NCBI RefSeq assembly: GCF_007970665.1
Contig: NZ_CP042430.1
Location: 3,038,001 to 3,102,000 of the forward strand
Origin: Baekduia soli
GTDB taxonomy: Bacteria > Actinomycetota > Thermoleophilia > Solirubrobacterales > Solirubrobacteraceae
Direction of reading: 5' to 3'
Length of the DNA: 64,000 bases
How positions within the stretch are numbered: the first letter of the stretch is position 1; each line of letters opens with the position of its first letter. Of the stretch, positions 1-64,000 are shown one piece after another. The translations under genes were made by a program, and so were the position numbers. A model generated the notes under the pieces. The model did not search any database. It worked only from the letters and a program-made list of their open reading frames with translations, and was not told where the DNA came from.

Positions 1-1340
1 TGCTCTGGGGCCGGGAGATCCTGCACGGCCACCTTCCCAGCTTCGACGTCTACCGCACGCCGACCGAGCACCCGCTGGCCATCGCGTTCGGCGCCGCGCT
101 GTCGCTGCTGGGGCGCGGCGGCGACCGGGTCATGGTCTTCTGCACCGAGGCGTCGTTCGTGGTGCTGTGCGCCGGGGTCTACCGGCTCGCACGCCGGGCG
201 TTCACGCCGCTCGTGGGCCTGGCCGCGGCGGGGATCCTCTGCACCCGCTTCGACTTCCCGTTCCTGGCCGCCCGCGCCTACATCGACATCCCGTACCTGG
301 TCTTCGTCGTGTGGGCCGCGGCCTTCGAGCTCGAGCGCCCGCGCCGCGGCGGCATCGTCTGGGTCCTGCTGGCCTGCGCCGGCCTGCTGCGCCCGGAGGC
401 CTGGATCCTCATCGGGCTCTACTTCCTGTGGATGGCCTCCGGCGAGCTCGGCGCGGCCTCCGCGGCCCAGCGCGTGCGGCGCTGGACGCGCTACGCGGCG
501 GTCGCGGCGATCGGCCCGGTCGTCTGGGTCGCGGTGGACTTCATCGTCACCGGCCACCCGTTCTTCTCCCTGCAGCACACGAGCGGCCTGGCGGACGAGC
601 TCGGGCGGACCAAGGGCCTGTCCGAGGTGCCGTCCGCGATGAAGCGGTTCTTCTACAGCCTGGCCAAGGCCCCGGTCATCTACGCGGCGATCGCCGGCTT
701 CGTCGTCGCGCTGTGGCTGGCCCCGCGGCGGGTGGTCATGCCGACGGTCCTGTGGCTCATCGGCACCGGCACGTTCGTGCTCGTGGGGATCGCCGGCCTG
801 TCGGTCATCGATCGCTACCTGCTCGTGCCCACGCTCATGGTCATGGTCTTCGCGGCCGTGTCGCTGGCGGGCTGGACGATGCTGCGCGAGGACCTGATCA
901 TCCGCAAGGTCTGGGCGGTGGCCGCCGGGCTCATCGTCGTCTACGGCGTCGTCTTCACGGCCACGCGGGTCAACCTGCGCGTCTTCGACAGCGAGCTCAA
1001 GCTGCGCGGCGACTCCCACCACGCGCTCGTGCGGCTGCTCGACCAGCCGCGGGTGCGCGCGGCGCTGCACCGCTGCGGCCCGCTCTCGACGCCGTCGCAC
1101 AAGCTCGTCCCCGACTCGCGCTGGGTCCTCGGCGCCGGCGCGGGCGGGGTCCTCGCGCGCGCCGACCCGGCTGCGCGCACGCGCATCCAGCGCGGGGTGG
1201 CGCTCTACGTGGTCGACCGCGCGGCGCTGCTGCGCCAGGCGCTGGTCGACAAGAGCGACGACGTCTTCAACGACATCCCGATGAGCGGCTTCAGCCGCCT
1301 CGCGTTCAACGACTACTACTCGGTCTATGTCCGCTGTTGA
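1..1340 (+). CDS. Polytopic membrane protein, GT-C glycosyltransferase-like (5' truncated)
   Basis: The reading frame is already open at base 3 and runs to the TGA at 1338-1340, so the gene starts outside the window; about 445 residues are visible. It is dominated by hydrophobic helices separated by short charged loops, with a non-membrane C-terminal segment of roughly 120 residues, the layout of GT-C fold (dolichyl-phosphate-mannose-type) transferases. The first visible residues (LWGREILHGHLPSF, then TPTEHPL) resemble the periplasmic loop after the first helix of such proteins. It overlaps the next membrane gene by 14 bp, so the two are probably co-transcribed and may act on a cell-envelope glycan. 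No diagnostic catalytic motif was identified; a polymer ligase or plain membrane protein remains possible. Confidence 0.6.
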   Translation, partial: LWGREILHGHLPSFDVYRTPTEHPLAIAFGAALSLLGRGGDRVMVFCTEASFVVLCAGVYRLARRAFTPLVGLAAAGILCTRFDFPFLAARAYIDIPYLVFVVWAAAFELERPRRGGIVWVLLACAGLLRPEAWILIGLYFLWMASGELGAASAAQRVRRWTRYAAVAAIGPVVWVAVDFIVTGHPFFSLQHTSGLADELGRTKGLSEVPSAMKRFFYSLAKAPVIYAAIAGFVVALWLAPRRVVMPTVLWLIGTGTFVLVGIAGLSVIDRYLLVPTLMVMVFAAVSLAGWTMLREDLIIRKVWAVAAGLIVVYGVVFTATRVNLRVFDSELKLRGDSHHALVRLLDQPRVRAALHRCGPLSTPSHKLVPDSRWVLGAGAGGVLARADPAARTRIQRGVALYVVDRAALLRQALVDKSDDVFNDIPMSGFSRLAFNDYYSVYVRC

Positions 1341-3147
1341 TGCCGGCGGCCGGGCCGGCCTGACCACGGCCGACGAGGCGGGCACCGACGCCGAGGCGCC
1401 GGGGGGCGACGACGCGGGCCGGGGCGCGGCGCGCCGGACCCGGCTGGGCTGGGGCCTGGCGGTGCTCGCGCTGCTGGCGGGCAGCCTCGCGCTGCGCGTG
1501 TGGGGCGCCAAGCAGGGTCTGCCCTACGCCTACAACGCCGACGAGAACGCCCACTTCGTGCCGAAGGCCATCGGCCTGTTCGGGCACGGGTGGAATCCGG
1601 ACTACTTCGTCAACCCGCCCGCCTACACCTACGTGCTGCACGTCGTGTTCGCGGTGTGGTTCGGCGGTCGTGCCGGGGTCTCGGAGGTCTTCGCCCGCGA
1701 CCCGACCCAGGTCTTCCTGGTGGCGCGCCTGGTCGCGGCGGCGTTCGGGACGCTCTCGGTGTGGCTCCTGTACCTGGCCGGGGCGCGGCTGTTCGCCGAT
1801 CGCCGCGTGGGGTTCCTGTCGGCCGCGCTGCTGGCCGTGGCGTTCCTGCCGGTCTTCTACTCGCACCTGGCGCTCAACGACGTGCCGACGCTCGCGCCGA
1901 TCTGCCTGTCGCTGTACGGCACGGCGGGCATCGTGCACGGCGGGCGGCTGCGCGACTACGTGCTCGCCGGCGCCGGGCTGGGCCTGGCGTGCGCCACGAA
2001 GTACACGGGCGGGATCGCGCTGCTGCCGCTCGTGGGGGCGGCCGCCGGGGCGTTGCTGCTGCGGGGCGTCCCGGGCGCGCGTGCCTCGGCCGCGCGCGGC
2101 CTGGTCGTCGCGGGGATCTGCGCGCTGGTCGCGTTCCTGATCGCCAACCCCTACGCGCTGCTGGACCACGTCGCGTTCTTCGACGGGCTCAACCACCAGT
2201 CCACGGTGGCCGACGACGCGCTGGGCAAGCTCGGCCTCACCGAGGACAACGGGCTGGCCTACTACCTGTGGACGCTGACCTGGGGGCTCGGGTGGGTCCC
2301 GGCGATCGGCGCCGCCGTCGGCGTCGTCCTCGTGGCCAAGGACTCCCGCCGCCTGGCCGTCGTGCTCGTGCCCGGTCCCGTCCTGTTCCTGGTGTTCATG
2401 GGCACGCAGGCGCGCTTCTTCGGCCGCTGGCTCATGCCGGTCTTCCCGATGATCTGCCTGTTGGCCGCCTACGCGCTGCTGCGGATCGCGATCGCCGTCG
2501 GTCGCCGGCGGCCGGTCCTGGCGCCGACGATGCTCGCGCTGGCTGCCATCCTGCTGTGCGGCCAGGGGCTCGTCGCCTCCCTGCACAGCGGGCAGGTGCT
2601 GTCGCGCGCCGACACCCGCAACATGGCCCGTGACTGGTTCGTCGCGCACGTGCCGCCCAAGACGAAGGTCGTCGTCGAGCCCGTGGTGCCCGACGGCTGG
2701 GCGCAGGACATCGGCCGCCCGTCCCCGCTGACCCAGAACGGCAACCGCTGGGTCAAGTACCCCACGAGCCGCTCGAACATCGCCAACGACGGCTCCCAGC
2801 TTCCGGGGCCGGGGCGCATCGTCAACATCGAGGACTACGAGCGCACGCTGTACCCCGGGCTCGTGGACGTCTACGAGAAGGCCGGCTACTGCTGGGTCGT
2901 CGTGGGATCCACGCAGCGCGGCCGTGCCGAGGTCGAGCCCGACTCCGTGCCCCAGGCCCTGGCCTACTACCGCGAGCTCGAGCGCCGCGCCGACACCGCC
3001 TACGTGGCCTCGCCCTACCGCAAGGGCGCCGGTCCCGTGGACTTCAACTTCGACTGGTCCTTCGACTTCTACCCGCTGGCCTACCACCGCCCGGGCCCCA
3101 CGATGTGGATCTACCACCTGCGCGGCGGGCGCTGCGCGGGGGGCTGA
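1327..3147 (+). CDS. Membrane glycosyltransferase, family 39-like (ArnT/PMT type)
   Basis: 606 residues. After a charged N-terminus of about 45 residues comes a first membrane helix (VLALLAGSLALRVWGAK), a loop containing YNADENAHF with the acidic pair typical of the first extracytoplasmic loop of GT39/PMT-like enzymes, then roughly ten further hydrophobic helices and a soluble C-terminal domain of about 190 residues. Family knowledge: such proteins transfer sugars from polyprenyl-phosphate donors outside the membrane. ATG 1327 overlaps the end of the upstream membrane gene by 14 bp, indicating translational coupling. Acceptor and sugar cannot be deduced. Confidence 0.65.
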   Translation: MSAVDAGGRAGLTTADEAGTDAEAPGGDDAGRGAARRTRLGWGLAVLALLAGSLALRVWGAKQGLPYAYNADENAHFVPKAIGLFGHGWNPDYFVNPPAYTYVLHVVFAVWFGGRAGVSEVFARDPTQVFLVARLVAAAFGTLSVWLLYLAGARLFADRRVGFLSAALLAVAFLPVFYSHLALNDVPTLAPICLSLYGTAGIVHGGRLRDYVLAGAGLGLACATKYTGGIALLPLVGAAAGALLLRGVPGARASAARGLVVAGICALVAFLIANPYALLDHVAFFDGLNHQSTVADDALGKLGLTEDNGLAYYLWTLTWGLGWVPAIGAAVGVVLVAKDSRRLAVVLVPGPVLFLVFMGTQARFFGRWLMPVFPMICLLAAYALLRIAIAVGRRRPVLAPTMLALAAILLCGQGLVASLHSGQVLSRADTRNMARDWFVAHVPPKTKVVVEPVVPDGWAQDIGRPSPLTQNGNRWVKYPTSRSNIANDGSQLPGPGRIVNIEDYERTLYPGLVDVYEKAGYCWVVVGSTQRGRAEVEPDSVPQALAYYRELERRADTAYVASPYRKGAGPVDFNFDWSFDFYPLAYHRPGPTMWIYHLRGGRCAGG

Positions 3148-3180
3148 GGGAAGGCGTCTCCGGAGCCCCAGGCGCCCCGG

Positions 3181-3228
3181 ACCCACCGTGGGTCGATCCG
3201 GGTGTCGTATGGACACCGGATTCGACCC
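3181..3228 (+). promoter_or_regulatory. Mutually exclusive hairpins upstream of ribD
   Basis: A near-perfect 17-nt stem (3190-3206 with 3212-3228, 5-nt loop GTATG, small bulges) overlaps a shorter stem ACCCAC/GTGGGT (3181-3186 with 3188-3193). Both use bases 3190-3193, so they cannot form together. There is no T-run. It could be a terminator for the upstream membrane genes or an attenuator-like structure before the riboflavin operon. No FMN riboswitch core was recognised. Confidence 0.4.
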
Positions 3229-3317
3229 AGCGTCCCGCGGCGCGGCGCGCCACCTGCCCCGACGTCCCCGCGGGCGTCCAGGCGGGCGCCGGCGCCACCC
3301 TCGTATCCTGCATCGCG

Positions 3318-4448
3318 GTGCAGCGGACCGACACCGACCACCAGTTCCTCACCCGGGCCATCGACCTCGCGGGCCGTGGGCGCGGCCGCGTGCATCCCAA
3401 CCCGGTCGTGGGCGCCGTCGTCGTCAAGGACGGTGTCGTGCTGGGGGAGGGCTGGCACGCCGAGTACGGGGGGGCCCACGCCGAGGTCAACGCGATCGCC
3501 GACTGCGACGGCGCCGACCTCACCGGAGCCACGATCTACGTCTCGCTCGAGCCGTGCTGCCACCAGGGCAAGACCCCGCCGTGCACCGACGCGATCCTCG
3601 CCGCCGGCATCAGCCGCGTCGTCGTGGCCGCCGACGACCCGACGATCAAGGCCTCCGGGCGCGGCCTCGGGATCCTGCGCGACGAGGGCGTGACCGTCGA
3701 CGTCGCCGGCGGCGAGCTGGCCGCCCGCGCGCGCCTCTCCAACCAGGCCTTCCGCAAGCTGGCCCGCACCGGCCGGCCGTGGGTCCTCTTCAAGTCGGCG
3801 ATGACCCTCGACGGCAAGGTCGCCACCCGCACCGGCGACTCCAAGTGGATCTCCTCGGACACCAGCCGCGCCCTCGCGCACCGCTGGCGCGCGTCGGTCG
3901 ACGCCGTCGCGGTGGGCATCGGCACCGCCCTGGCCGACGACCCCCAGCTCACCGCGCGCATCGACGACTCCGACGGGCCGCCGCTGCGCCAGCCCCGGCG
4001 CGTCATCTTCGACGCGACCGCCCGCCTGCCGCTGGACTCCAAGCTCGTCGCCGAGGTGCACACCGTCCCGCTGACCGTCGTCGTCTCCCGCGCCGCGCAC
4101 CGCTCCGCCACCGACGCGCTGGAGACCGCCGGCGCCGATGTCATCGTCGCCACGGGCCAGAACGAGCCCGGCCGCGTGCGCTCGGCGCTGGACCAGCTCG
4201 GCGAGCGCGGCGTCGCCGCCATCCTGCTCGAGGGCGGCCCGCACCTGGCCGGCGCCTTCCTGGACGCCGGCGAGATCGACGAGGTCCGGCTCTTCCTCGC
4301 CCCGCTGCTGCTCGGCGGCAGCAAGGCCCGCGACCCGCTGGAGGGCGAGGGCGTCGAGCGGATCTCCGAGGCGCTGCGCGCCCTCACCCTCGACTGCGAG
4401 CGTGTGGCCGACGACATCCTCGTCAGCGCCCGCCTGCGGGAGTGGTGA
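3318..4448 (+). CDS. ribD: Bifunctional riboflavin deaminase/reductase RibD
   Basis: 376 residues, the usual RibD size. It deaminates the pyrimidine produced from GTP cyclohydrolase II and then reduces its ribosyl side chain. The N-terminal deaminase domain shows the zinc motif HAE (residues 54-56) and PCCHQGKTPPC (Cys80 and Cys89). The C-terminal reductase domain begins near KSAMTLDGKVATRTG with downstream GIGTALADDP. The frame is open upstream into the previous gene, but homology starts at QRTDTDHQF, so GTG 3318 is chosen; a TATCCT hexamer at 3304-3309 lies 8 nt upstream and suggests a nearly leaderless transcript. First gene of the riboflavin operon; ribE follows 4 bp after the stop. Confidence 0.95.
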   Translation: MQRTDTDHQFLTRAIDLAGRGRGRVHPNPVVGAVVVKDGVVLGEGWHAEYGGAHAEVNAIADCDGADLTGATIYVSLEPCCHQGKTPPCTDAILAAGISRVVVAADDPTIKASGRGLGILRDEGVTVDVAGGELAARARLSNQAFRKLARTGRPWVLFKSAMTLDGKVATRTGDSKWISSDTSRALAHRWRASVDAVAVGIGTALADDPQLTARIDDSDGPPLRQPRRVIFDATARLPLDSKLVAEVHTVPLTVVVSRAAHRSATDALETAGADVIVATGQNEPGRVRSALDQLGERGVAAILLEGGPHLAGAFLDAGEIDEVRLFLAPLLLGGSKARDPLEGEGVERISEALRALTLDCERVADDILVSARLREW

Positions 4449-4452
4449 GGTC

Positions 4453-5112
4453 GTGTTCACCGGACTCGTCGAGGACCTGGGCACCGTCGTGGGCGTCGAG
4501 GCCGGCGACGGCGGCACGGTGTTGACCGTCGACACCGCGCTGGCCGGCCAGGTCGGCGAGGGCGACAGCGTCGCGGTCAACGGGGTCTGCCTCACCGCCA
4601 CCGGCGTCGCGGACGGCCGGCTGCGCTTCGACGTCATGCACGAGACGCTGCGGCGATCGTCGCTGGCCGGCGTCGCGCCCGGCTCGGCCGTCAACCTCGA
4701 GCTCGCCCTGCGCGCCGACGGGCGCCTGGGCGGCCACATCATGCAGGGCCACGTCGACGGCGTGGGGACGATCGCCGCCGTGCGCGAGGACGGCTTCGCC
4801 CGCCTCGTGACGGTGTGCGCGCCCGCCGAGCTGCTGCGCTATGTCGTGGAGAAGGGCTCGATCGCGGTCGACGGCGTCAGCCTGACGGTCGCGCGGGTCG
4901 ACGACGAGACGTTCGACGTCTCGCTCATCCCCGAGACCCTGCAGCGCACCAACCTGGGCGCCCTGACCGGCGCCGCCGCCGAGCACACCGTGAACCTGGA
5001 GGTCGACGTGGTGGCCAAATACCTTGAGAAGCAGGTCAGCGCGGTCATGTCCTCGCAGGTCCAGGACCTCGTGGAGCGCCACCTGCGCGCGCAGCCGGGG
5101 GACCGGGCGTGA
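4453..5112 (+). CDS. ribE: Riboflavin synthase alpha chain
   Basis: 219 residues. It dismutates two 6,7-dimethyl-8-ribityllumazines into riboflavin. Two homologous lumazine-binding halves are visible: the first starts MFTGLVEDLGTV with VNGVCLTA, and the second contains GHIMQGHVDGVGTI and VDGVSLTV. The open frame extends back into ribD, but the conserved N-terminus fixes GTG 4453, preceded by GTGAGG as a ribosome binding site. The gene overlaps ribBA at GTGA. Confidence 0.95.
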   Translation: MFTGLVEDLGTVVGVEAGDGGTVLTVDTALAGQVGEGDSVAVNGVCLTATGVADGRLRFDVMHETLRRSSLAGVAPGSAVNLELALRADGRLGGHIMQGHVDGVGTIAAVREDGFARLVTVCAPAELLRYVVEKGSIAVDGVSLTVARVDDETFDVSLIPETLQRTNLGALTGAAAEHTVNLEVDVVAKYLEKQVSAVMSSQVQDLVERHLRAQPGDRA

Positions 5113-6413
5113 AGCCGCAGACCCAGGCCCGCGACGAGATCGTCTTCGCGTCCGTCGAGGAGGCGCTGGAGGACATCGCCGCCGGGCGCATGGTCGTCGT
5201 CGTCGACGACGAGGACCGCGAGAACGAGGGCGACCTCGTCATGGCCGCCGAGTTCGTGACCGCCGACGCGGTGAACTTCATGACCCGCCAGGCCGGCGGG
5301 TGGATCTGCCTCACGCTGACCGCCGAGCGCTGCGACGAGCTCGGGCTCGAGCTCATGGCGCTCAAGAACGAGTCGGCGCACGAGACGCCCTTCACGGTGA
5401 CCATCGAGGCGCGCGAGGGCGTCACGACCGGCATCAGCACCGCCGACCAGGCGCACACGATGCGCACCGCGGTCGACCCGGCCAAGGGCCGCGCCGACAT
5501 CGTCGTCCCGGGTCACGTGCACCCGCTGAAGGCACGCGACGGCGGCGTCCTGGAGCGAACGGGCCACACGGAGGCCTCCGTGGACCTGGCGCGCCTGGCC
5601 GGGCTCACGCCCGCCGGCGTGATCTGCGAGATCCAGAACGAGGACGGGTCGATGGCCCGCGTCGGCGACCTGGCCGCCTACTGCCACAAGCACGGCCTGC
5701 GGATGATCACCATCGCCGACCTCATCGCCTACCGGCGCCGCCACGACAAGCTCGTCGAGCGCGTCGTGTCGACGGCGATGCCGACCGGCTTCGGCGAGTT
5801 CACCGTCTACGGCTACCGCTCGCTCGTCGACGACAAGCACCACGTCGCGATGGTCAAGGGCGATGTCGCGGGCCGCACCGACGTGCTCGTGCGCGTGCAC
5901 TCGGAGTGTCTGACCGGCGACGTGTTCCACTCGCTGCGCTGCGACTGCGGCGAGCAGCTGGAGTCCGCGCTGGCGATGATCGAGCGCGAGGGCGAGGGCG
6001 TGCTGCTCTACCTGGCCCAGGAGGGCCGGGGCATCGGCCTGCTCAACAAGCTCAAGGCCTACAAGCTCCAGGAGGAGGGCTTCGACACCGTCGACGCCAA
6101 CCTCAAGCTCGGGCTGCCCGCCGACCTGCGCGACTACGGCATCGGGGCCCAGATCCTCGTCGACCTCGGGCTGACGTCGATCCGGATCCTGACCAACAAC
6201 CCCAAGAAGATCCATGGCCTGCAGGGTTACGGGCTCAGCGTCAGCGCCCAGGTGCCGATCGAGCACGCGCCCAACCCGCACAACGAGGCCTACCTGCGCA
6301 CGAAGGCCGAGCGCATGGGCCACACGCTGCACCACCAGGGGCTCCCGCTGGACGAGGAGCTGCTGGCCAGCGAGCACGCCGAGGACCGGGCCCGCGAGGA
6401 GGGCGAGCGGTGA
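5109..6413 (+). CDS. ribBA: DHBP synthase / GTP cyclohydrolase II fusion RibBA
   Basis: 434 residues. The N-terminal half (about 1-205) makes 3,4-dihydroxy-2-butanone-4-phosphate from ribulose-5-phosphate and carries DDEDRENEGDL. The C-terminal half opens the GTP imidazole ring and carries the zinc cysteines in SECLTGDVFHSLRCDCGEQ and the EGRGIGLLNK motif. Starts at GTG 5109, overlapping the ribE stop by 4 bp (GTGA), and ends overlapping ribH in the same manner, so the operon is tightly coupled. Confidence 0.96.
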   Translation: MKPQTQARDEIVFASVEEALEDIAAGRMVVVVDDEDRENEGDLVMAAEFVTADAVNFMTRQAGGWICLTLTAERCDELGLELMALKNESAHETPFTVTIEAREGVTTGISTADQAHTMRTAVDPAKGRADIVVPGHVHPLKARDGGVLERTGHTEASVDLARLAGLTPAGVICEIQNEDGSMARVGDLAAYCHKHGLRMITIADLIAYRRRHDKLVERVVSTAMPTGFGEFTVYGYRSLVDDKHHVAMVKGDVAGRTDVLVRVHSECLTGDVFHSLRCDCGEQLESALAMIEREGEGVLLYLAQEGRGIGLLNKLKAYKLQEEGFDTVDANLKLGLPADLRDYGIGAQILVDLGLTSIRILTNNPKKIHGLQGYGLSVSAQVPIEHAPNPHNEAYLRTKAERMGHTLHHQGLPLDEELLASEHAEDRAREEGER

Positions 6414-6841
6414 GGATCGCGCTCGTCGTCGCGCGGTTCTACGAGGACCTGGCCGAGCGGCTGGAGGCCGGGGCGCGGGCCGTCCTGGCCGAGTCGGGCA
6501 TCACCGACCTCGAGACCTTCGACGTGCCCGGCGCCTACGAGCTGCCGATGGCCGCCAAGCTCGCGGCCGAGTCGGGCCGCTACGCCGCCGTCGTCTGCCT
6601 CGGCGCGGTCATCCGCGGCGAGACCTCGCATTACGACTACGTCTGCGGCGAGGCCGCCCGCGGGATCCAGACCGTGCAGCTGGAGACCGGGGTGCCGTGC
6701 TCGTTCGGCGTGCTGACCGTCGACACGCTGCACCAGGCGCTGGCGCGCTCGGGCGGCGACAAGCGCGACTCCGGCCGGCACGCCGCCGAGGCCGTCCTCG
6801 CGCTGCTGGCCGTCAAGCAGCGCTTGGCCACCGCGGGCTGA
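6410..6841 (+). CDS. ribH: 6,7-dimethyl-8-ribityllumazine synthase
   Basis: 143 residues. It condenses the RibD-derived pyrimidine with DHBP to lumazine, normally as an icosahedral or pentameric assembly. Visible family motifs are VARFYEDLAERL, FDVPGAYELP, the phosphate/substrate segment GAVIRGETSHYDYV with the active-site histidine, and GVLTVDTLHQALAR. Starts at GTG 6410 overlapping the ribBA stop; last gene of the operon. Confidence 0.95.
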   Translation: MRIALVVARFYEDLAERLEAGARAVLAESGITDLETFDVPGAYELPMAAKLAAESGRYAAVVCLGAVIRGETSHYDYVCGEAARGIQTVQLETGVPCSFGVLTVDTLHQALARSGGDKRDSGRHAAEAVLALLAVKQRLATAG

Positions 6842-6884
6842 CGGCTCGGCGCCCGGCGGTGGCGGTCGGCGGTAGGCTTGGCCG

Positions 6885-7238
6885 GTGACCCTGGAGATCG
6901 TCGCGATCGGCATCACGGTGCTCGCCCACCTGGTGGGCGCGGGGGTCCTGATCTGGACGCTCGTCGACGGCGAGAACATCGACTGGCGCGCGCTCTGGCC
7001 GCGTGACGACGACGGTGGCGGCGGTGGCGGTCCCGAGGGGCCGACGACGCCCGATCCCGGCGACGGCGGCGTGCGCGTCGGCGGCCCCCTGCTGCCCGAC
7101 GCGGCGCCCAGCGCGGTGCGGCTGCGCAAGCCCGGCCGCATCGGCGACGGCTACCCGCGCCCGGGCCGGCGTCCCGAGCACGCCCCCACGCGCCCGGGCG
7201 TCCCGGCCCGCCCCGCCGGGCCCCCGCCGGGCGACTGA
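6885..7238 (+). CDS. Small membrane-anchored protein with low-complexity tail
   Basis: 117 residues. One N-terminal transmembrane helix (about residues 4-26) is followed by a Gly/Pro/Asp/Arg-rich region with no recognisable domain. GTG 6885 is preceded by TAGGCT (6873-6878) with a 6-nt gap. No family was recognised; the gene follows ribH and is convergent with the kinase gene. Confidence 0.55.
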   Translation: MTLEIVAIGITVLAHLVGAGVLIWTLVDGENIDWRALWPRDDDGGGGGGPEGPTTPDPGDGGVRVGGPLLPDAAPSAVRLRKPGRIGDGYPRPGRRPEHAPTRPGVPARPAGPPPGD

Positions 7239-7248
7239 CGGCCGCGGC

Positions 7249-8847
7249 TCAGCCCGCGGCGCCCTTGCCGTCCTTGCCCTTGCCCTTCGCGCGGCCCGGC
7301 GGCGTCCCCGCGGGGTCCTGGCCGGCCAGCCGCTGCGCGGTGCGCAGCTCCTTCTCGACGGTGCCGCGCTGGTCGTTGCTGATGCGCAGGCGCTCCTGCA
7401 GCAGCGGGATGGCCTCGGCCGGGCGGCCCGACAGGCGCAGGGCCCAGCCGAGGTTGTAGAGGTTGTAGGCGTAGTCGGTGCTGCTGTGGTCGCCGGAGGC
7501 CCGGAACGCGTCGGCGGCCCGCTGCAGCAGCGGCAGCGCTCCCGCGGGGTCGCCCGGCAGCATCGCGTAGCCGGCGTTGTTGAGCTCGGCGGCGCTGCGG
7601 CCGTCGGTCGCCGGCGCCGGTGCGGTGGTCGCCGGGGCCGCCGTCGTCGCGGCGGGGGTGCTTGCGGCGGGGGCCGCGGTGGTCGCCGGGGCGCGCACCG
7701 CGGCGCCCGAGGAGCGCTGGGCGGAGGAGCGCCGGACCGTCGGGCTGCCGGCGGTGCCCGAGCCGCCCTGGTTGCCCTCGTCGCCGATGAGCGCCGCCGC
7801 GGTCCCGCCGGCGATGCAGAGCGCCGCCACGCCCGCGATCGCCGCGCCCCGGCGCCGGCGCGGCCGCGCCACGGGCCCGGGCGGGACCCGGGTGCGGTCC
7901 TCCTCCGGCGCCCGCGCGTGCGGCGGGGGCGGCGCGGGCGGGGCCGGGGCCCGGCTGACCGTGGGCGCCGTGACGGGCTCCGAGCGCGCGAAGCGCGACA
8001 TGCCCGGCGCCCGGACGCCGAGGACGTCGCGCAGCCGCGCGACGAAGTCCGCGGCGCTGGCCGGGCGCTGCGCGGGGTCCTTGGACAGCCCGTGGCGCAG
8101 CACCGCGGCGGCGGCCTCGCAGGGGCCGGTGGGCGTCGGCGGCTCGGCCTCGACATGGGCGCGGGCCTGGGCCATGGGGGTCTCGCCGCCGAACGGCCGG
8201 TGCCCGCACAGCAGCTCGTAGGCGACGACCGCGAGGCTGTAGCGGTCGCTGGCCGGCGTCGCGGCGTGGCCCCGGGCCTGCTCGGGCGACAGGTAGGCCG
8301 CGGTCCCCAGCACCTGCCCGGCCTGCGTGACCTGGGTCGAGCCGGCCAGCGACGCGATGCCGAAGTCGCCGACCGCCAGGCGCTGGGCCTCGTCGAGCAG
8401 CAGGTTGCCGGGCTTGACGTCGCGGTGGACGATGTCGGCGGCGTGCGCGGCGTCCAGCGCCTGGCCGGCCTCGTCGAGCCAGCGCAGCGCCAGCGCCGTG
8501 GGCACCGGCCCGCCGGTCCGCAGCCGGTCGGCGACGGTCCCGCCGGCCAGCAGCTCCATGACGATGAAGGCCTGCGGCACCGCGTCGGTGCTCTCACCGA
8601 TGTCGTAGATCGTCACGACGTGCGGGTGGTCGGAGACCCGCGCGGCGGCGCGCGCCTCGCGGGTGAATCGCCGCCGCGCCGCGGGGTCGGCGGCGTAGCC
8701 GGGGGCGAGGACCTTGACGGCCACCACGCGCTCCAGCACCTCGTCTCGCGCCGCCCACACCGACGCCATCCCGCCGTTGGCCAGATGGCGCTCGACGCGA
8801 TAGCGATCCGGCAGGGCGACGTGCGTCTGCAGGCCGGACATCGTCAC
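7249..8847 (-). CDS. Membrane Ser/Thr protein kinase with extracytoplasmic TPR tail
   Basis: About 532 residues. The cytoplasmic kinase domain (about 15-275) has the glycine loop LANGGMASVW, the lysine in VAVKVL, catalytic IVHRDVKPGN, DFG and SPEQ. A basic stretch then one transmembrane helix (GAAIAGVAALCIAGG) follows, then an Ala/Thr-rich linker and TPR-like repeats (ELNNAGYAMLPGDPAGALPL; NLGWALRLSGRPAEAI), with a Lys/Gly-rich end. This is a PknB-type sensor layout with a TPR rather than PASTA outer domain. Start: ATG 8841 is possible, but GTG 8847 sits 7 nt after TAGGGT (8860-8855), the promoter spacing common here. The much longer open frame upstream is antisense to rpmB and fakA. Confidence 0.85.
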   Translation of the reverse strand: MTMSGLQTHVALPDRYRVERHLANGGMASVWAARDEVLERVVAVKVLAPGYAADPAARRRFTREARAAARVSDHPHVVTIYDIGESTDAVPQAFIVMELLAGGTVADRLRTGGPVPTALALRWLDEAGQALDAAHAADIVHRDVKPGNLLLDEAQRLAVGDFGIASLAGSTQVTQAGQVLGTAAYLSPEQARGHAATPASDRYSLAVVAYELLCGHRPFGGETPMAQARAHVEAEPPTPTGPCEAAAAVLRHGLSKDPAQRPASAADFVARLRDVLGVRAPGMSRFARSEPVTAPTVSRAPAPPAPPPPHARAPEEDRTRVPPGPVARPRRRRGAAIAGVAALCIAGGTAAALIGDEGNQGGSGTAGSPTVRRSSAQRSSGAAVRAPATTAAPAASTPAATTAAPATTAPAPATDGRSAAELNNAGYAMLPGDPAGALPLLQRAADAFRASGDHSSTDYAYNLYNLGWALRLSGRPAEAIPLLQERLRISNDQRGTVEKELRTAQRLAGQDPAGTPPGRAKGKGKDGKGAAG

Positions 8848-8958
8848 GCGGACTACCCTAGGCCAGGACCGGCTACACCGGCCGTGGGTCGGGCCGTCGG
8901 CCGGCCCGGGCCACCGCAGCGCTCCCCGGGTGCCGCGGCCGCTACACTGCGCGGCCGA

Positions 8959-9150
8959 ATGTCGAAGGTATGCCACAGCTGCGGGAAGGGCCCCGCGTTC
9001 GGTCAGAGCCGCAGCCACTCCATGCGGGCCACCAAGCGCCGGTTCGATCCCAACCTCCAGAAGGTGCGGATCCTCGTCGGCGCGGCGCCGCGCCGCGTGT
9101 ACGTCTGCACCCGCTGCCTCAAGGCCGGCAAGGTCACCAAGGCCGTCTAG
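8959..9150 (+). CDS. rpmB: Ribosomal protein bL28
   Basis: 63 residues, zinc-binding (C+) form with CHSCGKG at the N-terminus and CTRCLKAG near the C-terminus, and the conserved SHSMRATKRRF segment. It is a large-subunit protein. TACACT (8943-8948) lies 10 nt before ATG 8959 and there is no Shine-Dalgarno sequence, so the mRNA is probably nearly leaderless. It precedes the DAK-domain gene and recG, a common bacterial order. Confidence 0.95.
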   Translation: MSKVCHSCGKGPAFGQSRSHSMRATKRRFDPNLQKVRILVGAAPRRVYVCTRCLKAGKVTKAV

Positions 9151-9201
9151 CCCCTCCGCCGGCGCCCGTGCGCCGGCCGGTCCGCGCGGTACCGTCCTCG
9201 C

Positions 9202-10884
9202 GTGTCCGACCCCAGCCTCGTCCGCTTCCGCGTCGCCATCCAGGGCGCGCTGGCGCACCTGGAATCGCGTCGGCAGGAGATCAACGACCTCAACGTCTTC
9301 CCGGTCGCCGACGGCGACACGGGCGACAACATGGCGCTCACCCTGCGCGCCGTGCTGGCCGAGCTCGACCACCTCGCCGACGGCGAGGAGCGCTCCATCG
9401 ACGAGATCGGCCGTGACGAGATCGTCGAGGCCGTCGCCCGTGCCGCGCTGCTGGGCGCGCGCGGCAACAGCGGCGTCATCCTCTCCCAGCTCATCCGCGG
9501 CGCCGCCGAGGAGCTCATCTCCCGCCCGGGCGAGCTCGTCGACCCCGTGCTCGTCGGCGCCGCGTTCGCCCGCGCGGCCCAGCGCGCCTACGCGTCGGTC
9601 CGCGAGCCCGTCGAGGGCACGATGCTCACCGTCATGCGCGACATGGCGACCTCGATCGCCCACGACGTCGCCCACCTGCCCGATGAGCAGCGGCGGCTGG
9701 GCGCCGACGCCGACCCGGCGCGCCAGAACGCGCTGATCGCCGACGCGCTGGAGCGCGCGATCGCCGCCGGCGAGGCGTCGGTCAAGCGCGGCCCCGAGCT
9801 GCTGCCCGTCCTGCGCGAGGCCGGCGTCGTCGACGCGGGCGGCTACGGCGTCACGATCGTGCTGGCCGGCGTCGTCGCGGCGCTGCGCGGCACGGAGGCG
9901 CCCGCGCTCGAGCACCACGCCCCGGCGCGCATGAGCCAGCCCGAGCACGCGAGCTCGACCTACCGCTACTGCACGAACTTCGCGGTCACCGGCCGCGACC
10001 TCGATCCGCCGGCCGGGTTCGCCGACCGCCTCGAGGCGATCGGCGACTCCGTCCTGGTGGTCGGGGACGCGCGGACGCTGAAGGTCCACGTCCACACCGA
10101 CGACCCCGAGCAGGCCACGGGCGTCTTCGCGGGCGTCGGCGAGGTCTCGCACCTGGACGTCGCCGACATGCGGGCCCAGGTCGTCGAGCGCCAGGCGCGC
10201 CTGGCGCCCGTCGCGGGGCCCTCCGACGGCTCCGCCGACGCCCACGGGCCCGTGCCGACCTGCGGGGTGCTGGCCGTCACGACGGGCGCCGGCCTGGCCG
10301 TGCTCTTCGAGAGCCTCGGCGCGTGGGTCCTGGACGGCGGGCGCACGATGAACCCGTCGACGATGGAGATCCTGGCGGGCATCCACGACACCCGCGCGAC
10401 GGAGGTCGTCGTGCTGCCCAACAGCCCCAACATCTTCATGGCCGCCGAGCGCGCCGCCGAGCTGTCGGAGAAGACGGTGCGCGTCGTGCCGTCGCGCTCC
10501 CAGCAGGCCGGCCTGGCCGCGGCGATCGCGCTGCAGCCCTCCCGTGACGCGCAGGCCAACGCCGACGCGATGATCGCCGCCCTGGTGGCCGTGCGCACCG
10601 GTGGCGTGGCGCCCGCCGCGCGACCGGACCCCGAGGGGCGCTTCGTCGTCGGCGACGCGGTCGGCTACGTCGGCGACACGCTGGTGGCCTGGGGCGACCC
10701 GCGCGCCACACTGCAGGAGGTCCTTTCGCGGCTGGCCGACGGGGCCGAGATCGTGACCTGCATCGAGGGCGAGGACGCGCCGCTGGACGGCGAGGCGGTG
10801 TCCGCGCTGGCCCCCGCCGACGTCGAGCTCGAGCTCTCAGACGGCGGCCAGCCGTCCTGGTGGTGGCTCGTCAGCGCCGAGTAG
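9202..10884 (+). CDS. DAK2 (DhaL) domain protein, FakA/YloV-like fatty-acid kinase
   Basis: 560 residues. The N-terminal DhaL ATP-binding domain has NVFPVADGDTGDNM with the metal-coordinating aspartates and GARGNSGVI. The middle and C-terminal parts (HVHTDDPEQATGVF; GRTMNPSTMEIL; PNSPNIFMAAERAAEL) match the FakA/YloV architecture. FakA phosphorylates FakB-bound fatty acids; no FakB is in this window, so the substrate is inferred. GTG 9202 lies 6 nt after TACCGT (9190-9195). Between rpmB and recG, as in many Gram-positive genomes. Confidence 0.85.
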   Translation: MSDPSLVRFRVAIQGALAHLESRRQEINDLNVFPVADGDTGDNMALTLRAVLAELDHLADGEERSIDEIGRDEIVEAVARAALLGARGNSGVILSQLIRGAAEELISRPGELVDPVLVGAAFARAAQRAYASVREPVEGTMLTVMRDMATSIAHDVAHLPDEQRRLGADADPARQNALIADALERAIAAGEASVKRGPELLPVLREAGVVDAGGYGVTIVLAGVVAALRGTEAPALEHHAPARMSQPEHASSTYRYCTNFAVTGRDLDPPAGFADRLEAIGDSVLVVGDARTLKVHVHTDDPEQATGVFAGVGEVSHLDVADMRAQVVERQARLAPVAGPSDGSADAHGPVPTCGVLAVTTGAGLAVLFESLGAWVLDGGRTMNPSTMEILAGIHDTRATEVVVLPNSPNIFMAAERAAELSEKTVRVVPSRSQQAGLAAAIALQPSRDAQANADAMIAALVAVRTGGVAPAARPDPEGRFVVGDAVGYVGDTLVAWGDPRATLQEVLSRLADGAEIVTCIEGEDAPLDGEAVSALAPADVELELSDGGQPSWWWLVSAE

Positions 10885-10894
10885 GAGACCCCGG

Positions 10895-12990
<2,096 letters not shown>

Positions 12991-12994
<4 letters not shown>

Positions 12995-13533
12995 GGGTCA
13001 TCGCCGGCCGCCTCGGCGGCCGACGGCTGCAGGCGCCCCCGGGGGAGGGGACCCGTCCGACATCGGACCGCGTCCGCGAGGCGCTGTTCTCCGCCCTGGG
13101 CCCACTGGACGGCGAGGCCGTCCTCGACCTGTACGCCGGGTCGGGCGCGCTGGCCATCGAGGCGCTCTCGCGCGGGGCGGGCACGGCGGTGCTCGTGGAG
13201 CGCGACCCGCGCGCGGTGGCCGTCATCCGGCGCAACCTCGAGGGCCTGGGCCTGGCCGGCGAGGACGTCCGGGTGCGCCGCCGCGACGCCCTCAAGGCCC
13301 TGCAGAACGCACGCGAGGCGGGCGAGACATACGATCTGGTCTTCATCGATCCCCCGTACCGGCTCGCGGCCGGGCTGGGACCGCAGCTGGCGTCCGCGCT
13401 GGCCGGGGTCCTGAGGCCGGACGCGCGCGTGGTCGGCGAGAGCGACCGGCGCCACGTGCTGGAGCTCCCGGGACTGACCACGACCTTCGAACGCCGGTAC
13501 GGCGACACCCTCCTTCGCATCCACACCGCATGA
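12991..13533 (+). CDS. rsmD: 16S rRNA (guanine966-N2)-methyltransferase RsmD
   Basis: 180 residues. It starts MRVIAGRLGGRRL, with TRPTSDRVREALF, the SAM-binding LDLYAGSGALAIEALSRG and the catalytic FIDPPY motif (DPPY of N6/N2 methylases). ATG 12991 overlaps the recG stop and its own stop overlaps coaD, giving a recG-rsmD-coaD coupled unit. Confidence 0.95.
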
Positions 13534-14027
13534 CCGACGAGAAGCGCATCGCCGTGTGCCCGGGCAGCTATGACCCGATCACCAACGGCCACCTGGACAT
13601 CATCGGCCGCACCGCGGCCCAGTTCGACGAGGTCGTCGTGGCCGTTGTCAACGTCTCGGTCCGCAAGAACCAGCCCATCTTCGGCATCGAGGAGCGCCTC
13701 TCGTTCATCGAGGAGGCCACGGCCGACCTGCCCAACGTGCGGGCCGAGCCGTTCGCCGTCCTCGTGGTCGACTTCGCGCGGGCGATCGGGGCGCGCACGA
13801 TCGTCAAGGGCCTGCGCGCCATCTCCGACTTCGAGTACGAATTGGAGATGGGACAGCTCAACCGGATGCAGGCGCCCGAGGTGGACACGCTCTACCTCAT
13901 GGCGAGCCCGCAGTACAGTTTCCTCAGCTCCAGCGGCGTGAAGGAGCTCGCCACCTTCGGCGGCGACATCGACAGCCTCGTCCCGGAGCGCGTCGCCCGC
14001 CGACTGAAGGAAGAGCTCACCCGATAA
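13530..14027 (+). CDS. coaD: Phosphopantetheine adenylyltransferase
   Basis: 165 residues. It transfers AMP to 4'-phosphopantetheine in coenzyme A synthesis. The nucleotidyltransferase signature PGSYDPITNGHLDII and the second motif YSFLSSSGVKELA are present. ATG 13530 overlaps the rsmD stop (ATGA). Confidence 0.96.
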   Translation: MTDEKRIAVCPGSYDPITNGHLDIIGRTAAQFDEVVVAVVNVSVRKNQPIFGIEERLSFIEEATADLPNVRAEPFAVLVVDFARAIGARTIVKGLRAISDFEYELEMGQLNRMQAPEVDTLYLMASPQYSFLSSSGVKELATFGGDIDSLVPERVARRLKEELTR

Positions 14028-14043
14028 CGAAAGACGCTTAGCC

Positions 14044-14514
14044 ATGGACGTCCTGGTCCTCATTGACAAGCTCGACGACCTTGTCCACAACGCCAAGAAG
14101 GTTCCGCTCACCGACGAGGTGCGCGTCGACCGCGAGCAGATCTACGACATCCTCGACCAGATGCGGGCGACGATCCCCGAGGAGATCAAGCAAGCGCGGT
14201 GGATCGTCAAGGAGCGCCAGGAGATGCTCGCCGAGGCCAAGCGCGAGGCCGAGCGGATCGTCAAGGACGCCGTGCGCAAGCAGGAGGAGCTCGTCTCCGA
14301 CCAGGAGGTCACCCGGGAGGCCGAGCGCGCCGCCGAGGAGATCGTCGAGGACGCGCGCGCCCGTGAGCGCGAGATCCGCCTGGGGGCCGAGGACTACGCC
14401 GACGAGATCCTCAACACGCTCGAGGTCAACCTCTCCAAGTTCATCGCCGCGGTGCGGCGCGGCCGCGAGCGGCTGCAGGGCAAGGAAGAGGAAGAGGGCG
14501 TGGAAGCCGCCTGA
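14044..14514 (+). CDS. DivIVA/SepIVA-like coiled-coil protein
   Basis: 156 residues, almost wholly charged helix. A short N-terminal segment (MDVLVLIDKLDDLVHNAKK) is followed by a long coiled coil rich in Glu/Lys/Arg and an acidic end. Size, composition and position next to coaD match the actinobacterial cell-division coiled-coil family that includes mycobacterial SepIVA; such genes are sometimes mis-annotated as ATP synthase subunit B. Role in septation is inferred from this resemblance. ATG 14044 lies 16 bp after coaD. Confidence 0.7.
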   Translation: MDVLVLIDKLDDLVHNAKKVPLTDEVRVDREQIYDILDQMRATIPEEIKQARWIVKERQEMLAEAKREAERIVKDAVRKQEELVSDQEVTREAERAAEEIVEDARAREREIRLGAEDYADEILNTLEVNLSKFIAAVRRGRERLQGKEEEEGVEAA

Positions 14515-14515
14515 T

Positions 14516-14534
14516 GGCGGCCCGGGGGGCCGCC
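14516..14534 (+). terminator. GC-rich hairpin after the coiled-coil gene
   Basis: Perfect 7-bp stem GGCGGCC/GGCCGCC (14516-14522 and 14528-14534) with a 5-nt loop, immediately after the stop. No T-run follows, so it is an atypical terminator candidate or a 3'-end stabilising stem. Confidence 0.4.
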
Positions 14535-14618
14535 GGTCAGGCGGTTCGGCGAGGTGCCGGCCCCGGGGGCCGAGCTCGCGGCGCAGGTCCTGGCCATCGC
14601 TTCGGGTAGGGCGATCCC

Positions 14619-14894
14619 ATGCATGACGTCGTCGCCCGCAGCCTCGTGGTCCGTGGTCGCGTGCAGGGCGTCAACTACCGCGCGTGGCTGGGCGAACGCG
14701 CCCGGGCGCGGGGCGTGCAGGGGTGGGCCGCCAACGCGGCCGACGGCAGCGTCGAGGTCTGGCTGCAGGGTGCGGCCGATGCGGTCGCCCAGGTCGAGCG
14801 CGCCGCGCGCCAGGGACCGCCGTGGGGCTCCGTGGACTCCGTGCAGGCCACCGACGCCGACCCCCGCGAGGTCGACGGCTTCCAGCGGCGCTGA
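14619..14894 (+). CDS. Acylphosphatase
   Basis: 91 residues. It hydrolyses acyl-phosphates. The phosphate-binding loop GRVQGVNYR with the catalytic arginine and WAANAADGSVEV with the catalytic asparagine are both present. ATG 14619 lies 6 nt after a TAGGGC hexamer (14607-14612). Free-standing gene in an accessory stretch. Confidence 0.9.
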   Translation: MHDVVARSLVVRGRVQGVNYRAWLGERARARGVQGWAANAADGSVEVWLQGAADAVAQVERAARQGPPWGSVDSVQATDADPREVDGFQRR

Positions 14895-14921
14895 CGCGCT
14901 CGGCGTCACCATCGCCGGGGT

Positions 14922-14978
14922 GGCAGCCTGCGCCACCTCGCGGTCAACGCCGACGACCTCTCCGCCACGCAGGCCTTC
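14922..14978 (+). pseudogene. Relic of a VOC (glyoxalase-like) gene N-terminus
   Basis: These 19 codons read GSLRHLAVNADDLSATQAF, which closely resembles the start of VOC-superfamily proteins (RHLAINADD..ATR.FY). The similarity ends abruptly and no further VOC residues follow in any frame before the TetR relic. No start codon fits well. Short, so it could be coincidence, but it lies in a strip that also holds another gene fragment. Confidence 0.35.
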
Positions 14979-15036
14979 GCGGGAACACCTCGGCGCGATG
15001 CGCTGCCTGGCCGGCCCGGACAGCGGCTGATGGCGC

Positions 15037-15315
15037 TCAGCGCGGGCGCAGGCGCTGCACGGCCTCATCGACAATCGCATCCAGCGGCGCGTCGCGCAGC
15101 AGGCCGTTGTCGGCCATCGCCGCCAGGCCGTGCACCGCGGCCCAGGCGACGCGCGCGATGCGCTCGGGGTCGCCCGCGACGATCTCTCCGGCGACCTGGC
15201 CCGCCGCGACGAGGCCCATGGGCGCCGCGAAGCGCGCGTCGGCGCCGGGGCCGGCCGCGCGGATCGCCTCGGCCATCCCGGCAGCTTGGTCGGCAGCGTC
15301 TACATTCGGTCGCAT
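15037..15315 (-). pseudogene. TetR-family regulator, C-terminal domain only
   Basis: 92 codons. The end of the product (ARVAWAAVHGLAAM, then a short helix) matches the ligand-binding C-terminal domain (WHG-type) of TetR regulators. The N-terminal helix-turn-helix is absent: upstream of ATG 15315 the strand is antisense to the SDR gene, whose ATG 15314 overlaps this start. Probably a remnant left when its 5' half was replaced. If expressed it could still dimerise but not bind DNA. Confidence 0.5.
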
Positions 15316-16243
15316 GACGCCCTCCTCCTGGACCGCCGCCGACCTGCCCGACCTCTCCGGCCGCACCGCGATCGTGACGGGCGCCTCCAGCGGCATCGGC
15401 GCGATCGCCGCGCGCGAGCTGGCCCGGGCCGGCGCCCGCGTCGTCCTCGCCGTCCGCGACGTCGCCAAGGGCGAGCGCGTCGCCGCGTCCTTCACCGGGA
15501 CCTGGGAGGTCCGCCCGCTGGACCTCGCCGACCTGGCCTCCGTCCGGGCGTTCGCCGGGGGCTGGACGGGCGACATCGACATCCTCATCGACAACGCCGG
15601 GATCATGGCCGTCCCGCAGGCGCGCACGAAGGACGGCTTCGAGTCGCAGATCGGCACGAACCACCTCGGCCACTTCGCGCTGACGAACCTGCTCATCGGC
15701 CACGTCACCGACCGCGTCGTGACCGTGGCGTCGGCCGCGCACCGCATGGGCGCCATCAGCCTCGACGACCTCAACTGGGAGTCGCGCTCCTACCACGCCT
15801 GGCGCGCCTACGGGCAGTCCAAGCTCGCCAACCTCCTGTTCACCGCCGAGCTGCAGCGCCGCCTGGCGGCGGCCGGCAGCACGGTGCGGGCGCTCGCCGC
15901 GCATCCGGGCTACTCGGCCACCCACCTGCAGGACCACACGGGCAGCCGCGTGCAGGGCCTGATCATGGACGTCGGCAACCGGGCCTTCGCCCAGTCCGAC
16001 GCCATGGGCGCGCTGCCCACCCTGTTCGCCGCGACCCAGGACCTGCCCGGCGACACCTACATCGGCCCGTCGGGGATCGGCGAGATGCGCGGCCATCCCA
16101 AGGCCGGGGCGCGGCGCAGCCGCGCGGCGCAGGACCCCGCGACCGCCCGCGCGCTGTGGGAGCTCTCCGAGCGCCTGACCGGCGTGAGCTGGTCGCCGGC
16201 GGCGACGGCCGAGGCACCCGCGCCGGCGCCCTCGGCGTCCTAG
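15314..16243 (+). CDS. Short-chain dehydrogenase/reductase
   Basis: 309 residues. The Rossmann motif TGASSGIG (cofactor), NAG in the fourth strand, catalytic Ser in VASAAHR and YGQSK (YxxxK) are all present, so the enzyme should be active. The layout is that of retinol-dehydrogenase/WW-oxidoreductase-like SDRs; the substrate is unknown. TACATT (15301-15306) is 7 nt before ATG 15314, predicting a leaderless mRNA. C-terminal tail is Ala/Pro-rich. Convergent with the next gene, 4 bp between stops. Confidence 0.9.
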   Translation: MTPSSWTAADLPDLSGRTAIVTGASSGIGAIAARELARAGARVVLAVRDVAKGERVAASFTGTWEVRPLDLADLASVRAFAGGWTGDIDILIDNAGIMAVPQARTKDGFESQIGTNHLGHFALTNLLIGHVTDRVVTVASAAHRMGAISLDDLNWESRSYHAWRAYGQSKLANLLFTAELQRRLAAAGSTVRALAAHPGYSATHLQDHTGSRVQGLIMDVGNRAFAQSDAMGALPTLFAATQDLPGDTYIGPSGIGEMRGHPKAGARRSRAAQDPATARALWELSERLTGVSWSPAATAEAPAPAPSAS

Positions 16244-16247
16244 CCGG

Positions 16248-17696
16248 CTACAGCAGCGAGGACTGGCCGCCGGCGTCCAGCACGCCGGCGAGCTCGTCGC
16301 GCAGCCGAGGCGGCGGCTCGGGCGCCGGGCGGTCGCGGCCGCGGTCGGCCTCCGGCGTCGCCGGTGGCCGGGGCGCGGGCGCCTCGTCGCCGCCCTCGGC
16401 CGACGCCTCGGGCTCCTCGAGGGCGGCGGCCTCGGCGCGGTCGATGAGCCCCGAGATCTCGGCGAGCTGCCCGCGCACGCCGTCGGCCATGGCGGAGACG
16501 ATCTCGCCGGCCTTGTCGATCGAGGTCTTGGACGCCGTGAGCTGCTGCTTGATGCGGCGGACCTCCTCCATGAGGCCCATCGCCCGGTCGACGGCGTCGC
16601 GGACCGCGGCGGTGTCGACGCCCTCGCCGCCGCCCTTGGTCATCAGGACGCGTGCCCGTGCCAGCGCGTAGGCGACCTGGAGGCCCAGCGGCGAGCCGTC
16701 CTCGGGGTCGTAGGCCACGATGAGCTTGTCGCCGTTGTACTCGCGCAGCGGCAGCATCTTGGCCGGGATCTTCTCCTCGGAGGGGACGACGAGCACCGCG
16801 TAGTCGGCGCTGCGCTCGGCCTTGGCCCCCTCGAGCTCCTCGAGCGCCTTGGGGCGCGAGAGCCGCGACGTCTTGACCTCGAAGACGATGCGGCCGCGCG
16901 CGGGCCCGTGGCAGGCGCCGATGCCGACGAGCACGTCGCCCTTCTTGCCCGTGCCCTCCAGGAAGTCTCCGACGGCCTCGCAGTCGTCGCCCTGGGCGAT
17001 CGCGATGCGGTCCAGAGCCTCGTGGACCTCCTCCTCGAACGTGCGGCCCTTCGCCGTGCCCTTGTCGCGCTCGGCGGCGACCTCCTCGAGCTTGTCCTTC
17101 TCCGCGCGCAGGCGCTCGACCTCCAGGCGCATGGCCTCGATCTGCTCGCGCACCGCGTTGAGCTGGACGGAGTGCTGCTCGCCGACCTGCTTGGCCACCG
17201 CGAGCTGCACGCGGTGGAAGGAGGCCAGCGGGTTCTCGTCGCCCTCGGAGGCGAACTGGCGGCGCAGGTCCTCGCGCATCTGGCCGGCCATGTCGCGCAC
17301 GACGTCGCGCACCTTGTGCTGGACGGCCTCCGTCGACTCGTCGCCGAAGTGGCGGCGCAGCGCGAGCGCGACGACGCCGTGCTCGGGCCCGAAGGCCTCG
17401 TCCAGGCGCTGGTCCAGGCGCTCGGCGACGCGGCGCGCGCGGTCGACGAACTCGGCGTCGAGATCGCGGGCGGCCTTCTCGAACTCCGCCTTGACGAAGT
17501 CGGCGTTGGCGCCGACCTGCTCGCGGTCCAGGATCCGCGCGCCCACCTCGATGGCGTCCAGCAGCATGCGCGCCGCGTCGGGTGCCTCGGTCACGAGGCG
17601 GACGGCGCACGCGTCCTCGATCACGAGGCCGTCGACGACGAGGCGGTCGCCGAGCGGGCGGACGGTGGTCTGGTGCAAGGGGGTGGCAGCTTCCAT
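16248..17696 (-). CDS. Coiled-coil protein with PD-(D/E)XK nuclease-like domain (DUF2130-like)
   Basis: 482 residues from ATG 17696 (GTG 17711 is an alternative). Residues 1-130 are an unrecognised alpha/beta region; about 170-215 is a coiled coil (LEVERLRAEKDKLEEVAAER); about 216-340 contains GRTFEEEV, KGDVLV (Asp254) and VFEVKTS (Glu273, Lys275), the D...ExK arrangement of PD-(D/E)XK nucleases and similar to DUF2130 proteins; a second helical region and a Pro/Glu-rich tail follow. Divergent from the gene at 17800, with about 100 bp between, so they may form one unit. Function unknown; a DNA-processing or chromosome-associated role is inference. Confidence 0.6.
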   Translation of the reverse strand: MEAATPLHQTTVRPLGDRLVVDGLVIEDACAVRLVTEAPDAARMLLDAIEVGARILDREQVGANADFVKAEFEKAARDLDAEFVDRARRVAERLDQRLDEAFGPEHGVVALALRRHFGDESTEAVQHKVRDVVRDMAGQMREDLRRQFASEGDENPLASFHRVQLAVAKQVGEQHSVQLNAVREQIEAMRLEVERLRAEKDKLEEVAAERDKGTAKGRTFEEEVHEALDRIAIAQGDDCEAVGDFLEGTGKKGDVLVGIGACHGPARGRIVFEVKTSRLSRPKALEELEGAKAERSADYAVLVVPSEEKIPAKMLPLREYNGDKLIVAYDPEDGSPLGLQVAYALARARVLMTKGGGEGVDTAAVRDAVDRAMGLMEEVRRIKQQLTASKTSIDKAGEIVSAMADGVRGQLAEISGLIDRAEAAALEEPEASAEGGDEAPAPRPPATPEADRGRDRPAPEPPPRLRDELAGVLDAGGQSSLL

Positions 17697-17799
17697 GGGT
17701 GAAGGTCGCACGGTAGGTGCGGCGCCTGACGGAACGCACGATCGCGTGCCCCCGGTGGGTGGACGGGTGCGGCCGCCGACGGTCTAGCGTGCAACCCGC

Positions 17800-18741
17800 A
17801 TGCGACCGACCCTGACCGGCATCGAGGACGCGCTCGCCGAGGCCGGGGGCGTCGGGGCGCCGCGCGAGCGCGCCGGGCAGCTCCGGGCGCTGCTGGGCCG
17901 CGAGCTCGAGCACGGGGCGCGCGAGCTGACGCTGGCGCGCTCGGGCTATGGGCACCCCGTGCTCGTCGCCGTCGCCCCGGTCGCCGGGGGGCTGATCGCC
18001 GTGGCGCCGGTGACGGCCGCGCTGCGCGCCGATCCCGACGCCGTCGACGAGCGCGCGTGGCTCCTGGTCGCGGCCCTGGTCGGCGCGCTGGTCGACGCGG
18101 GCGGCACCGCGGGCGCGCTGACGGCCGGCGCGCTGGACGGCCACCTCGCGCTGCACCTCGCCGCGCCCGACCCCGAGTCGGCCGAGCTGGTGCCGCTGGC
18201 CTTCGAGGACCAGGTGGCGCCCGTGGACCGCCTGCGGGCCGGCGCCCTCGTGCTGCCGGGCGCGGTCCTGGCCGACGCCGAGGACCTGCGCGCCCCGATC
18301 GGCGCCGCGCACCCGCTGCTCGTCGCGCTCGAGGTCGCCCGCCTGGGCGGGCACCCCGCCGACCCCGCGTCGGTGGCCGAGCACGAGGAGGCGGTGCTCG
18401 GCGCGCTGGCCGCGCCCGGCGGCGAGGTCTCGCGCCCCCACGACGACCCGGACCCCGCGCGCCGCGTCGCGCGCCGGATCCTCCAGCGCCTGGACGGCAT
18501 GGGCAAGTGGGGCGGCTACCACACCGACTTCACCCACCTGGCCCGCGGCTTCGCCGGCAACGACCGGGCGCTGGCCGACGAGGTGGGGGAGGCGCTGCTG
18601 GCCGCGGGCCTGCTGGCCGAGAAGCCGAGCGTGGGTCAGCGCCACGTGTTCCTGGACCCGCGCCGGGCCCGCGACATCCGCGCGCTCATCGAGCGCGGGG
18701 ACGTGCCCGGCGGGCTGCAGCTGCCCGCCGCCGGCTCCTGA
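17800..18741 (+). CDS. Protein of unknown function, possible C-terminal winged helix
   Basis: 313 residues, Ala/Leu/Asp-rich, no recognised domain. It contains a possible hydrophobic/amphipathic region (about 45-110) and a C-terminal part (about 225-300) with basic helices (ARRVARRILQRLDGMGKWGG; ADEVGEALLAAGLL; GQRHVFLDPRRARDI) that could be a winged helix. ATG 17800 lies 9 nt after TAGCGT (17785-17790). Divergent from the nuclease-like coiled-coil gene; the pairing is the only functional clue. Confidence 0.55.
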   Translation: MRPTLTGIEDALAEAGGVGAPRERAGQLRALLGRELEHGARELTLARSGYGHPVLVAVAPVAGGLIAVAPVTAALRADPDAVDERAWLLVAALVGALVDAGGTAGALTAGALDGHLALHLAAPDPESAELVPLAFEDQVAPVDRLRAGALVLPGAVLADAEDLRAPIGAAHPLLVALEVARLGGHPADPASVAEHEEAVLGALAAPGGEVSRPHDDPDPARRVARRILQRLDGMGKWGGYHTDFTHLARGFAGNDRALADEVGEALLAAGLLAEKPSVGQRHVFLDPRRARDIRALIERGDVPGGLQLPAAGS

Positions 18742-18790
18742 GCGCCCGCCCGCGTCCGGCTGCGCCCGGAGCCATGGCATATTGGTCGTG

Positions 18791-20421
18791 ATGAACGCCA
18801 TCGACCATCTGGGCTACGGAGCCCGCGCCGCCAAGGTCCTCGCCGAGGTCGGGGTCATCCGCCCGATGCGGCCCTCCCGCGCGCTGCACATGGCCGCGAC
18901 GATGCTGCGCTGGGGCCCGACCCCGGCCGCGGGCTACGCCGTCTCGGCGGTGCGCCGCGGCGACCGGACGGCGCTCGTCGACGAGCGCGGCACGCTCACG
19001 TTCCGCGAGGTCCACGAGCGCACGAACGCGCTGGCCAACGCGTGGAGCGACCTCGGCATCGGCGAGGGCGACGCCGTGGCGATCCTGTGCCGCAACCACC
19101 GCGGGTTCGTCGAGGCCACCGTCGCCTGCTCCAAGCTCGGCGCGCACGCCCTGTACCTCAACACGATGTTCGCCGCCCCCAGATCGCCGACGTCTGCCGC
19201 CGCGAGAAGCCCGTGGCCCTCGTCTACGACGAGGAGTTCGCCGAGCTGGTCGCCGACGCCGGCCGGCGGCGCAGGCGCTTCGTCGCCTGGACCGAGGACG
19301 CCGCCGGCGCAGCGCGCGGGGGGCGGCGCGACCCGCGGCTGGAGGACCTCATCGCCACCGGCGACACGAGCGGGCTCCCCGCGCCGGCCGCCAGGGGCCG
19401 CGTCGTCATCCTCACCTCGGGCACGACGGGCACGCCGAAGGGCGCCAACCGCAGCCAGCCCAAGTCGCTGGCGCCGGCCGCCGCGCTGCTCTCGCGGATC
19501 CCGCTGCGCTCGGAGGAGCCGTGGATGGTCGCGGCGCCCATGTTCCACTCGTGGGGCTTCGCGCACTTCACGCTGGGCATGATGCTCGGCGCCACGCTCG
19601 TGCTCACCCGGCGCTTCGACCCCGAGGACACGCTGCGCGCCGCGGCCGAGCACCGCGCCACGACGCTCGTCGTGGTGCCCGTGATGCTCCAGCGGATCCT
19701 CGAGCTCGCGCCGGAGGCCATCGACCGCCACGACCTGCGCGCGCTGCGGGTCATCACCGCCAGCGGCTCGGCGCTGCCCGGCCCGCTGGCCGCCCGCGTC
19801 ATGGACCGCTTCGGCGACATCCTCTACAACCTCTACGGCTCGACGGAGGTCGCGTGGGCGACGATCGCGCAGCCGCGCGACCTGCGCGCCGCCCCGGGCA
19901 CCGCGGGGCGCCCGCCGATGGGCACCCACGTCCGCCTCTACGACGCCGAGGGCCGGCCGGCCGGCCCGGGCGCGACGGGGCGGATCTTCGTGGGCAACGA
20001 GCTCGTCTTCGACGGCTACACCGGCGGCGGCGGCAAGGACGTCGTCGACGGGCTGATGGCCACGGGCGACGTCGGGCACTTCGACGACGAGGGCCGGCTG
20101 TTCGTCGACGGCCGCGACGACGAGATGATCATCTCCGGCGGCGAGAACGTGTTCCCGCGCGAGGTCGAGGACCTCCTGAGCCACCATCCCGGCGTCGACG
20201 AGGCCGCGGTTATCGGCGTCGACGATGAGCGCTTCGGCCAGCGCCTGCGCGCGTTCGTCGTGCGCGGCGCCGGCCCGGAGGTCGCCGCGGACGAGCTCAA
20301 GGCCTATGTGAAGGAGAACCTCGCCGGCTACAAGGTGCCGCGGGAGGTGGTCTTCGTCGACGAGCTGCCGCGCAATGCCACGGGGAAGATCCTCAAGCGC
20401 GATCTGGCCGCCCGCCCATGA
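18791..20421 (+). CDS. Acyl-CoA synthetase / AMP-dependent ligase (one apparent frameshift)
   Basis: About 543 residues when repaired. It activates a carboxylic acid, probably a fatty acid, as acyl-AMP then acyl-CoA. The N-terminal part (to LYLNTMFAAP) is in one frame and the rest (QIADVCRREKPVALVYD onward) in the next; adding one C to the C5 run at 19176-19180 joins them. Downstream are LTSGTTGTPKGA (P-loop), YGSTEVAW, ATGDVGHFD and the C-terminal lysine in NATGKILKR. ATG 18791 is preceded by CATATT (18778-18783). Its end overlaps the convergent dehydrogenase gene by 29 bp. Most likely a sequencing under-call, not a true pseudogene. Confidence 0.85.
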
Positions 20422-21373
20422 CGACGACCGCCGCGCCCGCCAGCGCGCCCGAGCGCAGGTCGTCCAGCGCGTCCTGCGCGCGGTCCAGCGCGTAGGTCGT
20501 GACCTGCGGGCGCAGCGGCACCCGCGGCGCGAGCTCGAGCAGCGCGGTGCCGTCGGCGCGCGTGAGGTTGGCCACCGAGCGCAGCACGCGCTCGCCCCAC
20601 AGGTCGGCGTAGGGCAGCGACGGGATGTCGCTCATGTGGATCCCGCCGCAGACGACGGTGCCGCCCGGGCGCACCGCGCGCAGCGCGAGCGGGACCAGCT
20701 CGCCGGCCGGCGCGAAGATCAGCGCCGCGTCCAGGAGGCCGCCGCCGGGCGGCTCGTCGGTGCCGCCCGCCCAGACGGCGCCCTGCTCTCGGGCGAAGGC
20801 CTGGCCGCGCGCGTCGCCGGGCCGGGTGAAGGCGTACACCTCGCGACCCTCCCAGACCGCGATCTGGCAGACGAGGTGCGCGGCGGCGCCGAAGCCGTAG
20901 AGCCCCAGGCGGCGGACCTCGCCGGCCGGCCCGGCCGCCCGCAGCGTGCGCAGGCCGATGAGCCCGGCGCACAGCAGCGGCGCGGCGTGGACGTCGTCGA
21001 GGTCGTCGGGCAGGGCCAGGCAGAAGCGCTCGTCGGCGACCGTGCGCTGCGCGAAGCCACCGTCGAGGTCCTTGCCCGTGAACAGGGCGTGCTCGCACAG
21101 GTTCTCCTGGCCGCGCCGGCAGGCTGGGCAGTCGCCGTCGGTCCAGCCCAGCCACGGCACGCCGACCCGGGCGCCCGTGTCGCGCCGGGTGGCCACGACC
21201 TGGTGGCCGAGCACGAGCGGCGAGCGGGTCGCGGCCACCTCGCCGTCGAGCACGTGCAGGTCGGTGCGGCACACCCCGCAGGCGCGGACGTCGAGGAGCA
21301 CCTGGCCGCGTCCCGGGACGGGCTCGGGCAGCTCGCCGGGGCGCAGGCGCGTCCCGGGACGGTCGAGGACCAT
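20393..21373 (-). CDS. Zinc-dependent alcohol dehydrogenase (MDR family)
   Basis: 326 residues. Catalytic zinc ligands are in ACGVCRTDLH and GHQVV. The structural zinc lobe reads DGDCPACRRGQENLC, three cysteines where four are usual; the first position is Asp. The nucleotide-binding part has GLYGFGAAAH, a variant of GxGxxG. It resembles bacterial zinc-binding alcohol dehydrogenases of about 330 residues. ATG 21373 is chosen because homology starts near it; the frame is open further upstream. Divergent from DUF177. Confidence 0.85.
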   Translation of the reverse strand: MVLDRPGTRLRPGELPEPVPGRGQVLLDVRACGVCRTDLHVLDGEVAATRSPLVLGHQVVATRRDTGARVGVPWLGWTDGDCPACRRGQENLCEHALFTGKDLDGGFAQRTVADERFCLALPDDLDDVHAAPLLCAGLIGLRTLRAAGPAGEVRRLGLYGFGAAAHLVCQIAVWEGREVYAFTRPGDARGQAFAREQGAVWAGGTDEPPGGGLLDAALIFAPAGELVPLALRAVRPGGTVVCGGIHMSDIPSLPYADLWGERVLRSVANLTRADGTALLELAPRVPLRPQVTTYALDRAQDALDDLRSGALAGAAVVVMGGRPDRA

Positions 21374-21410
21374 GGCGTGCACCCGCCCATCATCTACCCT
21401 CGGAGGCGCG

Positions 21411-21928
21411 ATGGCCGACCGCACCGACCTCTACGACCTGGCCCCGCTGCACCTCCGTGCCGGCGAGGCCCGGCGCCTGGACCTCGGGGTGACCCTCGAG
21501 CCGTTCGAGCTCAGCGGGGAGCGCTACACCGTCACGCCGGCGCCGCTGAAGGTGGTCGTCGACGTCTCGCGCATGAACCACGGCGGCACCGCGCTGCGCC
21601 TGCGCACCCGCGCCCAGCTCCATGGCCCGTGCATGCGCTGCCTGGAGCCCGCGGCGCCGGCCTACGACGTCGACGTGAGGGAGGTCGACCAGCCGGGGAG
21701 GGCCCCGAGCTCGACTCGCCCTACGTCGACGGCGAGGTCATCGACGTCGGCGCCTGGACGCGCGACTCGCTCGCCCTCGGCCTGCCGGCGCAGATCCTCT
21801 GCCGGCCCGACTGCCTCGGGCTGTGCCCCGAGTGCGGCGTCGACCTCAACACGGCCGAGCCCGGGCACGCGCACGAGAAGGCGCCGGACCCGCGCTGGGC
21901 CGCGCTGCGCGAGATCACGTTCGACTAG
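21411..21928 (+). CDS. DUF177 (YceD-like) protein (one apparent frameshift)
   Basis: About 172 residues when repaired. DUF177 proteins sit before rpmF in most bacteria and are linked to 23S rRNA/50S accumulation. The N-terminal part ends at VREVDQPG; the rest (EGPELDSPYVDGEVIDVG, then CRPDCLGLCPECGVDLN) is in another frame. Adding one G to the G4 run near 21694-21697 restores it. TACCCT (21395-21400) is 10 nt before ATG 21411, with GGAGG also present. It normally abuts rpmF, but here two GNAT genes on the other strand separate them. Its stop shares a CTAG with the convergent GNAT. Confidence 0.85.
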
Positions 21929-22431
21929 AGCGCCTTGACGTAGGCGACGATGTCCAGGCCCATGGGCGGGAAGTGGTCGCGGCGCCCGTCGCGGCGCCAG
22001 CCCAGCGCGGTGTAGAGCTGCTCGGCGGGCGAGCCCTCCAGGGTCCAGAGCTGGGCGCGCGTGTACCCGCGCCCCCGCATCGCGTCCTCGGCCACGCCCA
22101 GCAGCGTGCGGGCGATGCCCTGCCGCCAGTGGCCGGGGTCCACGAACACCGCGGAGACGTGCGCGAGGCACGGGACGAGCGTCCGGTCGGTGCGCGAGGC
22201 CTGGCCCGTGGCGAACGCGACGACCCCGGCGATCGCACCGCCGTCCTCGTCGACGGCCACGTGGATCCAGGCGCCGGTGCGGGCGAAGCGCAGGTCCCAC
22301 TCGAGCTCCTCGCCCTCCGGCGCGGGGATGGGGACGTCCGCACCGGCCCAGGCGCGCTGGGACTCGTCGCAGCGCCGCACGAGGGCGGTGAGCTCCGGGA
22401 TGTCGCCCCGGACCGCCGCCCGCAGCCTCAC
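21925..22431 (-). CDS. GNAT-family N-acetyltransferase
   Basis: 168 residues. GNAT acetyl-CoA motif VDPGHWRQGIARTLL and a C-terminal LYTALGWRRDGRR are visible. GTG 22431 overlaps the stop of the upstream GNAT gene (GTGA), so the two are co-translated. Substrate unknown. Confidence 0.8.
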   Translation of the reverse strand: MRLRAAVRGDIPELTALVRRCDESQRAWAGADVPIPAPEGEELEWDLRFARTGAWIHVAVDEDGGAIAGVVAFATGQASRTDRTLVPCLAHVSAVFVDPGHWRQGIARTLLGVAEDAMRGRGYTRAQLWTLEGSPAEQLYTALGWRRDGRRDHFPPMGLDIVAYVKAL

Positions 22432-23297
22432 AGGTAGGCCCCGCTGGGGAGGTAGGGGGCCAGCGTGCCGGTCTCCCCGCGCGCGAAGACCGGGCCGTCG
22501 GGCTCGAGGGCCAGTCCCGCGTCCAGCGCGACGGCCACGGCCCAGTCGTTGCCCGCGGTGATGACGTGGACGTGCACCGGGCCGCCGGGCGGGCCGCCCG
22601 CCAGGCACGACCACAGCAGGTCGGTCGCCGTCTCGTCGTCGTGGGCGGCCAGGAGCACCGGGGCGCCCTCGCGGTGGAACGCAAAGCCGCGGTCGCCGCA
22701 GACCAGCAGCTCGCCGCCGGCGGCGGCGATGGCCGCGTAGTCCGGGCCGTGGGCGGCGCCGCGGGCGTGGCGCGAGGCCGCCTCGAGGACCGGGCGGTCG
22801 GCGTCGAGGTCGCCCGGGCGCGAGCGCAGGCCCGCCGGCAGCCGGCTGCGGTTGAGCTGGCCGCCGGCGGCGACGCTCGGGCGCAGCGCCAGGCCAGCGC
22901 GGTGGTAGCGGCGCATCGCGCGCGGGTCGGTGGAGCTGACGATGAGCGCCCCGCGGCGGCCCTCGGCGTAGCGCAGCGCGCCGGCCAGCGTGCGGCCGCC
23001 GATGCCGCGGCCCTGCAGCCCGGGGGCGACGCCGAAGAGCGAGAGGCCCCAGACGTCCTCGCGCACGAGGGCGAGGGCGACCGCGACGATCTCGCCGTCG
23101 GCCTCGGCCACCCAGCAGCCGTCGGGGTCGGTGGCGAGCAGGTGGGCGACCCGCGCGCGACCACGCGCCTGGCGCAGCTCGGGGTCGGCGGGCAGGAACT
23201 GGGCGGGGATCTGGGCCTGCAGCGCGGCCCAGCCGACGGCGTCGGCGCCGGGCACGTCGGCGGCGGTGAGGGGGCGGATGACGGGCTCGCCGGTCAC
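22428..23297 (-). CDS. GNAT-family N-acetyltransferase, two-domain
   Basis: 289 residues. The first half carries VAPGLQGRGIGGRTLAGAL, the pyrophosphate-binding GNAT motif; the second half (VHVHVITAGNDWAVAVALDA) looks like a degenerate second GNAT fold. GTG 23297 is preceded by GGGGAGG, a good ribosome binding site. First gene of a two-gene unit inserted between DUF177 and rpmF. Confidence 0.75.
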   Translation of the reverse strand: MTGEPVIRPLTAADVPGADAVGWAALQAQIPAQFLPADPELRQARGRARVAHLLATDPDGCWVAEADGEIVAVALALVREDVWGLSLFGVAPGLQGRGIGGRTLAGALRYAEGRRGALIVSSTDPRAMRRYHRAGLALRPSVAAGGQLNRSRLPAGLRSRPGDLDADRPVLEAASRHARGAAHGPDYAAIAAAGGELLVCGDRGFAFHREGAPVLLAAHDDETATDLLWSCLAGGPPGGPVHVHVITAGNDWAVAVALDAGLALEPDGPVFARGETGTLAPYLPSGAYL

Positions 23298-23364
23298 CCT
23301 CCCCAGTCAAGCATCCGCGGCGGCCCGCGGCGCGGCGCGCGAGTCGCTACCCTTCCGACCGCCC

Positions 23365-23565
23365 ATGGCCGTCCCCAAGCAGAAGCAGTCCCACAGCCGC
23401 ACGACGAAGCGCCGGTCGCAGCACAAGATCAGCTCGCCGTCGATCAACGCCTGCCCGCAGTGCCACAGCCCGCGCCTCCCGCACCGGGTGTGCGGCACGT
23501 GCGGCTACTACGGAGGTCGGGCGGTCATGGAGCCCGATTCCGGGCACCACGGCCACGAGCACTAG
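23365..23565 (+). CDS. rpmF: Ribosomal protein bL32
   Basis: 66 residues, large-subunit protein. MAVPKQKQSHSRTTKRR is the classic start, with a zinc ribbon CPQC...CGTC and a His-rich end. TACCCT (23348-23353) is 11 nt before the ATG. plsX follows 4 bp downstream, the conserved order. Confidence 0.95.
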   Translation: MAVPKQKQSHSRTTKRRSQHKISSPSINACPQCHSPRLPHRVCGTCGYYGGRAVMEPDSGHHGHEH

Positions 23566-23569
23566 GCCC

Positions 23570-24655
23570 ATGCCCGCCCCGGGCAGCAACGGGGAGACGG
23601 TCGTCAGCGTCGCGGTCGACACCAACGGCGCCGACCTCGGCCCCGAGGAGGTCGCCGCCGGCGCCGCCATCGCCGCCCGCCAGGGCGTGCGCGCGCTGCT
23701 CTTCGGCCCCGCCGCCCGGCTGGGGCGCATCGACACGGTCGGCGGGCTCGTCGAGGTCATCGACGCGCCGGTGTCGATCGCGAAGGTCCCCGACCCGGTG
23801 GCCGCGGCGCGCTCGACGCGCGACGCCTCCATCGTCCTCGCCGCCCGCGCCGTCGCCGAGGGCCGCGCCGACGCCCTGGTCAGCGGCGGCTCCACCGGCG
23901 CCGCCCTCGCCGCCGGGCTGCTCAACGTCAAGCGCGCGCAGGGCATCTACCGACCCGCGCTGGCGCTCCCGCTGCCCGTGCCCGGCCGCCAGCCCGTGAC
24001 GCTGCTCGACGTCGGCGCCAACACCGAGGTCCGCCCCGAGCACCTCGTCCAGTTCGCCTTCATGGGCGCCGCGCTGGCGTCCGCCGTGCTCGGCATCCGC
24101 CGCCCGCGCGTGGCGCTGCTGAGCAACGGCGAGGAGGGGACGAAGGGCACCCCGCTCGTGCAGGAGGCCCACGCGCTGCTGCTGCAGCGTGCCGCGGCCT
24201 CGCCGCTCGTCGACTTCGTCGGCAACATCGAGGGCACCACGGTGCTCTCCGGCGACGCCGACGTCATCGTGGCCGACGGCTTCACGGGCAACGTGACGCT
24301 CAAGCTCATCGAGGGCGTCTCCCAGGCCACGCTGCAGGCCGTCCGCGCGGCCGCGACGGCGTCGTCGCGCGCCAGGCTGGGCGGGCTGCTGCTGCGCCCG
24401 GCGCTGCGCGGGCTGCGCGACGACATCGATCCGGAGACCCCGGGCGGCGCCTACCTGCTCGGGCTGCGCAAGCTCGGCGTCGTGCCGCACGGGCGCTTCA
24501 CGCGTGTCGGGTTCTCCCAGGCGATCCTGCTTGCGGCGCGCGGCGTGACGAACGACGTCGTGGGCCGCACCCACGCCGCGCTGGAGGAGGCCGGGGCGCT
24601 CAAGCGATCGCCGCTGGCGTCCGATCCGGCGGCTACCGTCCCGGGGACCTCATGA
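23570..24655 (+). CDS. plsX: Phosphate acyltransferase PlsX
   Basis: 361 residues. It makes acyl-phosphate from acyl-ACP for phospholipid synthesis. Recognisable segments are DALVSGGSTGAAL, LLDVGANTEVRPEHL, SNGEEGTKG, VGNIEG and DGFTGNVTLKLIEGV. The usual N-terminal DAMGGDHAP motif is replaced by DTNGADLGP, a notable divergence. The stop overlaps acpP (ATGA), supporting the lipid role. Confidence 0.88.
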   Translation: MPAPGSNGETVVSVAVDTNGADLGPEEVAAGAAIAARQGVRALLFGPAARLGRIDTVGGLVEVIDAPVSIAKVPDPVAAARSTRDASIVLAARAVAEGRADALVSGGSTGAALAAGLLNVKRAQGIYRPALALPLPVPGRQPVTLLDVGANTEVRPEHLVQFAFMGAALASAVLGIRRPRVALLSNGEEGTKGTPLVQEAHALLLQRAAASPLVDFVGNIEGTTVLSGDADVIVADGFTGNVTLKLIEGVSQATLQAVRAAATASSRARLGGLLLRPALRGLRDDIDPETPGGAYLLGLRKLGVVPHGRFTRVGFSQAILLAARGVTNDVVGRTHAALEEAGALKRSPLASDPAATVPGTS

Positions 24656-24903
24656 CCCGCGAGGACGTCTTCTCCCTGATCCGATCCCATCTGGCCGATG
24701 AGCTGGACATCGATCCCGGGCGGATCGAGGAGGGCACGCGCTTCAAGGAGGATCTCGAGGCCGACTCGCTCGACCTGTACACGCTGGTCCAGGAGCTCGA
24801 GGACTCCTACGGCGTGAAGATGTCCGACGAGCAGGCCGCCCAGATCCTTTCGGTGGGTCAGGCGGTCGACTTCGTCCTCGCCCACGCGCCGAGCGCGCAC
24901 TGA
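24652..24903 (+). CDS. acpP: Acyl carrier protein
   Basis: 83 residues, acidic, four-helix carrier. The phosphopantetheine serine is in EADSLDLYTL (DSL motif, about residue 39). It starts at ATG 24652, overlapping plsX. It shuttles acyl chains for fatty-acid and phospholipid synthesis. Confidence 0.93.
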   Translation: MTREDVFSLIRSHLADELDIDPGRIEEGTRFKEDLEADSLDLYTLVQELEDSYGVKMSDEQAAQILSVGQAVDFVLAHAPSAH

Positions 24904-24938
24904 CGGCCCTGCAGCAGCTGCGCGACCTCCTGGACGAG

Positions 24939-25580
24939 GTGCCCGAGGCGCTCGCGCGCCAGGTCTTCACGCACGCGTCGTGGACCTCGCGCCGGGCCGA
25001 TTCCTACTCGCGCCTGGCGTTCCTGGGTGACAGCGTCCTCGGGCTGGCGATCACCGCGCACCTCTACCCGCGGCTGGAGGCCGAGCGCTATGGCGCGGGC
25101 CGCCTCACGAAGATCCGTGCCCAGACCGTGTCGGGCCCGTCCTGCCGTGCGGTCGCCGAGCGCCTCGGCGTCCCCGAGCGCCTGCGCGCCGCCGCGCCGG
25201 AGGGCGCGGAGCAGACCACGGCGCTCATGGAGACCGAGCGCGTGCTGGCCTCGATCATCGAGGCGGTCATCGGGGCCTGCTTCCTGCACGCGGGCTACGA
25301 CCGGACCGCGACCGCGGTCGTCGAGGCCTTCGCGCCCGAGCTCGAGCACGCCCTGGAGCATCCCGTCGACTACAAGTCGACGCTGCAGGAGCGCCTGGCC
25401 CAGCGCGGCGGCGTCGTGGTCTACGAGGTCACCGCCGAGCACGGCCCGCCGCACGACCGCGTCTTCGAGGTGGCCGCGCGGTTCGAGGACCGGTCGATCG
25501 GCACGGGGGCGGGGCGCTCGAAGAAGCACGCCGAGCAGGAGGCCGCTCGCGTGGCCCTCGAGTCGCTCGACGCGGACTGA
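24939..25580 (+). CDS. rnc: Ribonuclease III-like protein with degenerate catalytic site
   Basis: 213 residues from GTG 24939. Homology seems to begin earlier (TALQQLRDLLDEV), which would need the CTG at 24900, so the true start is uncertain. The RNase III domain has SRLAFLGDSVLG where ERLEFLGD is usual: both glutamates are replaced while the aspartate is kept. The second catalytic patch reads ASIIEAVIGA where AD..E..LGA is usual: Asp is replaced by Ser, Glu kept. A normal double-stranded-RNA-binding domain follows (DYKSTLQERLAQ, GAGRSKKHAEQEAA). Context acpP-rnc-smc is standard. Whether it cleaves RNA is open. Confidence 0.85.
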   Translation: MPEALARQVFTHASWTSRRADSYSRLAFLGDSVLGLAITAHLYPRLEAERYGAGRLTKIRAQTVSGPSCRAVAERLGVPERLRAAAPEGAEQTTALMETERVLASIIEAVIGACFLHAGYDRTATAVVEAFAPELEHALEHPVDYKSTLQERLAQRGGVVVYEVTAEHGPPHDRVFEVAARFEDRSIGTGAGRSKKHAEQEAARVALESLDAD

Positions 25581-25959
25581 GGTCGTGGTTCCCGTTCCGG
25601 GGCCGGCGCCGTGGTGGGCGCCGTCCGGGACGGGCCTGCTCCATTGCGGCTCCGCGCGATCGTCGTGCGTCGCCGTCCGCCCGCGCTGCTGACGCGCTCC
25701 GGCTGGCCCATTCCGCAGGCCCGTCCCGTCCGGCTCACTGCCACGGCGCCGGTCCACCCGCCTCCCACCGCGAACGAGCCGGCGGGCAGGGCGCCCGGCG
25801 CGCGGTCGCGCGGTACAGGGACCGCGACGGGCGCCGACCCGCGCGGAGCCGCAATGGAGCGGGCATGTCGCGGCGGCCGCCGACCGCGCGCTCCGAGGTC
25901 CCGGAGAACGAGGCGGCACACGCCCGCTTCGGAGCCGAACGTCCGCCCGAACCGCCACC
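25581..25959 (+). repeat. rnc-smc intergenic region with long inverted repeat
   Basis: 379 bp without a convincing gene; open frames here look arbitrary. A perfect 21-bp inverted repeat (25638-25658 and 25840-25860, arm beginning GCTCCATTGCGG) encloses 181 bp. No transposase and no clear target-site duplication flank it. It might be a non-autonomous element end pair, a large hairpin or a recombination relic. Confidence 0.5.
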
Positions 25960-28900
25960 ATGCACCGCGTGCATCTGAAGTCGCTGACCCTCAAGGGCTT
26001 CAAGTCCTTCCCCGACCGCACCCGGCTGGAGTTCGGCCCGGGGGTCTCGGTCATCGTCGGGCCCAACGGCTCGGGCAAGTCGAACATCACCGACGCCGTG
26101 CTGTGGGCCATGGGCGAGCAGTCGCCGCTGGCCGTCCGCGGGCAGTCCATGCAGGACGTCATCTTCGGCGGCGGCCGCGGGGTGCAGGCCCGGTCCTCGG
26201 CCGAGGTCGAGCTCGTCCTCGACAACGCCGACGGCACGGTCGACCTCCCGGTGGGCGAGATCTCCATCGTGCGCCGCCTGGACCGCAGCGGCGACGGCGA
26301 GTACCGCCTCAACGGCGCGCGCTGCCGCATGGTCGACGTCCTCGAGGTCCTGTCCGACACCGGCCTGGGCAAGGAGATGCACTCCGTCGTCTCCCAGGGC
26401 CGCGTCGAGGCCATCGTCACGTCCAAGCCCAAGGACCGCCGGCTGCTCATCGAGGAGGCCGCCGGCCTGGGCAAGCACCGCAAGCGCCGCCGGCGCGCCC
26501 AGCTCAAGCTCGAGCGCACGCAGGACAACCTGGACCGGGCGCTCGACGTCGAGCGGGAGGCGCGCTCGCGCCTGCGCCCGCTCAAGCGCCAGGCCGAGGC
26601 CGCCGAGCTGCACGAGCGCCTGGAGCGCCAGGCCGTCGAGGCGCGATGGGAGCTGGCCCGCGAGACCGTGCGCGCCCGCCGGGCCGAGCTCGCGGAGGCC
26701 GGCGCCGCGGCGGCTGCCGCCCGCGAGGCGCGCACGGAGGCCGAGGTCGAGCTGCGCGAGGTCGCCGCCCAGCGCGCGCTGGCCGAGGAGGCGCTGGCCC
26801 GGCGCTCCGAGCAGCGCGAGCAGCTGGCGCGCCGCGTGGAGCGCGCGCGGTCGGCGGCGGACCGCATCGAGCTGCGCCTGGAGCGCACGCGCGAGACCGC
26901 CGAGCAGGTCGCCGAGCGGGCCGAGAACCGCGCGCGCCAGCTCGAGGCGCTGCGCGCCCAGGCCGTGGAGGACCAGCCCGACGAGGACGGCCGCGAGCGC
27001 ATCGAGTCCCTCGAGGTGCGCCTGCGCGAGCTCGATGACGACCGCCAGGCCGCGCTCGAGCGCGAGCTCCTGGCCCTGGAGCAGCAGCGCACCGCCGCGG
27101 CGGCCCGCCTGGAGGAGCTGCGCGTGGTCGTCGAGGCCCGGCGCATCGCGCTCGGCGAGGCCGACCAGGCCTGCGAGGTCGCCCGGCAGGCGCGCCGCGC
27201 CGCCGAGGCCTCCGCAGAGTCCGCCCGGCGCGACGCGGCCCAGGTCGGCGCCGAGCTCGCGCGGGCCAACCAGTTCCTGCGCTCGCACTCCGGCGCCGGC
27301 GGTCACGGCTCGGGCGCGCGCTCGCTGAGCGACGACCTCGAGGTCGAGGCCGGGTGCGAGCTGGCGCTGTCGGCCGCGCTGGGCGCACGGCTGTCGGCCT
27401 CCGTCGTGGCCGATCGCGCCGCCGGCGCCGCGCTGCTGGACCGCGCCCGGCGCGACGGCGGCAGCGCGCTGGTGCTCGGCGACGCACCGGGCGCCGCCCC
27501 GGTCGCCACGGACGCGCCCGCCGACGGCGCCCGCCCGCTGGCCGAGCTCATCCGCGGCCCCGAGCCCGCGCTGTCGCTGGCCCGCCGGCTGCTGTCCGAC
27601 GCCTGGCTGGTCGACTCGCTGGACGCCGTGCCCGAGGGCTTCGCCGGCGTGGCGGTCACGGTGACCGGGCGTGCGTGGATCGGCGCGTCGCGCGAGCTGC
27701 AGCAGGCCGCCGAGGGCGGGGCCGAGCGCGTCCTGGCGATGCGCAACCAGCGCGACGCGCTCGTGGCCCGCAGCGAGGTCTGCGTCAAGGCCGAGCACGA
27801 GGCCGGCCGCGGCGTGGATGGCGCCACCCAGGCCGTGGGTGCCGCTGACGCCAGCCGCGACGCCGCCGAGCGCGAGCGGCGGGACGCCGAGCGCGCCTAC
27901 GCCGAGGCCAAGGAGTCCGAGCGCCAGGCCGCCTGGCTCATCGAGGAGCGCCGCAAGGCGCCTGAGCAGGGCGAGGCCGCGGTGCGCCGCGCCCAGCTCG
28001 AGGGCGAGCTGGCCGCCGAGCGCCGCGTCGCCGAGCAGGCCGCCCGCGCCCGGGCCGAGCGCGCCCGGCGCATCGCCCATCTGCAGTCCCAGCTGACCCG
28101 TGACGAGCAGCTCGGCCCGGCCGCCGGGCGCGTGGCCGACGTGCTGGCCGTCGTGCACGAGGCCGTGGTCGCGCGGATGGCCGAGATGGAGACGGCGCTG
28201 GCCGCCGACCGTGCCGAGGGCGAGGGCGTCGCTGCACGGCTGCGCACCTGTGCGTCCCAGGAGGCCGAGATCCAGCGACGCCTGCACGACCGCAACGAGG
28301 TCGTCACGCGCACGGAGGTCCGCGCCCAGCAGCTGCGCGACCAGGAGGCCGACGCCGCCGCCGAGCTCGGCGCGCTCGCCCAGGCGCTCGGCCTCGAGCC
28401 CGAGCCGCGCGAGGACCCGCTCGGGGCCGAGGAGGCCTCCGGGCTGCGCCAGCGCATCGAGCGCCTCCAGAAGCGCCGCGAGCAGCTCGGCCCGGTCAAC
28501 CCGCTGGCCAAGCAGGAGTACGACGAGGCCGTCGCCCACGTCGACGAGCTCGAGCGCCAGCGCACCGACCTCGAGACCGCGCTGCGCGAGCTGCGATCGT
28601 TCATCCGCGACACCGACCGCCAGATCCGCGAGACGTTCACCCAGACCTTCGAGGCCGCGGCCAAGAACTTCGAGGAGCTCGCCCAGACGCTGTTCCCCGG
28701 CGGCCGGGGCCGGCTGACGATCGTGCGCGACGAGACGGGCCCGCGGCCCGTGCTCGGCGGACAGTCGCCCGGCGACAACGGCGACGGCTCGGCCGACGTC
28801 GAGGCCGAGCAGGCGGCCGAGGCGGCCGCCGAGGCCGAGGCCGAGGCCGCCGAGGGCGGTCTGGACCCTGACGACGACCTCGGCGTGGAGATCGAGATCA

Positions 28901-29256
28901 CGCCCGCCGGCAAGTCGATGAAGCGCCTGACGCTGCTCTCCGGCGGCGAGAAGACGATGACCGCCATCGCCTTCCTGTTCAGCGTGTTCCTCGCCAAGCC
29001 GTGCCCGTTCTACATCCTCGACGAGGTCGAGGCCGCTCTGGACGACCTCAACATCACGCGCTACCTCGACCTGCTGCAGACGCACGCCGACCGCGCGCAG
29101 TTCATCGTCGTCACCCACCAGAAGCGCACCATGGAGGCGGCCGACACGCTGTACGGCGTGTCGATGGGCAACGACGGCGTCTCGAAGATCGTCTCGCGCA
29201 GGATGCCCAAGGAGTACGTCCAGCAGGCCGAGGAGCACGCCGCCGTCGTGGGCTGA
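25960..29256 (+). CDS. smc: Chromosome segregation ATPase SMC
   Basis: 1098 residues, slightly short for SMC. N-terminal head with VGPNGSGKSNITDAV (Walker A), coiled-coil arm from about 165 to 440, a hinge region (about 445-580), second coiled coil, and C-terminal head with LLSGGEKTMTAIAF (signature) and FYILDEVEAALDD (Walker B). The C-terminal head carries an Ala/Glu-rich insert before LGVEIEITPAGK. It condenses and aligns chromosomes with ScpAB. ATG 25960 starts at the conserved KSLTLKGFKSF; no Shine-Dalgarno is visible. Confidence 0.95.
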   Translation: MHRVHLKSLTLKGFKSFPDRTRLEFGPGVSVIVGPNGSGKSNITDAVLWAMGEQSPLAVRGQSMQDVIFGGGRGVQARSSAEVELVLDNADGTVDLPVGEISIVRRLDRSGDGEYRLNGARCRMVDVLEVLSDTGLGKEMHSVVSQGRVEAIVTSKPKDRRLLIEEAAGLGKHRKRRRRAQLKLERTQDNLDRALDVEREARSRLRPLKRQAEAAELHERLERQAVEARWELARETVRARRAELAEAGAAAAAAREARTEAEVELREVAAQRALAEEALARRSEQREQLARRVERARSAADRIELRLERTRETAEQVAERAENRARQLEALRAQAVEDQPDEDGRERIESLEVRLRELDDDRQAALERELLALEQQRTAAAARLEELRVVVEARRIALGEADQACEVARQARRAAEASAESARRDAAQVGAELARANQFLRSHSGAGGHGSGARSLSDDLEVEAGCELALSAALGARLSASVVADRAAGAALLDRARRDGGSALVLGDAPGAAPVATDAPADGARPLAELIRGPEPALSLARRLLSDAWLVDSLDAVPEGFAGVAVTVTGRAWIGASRELQQAAEGGAERVLAMRNQRDALVARSEVCVKAEHEAGRGVDGATQAVGAADASRDAAERERRDAERAYAEAKESERQAAWLIEERRKAPEQGEAAVRRAQLEGELAAERRVAEQAARARAERARRIAHLQSQLTRDEQLGPAAGRVADVLAVVHEAVVARMAEMETALAADRAEGEGVAARLRTCASQEAEIQRRLHDRNEVVTRTEVRAQQLRDQEADAAAELGALAQALGLEPEPREDPLGAEEASGLRQRIERLQKRREQLGPVNPLAKQEYDEAVAHVDELERQRTDLETALRELRSFIRDTDRQIRETFTQTFEAAAKNFEELAQTLFPGGRGRLTIVRDETGPRPVLGGQSPGDNGDGSADVEAEQAAEAAAEAEAEAAEGGLDPDDDLGVEIEITPAGKSMKRLTLLSGGEKTMTAIAFLFSVFLAKPCPFYILDEVEAALDDLNITRYLDLLQTHADRAQFIVVTHQKRTMEAADTLYGVSMGNDGVSKIVSRRMPKEYVQQAEEHAAVVG

Positions 29257-29302
29257 CCGGACCCGCGGGTAGGCCGCAGCCCGGCCGGGCAGGACGGGTG
29301 CG

Positions 29303-30030
29303 ATGCCCGTCCTGTTCGACCTCAACGGCACGCTCCTGGACGCGGGGGCCCTGACCGCCGGCTGGCCCGGCGCCCCGCGCGGCGTCGGGCTGCGCGCGCT
29401 CGACGACGCCGTCGCCCAGGCGATGGTCGACACGATCGGCGGCGAGTTCCGGCCGTTCATGGACTACCTCGGCGCCGCGCTCGGCCACCTGGCCGCGGTC
29501 GCCGGCCTGCCCGAGGAGCTCGCCGAGCAGGGGCTGACGATGGCGCGCGCGCTGCCGCCGCACGAGGACGCCCGCGAGGCGCTGCAGACCCTGCGCGACG
29601 CCGGCCAGGCGACCTCGGTGCTCACCAACAGCGCCGCCGACGGCGCGCGCGAGGCGCTGTCGGCCGGTGGGCTGCTCGAGCTCGTCGACGAGGTCGTGGG
29701 CGCCGACGCCGTCGGCGTCTACAAGCCCGACCGCCGGATCTACGAGGCGGGCGTGGCCGCCGCCGGCGCGCCGCCCGACGAGACCTGGCTCGTGGCCGCG
29801 CACTGGTGGGACGTCGCCGGGGCCAAGCGCGCCGGCCTGCGCACGGCGTGGGTCGGCCGCGACGAGGGCGCGCTGCTGGGCACGGTCCCGCGCCCCGACG
29901 TGCTGGCCACCGACCTGCGCGATGCCGCGCGCAAGATCCTCGCCGCGGCTAGGCGCCCGCGGGCCCGCCGGGCGGCGGGGCCTCCCCGAGCCGCTTCTCG
30001 CCCAGAAGCTGGCGAACGGGTTGGCGTTGA
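29303..30030 (+). CDS. Haloacid dehalogenase-like hydrolase (end uncertain)
   Basis: HAD hydrolase of about 220 core residues. Motif I reads FDLNGTLLD (nucleophile Asp kept, second Asp replaced by Asn, as in dehalogenase-type HADs), motif II VLTNS, then YKPDRRIY and AAHWWDVAGAKRAGLRTAWV, typical of type II haloacid dehalogenases. The open frame continues to 30415, but that part is antisense to the GNAT gene. If the C-run at 30001-30003 is one base short, as GNAT implies, this frame stops at TGA 30028-30030. The conserved core finishes near 29950. Confidence 0.7.
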
Positions 30031-30439
30031 AGTTCTCGATGCGGCGGTAGCCCGCCCGCTCGTACATCGCCTGGGCGCCGGGCTGCTTGGGCCCCGTGTC
30101 CAGGCGCGCGATCCGGTAGCCCATCGTCCGCGCCCGGTCCTCCAGCGCCTCGAGCAGGACCCGTCCCAGACCGCGCCCGCGCGCGTCGGGGACCACGTAC
30201 ATGCGCTTGATCTCGCAGGCCTCGTCGTCCAGGCGCTTGAGCCCTCCGCCCGCGACGGGCACACCGTCGTCGAAGACCACCACGAACGCGCCGCCGGGCG
30301 GACCGAGGTCGGCCGGCGTGGCGGTCGGCGCGCCGGGGACGTCGATGCGGCCGTAGAGCTCGGACACGTCGACGACCATCGCCTCGACGAGGTCGGTCGC
30401 CGGCGGCCGGTCTGAGGGGACGGTTCGTACCTCGAGCAC
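29949..30439 (-). CDS. GNAT-family N-acetyltransferase (one apparent frameshift)
   Basis: About 163 residues when repaired. The acetyl-CoA motif VPDARGRGLGRVLLEAL and YERAGYRRIENFNANPFASFW are typical of small GNATs. As sequenced the frame then runs on antisense through the HAD gene; adding one base to the C3 run at 30001-30003 gives the natural ending GEKRL... with TAG at 29951-29949. GTG 30439 is preferred; ATG 30460 would overlap the ftsY start codon. Confidence 0.75.
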
Positions 30440-30458
30440 CCCGCTATCTTCGCGCGCC

Positions 30459-31469
30459 ATGGCCCGCGACTGGAACGACCTCTTCATCACCGGCGACCCC
30501 GACGGGCGTCCGGCCGCCGCCGCCCGCGACGAGGAGGACGCCGAAGGCGGGTCCGGGCGCCGCGGGTTCTTCCGCCGGCTGCGCGAGAACCTGTCCAAGA
30601 CCCGCGAGGCGCTGACCTCCGAGATCCAGGCGACGCTGTTCGACACGCTCGACGAGGAGACGTGGGAGCGCCTGGAGGAGGCACTGATCATGGCCGACGT
30701 GGGGGCGCGGACGACCGCGGGCGTCGTCGGCCAGCTCGAGCAGGAGGCCACGTCCGGACAGGTCGAGGGCGGCCCGGCGCTGCAGGAGCGCCTCATCGAG
30801 CTGCTGGCGGGCATCGCCAAGACCGGCACCGACACCATCGACCTGCGCCACGAGCCGACGGTGATCATGGCCGTCGGCGTCAACGGCACGGGCAAGACGA
30901 CGACGATCGGCAAGCTCGCCTGGCACCTGCAGCGCGAGCTGGGCAAGACCGTGCTGCTCGGTGCGGCCGACACGTTCCGCGCGGCCGCCGTCGAGCAGCT
31001 CACCCGCTGGGCCGAGCGGGCGGGCTGCGACATCGTCACCGGCCCGGAGGGCTCGGACCCTGGCGCGGTCGCCTTCGACGCGGTCGCCCAGGGCCGCGAG
31101 CGCGGCGTCGACGTCGTCATCATCGACACCGCGGGGCGCCTGCACAACCAGGAGGACCTGATGAACGAGCTGGCCAAGGTCCGCCGCGTCATCGGCAAGC
31201 AGATGCCCGACGCGCCGCACGAGACGCTGCTGACGATCGACTCCACCACGGGCCAGAACGGCGTCCGCCAGGCCAAGCTGTTCTCCGAGGCCGTCCCCGT
31301 CGACGGCATCGTGCTCACCAAGCTCGACGGCACGGCCAAGGGCGGTATCGCGCTGGCCATCGCCGGCGAGCTGCAGATCCCGGTCAAGCTCATCGGCATC
31401 GGTGAGACGCTGGAGGACCTGCGCCCGTTCGACGCCGACGACTTCGCCCGCGCGCTCGTCGCCCCCTGA
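30459..31469 (+). CDS. ftsY: Signal recognition particle receptor FtsY
   Basis: 336 residues. A short acidic N-terminal region is followed by the helical N domain (LRENLSKTREALTSEI) and the SRP GTPase G domain: GVNGTGKTTTIGKLA, ADTFRAAAVEQL, IDTAGRLHNQ, TKLDGTAKGG. It docks the ribosome-SRP complex at the membrane with Ffh (encoded at 34020). TATCTT (30445-30450) lies 8 nt before ATG 30459. The 3' end is part of a tandem duplication. Confidence 0.95.
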   Translation: MARDWNDLFITGDPDGRPAAAARDEEDAEGGSGRRGFFRRLRENLSKTREALTSEIQATLFDTLDEETWERLEEALIMADVGARTTAGVVGQLEQEATSGQVEGGPALQERLIELLAGIAKTGTDTIDLRHEPTVIMAVGVNGTGKTTTIGKLAWHLQRELGKTVLLGAADTFRAAAVEQLTRWAERAGCDIVTGPEGSDPGAVAFDAVAQGRERGVDVVIIDTAGRLHNQEDLMNELAKVRRVIGKQMPDAPHETLLTIDSTTGQNGVRQAKLFSEAVPVDGIVLTKLDGTAKGGIALAIAGELQIPVKLIGIGETLEDLRPFDADDFARALVAP

Positions 31470-31580
31470 GCCCGGAGGCGAAGTCGTCCTGAGACTTCGC
31501 CCGCGCGCTCGTCGCCCCCTGAGCCCGGAGGCGAAGTCGTCCTGAGACTTCGCCCGCGCGCTGGTCGCCCCCTGAGCCCG
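31441..31580 (+). repeat. 53-bp tandem duplication at the ftsY 3' end
   Basis: About 2.6 copies with period 53 bp start at 31441, 31494 and 31547 (the last partial, one mismatch). Each copy comprises the last 29 nt of ftsY including its TGA plus 24 nt of 3' flank. Each full unit includes the stem GCGAAGT/ACTTCGC, so the duplication multiplies a hairpin after the stop. The rest of the 31470-31650 gap holds nothing else recognisable apart from the nfeD promoter. Confidence 0.85.
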
Positions 31581-31650
31581 GGCGCTCGTCGCTCCCCGGC
31601 CGGACCACGCGGCTCCGGGGTGCCCGGGCGGCGGTACAGTCGCCCAGCAC

Positions 31651-32081
31651 ATGGAGGCCTGGCTGCTATGGCTCATCGCGGGCGTCGGGGCGTCGGTCGG
31701 GGAGATCCTCACCGCAGGCTTCTTCCTGGCCCGTTCGCCGTCGGCGCCTTCGGCGCCATGGTGGTCGCGCTGGCCGGTGGCGGTGCGGCGGCGCAGGCCG
31801 CGGTCTTCGCGGCGCTGACCGTGGCGTCCTTCGCGCTCGTGCGGCCGATCGCCCGCCGGCACGTCTACCAGCCGCCCCAGCTGCGCACGGGCACCGCGGC
31901 GCTCATCGGGCGCTCGGCCATGGTGCTCGAGACCATCGACAACGACCGGGCGCTGGGGCAGGTCCGCATCGACGGCGAGGTCTGGACGGCCCGCGCCTAC
32001 GACGAGGACCGCGTCATCGAGGCCGGCACGAAGGTGCAGGTCGTGAGCATCCAGGGCGCCACCGCCCTCGTCGAACCATGA
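31651..32081 (+). CDS. NfeD-like membrane protein (one apparent frameshift)
   Basis: About 143 residues when repaired. Hydrophobic N-terminus (MEAWLLWLIAGVGASVGEIL) plus FAVGAFGAMVVALAGGG, then an OB-fold NfeD domain (GTAALIGRSAMVLETI; GEVWTARAYDEDRVIEAGTK). The frame break at 31728-31732 (CTGGCCCG) is cured by one extra G. TACAGT (31635-31640) is 10 nt upstream of the ATG. NfeD proteins partner SPFH proteins, and one follows immediately. Confidence 0.85.
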
Positions 32082-32109
32082 ACCCCGTCCCTGATCCCGG
32101 AGGTGCGAC

Positions 32110-33027
32110 GTGGTCGCCCTGATCGCCGTCGTCGTCATCCTGCTGTTCGCGCTCTTCGTCGCGTCGCAGACCATCCGCATCATCCCGCAGGCCCGCGCCG
32201 GCGTGGTCGAGCGCCTCGGCCGCTACAGCCGCACGCTGCAGCCCGGCCTGACGATCGTGCTGCCGTTCATCGACCGGGTCAAGCCGCTCATCGACCTGCG
32301 CGAGCAGGTCATCAGCTTCCCGCCCAACGGCGTGATCACCGAGGACAACGTCACGGTGAACATCGACACCGTCCTGTACTTCACGATCACCGACCCCAAG
32401 AGCGCGTCCTACGAGGTCGCCAACCCGCTGCAGGCGATCGAGCAGCTCACGGTCACGACGCTGCGCAACGTCATCGGCGGCCTGACGCTGGAGCAGTCGC
32501 TGACCAGCCGCGACCAGATCAACTCGCAGCTGCGCATCGTCCTCGACGAGGCAACGGGCAAGTGGGGGATCCGCATCAACCGCGTCGAGCTCAAGGCCGT
32601 CGACCCGCCGGCGGGCATCCAGGAGGCGATGGAGAAGCAGATGCGCGCCGAGCGCGACCGCCGCGCGGCGATCCTGACCGCCGAGGGCTCCAAGCAGTCC
32701 CAGATCCTGGACGCCGAGGGCGAGAAGCAGTCGGCCGTGCTGCGCGCCGAGGGCGCCAAGACCGCGGCGATCCTGCGCGCCGAGGGCGAGGCCCAGGCGA
32801 TCGGCACCGTCTTCGACGCCATCCACAAGGGCGACCCCGACCCCAAGCTGCTCAGCTACCAGTACCTGCAGATGCTGCCCCAGCTGGCACGGGGCGACGC
32901 GAACAAGATCTGGGTCATCCCGTCGGAGTTCACCAAGGCGCTGAGCCAGGTCTCGGAGGCCTTCGGGCCCAAGGACGACGACGCGCCGCCGAGCCATCCG
33001 GCTGGCCCGATCGGCCCCGCCGCGTGA
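32110..33027 (+). CDS. SPFH/band-7 membrane protein (stomatin/QmcA type)
   Basis: 305 residues. A single N-terminal membrane helix (VVALIAVVVILLFALFVA), the SPFH domain (IRIIPQARAGVVERLGRYSR, VNIDTVLYFTI) and an Ala/Glu-rich helical repeat (ILDAEGEK, VLRAEGAK, ILRAEGEA) typical of stomatin/QmcA oligomerisation. Likely scaffolds membrane microdomains with NfeD. GTG 32110 follows a GGAGG at about 32099. Overlaps the methyltransferase start. Confidence 0.93.
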   Translation: MVALIAVVVILLFALFVASQTIRIIPQARAGVVERLGRYSRTLQPGLTIVLPFIDRVKPLIDLREQVISFPPNGVITEDNVTVNIDTVLYFTITDPKSASYEVANPLQAIEQLTVTTLRNVIGGLTLEQSLTSRDQINSQLRIVLDEATGKWGIRINRVELKAVDPPAGIQEAMEKQMRAERDRRAAILTAEGSKQSQILDAEGEKQSAVLRAEGAKTAAILRAEGEAQAIGTVFDAIHKGDPDPKLLSYQYLQMLPQLARGDANKIWVIPSEFTKALSQVSEAFGPKDDDAPPSHPAGPIGPAA

Positions 33028-33674
33028 TGGAGGACCTCGTCCGGGCCGACGTCGACGCCTACGCCGCGGCGCACACGACCCCGTTCCCCGGGTGGATGAC
33101 CGCGCTCTACGACGAGGCCGCGCGCGAGCTGCCGCTGCCGCAGATGCTCAGCGGGCCGGTCGTCGGGCGCCTGCTGCAGGTCCTGGTCGCCGCGCTCGCC
33201 CCGCGGCTGGTCGTGGAGGTCGGGACCTACGCCGGCTGGTCGGCGCTGGCGATGGCCGCGGCGCTGCCGCCCGGGGGGCGCCTCGTGACGCTCGAGCTCG
33301 ACGACGCCTACGCCGACTTCGCCCAGCGCCACATCGAGGCCTCGCCCTACGCCGATCGGGTGGAGCTGCGCCGCGGCGACGCGCGCGAGAGCCTGGCCGC
33401 GCTGGACGGCCCGTTCGACCTGGTGTTCATCGACGCCGACAAGACCGGCTACCCGGCCTACTTCGAGGCGGCGCTGGCCAAGCTGGCGCCCCGCGGGATC
33501 ATCGTGGCCGACAACACCCTGCACGACGGCGAGGTGCTCGCCCCCGAGACGGAGTCGGCCCGGGTGCTGGCCGAGCTCAACGATCGCTGGGCCGCCGACG
33601 AGCGGGTCGTGGTCACCCAGCTCACCGTCCGCGATGGGATCACGATCCTGCGCCGCGCCCCGTCCGCCGACTGA
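33027..33674 (+). CDS. O-methyltransferase (family 3, CCoAMT-like)
   Basis: 215 residues. SAM-binding motif VVEVGTYAGWSALAMA, LELDDAY, and the metal/catalytic segment DLVFIDADKTGYPAYF with later VADNTL match class I caffeoyl-CoA-type O-methyltransferases. ATG 33027 overlaps the SPFH stop (TGATG). Substrate unknown. Confidence 0.88.
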   Translation: MEDLVRADVDAYAAAHTTPFPGWMTALYDEAARELPLPQMLSGPVVGRLLQVLVAALAPRLVVEVGTYAGWSALAMAAALPPGGRLVTLELDDAYADFAQRHIEASPYADRVELRRGDARESLAALDGPFDLVFIDADKTGYPAYFEAALAKLAPRGIIVADNTLHDGEVLAPETESARVLAELNDRWAADERVVVTQLTVRDGITILRRAPSAD

Positions 33675-33698
33675 CGCAGAACCGTCCCTTCCGCTCCT

Positions 33699-34019
33699 GT
33701 GGCTCGTCCCAGGCGCCCGACCTCGCTTCGCCGCCTCCTCCCGCTCGCCGCCGTGCTCGGCCCGGCCGCCGTCCCCGCGTCGGCGTGGGCCGACGCCCCG
33801 TGGACGGATCCCGCGTCCCCGCCGGGCGCGTCGCTGCGGATCCGGTCGCTGGTCATCACGGGGGCGAGCCACGGCGTGGCGCTCGCCGGCACCGACGGCT
33901 CGGCCGCCGCGCCCGACGGCGTGCTCGTCGCGCTGCCCGAGCTGTCGCCGGCGGGGCTGCGCGTCACGGCGCGGCCGTCCCTCGCCGGCGGAGCCCGCGC
34001 CCCTACACTCCTGGGCCAC
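33699..34019 (+). other. Secretion-signal-like open frame in frame with ffh
   Basis: 107 codons starting at GTG 33699 with a twin-arginine-like/basic start, a hydrophobic core (LLPLAAVLGPAAVPASAWA) and an Ala-x-Ala-like end, then about 75 residues with G/C-rich third positions. It has no stop before the ffh GTG at 34020. It could be a small secreted protein whose stop was lost to a sequencing error, a gene fragment, or chance. It should not be part of Ffh. It fills the 345-bp gap before ffh. Confidence 0.3.
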
Positions 34020-35354
34020 GTGTTCGACGCCCTCGCCGAGAAGCTCCAGGAGACCCTGTCCGACGTCCGCGGCCGCGGCACGCTGACCGAGGACGACGTC
34101 AACAAGGCCATGCGCGAGATCCGCCTCGCGCTGCTGGAGGCCGACGTCAACTTCAAGGTCGTCAAGCAGTTCACCCAGACGGTCAAGGAGCGCTGCCTGG
34201 GCGCCGGCGTCCTCGGCCAGCTCAACCCCGGCCAGCAGGTCGTCAAGATCGTCAACGAGGAGCTCACCGCCCTCATGGGCGGCTCCTCGGCGGGCATCAC
34301 GTTCTCGCCGCGGCCCCCGACGGTCGTGCTCATGGCCGGCCTGCAGGGCTCGGGCAAGACGACCGCGACCGCCAAGCTGGCACGCCACCTCAAGGAGGCC
34401 CACGGGTCCTCCGTGGCCGTCGCGGCGTGCGACGTCTACCGGCCCGCGGCCGTCGAGCAGCTCGTCAAGGTCGGCACGCAGGCCGGCGCCGCGGTCTACG
34501 AGCAGGGCACCGACAAGGACCCCGTCGACATCGCCCGCTGGGCGCTGGACCGCGCCAAGACCGAGGGCAAGGACGTCCTCATCGTCGACACGTCCGGGCG
34601 CCTGCACATCGACGAGCGCCTCATGCAGGAGCTCAAGGACATCCGCAAGGCGGTCAAGCCGCACGCGATCCTGCTGGTCGTCGACGCGATGACCGGCCAG
34701 GACGCCGTCAACGTCTCCGAGCAGTTCGCCGAGGCCGTCGACTTCGACGGCGTCGTGATGTCCAAGCTCGACGGCGACGCCCGCGGCGGCGCCGCGCTGT
34801 CGGTCAAAGCCGTCACCGGCAAGCCGATCCTGTTCGCCTCGGTGGGGGAGAAGCTCGACCAGTTCGAGCCCTTCCACCCCGACCGCATGGCCCAGCGCAT
34901 CCTGGGCATGGGCGACGTGCTGTCGCTCATCGAGAAGGCCGAGCAGCAGTTCGACGAGGACGAGGCCAAGGAGCTCGAGCGCAAGCTGCGCCGCGACGAG
35001 TTCACGCTCGAGGACTTCCTCAAGCAGCTGCGCCAGATCCGCAAGATGGGCCCGCTGGCCTCGATCCTGGGCATGATGCCCGGCTTCGCCGCCGCCCAGA
35101 TGAAGGGCGTCAAGGTCGACGAGAAGGAGCTCGACCGCATCCAGGCGATCATCCTGGCGATGACCCCGGAGGAGCGCCGGCGGCCCGAGCTGATCAAGGG
35201 CTCGCGGCGCCTGCGGATCGCCAAGGGCTCGGGCACCAACGTCCAGGCCGTCAACCAGCTGGTCAAGCAGTTCGGGCAGATGCGCAAGCTCATGAAGCAG
35301 ATCGGCCGGGGCAAGATGCCCGACCTCCAGGCCCTCATGCGCCAGGCCCGCTAA
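34020..35354 (+). CDS. ffh: Signal recognition particle protein Ffh
   Basis: 444 residues. N domain (FDALAEKLQETLSDVRGRG), G domain (LQGSGKTTATAKLA, ACDVYRPAAVEQL, VDTSGRLHID, SKLDGDARGG) and the methionine-rich M domain at the end (MMPGFAAAQMKG; QMRKLMKQIGRGKM). It targets nascent membrane proteins with 4.5S RNA and FtsY. GTG 34020 is chosen because family homology starts there and TACACT (34004-34009) is 10 nt upstream. The open frame continues upstream with an unrelated signal-like sequence. Confidence 0.95.
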   Translation: MFDALAEKLQETLSDVRGRGTLTEDDVNKAMREIRLALLEADVNFKVVKQFTQTVKERCLGAGVLGQLNPGQQVVKIVNEELTALMGGSSAGITFSPRPPTVVLMAGLQGSGKTTATAKLARHLKEAHGSSVAVAACDVYRPAAVEQLVKVGTQAGAAVYEQGTDKDPVDIARWALDRAKTEGKDVLIVDTSGRLHIDERLMQELKDIRKAVKPHAILLVVDAMTGQDAVNVSEQFAEAVDFDGVVMSKLDGDARGGAALSVKAVTGKPILFASVGEKLDQFEPFHPDRMAQRILGMGDVLSLIEKAEQQFDEDEAKELERKLRRDEFTLEDFLKQLRQIRKMGPLASILGMMPGFAAAQMKGVKVDEKELDRIQAIILAMTPEERRRPELIKGSRRLRIAKGSGTNVQAVNQLVKQFGQMRKLMKQIGRGKMPDLQALMRQAR

Positions 35355-35401
35355 CCTCCCCCGTCGCTTTCCGAACGACTCAAGGAACTCCGAGGAACCC
35401 A

Positions 35402-35656
35402 GTGGCAGTTCGACTTCGCCTCACGCGTGTGGGCGGCAAGAAGGATCCGGTCTGGCGCATCGTCGTCGCCGACCAGCGCTCCCCGCGTGACGGCCGCATC
35501 ATCGAGATCGTGGGCCAGTACAACCCGCAGACCGATCCGTCGACGATCAACGTCGCCGAGGACCGTGTGCGCGAGTGGCTCGACAAGGGCGCCCAGCCCA
35601 CCAGCCAGGTCCGCAAGCTCCTGCGCACGCAGGGCATCCACCTCACCGGCGCCTAG
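35402..35656 (+). CDS. rpsP: Ribosomal protein bS16
   Basis: 84 residues. VRLRLTRVGGKKDPVWRIVVAD and GRIIEIVGQYNP are the family hallmarks. GTG 35402 follows GAGGAACCCA. Starts the rpsP-khpA-rimM-trmD-rplS ribosome-maturation cluster. Confidence 0.96.
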   Translation: MAVRLRLTRVGGKKDPVWRIVVADQRSPRDGRIIEIVGQYNPQTDPSTINVAEDRVREWLDKGAQPTSQVRKLLRTQGIHLTGA

Positions 35657-35672
35657 CCGCTCAGGGCCGGCG

Positions 35673-35906
35673 ATGCGCGAGCTGCTCGAGTACCTGGCCC
35701 GCCAGCTCGTCGACCACCCCGACGAGGTCGCGGTGGAGCAGTTCGACGAGGAGGACGGCACCGTCATCCTCGAGCTGTCGGTCGGCGAGGACGACTACGG
35801 CCGCGTCATCGGCAAGGGCGGACGCACCGCCAACGCGCTGCGCACCGTGGTCAAGGCCGCGGCCGTCAAGGAGCAGCGCCGCGTCCTCGTCGACATCGTC
35901 GACTGA
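35673..35906 (+). CDS. khpA: KH-domain RNA-binding protein KhpA
   Basis: 77 residues, a single type II KH domain with the RNA-binding VIGKGGRTANALRTVV loop. KhpA pairs with KhpB/Jag and affects cell elongation and RNA regulation in Gram-positives; its place between rpsP and rimM is conserved. ATG 35673. Confidence 0.92.
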   Translation: MRELLEYLARQLVDHPDEVAVEQFDEEDGTVILELSVGEDDYGRVIGKGGRTANALRTVVKAAAVKEQRRVLVDIVD

Positions 35907-35907
35907 C

Positions 35908-36441
35908 GTGGACGGGGCCGACCCCGCCACGACCGGCGAGGCCGACGCGCTCATCGGCGCGGGCCGCGTCGGGCGCCCGCACGGGCTCGACGGCTCCTTC
36001 CACCTGACCCAGCCGCGGACGCGGGTCATCGCGCTCGGGCTGACCGTCGAGGTCGGCGGCCGCGAGCTGGAGATCGTCCGGCGCTCGGGTACCGCGGCGC
36101 GGCCGATCCTGAGGCTGGCAGGCATCACGACACGCGAGGCCATCGAGGCGCTGCGCGGCACCGAGCTGCGGGTTCGCCGCGCCGACGCCCCGGCGTTGGA
36201 GGAGGACGAGTGGCTGGCCGAGGACCTCGCCGGCTGCCGCGTGGTCGACGGCGCGGTCGAGGTGGGCGTGGTCCGGCGGCTGCTGGCCTACCCGTCCTGC
36301 GAGGTCCTCGAGGTCGCCCGCGAGGGCGGGCAGGCCGGCGCCGACGTGCTCGTGCCGCTGATCTCCGACGCCGTGCGCTCCGTGGACATCGAGGGCCGGC
36401 GCATCGACGTCGACCTGGCGTTCCTGGGGGAGGGCGCCTAG
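35908..36441 (+). CDS. rimM: 16S rRNA processing protein RimM
   Basis: 177 residues. The N-terminal RimM barrel starts IGAGRVGRPHGLDGSF and the C-terminal PRC-barrel contains DEWLAEDLAGCRVV and VPLISDAVRSVDIEGRRIDV. It assists 30S head assembly around uS19. GTG 35908 lies one base after the khpA stop. Confidence 0.92.
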   Translation: MDGADPATTGEADALIGAGRVGRPHGLDGSFHLTQPRTRVIALGLTVEVGGRELEIVRRSGTAARPILRLAGITTREAIEALRGTELRVRRADAPALEEDEWLAEDLAGCRVVDGAVEVGVVRRLLAYPSCEVLEVAREGGQAGADVLVPLISDAVRSVDIEGRRIDVDLAFLGEGA

Positions 36442-36444
36442 CCC

Positions 36445-37251
36445 GTGCAGCTCGACGTCGTCTCGTTGTTCCCCGAGTGGTTCGACTGGTTCTCGACCCA
36501 GCGCCACGTGCGCAACGCGCTGGCCCGCGGCCACGAGGTGCGGACGTTCAACCCGCGCGACTGGACGCCGCTGAGCGGCGGCCAGGTCGACGACACGCCG
36601 TTCGGCGGGGGCGCCGGCATGGTGCTGCGCGTCGACGTGATGGACCAGGCGCTGCGCGGCATCTACGGCCAGGACCCGGTGGACCTGCGCACCCAGCGGC
36701 GGGTCATCGCGCTCACGCCCGGCGGGCGGATGCTCGACGACGCGTTCGTCGACGAGCTGGCCGCCGAGCCGGCGATCACGCTGCTGTGCGGCCGCTACGA
36801 GGGCTTCGACGAGCGCATCGTCCAGCATTTCGCCTCCGACGCGGTCTCCGTGGGGCGCTACGTGCTCTCCGGCGGCGAGCTGGCGGCGATGGTCGTCATG
36901 GACACCGTGCTGCGCAAGCAGCCCGGCGCGCTCGGCCACGCCGAGTCCTCGCTCGAGGAGTCCTTCAGCCGGGCGCTCGGCGGCGATCCCGAGTACCCGC
37001 ACTACACCCGGCCGGCCGAGTACCGGGGCTGGAAGGTGCCGCCCGTCCTGCTCTCCGGCCACCACGAGGAGATCGCGGGCTGGCGCCGGATGCGCAGCCA
37101 CGAGCGCGGCGTCGTGGGCCCGACGGCGCGCCCGCCCGATCCCGAGATCACCGAGCGCCGGCGCCCGGGCGGCCCGGACCCGTTCGGGCCGATGTCCGAC
37201 GCCGCCCCACGCGGCGGCGGGCCCGATCCGTTCGGGCCGATGTCGAGCTGA
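36445..37251 (+). CDS. trmD: tRNA (guanine37-N1)-methyltransferase TrmD, variant with repeated tail
   Basis: 268 residues, longer than usual (about 230-255). SPOUT knot motifs are present: [24 protein letters not shown] and [21 protein letters not shown]. Two positions differ from the E. coli enzyme: SIGDYVLSGGE is [11 protein letters not shown], and the catalytic Asp169 in EDSF is Glu here (EESF). Arg154 is kept. The C-terminus adds a tail with two copies of [10 protein letters not shown]-like sequence, a recent-looking duplication. GTG 36445 is 3 bp after rimM. Activity is probable but not certain. Confidence 0.92.
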
Positions 37252-37327
37252 CGGACCCCGGCCCCGCACGCCTTCCGGGACGGGCGGACCCCGGCGACCG
37301 CCGCTTCGCTACCATCACCGAGCCGAC

Positions 37328-37357
37328 GCGCGGAGCCGATCTCCGCGCCTTCTCTCT
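37328..37357 (+). promoter_or_regulatory. Hairpin plus pyrimidine tract in the rplS leader
   Basis: Perfect 8-bp stem GCGCGGAG/CTCCGCGC (37328-37335 and 37341-37348, loop CCGAT) followed by CTTCTCTCT, immediately before the rplS ATG. A TACCAT hexamer at 37310-37315 would start a roughly 40-nt leader. No Shine-Dalgarno is present. The arrangement resembles an attenuator or ribosomal-protein autoregulatory leader; L19 leaders are known in other phyla. Confidence 0.45.
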
Positions 37358-37360
37358 GCC

Positions 37361-37948
37361 ATGAGCACTGTCATCGAATCCCTCGAGCGCGCCCAGCTGC
37401 GCCGCGTTCCCCGCTTCCAGGCGGGCGATCGCGTCCGTGTCCACTTCCAGGTCGTCGAGGGCACCCGCCGTCGTACGCAGGTCTTCGAGGGCGTGGTGAT
37501 CAAGCGACAGGGCCACGGCGTCCGCGAGACCTTCACGGTCCGCAAGCAGTCGTTCGGCGTCGGCGTGGAGCGCACGTTCCCCGTCCACTCGCCGAAGATC
37601 GAGAAGATCGAGGTCGCCGCCCGCGGCGACGTCCGGCGCGCCAAGCTCTACTACCTCCGCGATCGCGTCGGCAAGTCCGCCCGCGTCCGAGAGCGCCGCT
37701 ACATCGGCCCGGAGGAGATCGTCGAGCCCGGGCTGCTGCACGACCCCGTCGCCCAGCTCGAGGCCGAGGCGGCCGCCAGCGAGGGTGCGGTGGACGCCGA
37801 GGGCGAGACCGCCCAGGACGTCGTGGCCGTCGAGGCGCCCGAGACCGAGGCCGTCGAGCAGGAGCCGACCGCAGAGGAGACCCCGGCCGTCGAGGCCGAG
37901 GCCCCCGCGGAGCCGGCTCCCGGCGATCCCGACGCCGAGCAGGCCTGA
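37361..37948 (+). CDS. rplS: Ribosomal protein bL19 with acidic C-terminal extension
   Basis: 195 residues; the L19 core (about 1-118: [54 protein letters not shown]) is followed by about 75 extra residues made almost only of Glu, Ala, Pro, Val and Asp. The core lies at the 30S/50S interface. The tail is not part of the usual L19 and may be disordered; its role is unknown. lepB follows 3 bp downstream. Confidence 0.93.
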
Positions 37949-37950
37949 CC

Positions 37951-38579
37951 GTGAGCCCGTCCACGGGCGACGCCAAGCAGGGCAAGAAGTCCATGGGCAG
38001 CTCGTTCGTCGAGCTCATCGTGATCGTCGTGGTGGCGCTGGGCCTGGCCCTCGCCATCCAGGCGTTCCTCGTCAAGCCGTACCGGATCCCCAGCGAGTCG
38101 ATGGTGCCGACGCTGACGGTCGGCCAGCGCGTGCTCGTCAACCGCCTCGGCAACCGCTTCAACGCACCGCACATCGGCGAGGTCGTGGTCTTCCACCCGC
38201 CGGCCGGCTCGGACAGCAACACCTGCGGCGACGAGAACAAGCGTCCCGACCAGGCGTGCGACCTGCCGACGCCCGAGAAGGCCAGCGTGAACTTCATCAA
38301 GCGCGTCGTGGCCGGGCCGGGGACACCCTGTACATCAAGGGCGGCCATGCCTACGTCAACGGGAAGCGCCAGAAGGACGACTTCACGCGACCGTGCCAGG
38401 GCGGGACGGGCTGCGACTTCCCGGACCCGATCAAGATTCCCGCCGGGCACTGGTTCATGATGGGCGACAACCGTGGCGAGTCCGACGACAGTCGTTTCTG
38501 GGGCCCCGTCCCGCGCAGCTGGATCATCGGTGGCGCCTTCGCCACCTACTGGCCCCCCAAGCGCATCGGCCTGCTCTAG
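37951..38579 (+). CDS. lepB: Signal peptidase I (one apparent frameshift)
   Basis: About 209 residues when repaired. It cleaves signal peptides outside the membrane. One N-terminal membrane helix (ELIVIVVVALGLALAIQAFL), the catalytic Ser in PSESMVPTL, catalytic Lys in FIKRVVAGPG, and MGDNRGESDDSRFWG. The frame breaks at the G4 run 38319-38322; one more G restores GPGDTLYIKGG. The complete set of catalytic boxes argues that the gene is intact in the organism. Confidence 0.9.
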
Positions 38580-38613
38580 CCCGCCGGGCCTCGAGCCCGC
38601 CGCCGCGACGTCC

Positions 38614-39315
38614 GTGCCGACCGTCAAGCCCAAGCCCGCCAAGCCCAAGGCCGCCAAGGCGAAGTCCCGACGGCGCACGGGCCGCAAGCTGTTCCAACAC
38701 GACCGCGCGCTCGGCGTCCGCTTCGTCGCCGGCGCCGACGAGGCCGGCCGCGGCTGCCTCGCCGGCCCGCTCGTGGCCGCCGGCGTGCTCTTCGACCTCG
38801 AGCGCCTCGGCCCGCGCGAGGTCCGCGCGCTCTCGGTGCTCAACGACTCCAAGCAGCACACGCCCGAGGCCCGGGAGGCGCTGTACCCCGTCGTCCTGCG
38901 GATCGCCACGCGCGTCGCCGTGATCTCGCGCGGCCCGCGCGGCATCGACAGCCGTGGGCTGCACCGCACGAACATCGCCGCGCTGCGCGACGCCCTGGTC
39001 CGCGTCGCCGCCGGCCACGACGACGTGCTCTGCCTCTCCGACGGCTTCGCGGTCGGGGACCTCGGCGGTCTGGAGGGCCGCGCGATCGTCGACGGCGACG
39101 CGACCAGCGCCGCGATCGCGGCCGCCAGCATCATCGCCAAGGTCACCCGCGACCGGTTCATGCACCGCGCCGACGACCGCCATCCCGGGTGGGAGTTCGC
39201 CACCCACGTCGGCTACTCCACGCCCGAGCACCGCCTCGCGATCCAGCGCCAGGGCGTCTCGCCCCTGCACCGGCTGTCGTTCCAGTCGGCGGCCTACCAG
39301 CAGCTCGCGCTGTAG
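38614..39315 (+). CDS. rnhB: Ribonuclease HII
   Basis: 233 residues from GTG 38614. It removes ribonucleotides from DNA. The active-site DEAGRGCLAGPLVAA, the LNDSKQ segment and the later catalytic Asp in VDGDATSAAIAAASIIAKV are present. The first 25 residues are a Lys/Pro/Ala-rich basic extension (KPKPAKPKAAKAK), resembling a nucleic-acid-binding tail. The frame is open upstream into lepB, so the start could be slightly different. Confidence 0.9.
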   Translation: MPTVKPKPAKPKAAKAKSRRRTGRKLFQHDRALGVRFVAGADEAGRGCLAGPLVAAGVLFDLERLGPREVRALSVLNDSKQHTPEAREALYPVVLRIATRVAVISRGPRGIDSRGLHRTNIAALRDALVRVAAGHDDVLCLSDGFAVGDLGGLEGRAIVDGDATSAAIAAASIIAKVTRDRFMHRADDRHPGWEFATHVGYSTPEHRLAIQRQGVSPLHRLSFQSAAYQQLAL

Positions 39316-39350
39316 GGCCGCCCCGGGGCCGCCCCCTCGGAGTTCCGCCA

Positions 39351-39716
39351 TCAGAACGCGTCCTCGAGGTGCTCGAGGCGCGTCAGCCGGCCGCAGGCGT
39401 CGAGGCCGACGCCGATGGCGTCGAAGCGCAGCAGGGCCACGCGCGGGCGGTCGGCCTCCTCGGACAGGTAGGCGCGCGCCATGCGCCGCACCTGGGCGCG
39501 CTTGGCCGGGTGCAGCGCGTCCCACGGATCGCCGCGCCCGCGGCGGGTCTTGACCTCGCAGAAGACGAGCACGCTGCCGTCGCAGGCGACGAGGTCGATC
39601 TCGCCGAAGCGCGTGCGGTGGTTGCGGGCCACGATGGCGTAGCCCAGGCGCTCGAGGTGCTCGGCCGCGAGGCGCTCGCCCAGGCGGCCGAGGTGGTGAC
39701 GGGGATCGGTGGGCAT
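39351..39716 (-). CDS. UPF0102 family protein YraN
   Basis: 121 residues. Endonuclease-like fold with GEIDLVACDG and VFCEVKTRRGRG (D...ExK), flanked by GRLGERLAAEHLERLGY. The family function is unknown, although it resembles Holliday-junction resolvases. Its place between rnhB and comM is conserved, but here it is on the opposite strand and convergent with rnhB. Confidence 0.88.
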   Translation of the reverse strand: MPTDPRHHLGRLGERLAAEHLERLGYAIVARNHRTRFGEIDLVACDGSVLVFCEVKTRRGRGDPWDALHPAKRAQVRRMARAYLSEEADRPRVALLRFDAIGVGLDACGRLTRLEHLEDAF

Positions 39717-39854
39717 GACGTGCGACGACGCTACGGCCGACCCCGTGACCGGACAGCACGCGTCCGTAACGATCCTGCGGCGGGATCGTCCCGGAGCGCT
39801 CACGCCGCGCGCCGGCGACTTGTCCCGCCGCCTCCGGAGAGCCATGATCCGCCG

Positions 39855-40325
39855 GTGCGGGTCGGCGACCGCGAGCGACGCAGGGCCCAGGACCGGCTGC
39901 GCCACGCCTACCTGCGCGGCGAGCTCGGCACGCAGACCTTCGAGACCCGGCTGGGCGCCGCCCTGGCTGCGCGCGTCGCCGACGACCTTCGCGAGCTGTC
40001 GGCCGACCTCCCGTGCCGGGCCGCGCACCTGCGCGTGGCGCTGCGTCGCCGGCGCCGCGACGGCCGGCCCGTGCTCGTGGCCCCGGCGGTGGTCCCGGGA
40101 CGCGTGCTCGTGCTCGGCCGCTCGCGCACCTGCGACGTGCGCTTCGTGGAGGCGTCGGTGTCGCGCTGCCACGCCGAGCTGCGCCGCACGGCCGCCGGCT
40201 GGCTGCTTGTCGACCGGTCCTCGAGCAACGGCACGTTCGTCAACGGGGTGCGCGTCGCCCGCGCCCGCGTGCGCGACGGCGACGAGATCCGCCTCGGCGA
40301 GGCGGGGATCGTCCTGCGCACCTGA
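39855..40325 (+). CDS. DUF1707-FHA domain protein
   Basis: 156 residues. The N-terminal DUF1707-like motif ([20 protein letters not shown], then [12 protein letters not shown]-type spacing) is common in actinobacterial membrane or kinase-linked proteins. The FHA domain (about 75-150) has [19 protein letters not shown] and [12 protein letters not shown], which bind phosphothreonine. It may read out a Ser/Thr kinase such as that at 7249. GTG 39855 follows CCGGAGAG. Confidence 0.82.
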
Positions 40326-40414
40326 GACGGCGCGACGATCCCGGCACGCCGCCTGCGCAGATCCGGCACAGCCCGCATGTCCCGGGGCACGCGACCCGCC
40401 GTAGCGTCCCCGGC

Positions 40415-41943
40415 ATGCTCGCCCACGTCACCACCTTCGCGCTGCACGGCGTCGAGAGCCGCCGCGTCACCGTCGAGGTCGACCTGCGACCCGGGCTGCC
40501 GTCCTTCACGATCGTCGGCCTCGGTGACCGGGCCGTGCGCGAGGCGCGTGAGCGCGTGCGCTCGGCGATCCTCAACTCCGGCTTCGAGTTCCCGTCGCGG
40601 CGCATCACGGTCAACCTCGCGCCTGCCCACCTGCGCAAGGAGGGCCGGGGTTCGACCTCGCCATCGCCTGCGGCGTGCTGGCGGCCGGCGGCCAGCTGCC
40701 CTCTGAGCGCCTGGGGGACCTCGCGGTGTTCGGCGAGCTGGCCCTCAGCGGGGCGCTGCGCCCGTGCCGCGGCGTCCTGGCGGTCGCCGAGGGCGCCCGC
40801 CGCGCCGGGTGCGGCGGCCTCGTCCTGGAGGCCGGGCACGCCCATGAGGCCGCGCTCGTCGACGGCCTGGGGGTCTTCGGCGCCCACCACCTGACCGAGG
40901 TCGGGGCGATCCTGCGCGCCGAGACCGACGGCAGCGTCGCCGGGCCGCGGCCCGCGGCCGCGAGCGCCGGCGCCGATGCGGCGCTCGACCTCGAGGACGT
41001 CCGCGGGCACCGCGCGCCGCTGCGGGCGCTGACCATCGCCGCGGCCGGGGGACACAACCTGCTGCTCGCCGGGCCGCCGGGCACGGGCAAGACGATGCTC
41101 GCCCAGCGCCTGCCGTCGATCCTGCCGGCGCTCACGCGCGACGAGGCGATCGAGGTCACGCGCATCCGCAGCGTCGCGGGGGGCGCCCCGAGCCACGAGC
41201 TCGTCACGACCCGGCCATTCCGCGCGCCCCATCACACGATCTCGGCGGCGGGCCTCGTCGGCGGCGGCTCGCTGCCGCTGCCCGGGGAGGCGACGCTCGC
41301 CCACCACGGCGTGCTGTTCCTCGACGAGCTGGCGGAGTTCTCCCGCGGGGCGCTGGAGGCGCTGCGCCAGCCCCTGGAGGACGGCCGCGTGGCGATCGTG
41401 CGCGGCCAGCGGCTCGCGGTCTACCCGGCGCGCTTCCAGCTCGTGGCCTCCACGAACCCCTGCCCCTGCGGGTTTGCGGGCTCGGCGCGCTGCCGGTGCA
41501 CGGAGGCCGACCTCGGCCGCTACCGGCGCCGGCTCAGCGGGCCGCTGCTGGATCGCATGGACCTCACCGTCGACGTCCAGCGGCCCGGGCCCGAGGACTT
41601 CGCCGCCGGGCCGGTCTGCCGCTCCGAGCAGGAGCGCGACCGGGTCGTGGCCGCCCGGGAGCGTCAGGCCGCGCGCTCGGCGGCCACCGGGGTGCTCGCC
41701 AACGCCCACCTCGGCACCCGGCAGCTGCGCCGCCAGGTGCGCCTGGACGCCCGCGGCGACGCGGTCCTGCGTCGTGCCTACGAGCGCGGCGTGCTCAGCC
41801 CGCGCGGCCATGACCGCGTGCTGCGCGTCGCGCGCACGATCGCCGACCTCGACGGCAGCGACGCCGTCGCCGCCGTGCACCTGCTCGAGGCGCTGGGCCT
41901 GCGCCAGGACCTGTTCGCCGACGCCGCCGAGGAGACGGCGTGA
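40415..41943 (+). CDS. comM: Mg-chelatase-like AAA+ ATPase ComM/YifB (one apparent frameshift)
   Basis: About 509 residues when repaired. ComM is a branch-migration helicase in natural transformation. The N-terminal Lon-like domain ([38 protein letters not shown]) ends at LRKEG; the remainder ([44 protein letters not shown], CxCG zinc-like segment) is in the next frame. One extra C in GGGCCGGGG at 40643-40650 restores [16 protein letters not shown] (40402-40407) is 7 nt before the ATG. Overlaps dprA at GTGA. Confidence 0.9.
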
Positions 41944-43136
41944 CCGCCGTGGTCCCCGAGTCGGCGGCAGGCGCCCCTGCGGCGGCGTGCGACGCGTGCC
42001 TGCGCCGGACCATGTTGGTGGCCTCGCTGGCCGGCGGCATCGAGATCGCCCGCCACCGGCGCCGGCCGCTGCGCGAGGTGCTCGCCCTCGGCGACGCCGA
42101 GCTCGCCGCGGCCGTCGCGGGTGACCGCGTGCCGGAGGTCCTCGAGGAGGTCGCGGCGCGCTCCGTCACGGCGCTGCGCGACGCCGCGGGAAAAGCGGGC
42201 CTGCTGGCGATCTGTCGCCACGATCCGGCCTACCCCGCGATGCTGCGCGACGACCGCTCCGCCGCGGCCGTGCTGTTCGCGCGGGCCGGCGGCGCGGGCG
42301 CCGCCGCCCGCCTGGGCGCGCTGCTCGGGCGGCCGGGCGAGGCGCCGCCGCCGGCCGTCGCGATCGTCGGGACGCGCAAGGCCTCGCCGGAGGGCCTGGA
42401 GGTCGCGCGCACCCTCGGCCGCGGGCTGGCCGCGGCGGGCGTCACCGTCGTCTCGGGCATGGCCCTGGGCATCGACGGGGCCGCCCACGCCGGGGCGCTG
42501 GAGGGCGGCGGGACCACGGTCGCGGTGCTCGCCGGCGGCGCGGACATCGCCTACCCGGCCACGAAGCGGCGGCTGTACGGCGCCATCGTCGGCGCCGGAC
42601 TCGTGATCTCCGAGATGCCGCCCGGGTTCCGCGCGCACCGCTGGTGCTTCCCGGCGCGCAACCGCACGATCGCCGCCCTCGCTCCGGCGACTCTCGTCGT
42701 CGAGGCCGCCGAGCGCTCGGGCTCGCTGATCACCGCCGAGCTGGCGCTGGACCTCGGTCGCGACGTCGGCGCGGTCCCTGGACCGGTGATGGTGTGGCGC
42801 TCGCGCGGAACGAACGCGCTGCTGCGCGACGGCGCCACGCTCATCCGCGACGCCGCCGACGCCCTGGACCTCGTGCTCGGCGTGGGGGAGGCCGAGGCCG
42901 CGACGGCCCGTGCGGCGCTCGCCGTCGTCGCCCCGCCGGCCGACCTGGAGCCGTCGCTGCGGGCGCTGCTGCGCGCGATCGAGGACGGCCGCGACACCGT
43001 CGGCGCACTGGCCGCCGATCCCGGCGCCGCGGCCGCGGTCCGCGCCGGCCTGATGGAGCTCGAGCTGCTCGGCCTCGTGCGCCGCGGTCCGGGCGGGCGC
43101 GTCGTCCGCGTGCCGGCCGCCGGAGGGTGGCGGTGA
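41940..43136 (+). CDS. dprA: DNA-processing protein DprA
   Basis: 398 residues. It loads RecA on incoming single-stranded DNA. The Rossmann-like core has VAIVGTRKASPEG, VVSGMALGIDGAAHAGAL, AVLAGGADIAYP and FPARNRTIAALA; the C-terminal region (about 320-395) is a winged-helix-like domain. An N-terminal extension carries CDACLRR. GTG 41940 overlaps comM. Convergent with a GNAT gene one base after the stop. Confidence 0.93.
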   Translation: MTAVVPESAAGAPAAACDACLRRTMLVASLAGGIEIARHRRRPLREVLALGDAELAAAVAGDRVPEVLEEVAARSVTALRDAAGKAGLLAICRHDPAYPAMLRDDRSAAAVLFARAGGAGAAARLGALLGRPGEAPPPAVAIVGTRKASPEGLEVARTLGRGLAAAGVTVVSGMALGIDGAAHAGALEGGGTTVAVLAGGADIAYPATKRRLYGAIVGAGLVISEMPPGFRAHRWCFPARNRTIAALAPATLVVEAAERSGSLITAELALDLGRDVGAVPGPVMVWRSRGTNALLRDGATLIRDAADALDLVLGVGEAEAATARAALAVVAPPADLEPSLRALLRAIEDGRDTVGALAADPGAAAAVRAGLMELELLGLVRRGPGGRVVRVPAAGGWR

Positions 43137-43137
43137 G

Positions 43138-43839
43138 CTACCCGTCCAACCGCGAGATGTGCAGCATCACCGAGGCGTCGGCGAATCCCGCACGGGCGTA
43201 CACGCGCTGCGCGCCGTCCCCGCCGGGGGTCAGGAACGCCGTGCCGGCGCCCGCCGCGAACGCCTCGCGAGCCAGCCGCGCCGTGACCGCGCCCGCCACG
43301 CCGCGGCGGCGGAACGACTCGCGGACCGCGATGCCGGTCAGCTCGGAGGCGTCCTCGCACGGGGGCGTGGCCACGCCCCCGCCGATCACCGCCCTGGTCG
43401 CGCGGTCGCGGGCGACCACGGCGATGGCGCCCGCCTCCACCCACGCCCGGGCGCGGGCGAGCGTCGAGGCGTCGGGAGGCACGTCGCCGAACGCCGTGTG
43501 CTGGACGGCGACCATCTCCTCCAGCTCGGCGTCGTCCTCGGCACGGGAGACCCGTGCCCAGGGCAGGCGGCGCTCCGCGGCCCGGCCCGGCGTGCAGGTC
43601 ATGAGCGAGAGGTGGGCCTCGGCCACGAAGCCGCCGTCGGCGAGCGCCGCCTCCACGAGCGGGGCCGCGGTCGTCAGGTACTCCAGGCGCGGGATCCGGC
43701 CGCGTTCCTCGTACGCCGCCGCGAGATCGGCCACGTCGCCCGCGGTCGGGCGCGCGTCGTCGTCCGGGATGGCGTAGTTCAGGTACCGGCCGTCGTCGTG
43801 GGGATCGAACGTCGCCAGGAACGGGCCCACCCGCAGCAT
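43138..43839 (-). CDS. GNAT-family N-acetyltransferase
   Basis: 233 residues. N-terminal half ([20 protein letters not shown]) is a family-specific domain; the C-terminal GNAT fold shows [20 protein letters not shown] and [13 protein letters not shown] 43839 is used, but the same frame remains open upstream ([15 protein letters not shown]) with residues that look coding, so the true start may be further upstream and non-ATG. Substrate unknown. Confidence 0.72.
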
Positions 43840-43998
43840 GTCGCGGCCGCGCCGCGCCGCGCTGCGCAGGTGGCGCTGGAGCCGGTGGTCCGCGGACGGG
43901 CCTGCGGCGCTGGTGCGGGGATCCGTCGTCGGCAGGGCGCTCGCGGCAAGGCTACCAGCGTCCCGGCCAGGCGCCGGCGGGCTCTACGATCGGGGCCG

Positions 43999-44894
43999 AT
44001 GAGCACGCCCGCATCCCGTTCCCCGCACCCCGAGCCCGCGCCGCGGTCGCCGCGCGTGCCCGTGTGCCTGTCGGTCGCCGGGTCGGACTCCGGGGGCGGC
44101 GCGGGCATCCAGGCCGACCTGAAGGCCTTCGCGCGCTGCGGCGTGCACGGCACCACGGCGATCACGGCGTTGACGGCGCAGAACACGGTCGCCGTGTCGC
44201 GGGTGCTGCCCGTCGACCCGGACATGGTGGTCGCCCAGATCGAGGCCGTCGCGTCCGACCTCGGGGTCGACGCGGTGAAGATCGGCATGGTCGGCAGCGC
44301 CCGCGTCATCGCGGCGGTCGCCGGGGCGCTCGACGCGCTTCCGGCGGGCACGCCCGTCGTGCTCGACCCGGTGATGATCGCCGAGTCCGGCGGCCGCCTG
44401 CTCGACGCCGACGCCGAGCAGGCGCTCGTCGAGCTCCTGCTGCCGCGCGCCACCGTCGTGACGCCCAACGTGCCCGAGGCCCACGTCCTGGCGGGCCACG
44501 CCGGCGACGGCCTCGACGGGGAGCGGCTGGCCCGCGCCGTGCGCGCCGCCGGCGCCCGCGCGGTCGTCCTCACCGGCGGCCACCGCACGGAGGCCACCGA
44601 CGTCCTGCTCGACGGCGACGACGTGCTGGAGATTCCCGGCGTCCGCCATCCTGACGGCGCGGCGCACGGCTCGGGCTGCACGCACTCCTCCGCGCTGGCG
44701 GCGCACCTCGCGCTGGGCTTCGACCTCCGCGAGGCCGCGCGGGCGGCCCGCGCCATCGCCGCCGACGCCGTCGGCCACGGCCTGCGCGGCCTCGGGCACG
44801 GAGCGGGCCCCGTCAATGTCCTCGGGTCGGCTACGGCGACGTGCACGCCGTGGCGGGCTCCGGGCGGCTCGGCCGCCCTGCAGCCCCGGCCTGA
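43999..44894 (+). CDS. thiD: Hydroxymethylpyrimidine (phosphate) kinase ThiD (likely frameshift near the end)
   Basis: About 299 residues when repaired. It phosphorylates HMP/HMP-P in thiamine synthesis. [55 protein letters not shown] and [14 protein letters not shown] (catalytic Cys) are typical. As sequenced the frame runs on into the next small gene; adding one G to CTCGGG at 44821-44826 gives the plausible ending [14 protein letters not shown]... and TGA at 44892-44894. TACGAT (43985-43990) lies 8 nt before ATG 43999. Confidence 0.88.
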
Positions 44895-44994
44895 GCGCGG
44901 GGCGCCCGCGCGCGGGTCTCCGGCCCGGGCCGCCGCGCCGGATCGGGCGCGCGGGGCGCCCTCCCGGGGGTTGCGCTTTGCCATAATCACCGCG

Positions 44995-45243
44995 GTGAGG
45001 TTCCTGCGCATGAAGCCCGGGCACGGAGAGGTCCTGTTGGCCGAGGGCGACGTGTCCGTGCTCGACGACGAGCAGCGCCTCGTGCAGGAGTTCCGCCGTC
45101 AGCTCGACGAGGGCATGTGGGCCGCCGTCCCGACGACGGCCCAGGGCGGCCGCCGCGAGGCCCGGATGGTCCGGGCCTTCGAGGAGATCCCGCGCGACGC
45201 CGAGCGCGTCATCTTCTTCCCCCGGGCCGCCGGCGGCCGGTAG
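44995..45243 (+). CDS. Small conserved-looking protein of unknown function
   Basis: 82 residues beginning [19 protein letters not shown], with a basic/aromatic C-terminal half ending in [12 protein letters not shown]. No domain recognised. It is in the same frame as thiD without an intervening stop, but CATAAT (44982-44987), close to a consensus -10, sits 7 nt before GTG 44995, so it is best read as a separate leaderless gene. The next gene follows 10 bp downstream. Confidence 0.6.
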
Positions 45244-45253
45244 CACCCGCGTC

Positions 45254-45873
45254 ATGATCCTCGCCCTCAGCGCCACCCTGATCGTGATCGTGGCGCTGCT
45301 GTGGGAGGTGTGCGCACCGCGCCTCGAGGAGCACGTCGACCGCTGGCGCGCCCGCCGCGCCCGCGTGCCCACCGACCTCTACGACCCCGGCCGCGAGCGC
45401 CGCGCCGAGCAGCGCGCCCGCCAGCTCCTGCGCTCCTGCGTCAACGACGAGGAGTGGGAGATGTACCGCGACCTGGGCTTCATCCGGGTCTGGGGTGCGC
45501 TGGCCTCCGCGCCCGAGCGCGGCCTGATGCCCTCCTCCCGGGCGGGCGCGCCCTACGCCTACCTCATCTACCCGCACAAGCCGATCGTCGCCTACCTGCC
45601 CCAGACGCGCGAGCTGCTGGCCGAGTACTGCGTGACGTTCCGGACATCTCACGGCCCTACGGCAGCGCCCGGCTCCCGGACTCCGACGACGCGCTGGCCA
45701 AATGGATGGCGCTCACCGGCGACGAGCACCACCTCGTGGGCGAGGCCAACATGCACCTCCCCGGCCGCCAGGTCGACCCCAAGCAGGTCCGTCGCGACCT
45801 GTGGCGCCTGACGCAGTGGGAGCAGGCGCGCCTGCGCCGCCTGGCCCGCGAGCAGCGCACGACCACGAGCTGA
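45254..45873 (+). CDS. Membrane-anchored protein of unknown function (one apparent frameshift)
   Basis: About 206 residues when repaired. One N-terminal transmembrane helix (MILALSATLIVIVALLWEV), then a charged cytoplasmic domain with DEEWEMYRDLGFIRVWG, a YLIYPHKPIVAYLP segment and a C-terminal helix. The frame changes near 45641 (TTCCGGAC); adding one C joins CVTF to DISRPYGSARLPDSDDAL. No family recognised, but coding character is strong in both parts. Confidence 0.65.
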
Positions 45874-45969
45874 CGCCCGGCCGCGGAGGCCGACCGCGCC
45901 GCCCGGCGCCCCCGCGCCGCAGCCGCCGCACAGGGCCGAGCGCCCCCGCGCCGATATCGTGCGCACCCC

Positions 45970-47656
45970 ATGAGCGCCACGACCGAGTTCGACGTCAAGC
46001 ACAAGAGCCGCGCCCTCACCGAGGGACCGCAGCGCGCCGCGGCGCGCGCGTACCTGAAGGGCATCGGCTACGGCGACGACGACCTGGCCAAGCCGATCAT
46101 CGGCGTGGCCAACACGTGGATCGAGACCATGCCGTGCAACTTCCACCTGCGCGTGCTCGCCAAGCACGTCAAGGACGGCATCCGCGCCGCCGGCGGCACC
46201 CCGATGGAGCTCAACACCGTCGCGATCTCCGACGGCATCACGATGGGCACCAGCGGCATGAAGACCTCGCTGGTCTCGCGCGAGGTCATCGCCGACTCCA
46301 TCGAGCTCGTCGCGCGCGGCCACCTCTTCGACGGCGTCATCGCGCTCAGCGGCTGCGACAAGACGCTGCCCGGGACCGTCATGGCCCTGGCCCGGCTCGA
46401 CCTGCCGAGCCTCATGCTCTACGGCGGCTCGATCCGCCCCGGCCACTTCGAGGGCCACGACGTCACGATCATGGACATCTTCGAGGCCATCGGCGCGCAC
46501 GCCGCGGGCAAGATCACCGACGAGCAGCTCGTCGCGCTGGAGAACGAGGCCAGCCCGGGCGCCGGCGCCTGCGGCGGGCAGTTCACGGCCAACACGATGG
46601 CCATGGCCTTCGAGGTCCTGGGCATCAGCCCCGCCGGCGCGGCGATGGTCCCCGCCGAGGCCGAGGCCAAGCACGCCGTCGCCTACGAGGCCGGCAAGCT
46701 CATGGTCGACCTGCTGCGCCGCGGCGTCAGCGCGCGCCAGATCATCACGAAGGAGTCGCTCGAGAACGCGATCGCCGCCGTGGCTACCAGCGGCGGATCG
46801 ACCAACGGCGTGCTGCACCTGCTGGCCGTCGCCCGCGAGGCCGGCATCGAGCTGTCCATCGACGACTTCGACCGCATCAGCGATGCGACGCCGCTGCTGT
46901 GTGACCTCAAGCCCGGCGGCCGCTACAACGCCGTCGACCTCTACGCCGCCGGCGGGGTGCCGGTCGTCATCCAGCGCCTGCGCGAGCTCGGCCGCCTGCA
47001 CGAGTCCGCGATCACCGTGACCGGGCAGACGATCGGCGAGGTCGCCGACGGCGCCAAGGAGACCCCGGCCAGGACGTCGTGCGCCCGGTCTCGGACCCCA
47101 TCAAGCCCAACGGCGGCATCGCGATCCTGCGCGGCAACCTCGCCCCGAGGGCTGCGTCGTCAAGCTCGCCGGCCACGAGCGCCGTTACCACCAGGGCCCC
47201 GCGCGCGTCTTCGACGGCGAGGAGGCCGCCATGGCCGTCGTGCTGGCCGGCGGCATCGCACAGGGCGACGTGATCATCATCCGCAACGAGGGCCCCGTCG
47301 GCGGCCCGGGCATGCGCGAGATGCTCGGCGTCACCGCCGCGCTCAACGGCGCCGGGATGGGCGAGCACGTCGCGCTGCTCACCGACGGGCGCTTCTCCGG
47401 CGCCACCCACGGCTTCATGGGCGGCCACGTCGCCCCCGAGGCCGCGCGCGGCGGCCCGATCGCCGCGGTGGCCGACGGCGACCGCGTCACCATCGACGTC
47501 GACAACCGCCGCATCGACGTCGACCTCTCCGACGAGGAGATCGCCCGCCGCGTCGAGGCCTACGACGTGCCGGTCAGCCCCGACGCCACCGGCGTGCTGC
47601 GCAAGTACGCGCTGCTGGTCTCCAGCGCCTCGGAGGGCGCCGTCACCATCGGCTGA
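45970..47656 (+). CDS. ilvD: Dihydroxy-acid dehydratase (two apparent frameshifts)
   Basis: About 562 residues when repaired, the family length. It dehydrates dihydroxy acids in valine/isoleucine synthesis using an Fe-S cluster. Cluster cysteines are in [19 protein letters not shown] and [14 protein letters not shown]; the C-terminal part has [14 protein letters not shown] and [15 protein letters not shown]. Two frame changes lie close together: GG at 47067-47068 (needs GGG, giving [11 protein letters not shown]) and CCCC at 47143-47146 (needs one more C, giving LAPEGCVVK). TATCGT (45955-45960) is 9 nt before ATG 45970. Confidence 0.92.
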
Positions 47657-47678
47657 GCCGGGGCCGCGGTGCCCGCGC

Positions 47679-47714
47679 GCGAGCCCGGGCCCGCGTGCGA
47701 GCCCGGGCCCGCGT
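47679..47714. repeat. Tandem 18-bp repeat between convergent genes
   Basis: Two perfect copies of GCGAGCCCGGGCCCGCGT (47679-47696 and 47697-47714) lie between ilvD and the convergent hydrolase gene. Each contains self-complementary GCCCGGGC and CGGGCCCG, so it could act as a bidirectional terminator structure. No T-run is seen. Confidence 0.6.
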
Positions 47715-47719
47715 GCGGG

Positions 47720-48654
47720 TCAGCCCTCGGCCAGGAACCCGGCGACCAGCGCGTTGAACGCGTCGGGGCGCTCGAGCATCGACAGGTGGCCCGTGTCCTC
47801 GTAGACGACGACCCGCGCGTCGGGGATGAGCTCGCCGAACAGCCACGCATCGCTGACCGGGACCAGCGCGTCCAGCTCGCCCCAGACGATGAGCGTCGGC
47901 GCGGTGATCGCCGTGAGGCGGTCGCGGATCGGGTGGCCGGTGATCGCGTCGAGCGCGTCGATGAACCCGGGCGGGGACCCGACCCGCGCAGCTGCTCGGC
48001 CAGCAGCGGGGCGGGCAGGCGCTCGGGGTGGGCGGCCACGAGGTGGAACATCGCCCGGCGCGAGCGCGGCCGGCGCGCGAGCGCCTCCGACCGTGACGCC
48101 AGCCAGCTCGCGCCCAGCGCCAGCATGCTGCCCGCGGCCCGCAGCGCTCGCAGGGCGTGCTCGTTGCGCTGGTGCTCGACGGAGAGGCCGGCGGCCGAGA
48201 CGAGGACCAGGCGCTGGACCCACGTCCCGAAGCGGATGGCGACCTCGGCGCCGATGAAGCCGCCCATCGAGTTGCCCACGACGACCGCGCGCGTGACGCC
48301 CAGGCCGCGCAGGAGCTCGTCGACGGCCTCGGCGTAGCCCGCGATGCTGATCGGCCGCGCGGGCAGCTGCGAGGCGCCGAAGCCCGGCAGGTCCATGGCG
48401 ATGCAGCGGTGCGTCGCCGCGAAGTACGGCAGGTTCTCCAGCCAGTTCTGCCAGCAGCCCGAGAGGCCGTGGATGAACACCATCACGCCTTCGGGCTCGG
48501 CCGGCCCCAGGTCGATGACGTTCATCCACCGGCCGCCCACCTCGTGCCAGCGCTGGTGCTCGCGCCAGTCGACCGACCGCCAGGCGCTCGTGCCCGAGGG
48601 CCCGTACTGCCGCACGGCGACCGTCGTGCGTCCGGCCCTCGCGGTCGGCGTCAT
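47720..48654 (-). CDS. Alpha/beta hydrolase (one apparent frameshift)
   Basis: About 311 residues when repaired. HGLSGCWQNW (oxyanion region), VVGNSMGG (nucleophile Ser), GELDALVPVSD (acid) and DTGHLSMLE (catalytic His) give a full triad. The frame breaks at the G4 run 47973-47976 (plus strand); one more base joins LLAEQLRGSG to PPGFIDALDAITG. TATCGT (48666-48661) is 6 nt before ATG 48654. Substrate unknown; BphD/epoxide-hydrolase-like. Confidence 0.85.
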
Positions 48655-48708
48655 GGCCCTACGATAGGTGGAGACAGGTCGTCCTCCCCCGACGCCCGCG
48701 GGCACGCC

Positions 48709-49281
48709 ATGCGCATCGCCATCGACATCGACTCCACGCTGCACCACTACTGGGACCGGCTCTCCGCCGCCGCCCTGCGCCGCTTCGGCATCGAGCTGCC
48801 CTACGAGGAGCAGTTCGACTGGGGCATCACGCGCCTGCGCCCCGAGCAGCTCACCTGCTGCATCGACGAGACGCACTGCAACGAGGCCATCCTCGCCGGC
48901 CGCCCGTACCCCGGCGCGGTCGAGGCCGTCAACCGCTGGGCGGCCGACGGCCACTTCATCCACATCACCAGCCATCGCCACGAGCGCGCCCACCCGGCGA
49001 CGGAGCAGTGGCTGCAGCAGATCGGCCTGCGGTTCGACGAGCTGTACTGCTCGTTCGACAAGGTCGCGCGCTGCCGCGAGATCGGCATCGAGCTGCTCAT
49101 CGACGACAGCCCGTACAACCTGCAGGCCGCCCTGGACCACGGCATCCGGGTCGCGACGATCGCCCACCCGTGGAACCAGGACGTCTGCGACACCGAGGAC
49201 GTCGTCAGCGCGGCCGACTGGGCCGAGCTCGAGCGCCTCCTGCAGCCGCTGTTGTCCGGGAGCGACCGGCGCGTCGCATGA
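48709..49281 (+). CDS. HAD-family 5'-nucleotidase-like phosphatase
   Basis: 190 residues. Motif I is IDIDSTLHHYW (DxD), motif II ITSHRHE, and motif IV LLIDDSPYNLQAAL, as in the NT5C/deoxyribonucleotidase-like HAD branch. ATG 48709 is chosen from the conserved start MRIAIDID. The stop overlaps the acyltransferase gene (ATGA), so the three genes to 51571 form one operon; a role in phospholipid or glycan-lipid turnover is inference. Confidence 0.8.
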   Translation: MRIAIDIDSTLHHYWDRLSAAALRRFGIELPYEEQFDWGITRLRPEQLTCCIDETHCNEAILAGRPYPGAVEAVNRWAADGHFIHITSHRHERAHPATEQWLQQIGLRFDELYCSFDKVARCREIGIELLIDDSPYNLQAALDHGIRVATIAHPWNQDVCDTEDVVSAADWAELERLLQPLLSGSDRRVA

Positions 49282-50267
49282 GCCGCGATCCCTCGGAGAC
49301 TCTCCCGGGGATGGCCGACGACATCCGCAGCACCCTGCGCCCCGACGCCCGGGGCCCCGCGCCCGAGGACCGCGACGACGCGCTCGCGCTCGGCGACGAG
49401 GCACGGGAGGCCGGGCCGGGCCACGGCCTGCAGGCCCGAGGCCCGGACCTGCGACCCTACCTGCCGGCGATCGAGCCCGAGCGCCAGGTCACCGACTGGG
49501 GGCGCTCGGAGCGCGTCGAGGGCTTCGTCGACCGCACGCTCTACGAGTTCTTCTACAAGCTGTGGTTCCGGTGCGAGGTGGAGGGCATCGAGCACGTGCC
49601 CGCCGAGGGCGGCGCGCTGCTGGTCTCCAACCACTCCGGCGCGCTGCCGCCCGACGCGCCGATGATCGCCAAGGCGATCAAGGAGGAGCACCCCCACCCG
49701 CGGCCCGTGCACCTCACGGTCGAGCACTTCTTCAAGGGCTACCCCGGGCTGTCGATGCTGGTCCCCAAGATCGGCGGCGTGCCCGCCCACCCGGCCAACG
49801 TCCACCGGCTGCTGGCCGATGAGCAGCAGCTCGTGCTCGTGTTCCCCGAGGGCCGCAAGGGCACCGAGAAGCTCTACAAGGACCGCTACCGGCTGCGGCG
49901 CTTCGGCCGCGGCGGCTTCGTGCAGGCGGCGATGCGGGCGCGCGCGCCGATCGTCCCGGTGGCGGTCGTCGGCGCCGAGGAGGCCCAGCCGATCTTCGCC
50001 CACGTCCGCGCGCTGCAGAAGCTCACCGGGCTCATCTACTTCCCCGTGACCCCGGCGTTCCCGCATCTCGGCCTGCTCGGCGCCGCCGGCTACCTCCCCG
50101 CCAAGTTCAAGATCCGCTTCCTGGCGCCCGTGCCGACCGACGACCTCGGCGACGAGCCCTGGGAGGACCGGGCCCTCGTGCAGACGATGTCCCACGACAT
50201 CCGGGCCACGATCCAGGAGCAGCTGCTGGACATGCTCGGCAAGCGGCGCTCGGTCTGGTTCGGATGA
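49278..50267 (+). CDS. Lysophospholipid/1-acylglycerol-phosphate acyltransferase-like (PlsC domain)
   Basis: 329 residues. After about 80 variable residues comes the PlsC domain: VSNHSGALPPDAPM (NHx4D catalytic motif) and VFPEGRKG (glycerophosphate-binding). It should acylate a lysophospholipid-type acceptor at the membrane. Start and stop overlap neighbours by 4 bp (ATGA). The acyltransferase/NAD-epimerase pairing is also seen in mycobacteria. Confidence 0.85.
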   Translation: MSRDPSETLPGMADDIRSTLRPDARGPAPEDRDDALALGDEAREAGPGHGLQARGPDLRPYLPAIEPERQVTDWGRSERVEGFVDRTLYEFFYKLWFRCEVEGIEHVPAEGGALLVSNHSGALPPDAPMIAKAIKEEHPHPRPVHLTVEHFFKGYPGLSMLVPKIGGVPAHPANVHRLLADEQQLVLVFPEGRKGTEKLYKDRYRLRRFGRGGFVQAAMRARAPIVPVAVVGAEEAQPIFAHVRALQKLTGLIYFPVTPAFPHLGLLGAAGYLPAKFKIRFLAPVPTDDLGDEPWEDRALVQTMSHDIRATIQEQLLDMLGKRRSVWFG

Positions 50268-51571
50268 CGTCGCGGCGGATCCTCATCACCGGCCTGTCGA
50301 CCTACTGGGGCGCGCGGCTGGCCCAGGCTCTCGAGCAGGACCCGGCGATCGAGACGATCATCGGGATCGACCGCACGCCGCCCAAGCTGGCGCTGGAGCG
50401 CACGGAGTTCGTCCAGGTCTCCGACGCCCACTCGCTCATCCGCCGCATCGTCGACGCGGCCGAGATCGACACGGTGGTCGACACGCGGCTCGTCGTGGAC
50501 TCCATCGTCACCAGCCGCGCCCGCGCCCACGAGAACAACGTCATCGGGACGATGAACGTGCTCGCGGCCTGTGGCGGGGCGGGCTCGCCGGTGCGCAAGC
50601 TGGTGTTCAAGTCCAGCGCGCGCTGGTACGGCGCCGAGCAGGACGACCCGGCCTACTTCACCGAGGACATGCGCCGCCCGCACCCGCCGCGCACGGCGAT
50701 CGAGCGTGACATCGTCGAGGCCGAGGCCGGGGTGGAGGACTTCCGCGTCAAGAACCCCGCCACGACCGTGACCGTCCTGCGGTTCACCAACGCCCTGGGC
50801 CCGGACCTGCGCACGTCCTGGCAGGCCTACCTCGGCATGCCGGTGATCCCGACGATCCTCGGGTTCGACCCGCGCTGTCAGTTCCTGCACGAGGACGACA
50901 TGGCCGACTGCCTCGAGCACGCCGTGCGCCACGACCTCGACGGGGTGTTCAACTGCGCGGCCGACGGCGTGCTCGCGCTCTCGGAGGTCATCGACCTGCT
51001 CGGCAAGTCGATGGTCCCGGTGCTGCCGCCGTGGGGGACGGGGCCCGCCGTCGCCGCGCTGCGGCGCGCCGGCGTGCCGCTGTACCCCGAGATGCTGCCC
51101 CAGCTGCGCTTCGGCCGCGCGCTGGACAACCGCCGCTTCAAGGCCACGGGCTACCGCTACGGCTCGACGACGCGCGAGACCGTGCTGCGCCTGCGCGAGC
51201 AGCAGACCCTGGAGCCGATCCTGCGCGGCGGGGGCGGCAGCGCCTACCGCTACGAGGCCGCCGTCGAGGAGTTCCTGCGCTTCAGCCCGAGCGTGCGCCA
51301 GCCCAACGTGCGGCCCACGCCGGTCCCGGCCAACACGGCGCCCGGGGATCGCTCGGCGGGGCCGCCGGCCGCCATCGCGCCGCCGGCGCCGGCACCCTCG
51401 ACCGCCGGCTACGCCGGGCTGACGGCCAAGGAGATCATCGGCCTGCTGCCGTCCATGGACCGCGCCGGGCTGACCGCACTGCGCGCCCACGAGGCGCAGG
51501 GCGCCGCGCGCCAGAGCGTCCTTGGCGCCATCGATCGGCTCCTCGCGCGCCCCGCGACCGCCGCGGGCTGA
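50264..51571 (+). CDS. NAD-dependent epimerase/dehydratase family protein
   Basis: 435 residues. Extended SDR: RRILITGLSTYWGARLAQAL (a variant of GxxGxxG), IIGIDRTPP, FKSSARWYG, then VLRFTNALGPD. The usual YxxxK is not obvious, so redox activity is uncertain. The C-terminal 110 residues are Pro/Ala-rich and end with a short helical domain (LTAKEIIGLLPSMDRAG). Co-translated with the acyltransferase. Confidence 0.75.
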   Translation: MTSRRILITGLSTYWGARLAQALEQDPAIETIIGIDRTPPKLALERTEFVQVSDAHSLIRRIVDAAEIDTVVDTRLVVDSIVTSRARAHENNVIGTMNVLAACGGAGSPVRKLVFKSSARWYGAEQDDPAYFTEDMRRPHPPRTAIERDIVEAEAGVEDFRVKNPATTVTVLRFTNALGPDLRTSWQAYLGMPVIPTILGFDPRCQFLHEDDMADCLEHAVRHDLDGVFNCAADGVLALSEVIDLLGKSMVPVLPPWGTGPAVAALRRAGVPLYPEMLPQLRFGRALDNRRFKATGYRYGSTTRETVLRLREQQTLEPILRGGGGSAYRYEAAVEEFLRFSPSVRQPNVRPTPVPANTAPGDRSAGPPAAIAPPAPAPSTAGYAGLTAKEIIGLLPSMDRAGLTALRAHEAQGAARQSVLGAIDRLLARPATAAG

Positions 51572-51670
51572 TCCCGTCCCGCCCCATCGGGTGGCAGCGG
51601 GCCTTGCAGGGGTTCTTGGCCGCCGCGGGCTGGGCTACCCTGGAGATCCGCCCGTCGGTCGCCCCTCCCC

Positions 51671-52720
51671 GTGCGCTCCAGAGTCCTCATCGCCTTCTCC
51701 GCGCTGCTCGCGGTCCTCGTCGTCGCCGCTGTCGGCACGATCGTCTACGACCACGGCCACCGGGACACGATCGCCAAGGGCGTCACCGTCGGCGGCGTCG
51801 ACGTCGGGGGCCTGCACCGCGCGGAGGCGACGGCCAAGCTCCGGCGCGCCATCCTCGAGCCGCTGCAGCGGACGATCGTCGTCGACCACGGGCGCCAGCG
51901 CTGGCGCCTGACCGCGCGCGAGGCCCGCGTCACCACGAACCTCGACGCCACCGTGGAGGATGCCCTGGCCCGCAGCCGGACGGGCAACATCCTGCAGCGG
52001 ACGGTCCGCGGGATCACCGGCGGCTCGGTCGACGCCCACCTGCAGCCCCAGGTCACGTTCTCCGACGCCGCGGTCATCCGGCTGCTGGACCGGGTGCGCA
52101 CGGCGACGAACCGGCCGTCGATCAACGCCACCGTCAAGTTCTCGGCGGCCGGCCTGCAGACCACGCCCAGCCGCGACGGCCTGGCCGTCGACGCCTCGGG
52201 CCTGCACCGCCGGATCAAGGCCGCGCTGGCGTCGCCGACCGCGTCGCGCCGCTTCAGCGCGGTGACCCACCACGTGGCGCCCAAGGTCACCACGGACCAG
52301 CTCGCCGAGCAGTACGGCACGGCGCTCATCGTCGACCGCGCCGACTTCAAGCTCAAGCTGTACAAGCGCCTGAAGGAGGTCAAGAGCTACTCCGTCGCCA
52401 TCGGCGCCGTGGGCCGCGAGACCCCGGCAGGGCTGTACCACATCCAGAACAAGGCGGTGAACCCCGCCTGGACCAAGCCGAACTCCGACTGGGTCCCGAA
52501 GGACCAGCGCGGCGAGGTCGTGCCCGGCGGCGACCCCGCCAACCCGCTCAAGGCCCGCTGGCTGGGCATCTTCGACGGCGCCGGCATCCACGGCATCGAC
52601 CCCAGCGAGTACGGCTCGATCGGGCACGCGGCGTCGCACGGCTGCGTGCGCATGCGGATCCCCGACGTCGAGGACCTGTACCCGCAGGTCCCCGTCGGCG
52701 CCCCGATCTACATCGCCTAG
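51671..52720 (+). CDS. L,D-transpeptidase with N-terminal membrane anchor
   Basis: 349 residues. A signal-anchor (VLIAFSALLAVLVVAAVGTI), then a PG-binding-4-like region (about 35-215, KGVTVGGVDVGGL), then the YkuD catalytic domain with IHGIDPSEYGSIGHAASHGCVRM, carrying the catalytic His, Ser and Cys. It crosslinks peptidoglycan 3-3 or attaches proteins outside the membrane. TACCCT (51636-51641) is about 29 nt before GTG 51671. Its stop shares CTAG with the convergent gene. Confidence 0.9.
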   Translation: MRSRVLIAFSALLAVLVVAAVGTIVYDHGHRDTIAKGVTVGGVDVGGLHRAEATAKLRRAILEPLQRTIVVDHGRQRWRLTAREARVTTNLDATVEDALARSRTGNILQRTVRGITGGSVDAHLQPQVTFSDAAVIRLLDRVRTATNRPSINATVKFSAAGLQTTPSRDGLAVDASGLHRRIKAALASPTASRRFSAVTHHVAPKVTTDQLAEQYGTALIVDRADFKLKLYKRLKEVKSYSVAIGAVGRETPAGLYHIQNKAVNPAWTKPNSDWVPKDQRGEVVPGGDPANPLKARWLGIFDGAGIHGIDPSEYGSIGHAASHGCVRMRIPDVEDLYPQVPVGAPIYIA

Positions 52721-53067
52721 TCGTCGTCGGTGACGACGGCCCCGCTCTCGGTGAACGGGCCCGGGGCGATCTCGGTCGGCGGCCCGCTGTGGGGGTCGGC
52801 GCGGATCTCCTGCAGCGGGACCTCCTCCCAGCCGTCGGCCAGCAGGGAGGCATGGTGGTCGGAGTGGCGAAAGACCAGCGAGCCGATGAAGATCCCATGC
52901 GTCCGCTTCCGCAGCACCGCGTACCAGAGCGTCGAGGCGCCGTCCGAGCCCTGCACCTTGTGCCACGGCCGCGGCGGCAGCTCGTTGCGCTCGGCCACGC
53001 CCGCGTCCATGAGCTGCTGATGCGTCGCGACCTGCCCGCTCTGCGTGTCGATGAAGAACAGTCCCAC
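52717..53067 (-). CDS. Uncharacterised small protein
   Basis: 116 residues from GTG 53067: GLFFIDTQSGQVATHQQLMD, a WHKVQGSDGASTLWYAVLRK segment and an acidic end. No domain recognised. GTG 53067 is chosen because TATCCT (53081-53076) lies 8 nt upstream. Its start overlaps the divergent xerD start by about 20 bp, and its stop overlaps the L,D-transpeptidase stop. Confidence 0.6.
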   Translation of the reverse strand: MGLFFIDTQSGQVATHQQLMDAGVAERNELPPRPWHKVQGSDGASTLWYAVLRKRTHGIFIGSLVFRHSDHHASLLADGWEEVPLQEIRADPHSGPPTEIAPGPFTESGAVVTDDD

Positions 53068-53989
53068 GCCCACCGAGGATAGACCCCGCCTGGAGCCCAG
53101 CGCGGCCTGGCGCGAGGCGCTGGCGCTCTTCGACGCCGATCTGGCGCGTCGGGGGGCGGCCGCGCGCACGCGGCGCGCCTACGGCTTCGACTGCACGCAG
53201 TTCGCGCTCTGGTGCACGACCCAGGGCCTCGACCCGGCGCAGGTCTCCACGCGCGTCCTGCGCCGCTACGCGGCTGCGCTGGGCGAGCGCGACGTCGTCG
53301 CCGCCACCGTGGCGCGCAAGCTGGCGGCCCTGCGCTCGCTGTACCGGACGCTGCGCGAGCACGGCCACCTCGCCGCCAGCCCGGCCGACCTGGTCCCCGC
53401 GCCCAAGCGGCCCCAGAAGCTGCCGCACGTGCTCAAGGCCGACGAGGTCGCCGCGCTGCTGGACCGCATCCCGGCCACCACGCCGCTGGACGTGCGCGAC
53501 CGCGCGCTGTTCGAGCTGGCCTACGCCTGCGGCCTGCGGGCCGAGGAGCTCGTCAACCTCGACGCCGGGTCGCTGGACTTCGATGCCGAGGAGGTCCGGG
53601 TCGAGGGCAAGGGCGGCAAGACGCGGATCGTGCCCGTGGGGGAGCCGGCGGTCCGCGCCCTGACGCGCTACGTCGAGCGCGCCCGGCCGACCCTGGAGAC
53701 CGACCGGGCCGAGACCGCGCTGTTCCTCTCGAAGTCCGGGCGCAGACTGTCGACCTCGGACATCCGGCGCCGCCTGCGGGTGTGGGGCCGGCGCGCCGCG
53801 CTGCAGGGCGGCGTCCATCCGCACGCCCTGCGCCACTCGTTCGCCACCCACCTGCTCGACGGCGGCGCCGACCTGCGGGTGATCCAGGAGCTGCTCGGGC
53901 ACAGCAGCATCTCCACGACGCAGATCTACACTCGGGTAGAGTCCGCGAGGCTCAAGTCGGCGTATGCGCGTGCGCATCCGAGGGCTTGA
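53045..53989 (+). CDS. xerD: Tyrosine recombinase XerD-like
   Basis: 314 residues. SAM-like N-terminal core-binding domain (AYGFDCTQFALWCTTQGLD) and catalytic domain with Arg in YACGLRAEEL, Lys in GKGGKTR, HALRHSFATHLL (HxxR), LLGHSSISTTQIYTR (His and Tyr nucleophile). It resolves chromosome dimers with a partner Xer. GTG 53045 (or ATG 53051) is used; the frame overlaps the divergent gene, so a shorter product is possible. Followed by a WhiG-type sigma factor, as in other actinobacteria. Confidence 0.88.
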   Translation: MSMKNSPTPTEDRPRLEPSAAWREALALFDADLARRGAAARTRRAYGFDCTQFALWCTTQGLDPAQVSTRVLRRYAAALGERDVVAATVARKLAALRSLYRTLREHGHLAASPADLVPAPKRPQKLPHVLKADEVAALLDRIPATTPLDVRDRALFELAYACGLRAEELVNLDAGSLDFDAEEVRVEGKGGKTRIVPVGEPAVRALTRYVERARPTLETDRAETALFLSKSGRRLSTSDIRRRLRVWGRRAALQGGVHPHALRHSFATHLLDGGADLRVIQELLGHSSISTTQIYTRVESARLKSAYARAHPRA

Positions 53990-54004
53990 CGGCCAGGGAA
54001 CGGG

Positions 54005-54787
54005 ATGGAGACCAACGTCAAGGCCATCGAGCTGCGAGACCTGTGGCGCCGTTACAAGACCAACGGCGACACCGCCGCGCGCGAGCGACTCGTCGTCGCC
54101 TACTCGCCGCTGGTCAAGTACGTCGCGGGCCGGATGGCCTCGGGGCTGCCCGCCCACGTCGAGGAGGCCGACCTCATCTCCTACGGCCTCGTCGGCCTGA
54201 TCTCGGCGATCGAGCGCTTCGACCTCGAGCGCGAGATCAAGTTCGAGACCTACGCGATCACGCGCATCAAGGGCGCGATCATCGACGAGCTGCGGTCCCT
54301 GGACTGGGTGCCGCGGTCCGTGCGCGCCAAGGCGCGTGAGATCGAACGCGCCAACACGAAGCTCGAGCACCAGCTCCAGCGCGCCCCGACCGACGAGGAG
54401 ATGTCGGCCGAGCTGAAGGTCACCGTCGAGGAGTTCCAGGAGTCGCTGCTGCAGATCTCCAACTCGTCGGTCGCGGCGCTGGACGAGCTCTGGACGGTCG
54501 GCGACAGCTCGGGGGACGCCGTCTCCCTGCTGGACACGCTGACCGACGACAGCGCGCCGGATCCCGCCGACGTCATGGACCAGACCGACCTCAAGGACCG
54601 GGTGGCCGACGCGATCGCGCGGCTGCCCGAGCGCGAGAAGCTGGTCGTGGCCCTCTACTACTACGAGAACCTGACGCTCCGGGAGATCGGCGAGGTCCTC
54701 GGCGTCACCGAGTCGCGCATCTCCCAGCTGCACACCAAGGCCGTGCTGCGCCTGCGCTCGCGGCTCATCGAGTCCGAGCAGCACTGA
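54005..54787 (+). CDS. RNA polymerase sigma factor, WhiG/FliA family
   Basis: 260 residues with regions 2 (LVVAYSPLVKYVAGRMASGL, EADLISYGLVGLISAIERFD), 3 (DWVPRSVRAKAREIERANTK) and 4 (LTLREIGEVLGVTESRISQL). The FliA/WhiG type directs motility or sporulation genes in its relatives. ATG 54005, 15 bp after xerD, follows an AGGGAACGGG sequence. Confidence 0.9.
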   Translation: METNVKAIELRDLWRRYKTNGDTAARERLVVAYSPLVKYVAGRMASGLPAHVEEADLISYGLVGLISAIERFDLEREIKFETYAITRIKGAIIDELRSLDWVPRSVRAKAREIERANTKLEHQLQRAPTDEEMSAELKVTVEEFQESLLQISNSSVAALDELWTVGDSSGDAVSLLDTLTDDSAPDPADVMDQTDLKDRVADAIARLPEREKLVVALYYYENLTLREIGEVLGVTESRISQLHTKAVLRLRSRLIESEQH

Positions 54788-54870
54788 CCCCGGGCCGGCC
54801 TTGCGACCTCGTGCCGATCGGCGCTAGGGTCGCGGCTTCCGAACATCAGGCCGCGGCAAGCCTGAGCGAG

Positions 54871-54907
54871 GCCCAGGCGGTGCGGTCCCGAGGAAAGGAG
54901 CCTGGGC
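54871..54907 (+). promoter_or_regulatory. Stem enclosing the Shine-Dalgarno of the EF-G-like gene
   Basis: GCCCAGGC (54871-54878) is perfectly complementary to GCCTGGGC (54900-54907), which directly precedes the ATG 54908. The strong ribosome binding site AGGAAAGGAG (54891-54900) lies in the loop and at its closing base. TAGGGT near 54825-54830 could be the promoter. The stem could modulate initiation. Confidence 0.4.
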
Positions 54908-56992
54908 ATGCACAAGGCTGCGGACCGCATCCGCAACGTGGCCCTCGTCGGTCACCGCGGCAGTGGGAAGACCTCGCTGTTCGAGGCGCTGCTCTACCAG
55001 GCGCGGGCCACGAACCGACTCGGCAGCGTCGCCGACGGGACGTCCCTGTCGGACGCCGACCCCGACGAGCAGGCGCGCGGGATGTCCATCGGCGCCGCCC
55101 TGAACTCGTTCGAGTGGCAGGACCGGCGCATCAACCTGCTCGACACCCCCGGCGAGCCCAGCTTCGTCGCCGACGCGCTCGGCGCCCTGCGCGTCTGCGA
55201 GTCGGCCGTCTTCGTGGTCAACGCGGTCATGGGCGCCGAGGTCTCCACGATCCGGCTGTGGGAGCGCGCCTCCGAGCTGGACCTCGCCCGCCTGATCTTC
55301 GTCAACATGCTCGACCGCGAGCGGGCCGACTTCTTCCGCACCCTCGACTCGCTCAAGGCGGCCTTCGGGCCCCACGTGGTGGCCACCGAGATCCCCATCG
55401 GCAGCGAGCACGAGGTCACGGGCCTCATCGACCTCGTCGACATGAAGGCCTACGAGTACTCCGACGCCTCGCGCGAGAACTGCCGCGAGATCCCGATCCC
55501 CGAGGAGCTGCAGGCCCAGGCCGAGGAGTTCCGCGAGAACCTCATGGACGAGGTCGCCGAGGTCAGCGACACGCTCATGGAGCGCTACCTCGAGGGCGAC
55601 GAGATCGCCCACGACGAGATCGTCGCCGCGCTGAAGGACGGCACGAACCACGGCGGCATCTTCCCCGTGACCTGCGGCGTCGCCACGCGCAACCTCGGCA
55701 CGAACCGGCTGCTGGACGCGATCGTCGAGGACCTCCCGTCGCCGGTCAAGCACGGCGTCATGGACGTCACCGACCACGTCGCGCTCGAGCCCGTCGAGGA
55801 CAAGGAGCTGTTCGCCTACGTCTTCAAGACGCGCGCCGACCCGTTCGCCGGGCGCATCAACCTGTTCCGCGTCTACCAGGGCGTCCTGGAGCACGACAGC
55901 CACGTCCTCAACACCCGCCAGCACGGCAAGGAGCGCATCGGCCAGCTCATCCGCTTCTGCGGCAAGGAGACCGAGACGGTCGACGAGTTCGGGCCCGGCG
56001 ACATCGGCGCCGTGGCCAAGCTCAAGGAGACCCGGGCGGGCGACTGGCTGGCCTCGCGCGACGAGCCGATCGCCATGCCGGCGATCAAGCTGCCCGCGCC
56101 CGTCATGGCCTTCGCGATGGAGCCCAAGACCAAGGGCGACGAGGACAAGGTGTTCACCGCCCTGCGCCGCCTGCAGGAGGAGGACCCCACGATCGACCTG
56201 CACCGCGACCAGCAGACGGGCGAGCAGATCGTCGCCGGCCTGTCGCAGATGCACGTCGAGGTCCTCGTGGACCGCCTGCACTCGCGCTTCGGCGCCGAGG
56301 TCACGCTCAAGCCGCCGCGCGTCCCCTACCAGGAGACGATCCGCCGGCCGGCCAAGGCCCACGGCCGCCACAAGAAGCAGACCGGCGGCCGCGGCCAGTT
56401 CGGCGACTGCCACATCGAGATCGAGCCGCTCGAGCACGACGCCGCCACGGCGGACTTCGAGTTCGTCGACGCGATCAAGGGCGGCGTGATCCCGCAGGGC
56501 TTCATCCCCGCCGTCGAGAAGGGCGTCCTGGAGGCCATGGCCCACGGCCCGGTGGCCGGCTACCCGGTCAAGGGCGTGCGCGTGCGGCTGTTCGACGGCA
56601 GCTACCACACGGTCGACTCCTCCGAGCACGCGTTCAAGACCGCGGGCTCGCTGGCCATGCGACAGGCGATGGCCGACGCGGGAGCGGTCCTCCTCGAGCC
56701 GATCATGACCGTCACGCTGTCGGTGCCCGAGGACTCCGTCGGTGACGTCATCGGCGACCTCAACTCGCGCCGCGGCCGCCCGCAGGGCATGGAGCCCGTC
56801 GCCTCCGGCATGACCGAGGTCAAGGCCGAGGTGCCGATGGCCGAGATGCTCACCTACGCGCCGGACCTGCGCGCGCTCACCGGCGGGCAGGGCGACTACA
56901 CGATGGAGTTCGCCCGCTACGAGGAGGTGCCCGCCCATCTCGCCTCAAAGGTGGTCGCCAAGATCACCGCCGAGGAGGAGGCCGCGGTCTAG
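54908..56992 (+). CDS. EF-G-like translational GTPase (EF-G2 type)
   Basis: 694 residues with all five EF-G domains. G1 is GHRGSGKTSL rather than GHIDAGKTT, G3 is DTPGEPSF rather than DTPGHVDF, and G4 is NMLDRERADF rather than NKMD; these mark it as an EF-G paralogue, not the canonical factor. Domain IV carries the KKQTGGRGQFG segment and the C-terminal part EDSVGDVIGDLNSRRG. Paralogues of this type may work in recycling or ribosome rescue. Standalone gene after the sigma factor. Confidence 0.88.
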   Translation: MHKAADRIRNVALVGHRGSGKTSLFEALLYQARATNRLGSVADGTSLSDADPDEQARGMSIGAALNSFEWQDRRINLLDTPGEPSFVADALGALRVCESAVFVVNAVMGAEVSTIRLWERASELDLARLIFVNMLDRERADFFRTLDSLKAAFGPHVVATEIPIGSEHEVTGLIDLVDMKAYEYSDASRENCREIPIPEELQAQAEEFRENLMDEVAEVSDTLMERYLEGDEIAHDEIVAALKDGTNHGGIFPVTCGVATRNLGTNRLLDAIVEDLPSPVKHGVMDVTDHVALEPVEDKELFAYVFKTRADPFAGRINLFRVYQGVLEHDSHVLNTRQHGKERIGQLIRFCGKETETVDEFGPGDIGAVAKLKETRAGDWLASRDEPIAMPAIKLPAPVMAFAMEPKTKGDEDKVFTALRRLQEEDPTIDLHRDQQTGEQIVAGLSQMHVEVLVDRLHSRFGAEVTLKPPRVPYQETIRRPAKAHGRHKKQTGGRGQFGDCHIEIEPLEHDAATADFEFVDAIKGGVIPQGFIPAVEKGVLEAMAHGPVAGYPVKGVRVRLFDGSYHTVDSSEHAFKTAGSLAMRQAMADAGAVLLEPIMTVTLSVPEDSVGDVIGDLNSRRGRPQGMEPVASGMTEVKAEVPMAEMLTYAPDLRALTGGQGDYTMEFARYEEVPAHLASKVVAKITAEEEAAV

Positions 56993-57022
56993 GACAGGCG
57001 CATTGCTAGTCTCGGCGGCGGC

Positions 57023-57805
57023 TTGACCCGCAAGTCGATCACCACGAACCCCCCGATCGTCGCCTGTGACGTGTGCGGCCGAACGCTGCTGCGCGGGGAG
57101 AGCGCCGACGTCTTCCTCTCGGGCGGCTCGCGGCGCAACGTGTGCGACCTCTGCACGGGCCGCGCCGTCCACGAGGGCTGGATCCGCGAGGGCCTGGACG
57201 ACATCGTCTCGCGCGGGCGCGACCAGCGCCGGCGCGGCGGCTCCCTGCTCTCGCGGCTGCGCTCCGGGCGCCGCGGCGACGGGGCGCCCGACGCGCCGGC
57301 CGTCCGCGAGCCCGGCGGCCGCTGGCCGGCGCCCGGCGCCGGCCGCCACGACGCGCCCGACGAGCCCCCGCCGCTGCCCGAGCCCGAGCCCGAGCCGCTG
57401 CGCGCCCCGCCCACGCCCGCCCACCATCACGAGCCGGCCGACCACACGCTCTACGAGTCGCGCTCGGTCCGCGGCGTGCCGACCAACGCCGAGCTGAAGG
57501 TCGCGCGCGCGCTCGAGCTCTTCAACGGCTCCCAGCAGATCCGCACGGTCGCCGGCGTGGCGCGCTCGCTCGGCGCGCCGATCGTCAGCGCCCGGCCGTC
57601 GCGTACCGAGGGCAGCGTCGTGACGATCGTCGTCGCCTGGGAGCTGTCCTGGTACCGCTTCGAGGTCGACCTCGGCAACGAGGCCGCGGGCGTCCGCGTG
57701 ACCACCCAGGGCTCGGAGCTCTCCGAGCTCGACGAGATCGAGCAGACCGCGAACGCCGCGGCCGACGAGCAGGGCCGGTTGCACCCGGCGGCGTCCCTCG
57801 CCTAG
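57023..57805 (+). CDS. Unknown protein with CxxC zinc-finger and Pro-rich linker
   Basis: 260 residues from TTG 57023 (LTRKSITTNPPIVA). A small zinc knuckle (CDVCGRTLL...CDLC) occupies residues 15-45, a basic helix and Pro/Glu-rich linker follow, and a C-terminal domain of about 110 residues (NAELKVARALELFNGSQQIR, TVAGVARSLGAP) is recognisable as folded but not assigned. TAGTCT (57007-57012) is 10 nt upstream of the TTG. Confidence 0.65.
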   Translation: MTRKSITTNPPIVACDVCGRTLLRGESADVFLSGGSRRNVCDLCTGRAVHEGWIREGLDDIVSRGRDQRRRGGSLLSRLRSGRRGDGAPDAPAVREPGGRWPAPGAGRHDAPDEPPPLPEPEPEPLRAPPTPAHHHEPADHTLYESRSVRGVPTNAELKVARALELFNGSQQIRTVAGVARSLGAPIVSARPSRTEGSVVTIVVAWELSWYRFEVDLGNEAAGVRVTTQGSELSELDEIEQTANAAADEQGRLHPAASLA

Positions 57806-57819
57806 TGTCCCGCCCGCCG

Positions 57820-57846
57820 ATGACCGCCCGGACCCTCGATCGATGA
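57820..57846 (+). other. Eight-codon upstream ORF overlapping the next gene
   Basis: ATG 57820 encodes MTARTLDR and stops at TGA 57844-57846, overlapping ATG 57843 of the next gene as ATGA. A TAGTGT hexamer at 57803-57808 lies 11 nt upstream. It may be a translational-coupling leader peptide or chance. Confidence 0.3.
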
Positions 57847-58061
57847 TCTTCTGCGTGGTGCCCGAGGAGCTGGCGCCCGAGCTCTACGACCGGCTCGCGA
57901 GCTACTACGCCGACGATCCCAACGTCGAGGTGATCATCGACCGCCGCCGTTCCGAGCGCCGGTCGGTCGACGGCGACGAGGCGAGCACCCACCGCCGCGA
58001 GGTCCGCGACCGGCGCCGCTCGCGCGTCGTGGGCGAGTTCCCCCAGCTCGACCCGGAGTGA
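57843..58061 (+). CDS. Small protein with DRRRSERR motif
   Basis: 72 residues. MIFCVVPEELAPELYDRLASYY followed by a basic region with two Arg-rich repeats (DRRRSERRS, DRRRSRVV) and an acidic end. It may bind nucleic acid. No family was recognised. Its stop overlaps the RNase H gene start (GTGA). Confidence 0.65.
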   Translation: MIFCVVPEELAPELYDRLASYYADDPNVEVIIDRRRSERRSVDGDEASTHRREVRDRRRSRVVGEFPQLDPE

Positions 58062-58459
58062 AGCTCGTCGTCCACGTCGACGGCGGGGCCCGCGGCAACC
58101 CGGGGCCGGCGGCCGCGGCCGCGGTGCTCTCCGACGCGACGGGCACGGTGGTCGACGAGGCGACCGAGACGCTCGGCGAGACCACCAACAACGTGGCCGA
58201 GTACCGGGGCCTGCTGCTCGGCCTGGCCCGGGCGCGGGCGCTGGGCGCCACGGAGGTCGAGGTCGTCAACGACGCCGAGCTCATCGCCAAGCAGGTCAAT
58301 GGCGAGTACAAGGTCAAGCACCCGGCCATGCGGGCCCTGCACGAGGAGGCCCTGCGCGCCCTCGGGGCCTTCGACGCGTGGACCGTCCGCACCGTCCCGC
58401 GGGCCCGCAACGCCGACGCCGACGCGCTGGTCAACCAGGCGCTCGACGCGGCGCGCTGA
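58058..58459 (+). CDS. RNase H-like protein (RNase HI fold)
   Basis: 133 residues. Catalytic residues are visible: Asp8 in HVDGGARGNPG, Glu in NNVAEYRGLL, Asp in VVNDAELIAKQ and NADADALVNQALD. This matches the short actinobacterial/archaeal RNase HI-like family that cleaves RNA in RNA-DNA hybrids. GTG 58058 overlaps the previous stop. Confidence 0.85.
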   Translation: MKLVVHVDGGARGNPGPAAAAAVLSDATGTVVDEATETLGETTNNVAEYRGLLLGLARARALGATEVEVVNDAELIAKQVNGEYKVKHPAMRALHEEALRALGAFDAWTVRTVPRARNADADALVNQALDAAR

Positions 58460-58476
58460 TCCGTAGGGTGGGCGCC

Positions 58477-59931
58477 ATGCGCGCCCTGCAGTCGCTCCGC
58501 GCCCGGCTCGCCGAGCTGGCCGACCTGTCCGCCCTCGGGATGCTGGCCGCCTGGGACCAGCGCGCGATGATGCCGCCCGGCGGGGCCGCGGGGCGGGCGC
58601 GCCAGATGGCGACGCTGCAGCGCCTGGCTCACGACCGCGGCACGGCCGATGAGGTCGGCGGCTGGCTCGAGGAGCTCGAGGGCCGTGCGGGCGAGCTGGA
58701 CGACCTGGACCGCGACATCGTGCGCATCGCCCGCCGCGACTGGGACCGCGCGCGGCGCGTGCCCGGCGAGCTGGCCTCCGAGCTGGCCCAGGCTGCGGCC
58801 GAGGGCCAGGCGGTCTGGCAGGCCGCCCGTGCGGAGTCCGACTTCGCCGCGTTCGTCCCGGCCCTGCGGCGCAACGTCGAGCTCGCGCGCGAGTATGCGG
58901 CGTGCCTGGACGGCGGCGGCAGCCCCTACGACGCGCTGCTGGGCGACTACGACTTCGGGCTGACGGCGCAGCGCATCCGCGAGATCTTCGGGCGCCTGGC
59001 GACCGAGCTTCCGCCGATCGTCGCCCGGGCCGCGGACGTGCGGCGCACCGACCCGGTCGGGCTGAGCATCCCCGTCGAGGTCCAGCAGGCCATGGTGCGC
59101 GGGGTGCTGGCCCGGGTCGGCGTCGACGACGAGGGCTGGCGGCTGGACACCGCGGCGCACCCGTTCTCGGCCTCGATCGGGCCGCAGGACACGCGCCTGA
59201 CGACCCGCTACGAGGACGGCCGGCTGGAGTCCGTCGTCGCGGCGCTGCACGAGTTCGGCCACGGGCTCTACGAGCGCCAGATCGCCCCCGAGCTTGCGCG
59301 GACCAACCTCGGCCACGGCACGTCGATGTCGGTGCATGAGTCCCAGAGCAAGCTGTGGGAGAACCACGTCGGGCGCCACCCCGCGTTCACCGCGGTCCTG
59401 GTCGACGAGCTCGAGCGCGCGGGCATGGTCTGCGACCCCGAGGTCCTGCGGGCCGCCCTGGTCGACGTGCGCCCGTCGCTCATCCGCGTCGCGGCCGACC
59501 CCGTGACCTACCCGCTGCACATCGTGCTGCGCTTCGAGCTCGAGGTCGCGCTCGTGGAGGGCACGCTGGACATCGCCGACCTGCCCGCGGCCTGGCAGGA
59601 CCGCCTGCAGCGGCTGCTCGGCGTCGAGGCGCCCGACGACGCCAGCGGCGTGCTGCAGGACGTCCACTGGGGCTCCGGAGCGTTCGGCTACTTCCCCAGC
59701 TACGCGATGGGGGCGATCATCGCCGCCCAGCTCTGGGAGCAGCTCGAGTCCGACCTCGGGCCCCAGGACGACGCGCTGGCCGTCGGCGAGGTCACGGCGG
59801 TCCGCCACTGGCTCGGCGAGCACGTCCACCGCCACGGGCGGCGCCTGGACACCGAGCCGCTCGTGGAGCAGGCGACGGGGCGCGGCCTGGACGTCGAGCC
59901 GTTCCTGCGCCACGTGCGCACCCTGGTCTGA
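58477..59931 (+). CDS. Metallocarboxypeptidase, family M32
   Basis: 484 residues. HEFGHGLYE (HExxH zinc motif) and HESQSKLWENHVGR (third ligand and family signature) are present, with GYFPSYAMGAIIAAQ near the end. It releases C-terminal residues from peptides in the cytoplasm. ATG 58477 is chosen by homology, and TAGGGT (58464-58469) is 7 nt upstream. Confidence 0.93.
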   Translation: MRALQSLRARLAELADLSALGMLAAWDQRAMMPPGGAAGRARQMATLQRLAHDRGTADEVGGWLEELEGRAGELDDLDRDIVRIARRDWDRARRVPGELASELAQAAAEGQAVWQAARAESDFAAFVPALRRNVELAREYAACLDGGGSPYDALLGDYDFGLTAQRIREIFGRLATELPPIVARAADVRRTDPVGLSIPVEVQQAMVRGVLARVGVDDEGWRLDTAAHPFSASIGPQDTRLTTRYEDGRLESVVAALHEFGHGLYERQIAPELARTNLGHGTSMSVHESQSKLWENHVGRHPAFTAVLVDELERAGMVCDPEVLRAALVDVRPSLIRVAADPVTYPLHIVLRFELEVALVEGTLDIADLPAAWQDRLQRLLGVEAPDDASGVLQDVHWGSGAFGYFPSYAMGAIIAAQLWEQLESDLGPQDDALAVGEVTAVRHWLGEHVHRHGRRLDTEPLVEQATGRGLDVEPFLRHVRTLV

Positions 59932-59932
59932 C

Positions 59933-60232
59933 TCAGGGCAGGCCGACGAACGGCAGGCGGCCCGTCAGCCGGGCCGCCTCCACGACGTCCATGACGCGCT
60001 GGGTACCCGGCAGGATGAGGAGCTGCACGCCGGCGGCGTCGGCGGCGTCGGTGGCGCCCAGCAGCGCCCGCAGCCCCGACGAGTCGATGAACGTCACGGC
60101 CTCGAGGTGCAGGACCACGGCGTCGGCGCCGCCGCGGATCGCGCGGCGCACCGCCCGCAGCACGCCCGGCGACCCGACGGGGTCCAGCTCCCCGGACAGC
60201 GCGACGTGCTCGACGCGCGACGTCACGCTCAC
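59933..60232 (-). CDS. STAS-domain anti-sigma factor antagonist-like protein
   Basis: 99 residues. The SpoIIAA-type phosphorylation site is FIDSSGLRALLGA. Such proteins bind an anti-sigma factor when unphosphorylated; no cognate kinase lies in the window. GTG 60232 overlaps the stop of the upstream small membrane gene (GTGA). Convergent with the M32 gene, one base apart. Confidence 0.82.
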   Translation of the reverse strand: MSVTSRVEHVALSGELDPVGSPGVLRAVRRAIRGGADAVVLHLEAVTFIDSSGLRALLGATDAADAAGVQLLILPGTQRVMDVVEAARLTGRLPFVGLP

Positions 60233-60369
60233 AGGACCGCTCGGCCGCGGCCGTGGGCGAGGAAGGCCAGCAGGGCCAGGATCGCGATGGCGAACAGGAT
60301 CGGGTGGACGATCGTGCCGCCGGCGATCGCGATGACGAGCAGGACGATGCCGATGATGAGCCACAACAT
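60229..60369 (-). CDS. Small membrane protein (two helices)
   Basis: 46 residues: two hydrophobic helices (LWLIIGIVLLVIAIAGGTIV; ILFAIAILALLAFLA) and a basic end, resembling DUF5670/lmo0937-type peptides. ATG 60369 has an excellent GGAGG 6 nt upstream. Coupled to the STAS gene, suggesting stress-linked expression. Confidence 0.7.
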   Translation of the reverse strand: MLWLIIGIVLLVIAIAGGTIVHPILFAIAILALLAFLAHGRGRAVL

Positions 60370-60488
60370 GTGGAGCCTCCGAGGGGTCCGGGTGATCGGG
60401 TCGGCACACCGTGGCGGGGGACGGGACGGGCGGCGAGCGGACCCGTTGGGATGTCGACGTCTGGATGCGGACGTTTCGCGGCGGCGAG

Positions 60489-61231
60489 ATGGGTACACCC
60501 GAACCCGTGCCCGGCGCTGTCATCAGCCTGCTCGACGCCGACCCGGACTTCGCGGAGGGCCTGGACGAGGCCACGCGGGAGCGCGCCCGTCCCGCGGCGC
60601 GCACGCGGGTGCAGCGCCTGAGCCCGGGCGCCTGGGACGCCGCGGCGGCGATGGAGCCCGAGCAGCACCACCGCGGCTTCCTCATCGTCGACGGCCTGCT
60701 GGCCCGCGAGGTCGACGTGATGGGTCGCCGCTGCTGCGAGCTGCTGGGCCACGGCGACGTCATGCGCCCGTGGCAGTGGGACCCCGAGGGCTCCCACGTG
60801 CAGGCCGAGGTGGGCTGGGAGGTGCTCGAGGCCGCCCGCCTGGCCGTGCTCGACCACGCGCTGGTCCAGCGCCTCGCGCCGTTCCCGCAGCTCGGCGTCG
60901 AGCTGTTCGCCCGCGGGATCCGGCGCGCTCACGCGCTGGCCGTCGCGCTGGCCATCAGCCATCACCAGCGCGTCGACGACCGCCTGCGCCTGACGCTCTG
61001 GCACCTGGCCGAGCGCTGGGGCCGCGTCGCGCCCGAGGGCCTGGTCGTGCCGCTGCCGCTCGGCCACGAGCGCCTGGCGATGCTCGTCGGCGCCCACCGG
61101 CCGAGCGTGACGACCGCCATGGGCGACCTCGTGCGCGAGGGCCTGGTCTCACGCCGCGACGACGGCGACTGGGTGCTGCACGGGGCGCCTCCCGACCAGC
61201 TGCGCCATCACCGCCTGGCCGCCGCGCTGAC

Positions 61232-61235
<4 letters not shown>
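60489..61235 (+). CDS. Crp/Fnr-family transcriptional regulator
   Basis: 248 residues. The N-terminal cupin-like sensor is degenerate (EQHHRGFLIVDGLLAREV, GHGDVMRPWQW); the C-terminal HTH is LAMLVGAHRPSVTTAMGDLV then GLVSRR. The start ATG 60489 is likely, but the frame is open back to 60411. Divergent from the small membrane/STAS pair, so it may regulate them. Shares a CTAG stop with the UvrA-like gene. Confidence 0.82.
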
Positions 61236-63585
<2,350 letters not shown>

Positions 63586-63589
<4 letters not shown>

Positions 63590-63702
63590 CGGGCCTCCTC
63601 GGCGTCGGCGAGCCGGCAGCCGTCGCGCAGGAGCTCGCGGCCGGTCAGCCGGCACTCGGTGTCGCGGCGGCGCTGCGCGCCGGATCGGGGCGCCGCGCTC
63701 AT
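63586..63702 (-). CDS. Short ORF in the RES/UvrA-like operon
   Basis: 38 codons, from ATG 63702 to the TGA overlapping the UvrA-like ATG. It overlaps both neighbours by 4 bp (ATGA at each end). Product: basic, with two cysteines (TECRLTGRELLRDGCRLADA). The tight two-sided coupling argues that it is translated. Function unknown. Confidence 0.5.
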
Positions 63703-64000
63703 GCGCCGGGCCCCAGGGCCGGCGGGGCGAGGGTCAGGCGCGCCGCGGGGTGCAGACGCAGGTCCAGCGTGCGCAGGGCGTCCTGCAGGGCGGGGTCCTG
63801 CGCGGCGATGGCCTGGCCGCGGTGCACGACGGTGACCGGAGGGCCGCCCTCGAAGATCGCCCAGTTGACGAGCTCGTCGCCCAGGCGCGAGGGGTAGCGC
63901 AGCCCGGCGAACGGGTGGCCCAGCTCGTCGGCCGGCGTCGCGAACACGTGGCGGGAGACGTCCTGGGTGAACGCGCGAGGGGTGCGGCGGCGCACGTCGC
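63699..64000 (-). CDS. RES-domain protein (5' end outside the window)
   Basis: At least 98 residues visible; the frame continues past the window edge. FAGLRYPSRLGDELVNWAIFE is the C-terminal RES signature. RES proteins of toxin-antitoxin pairs are NAD-degrading enzymes, but other RES proteins occur outside such pairs. Its stop overlaps the short ORF start. Confidence 0.7.
   Translation of the reverse strand, partial: DVRRRTPRAFTQDVSRHVFATPADELGHPFAGLRYPSRLGDELVNWAIFEGGPPVTVVHRGQAIAAQDPALQDALRTLDLRLHPAARLTLAPPALGPGA

What the first reader, a model, noticed from the sequence alone, without database searches (positions are those of the whole stretch)
24900..25580. RNase III with an eroded catalytic site
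The signature ERLEFLGD is SRLAFLGD and the second patch AD..E is AS..E, so positions equal to E. coli Glu38, Glu41 and Asp114 are changed while Asp45 and Glu117 remain. The double-stranded RNA-binding domain is normal. The protein may bind RNA without efficient cleavage, or use an altered metal site, in a core position between acpP and smc.
Basis: partly seen in the sequence, partly recalled or inferred. Interest (0 to 1): 0.55.

Follow-up and report, generated by a model that had tools for sequence, protein, structure and literature searches.

The report
RNase III with rebuilt active site
In one order of soil bacteria the only copy of a basic RNA-cutting enzyme has lost two of its four textbook catalytic acids but never the other two, and its usual ribosomal-RNA targets are still there, so it probably still cuts RNA with an altered active site.

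Summary

It is not decay of one gene. All 113 distinct sequences that I place in the order have A41 and D45, and E117 wherever readable (112 of 112); none has D114. E41 is kept in all 189 other sequences examined. On a tree built without the active-site columns E41A arose once, while D114 changed many times across the class. Position 110, Ser in canonical bacteria, is Arg/Lys in 110 of 113: the column of the catalytic lysine of eukaryotic RNase IIIs.

The genome has one RNase III. Long helices flanking 16S and 23S rRNA, the usual RNase III substrates, are present in 20 of 20 genomes tested, with paired changes. The gene is under purifying selection and the predicted fold is a normal RNase III.

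Best reading: a working RNase III with a trimmed metal site (D45, E117) and a basic residue where eukaryotes use lysine. A dsRNA-binding protein that no longer cuts is not excluded; no activity was measured. New variant of a known kind.

The parts
24900..25580 (+). rnc, the only RNase III gene of the genome; start codon uncertain (CTG 24900 overlapping the acpP stop, or GTG 24939)
   Evidence: helix 1 encoded upstream of GTG 24939 is conserved and modelled
24945..25331 (+). RNase III catalytic domain (PF14622, residues 3-131 of the 213-aa reading)
   Evidence: 75.9 bits, cut-off 35
25008..25010 (+). Ser at the position of E. coli E38
25017..25019 (+). Ala at the position of E. coli E41 (ligand of MgA)
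   Evidence: ligand role from PMC9291653
25029..25031 (+). Asp kept, E. coli D45 (ligand of MgB)
25095..25097 (+). Ala at the position of E. coli E65
25239..25241 (+). Arg at E. coli position 110, the column of the catalytic Lys of eukaryotic RNase IIIs
25251..25253 (+). Ser at the position of E. coli D114
25260..25262 (+). Glu kept, E. coli E117 (bridges MgA and MgB)
   Evidence: role from PMC9291653
25398..25400 (+). Ala at the position of E. coli Q165 (base recognition)
25371..25568 (+). double-stranded RNA-binding domain (PF00035), intact
   Evidence: 62.8 bits, cut-off 23
24652..24903 (+). upstream neighbour acpP (named from its sequence; no family search run)
25960..29256 (+). downstream neighbour smc (named from its sequence; no family search run)

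Best explanation
It is the normal, single, house-keeping RNase III of the order Solirubrobacterales, still a double-strand-specific endonuclease acting on the rRNA processing helices, but with a remodelled catalytic site. Shown: E41, D114, and in most members E65 and/or E38, are lost; D45 and E117 are invariant; a basic residue sits at position 110; the substrate helices are kept. Inferred: E117 and D45 still hold the catalytic metal(s) (in E. coli E117 bridges MgA and MgB, D45 binds MgB, and D114 binds no metal directly), so the net loss is one MgA ligand; Arg/Lys110, one helix turn before 114, contacts the scissile phosphate as the conserved Lys does in Dicer, Rnt1p and Dcr1, where it takes the place of the bacterial third Mg. 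Loss of the acids E38/E65 from the RNA-facing valley should tighten dsRNA binding, as in the engineered E. coli E38A/E65A/Q165A enzyme.
For: D45 and E117 are two of only five columns invariant over 242 distinct sequences; a protein that merely bound RNA would not need them (inference). E41A happened once on a 123-row tree made without the active-site columns and is fixed in 113 of 113. D114 is evidently dispensable: 54 Ala, 12 Asn, 2 Glu, 1 Gly against 17 Asp in 86 other Thermoleophilia with E41 intact, and Asn in 16 of 59 further loci of other classes of the phylum; Drosha's first RNase III domain also has D->N (passages of PMC5357909). Basic residue at 110: 110 of 113 in the order against 5 of 130 in the others; wherever 114 is Ser, 110 is Arg/Lys (103 of 103). 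Same column as eukaryotic catalytic Lys: K112/D116 in Entamoeba RNase III, K1806/D1810 in human Dicer (passages of PMC13334501), Drosha K aligned with our R: each four before the second Asp. E. coli E41A and D114A single mutants keep weak activity in excess Mg, whereas E117A/Q/K are dead (review table). Only one RNase III in the genome. Helices flanking 16S and 23S exceed all 20 shuffles in 20 of 20 genomes, 17 of them of this order, with changes on both sides at 7 of 26 (16S) and 5 of 21 (23S) core columns. dN/dS 0.05-0.34 in 14 pairs. Model pLDDT 95.3, Z 18.8 to E. coli RNase III 7r97.
Against: No activity was or could be measured. The E. coli single mutants E41A and D114A are weak and bind RNA poorly; a double mutant is not reported in what I saw. 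The arginine is not lysine, and coordinates of the model were not available to measure its distance to the site. The tie between 110 and 114 is loose: 6 of 9 sequences with Glu114 keep Arg110, and the three that lost it are one small clade. The rRNA helices could be kept for rRNA folding or antitermination, and RNase E/G and RNase J are present. The NCBIfam RNase III equivalog cut-off is missed (153.7 against 166.25 bits).
Confidence: 0.5

Rival explanations
1. Active RNase III, but Arg110 has no catalytic part: the enzyme simply runs a weaker two-metal site on D45 and E117, perhaps with Mn or high Mg, and Arg110 is a structural or charge-balancing change.
For: E. coli E41A and D114A keep weak activity in excess Mg. 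S. meliloti RNase III, with a normal site, prefers Mn, and its E125A/Q mutants are rescued in part by Mn (passages of PMC6121014). Some other Thermoleophilia have Arg or Lys at 110 together with E41 (5 of 86), so the basic residue does not need the loss of E41.
Against: Arg/Lys110 is kept in 110 of 113 sequences at 40-90% identity, close to the invariance of D45 and E117, which a merely tolerated change would not be.
Confidence: 0.22
2. A dsRNA-binding protein that has lost cleavage: it holds or shields the rRNA helices or other dsRNA, and another nuclease cuts them.
For: Two of four catalytic carboxylates and two surface acids are gone; the changes lower negative charge in the RNA-binding valley, as expected for tighter binding (PMC9291653 on E38A/E65A). 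dsRBD intact. RNase E/G and RNase J are present to do the cutting. RNase III-like proteins without catalysis exist in eukaryotes: maize chloroplast RNC1, trypanosome KREPB4.
Against: D45 and E117 never change although nothing but metal binding is known to need both; the helices that RNase III cuts are kept; no second RNase III replaces it.
Confidence: 0.22
3. The catalytic site is completed in trans, by a second RNase III-domain subunit or by the partner monomer.
For: RNase III works as a dimer (PMC9291653).
Against: A single RNase III-domain protein in the own genome with both PF14622 and PF00636 at loose thresholds; of 61 genomes, 59 have a match over the PF00636 cut-off, none has two, and the five further weak hits (12-15 bits) are below it. 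E41, D45, D114 and E117 of one site form one cluster per subunit.
Confidence: 0.02
4. Sequencing error, pseudogene or misalignment.
For: None found for the window gene. Among relatives a few assemblies have broken rnc frames (G008, G096, L090 and an in-frame TGA in G010).
Against: 113 of 113 distinct sequences share A41; dN/dS 0.05-0.34; ungapped alignment at both patches.
Confidence: 0.01

Closest known systems
Canonical bacterial (class I) RNase III, E. coli Rnc / A. aeolicus RNase III / TIGR02191
   Same: One RIIID plus one dsRBD, same fold, single copy, FLGD core, D45 and E117; rRNA processing helices present.
   Different: E41, D114, E65 and often E38 absent; Arg/Lys at 110; scores under the NCBIfam equivalog cut-off.
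Eukaryotic RNase IIIs with a catalytic lysine (Dicer, Rnt1p, K. polysporus Dcr1, Drosha RIIIDb)
   Same: A basic residue four before the second Asp position, on the helix that also carries E117.
   Different: Arg rather than Lys in nearly all; eukaryotic enzymes keep all four acids (Drosha RIIIDa has D->N and K->H); no Dicer-type domains.
EcEEQ, the engineered 'bacterial Dicer' E. coli RNase III E38A/E65A/Q165A
   Same: The window protein has Ser, Ala and Ala at these three places; 54 of 113 members of the order lack an acid at 38 and 65 and have Ala165.
   Different: EcEEQ keeps E41, D45, D114 and E117. Ala165 is common in the phylum (10 of 30), so that part is not special.
Non-catalytic RNase III-like proteins (RNC1, KREPB4, mitoribosomal mL44)
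   Same: Catalytic acids lost; mL44 chains are among the structural matches.
   Different: D45 and E117 are both invariant here; the protein is the cell's only RNase III. That mL44 and RNC1 lack these residues is recalled, not checked.
Mini-III (MrnC)
   Same: RNase III domain.
   Different: Mini-III lacks a dsRBD (recalled); the window protein has one.

Membership tests
Canonical bacterial RNase III | RNase III domain followed by one dsRBD | tested here: met
   PF14622 75.9 bits (cut-off 35), PF00636 57.6 (27), PF00035 62.8 (23)
Canonical bacterial RNase III | NCBIfam equivalog TIGR02191 cut-off | tested here: not met
   153.7 bits against 166.25
Canonical bacterial RNase III | Signature ERLEFLGD | tested here: not met
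   SRLAFLGD; A41 in 113 of 113 of the order
Canonical bacterial RNase III | Four catalytic acids E41, D45, D114, E117 | tested here: not met
   two of four
Canonical bacterial RNase III | RNase III fold | tested here: met
   AlphaFold2 mean pLDDT 95.3; VIA-align Z 18.8, 212 residues, rmsd 4.0 to 7r97_A
Canonical bacterial RNase III | Metal-dependent cleavage of dsRNA | not testable with these tools
   needs the purified protein
Canonical bacterial RNase III | rRNA processing helices as substrate in the genome | tested here: met
   16S helix 27 of 28 pairs, 23S helix 19 of 19 in G000, both above 20 shuffles
Eukaryotic RNase III catalytic-lysine type | Basic residue four before the second catalytic Asp | tested here: met
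   Arg110 (Lys in three); as Arg, not Lys
Eukaryotic RNase III catalytic-lysine type | Conserved Asn (N1742 of human Dicer) | not tested
   column not traced
Non-catalytic RNase III-like proteins | No cleavage | not testable with these tools
   needs assay
Non-catalytic RNase III-like proteins | Loss of catalytic residues | tested here: inconclusive
   two of four lost, two invariant
Mini-III | No dsRBD | tested here: not met
   dsRBD present

The most novel reading that the evidence does not exclude
A whole bacterial order has independently reached the eukaryotic solution: an arginine (or lysine) at the position of the Dicer/Rnt1p catalytic lysine contacts the scissile phosphate and replaces the bacterial third magnesium, which made the MgA ligand E41 and then D114 unnecessary. 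Together with the natural loss of E38 and E65 this would be a native, sequence-relaxed, Dicer-like bacterial RNase III that cuts with only two catalytic carboxylates.
Probability: 0.3. Interest if true: 0.8.

Novelty: new variant of a known kind. Interest (0 to 1): 0.6.

Why it matters
RNase III is the textbook case of four-carboxylate, two-metal RNA cleavage, and eukaryotic RNase III mutations at these acids cause disease. A clade that lives with its only RNase III lacking E41 and D114, but never lacking D45 and E117, tells which ligands the chemistry needs and gives a natural test of whether a basic residue can stand in for a metal ion. It also warns that annotation by motif would call these genes dead. 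If instead the protein proves not to cut, an order that matures rRNA with intact processing helices and no RNase III activity would be just as surprising.

Tried and rejected
Shifted acids: rejected, no gaps at either patch; acidic residue E109 is common in the order (most rows) but is Gln, Gly, His, Arg or Val in some, so it is not a fixed substitute.

A second RNase III or Mini-III: none over the cut-off in the own genome or, beyond one each, in 59 of 61 relatives; two fragmented assemblies showed none. Further weak hits (G090, G092, G094; E 1e-5 to 1e-3) were not followed up. In one search, 9 of 101 relatives had no hit, and, 17 of 300 genomes had none; I put this down to incomplete assemblies but did not prove it.

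RNAduplex of whole rRNA flanks was uninformative, because such G+C-rich flanks pair everywhere. The first ungapped helix search used too short flanks: 16S of G046 and 23S of G005 and G006 did not beat the shuffles there, and 23S of G001 barely did; with longer flanks all 40 helices beat their 20 shuffles. The helix columns were laid out from the helices themselves, so the share of paired cells leans towards pairing; the paired changes are the stronger part. shuffles keep mononucleotides only; one search kept dinucleotides. 13 of the 35 genomes asked for 16S gave no match and are not in the helix test, which therefore has no genome of families f3, f4 or g24.

Group labels: 45 of the 113 'order' rows come from genome contigs by similarity and were placed by me; some bear other names in their records (Chlamydiae, Bifidobacterium breve, Bacterium HR41) but fall inside the clade where they were in the tree (L062, L065, L089). 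The 68 rows with taxonomy codes give the same result. Row L090 is frameshifted; its 114 and 117 were not counted and its Arg at 110 may be meaningless.

The E38 column was misplaced by a gap; replace it. L326 is a 14-bit fragment and was dropped (60 loci became 59, 58 of them distinct).

Structure coordinates could not be read in the Python box, so no distance from Arg110 to the site was measured.

Literature: a search for RNase III with Thermoleophilia/Solirubrobacter, with Solirubrobacterales/Conexibacter/Gaiella, for inactive or RNase III-like in bacteria, for naturally lacking catalysis and for E41A/D114A listed no paper on this variant among the rows shown; the paper on Thermoleophilia markers has no mention of ribonuclease. 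The primary mutant paper (Sun 2004) is not held; I rely on the table of a review.

Full report
What is there. The window carries rnc between acpP (24652-24903) and smc (25960-29256), all on the + strand. The protein has an RNase III domain and a dsRBD, both well over the Pfam cut-offs, but falls under the NCBIfam equivalog cut-off, 153.7 against 166.25 bits. Its signature is SRLAFLGD and its second patch LASIIEA. Alignments to solved RNase IIIs are ungapped at both. So E38, E41, D114 and also E65 of E. coli are replaced by Ser, Ala, Ser and Ala, while D45 and E117 stay.

One gene per genome. The own assembly is one contig of 5.2 Mb. It holds one match to PF14622 at E up to 10 and one to PF00636 at E up to 1. 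Of 61 near genomes, 59 have a match over the PF00636 cut-off and in none is there a second one over it.

Family survey. From 264 loci I obtained 243 distinct RNase III sequences. In the 113 that I place in the order Solirubrobacterales, position 41 is Ala in 113, 45 is Asp in 113, 117 is Glu in 112 of 112 with a letter, 114 is Ser in 103 and Glu in 9, 65 is Ala in 92 and Pro, Ile or Ser in 17 more (Glu in 4), and 38 is Glu in 52 and another residue in 61, one of them Asp. Of these rows 68 carry taxonomy codes and give the same picture: A41, D45 and E117 in 68 of 68. In the 130 others E41, D45 and E117 are present in all. A further 59 loci from other classes of the phylum keep E41, D45, E65 and E117 in all (one 14-bit fragment dropped). 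D114 is not so firm: in 86 other Thermoleophilia it is Ala in 54, Asp in 17, Asn in 12, Glu in 2, Gly in 1, and in the 59 loci it is Asn in 16 and Gly in 1.

Order of events. A tree of 123 rows, built without columns 38, 41, 45, 65, 109, 110, 114 and 117, puts the 63 rows of the order in one clade (SH-aLRT 99; quick method, LG+G4, no bootstrap). The state at 41 needs one change, at 114 at least twelve, at 110 eighteen, at 65 ten, at 38 eighteen. So D114 had become loose in the class and the phylum; loss of E41 is a single event at the base of the order, never reverted in the sample.

The gained basic residue. Position 110 is Ser in 43 of 44 canonical rows and in 58 of 58 readable loci. In the order it is Arg in 107, Lys in 3, Ser in 3. 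Every row with Ser114 has Arg or Lys110 (103 of 103); with Glu114 it is Arg in 6 and Ser in 3, the latter one small clade. PMC5357909 (passages) says that eukaryotic RNase IIIs have two further catalytic residues, an Asn and a Lys, not conserved in bacterial RNase IIIs; in the Entamoeba enzyme the Lys is K112 with D116 and E119. PMC13334501 (passages) names K1806 with D1810 and E1813 in human Dicer and its effect on catalysis. Both put the Lys four before the second Asp, as Arg110 lies four before 114, and Drosha's Lys falls in our Arg column. PMC9291653 (parts 1-3 read) reports that in E. coli E41 and E117 bind MgA, D45 and E117 bind MgB, D114 binds no metal directly, and that the Lys of yeast Rnt1p takes over the role of the bacterial third Mg. 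This is the basis for my reading that the order keeps the two essential ligands and has put a basic residue where eukaryotes have theirs.

What mutants say. The review table (PMC8708148, passages) lists E. coli E41A and D114A as weak in excess Mg and low in RNA binding, D45A as low, and E117A/Q/K as without activity. That agrees with which acids vary in nature and which do not, but it also shows that losing E41 costs activity unless something makes up for it.

Are the substrates still there? In 20 genomes with a complete 16S-23S region (17 of the order, 3 other Thermoleophilia) I looked for the best ungapped helix between the two flanks of 16S and of 23S. All 20 16S and all 20 23S helices score above the best of 20 shuffles: 16S 16.5-27.5 against shuffle maxima of 12.5-16, 23S 17-30 against 11-19.5. 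In the window's genome the 16S helix has 27 pairs in 28 and the 23S helix 19 in 19. Within the order, 7 of 26 core columns of the 16S helix and 5 of 21 of the 23S helix show standard pairs that differ on both sides. The core itself is nearly invariant, with one constant G-G mismatch. A helix kept by paired changes fits a double-strand-specific processing nuclease, though it does not prove which one; RNase E/G and RNase J are also encoded.

State of the gene. dN/dS is 0.13-0.34 for the window gene against five relatives and 0.05-0.27 in nine other pairs. The AlphaFold2 model has mean pLDDT 95.3. Its best second-look match is E. coli RNase III 7r97 with Z 18.8 over 212 residues at 4.0 A; chains of mitochondrial ribosomes (the mL44 position, a recalled name) and Dicers follow at Z 14-16.

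Verdict. I hold it most likely (0.5) that this is a working RNase III with a trimmed metal site and a catalytic basic residue, next that it works without help from Arg110 (0.22) or that it binds without cutting (0.22). By descent, domain make-up and fold it belongs to the RNase III superfamily; I do not file it as a canonical bacterial RNase III, because the signature, the four acids and the equivalog cut-off were tested and not met. I found no description of it in the searches named under Tried and rejected, which cover open-licence papers only.

Noticed in passing
window 24895-24945: rnc has no ATG/GTG/TTG that keeps its first helix; an in-frame CTG overlaps the acpP stop (CTGA). The same CTGA overlap was seen in 22 of 101 rows of the order in which acpP was recognised, beside 8 ATGA and 6 GTGA; a CTG start coupled to acpP is possible.
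   Followed up: partly
L293-L304, L308, L321, L333 and others: D114 is Asn in 16 of 59 further actinobacterial loci with E41 intact, several reading SALENVYEA, so loss of this textbook catalytic Asp is widespread in the phylum.
   Followed up: partly
L269 and L277: The distance from the 5' motif of 23S rRNA to the sarcin-ricin motif is 5046 bases in G153 and 3466 in G030 against about 2700 elsewhere: insertions in the 23S gene, perhaps introns.
   Followed up: no
L265-L284, rRNA flanks: A G-G mismatch sits at one fixed place in the 16S helix of 15 of 17 genomes of the order and is a G-C pair in the other two (G061, G064).
   Followed up: no
L062, L065, L066, L082: Records titled Chlamydiae bacterium or Bifidobacterium breve carry RNase III genes of this order, 66-67% identical to the window's: probably mislabelled metagenome bins.
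   Followed up: no
L172-L174 (genomes G029, G045, G058): A genus of the same family with 1.7-Mb genomes has a strongly diverged RNase III (41-46% identity) with Lys instead of Arg at position 110 and Pro at 65.
   Followed up: no
G010:C2:49108-49776, G008:C4, G096:C73, L090: rnc is interrupted by an in-frame TGA or split between frames in these assemblies; error or real damage not decided.
   Followed up: no
L285-L292, L343, L344 (family f23): All ten loci of this other family of the phylum have Gly in place of E38 while keeping E41, D45, E65, D114 and E117.
   Followed up: no
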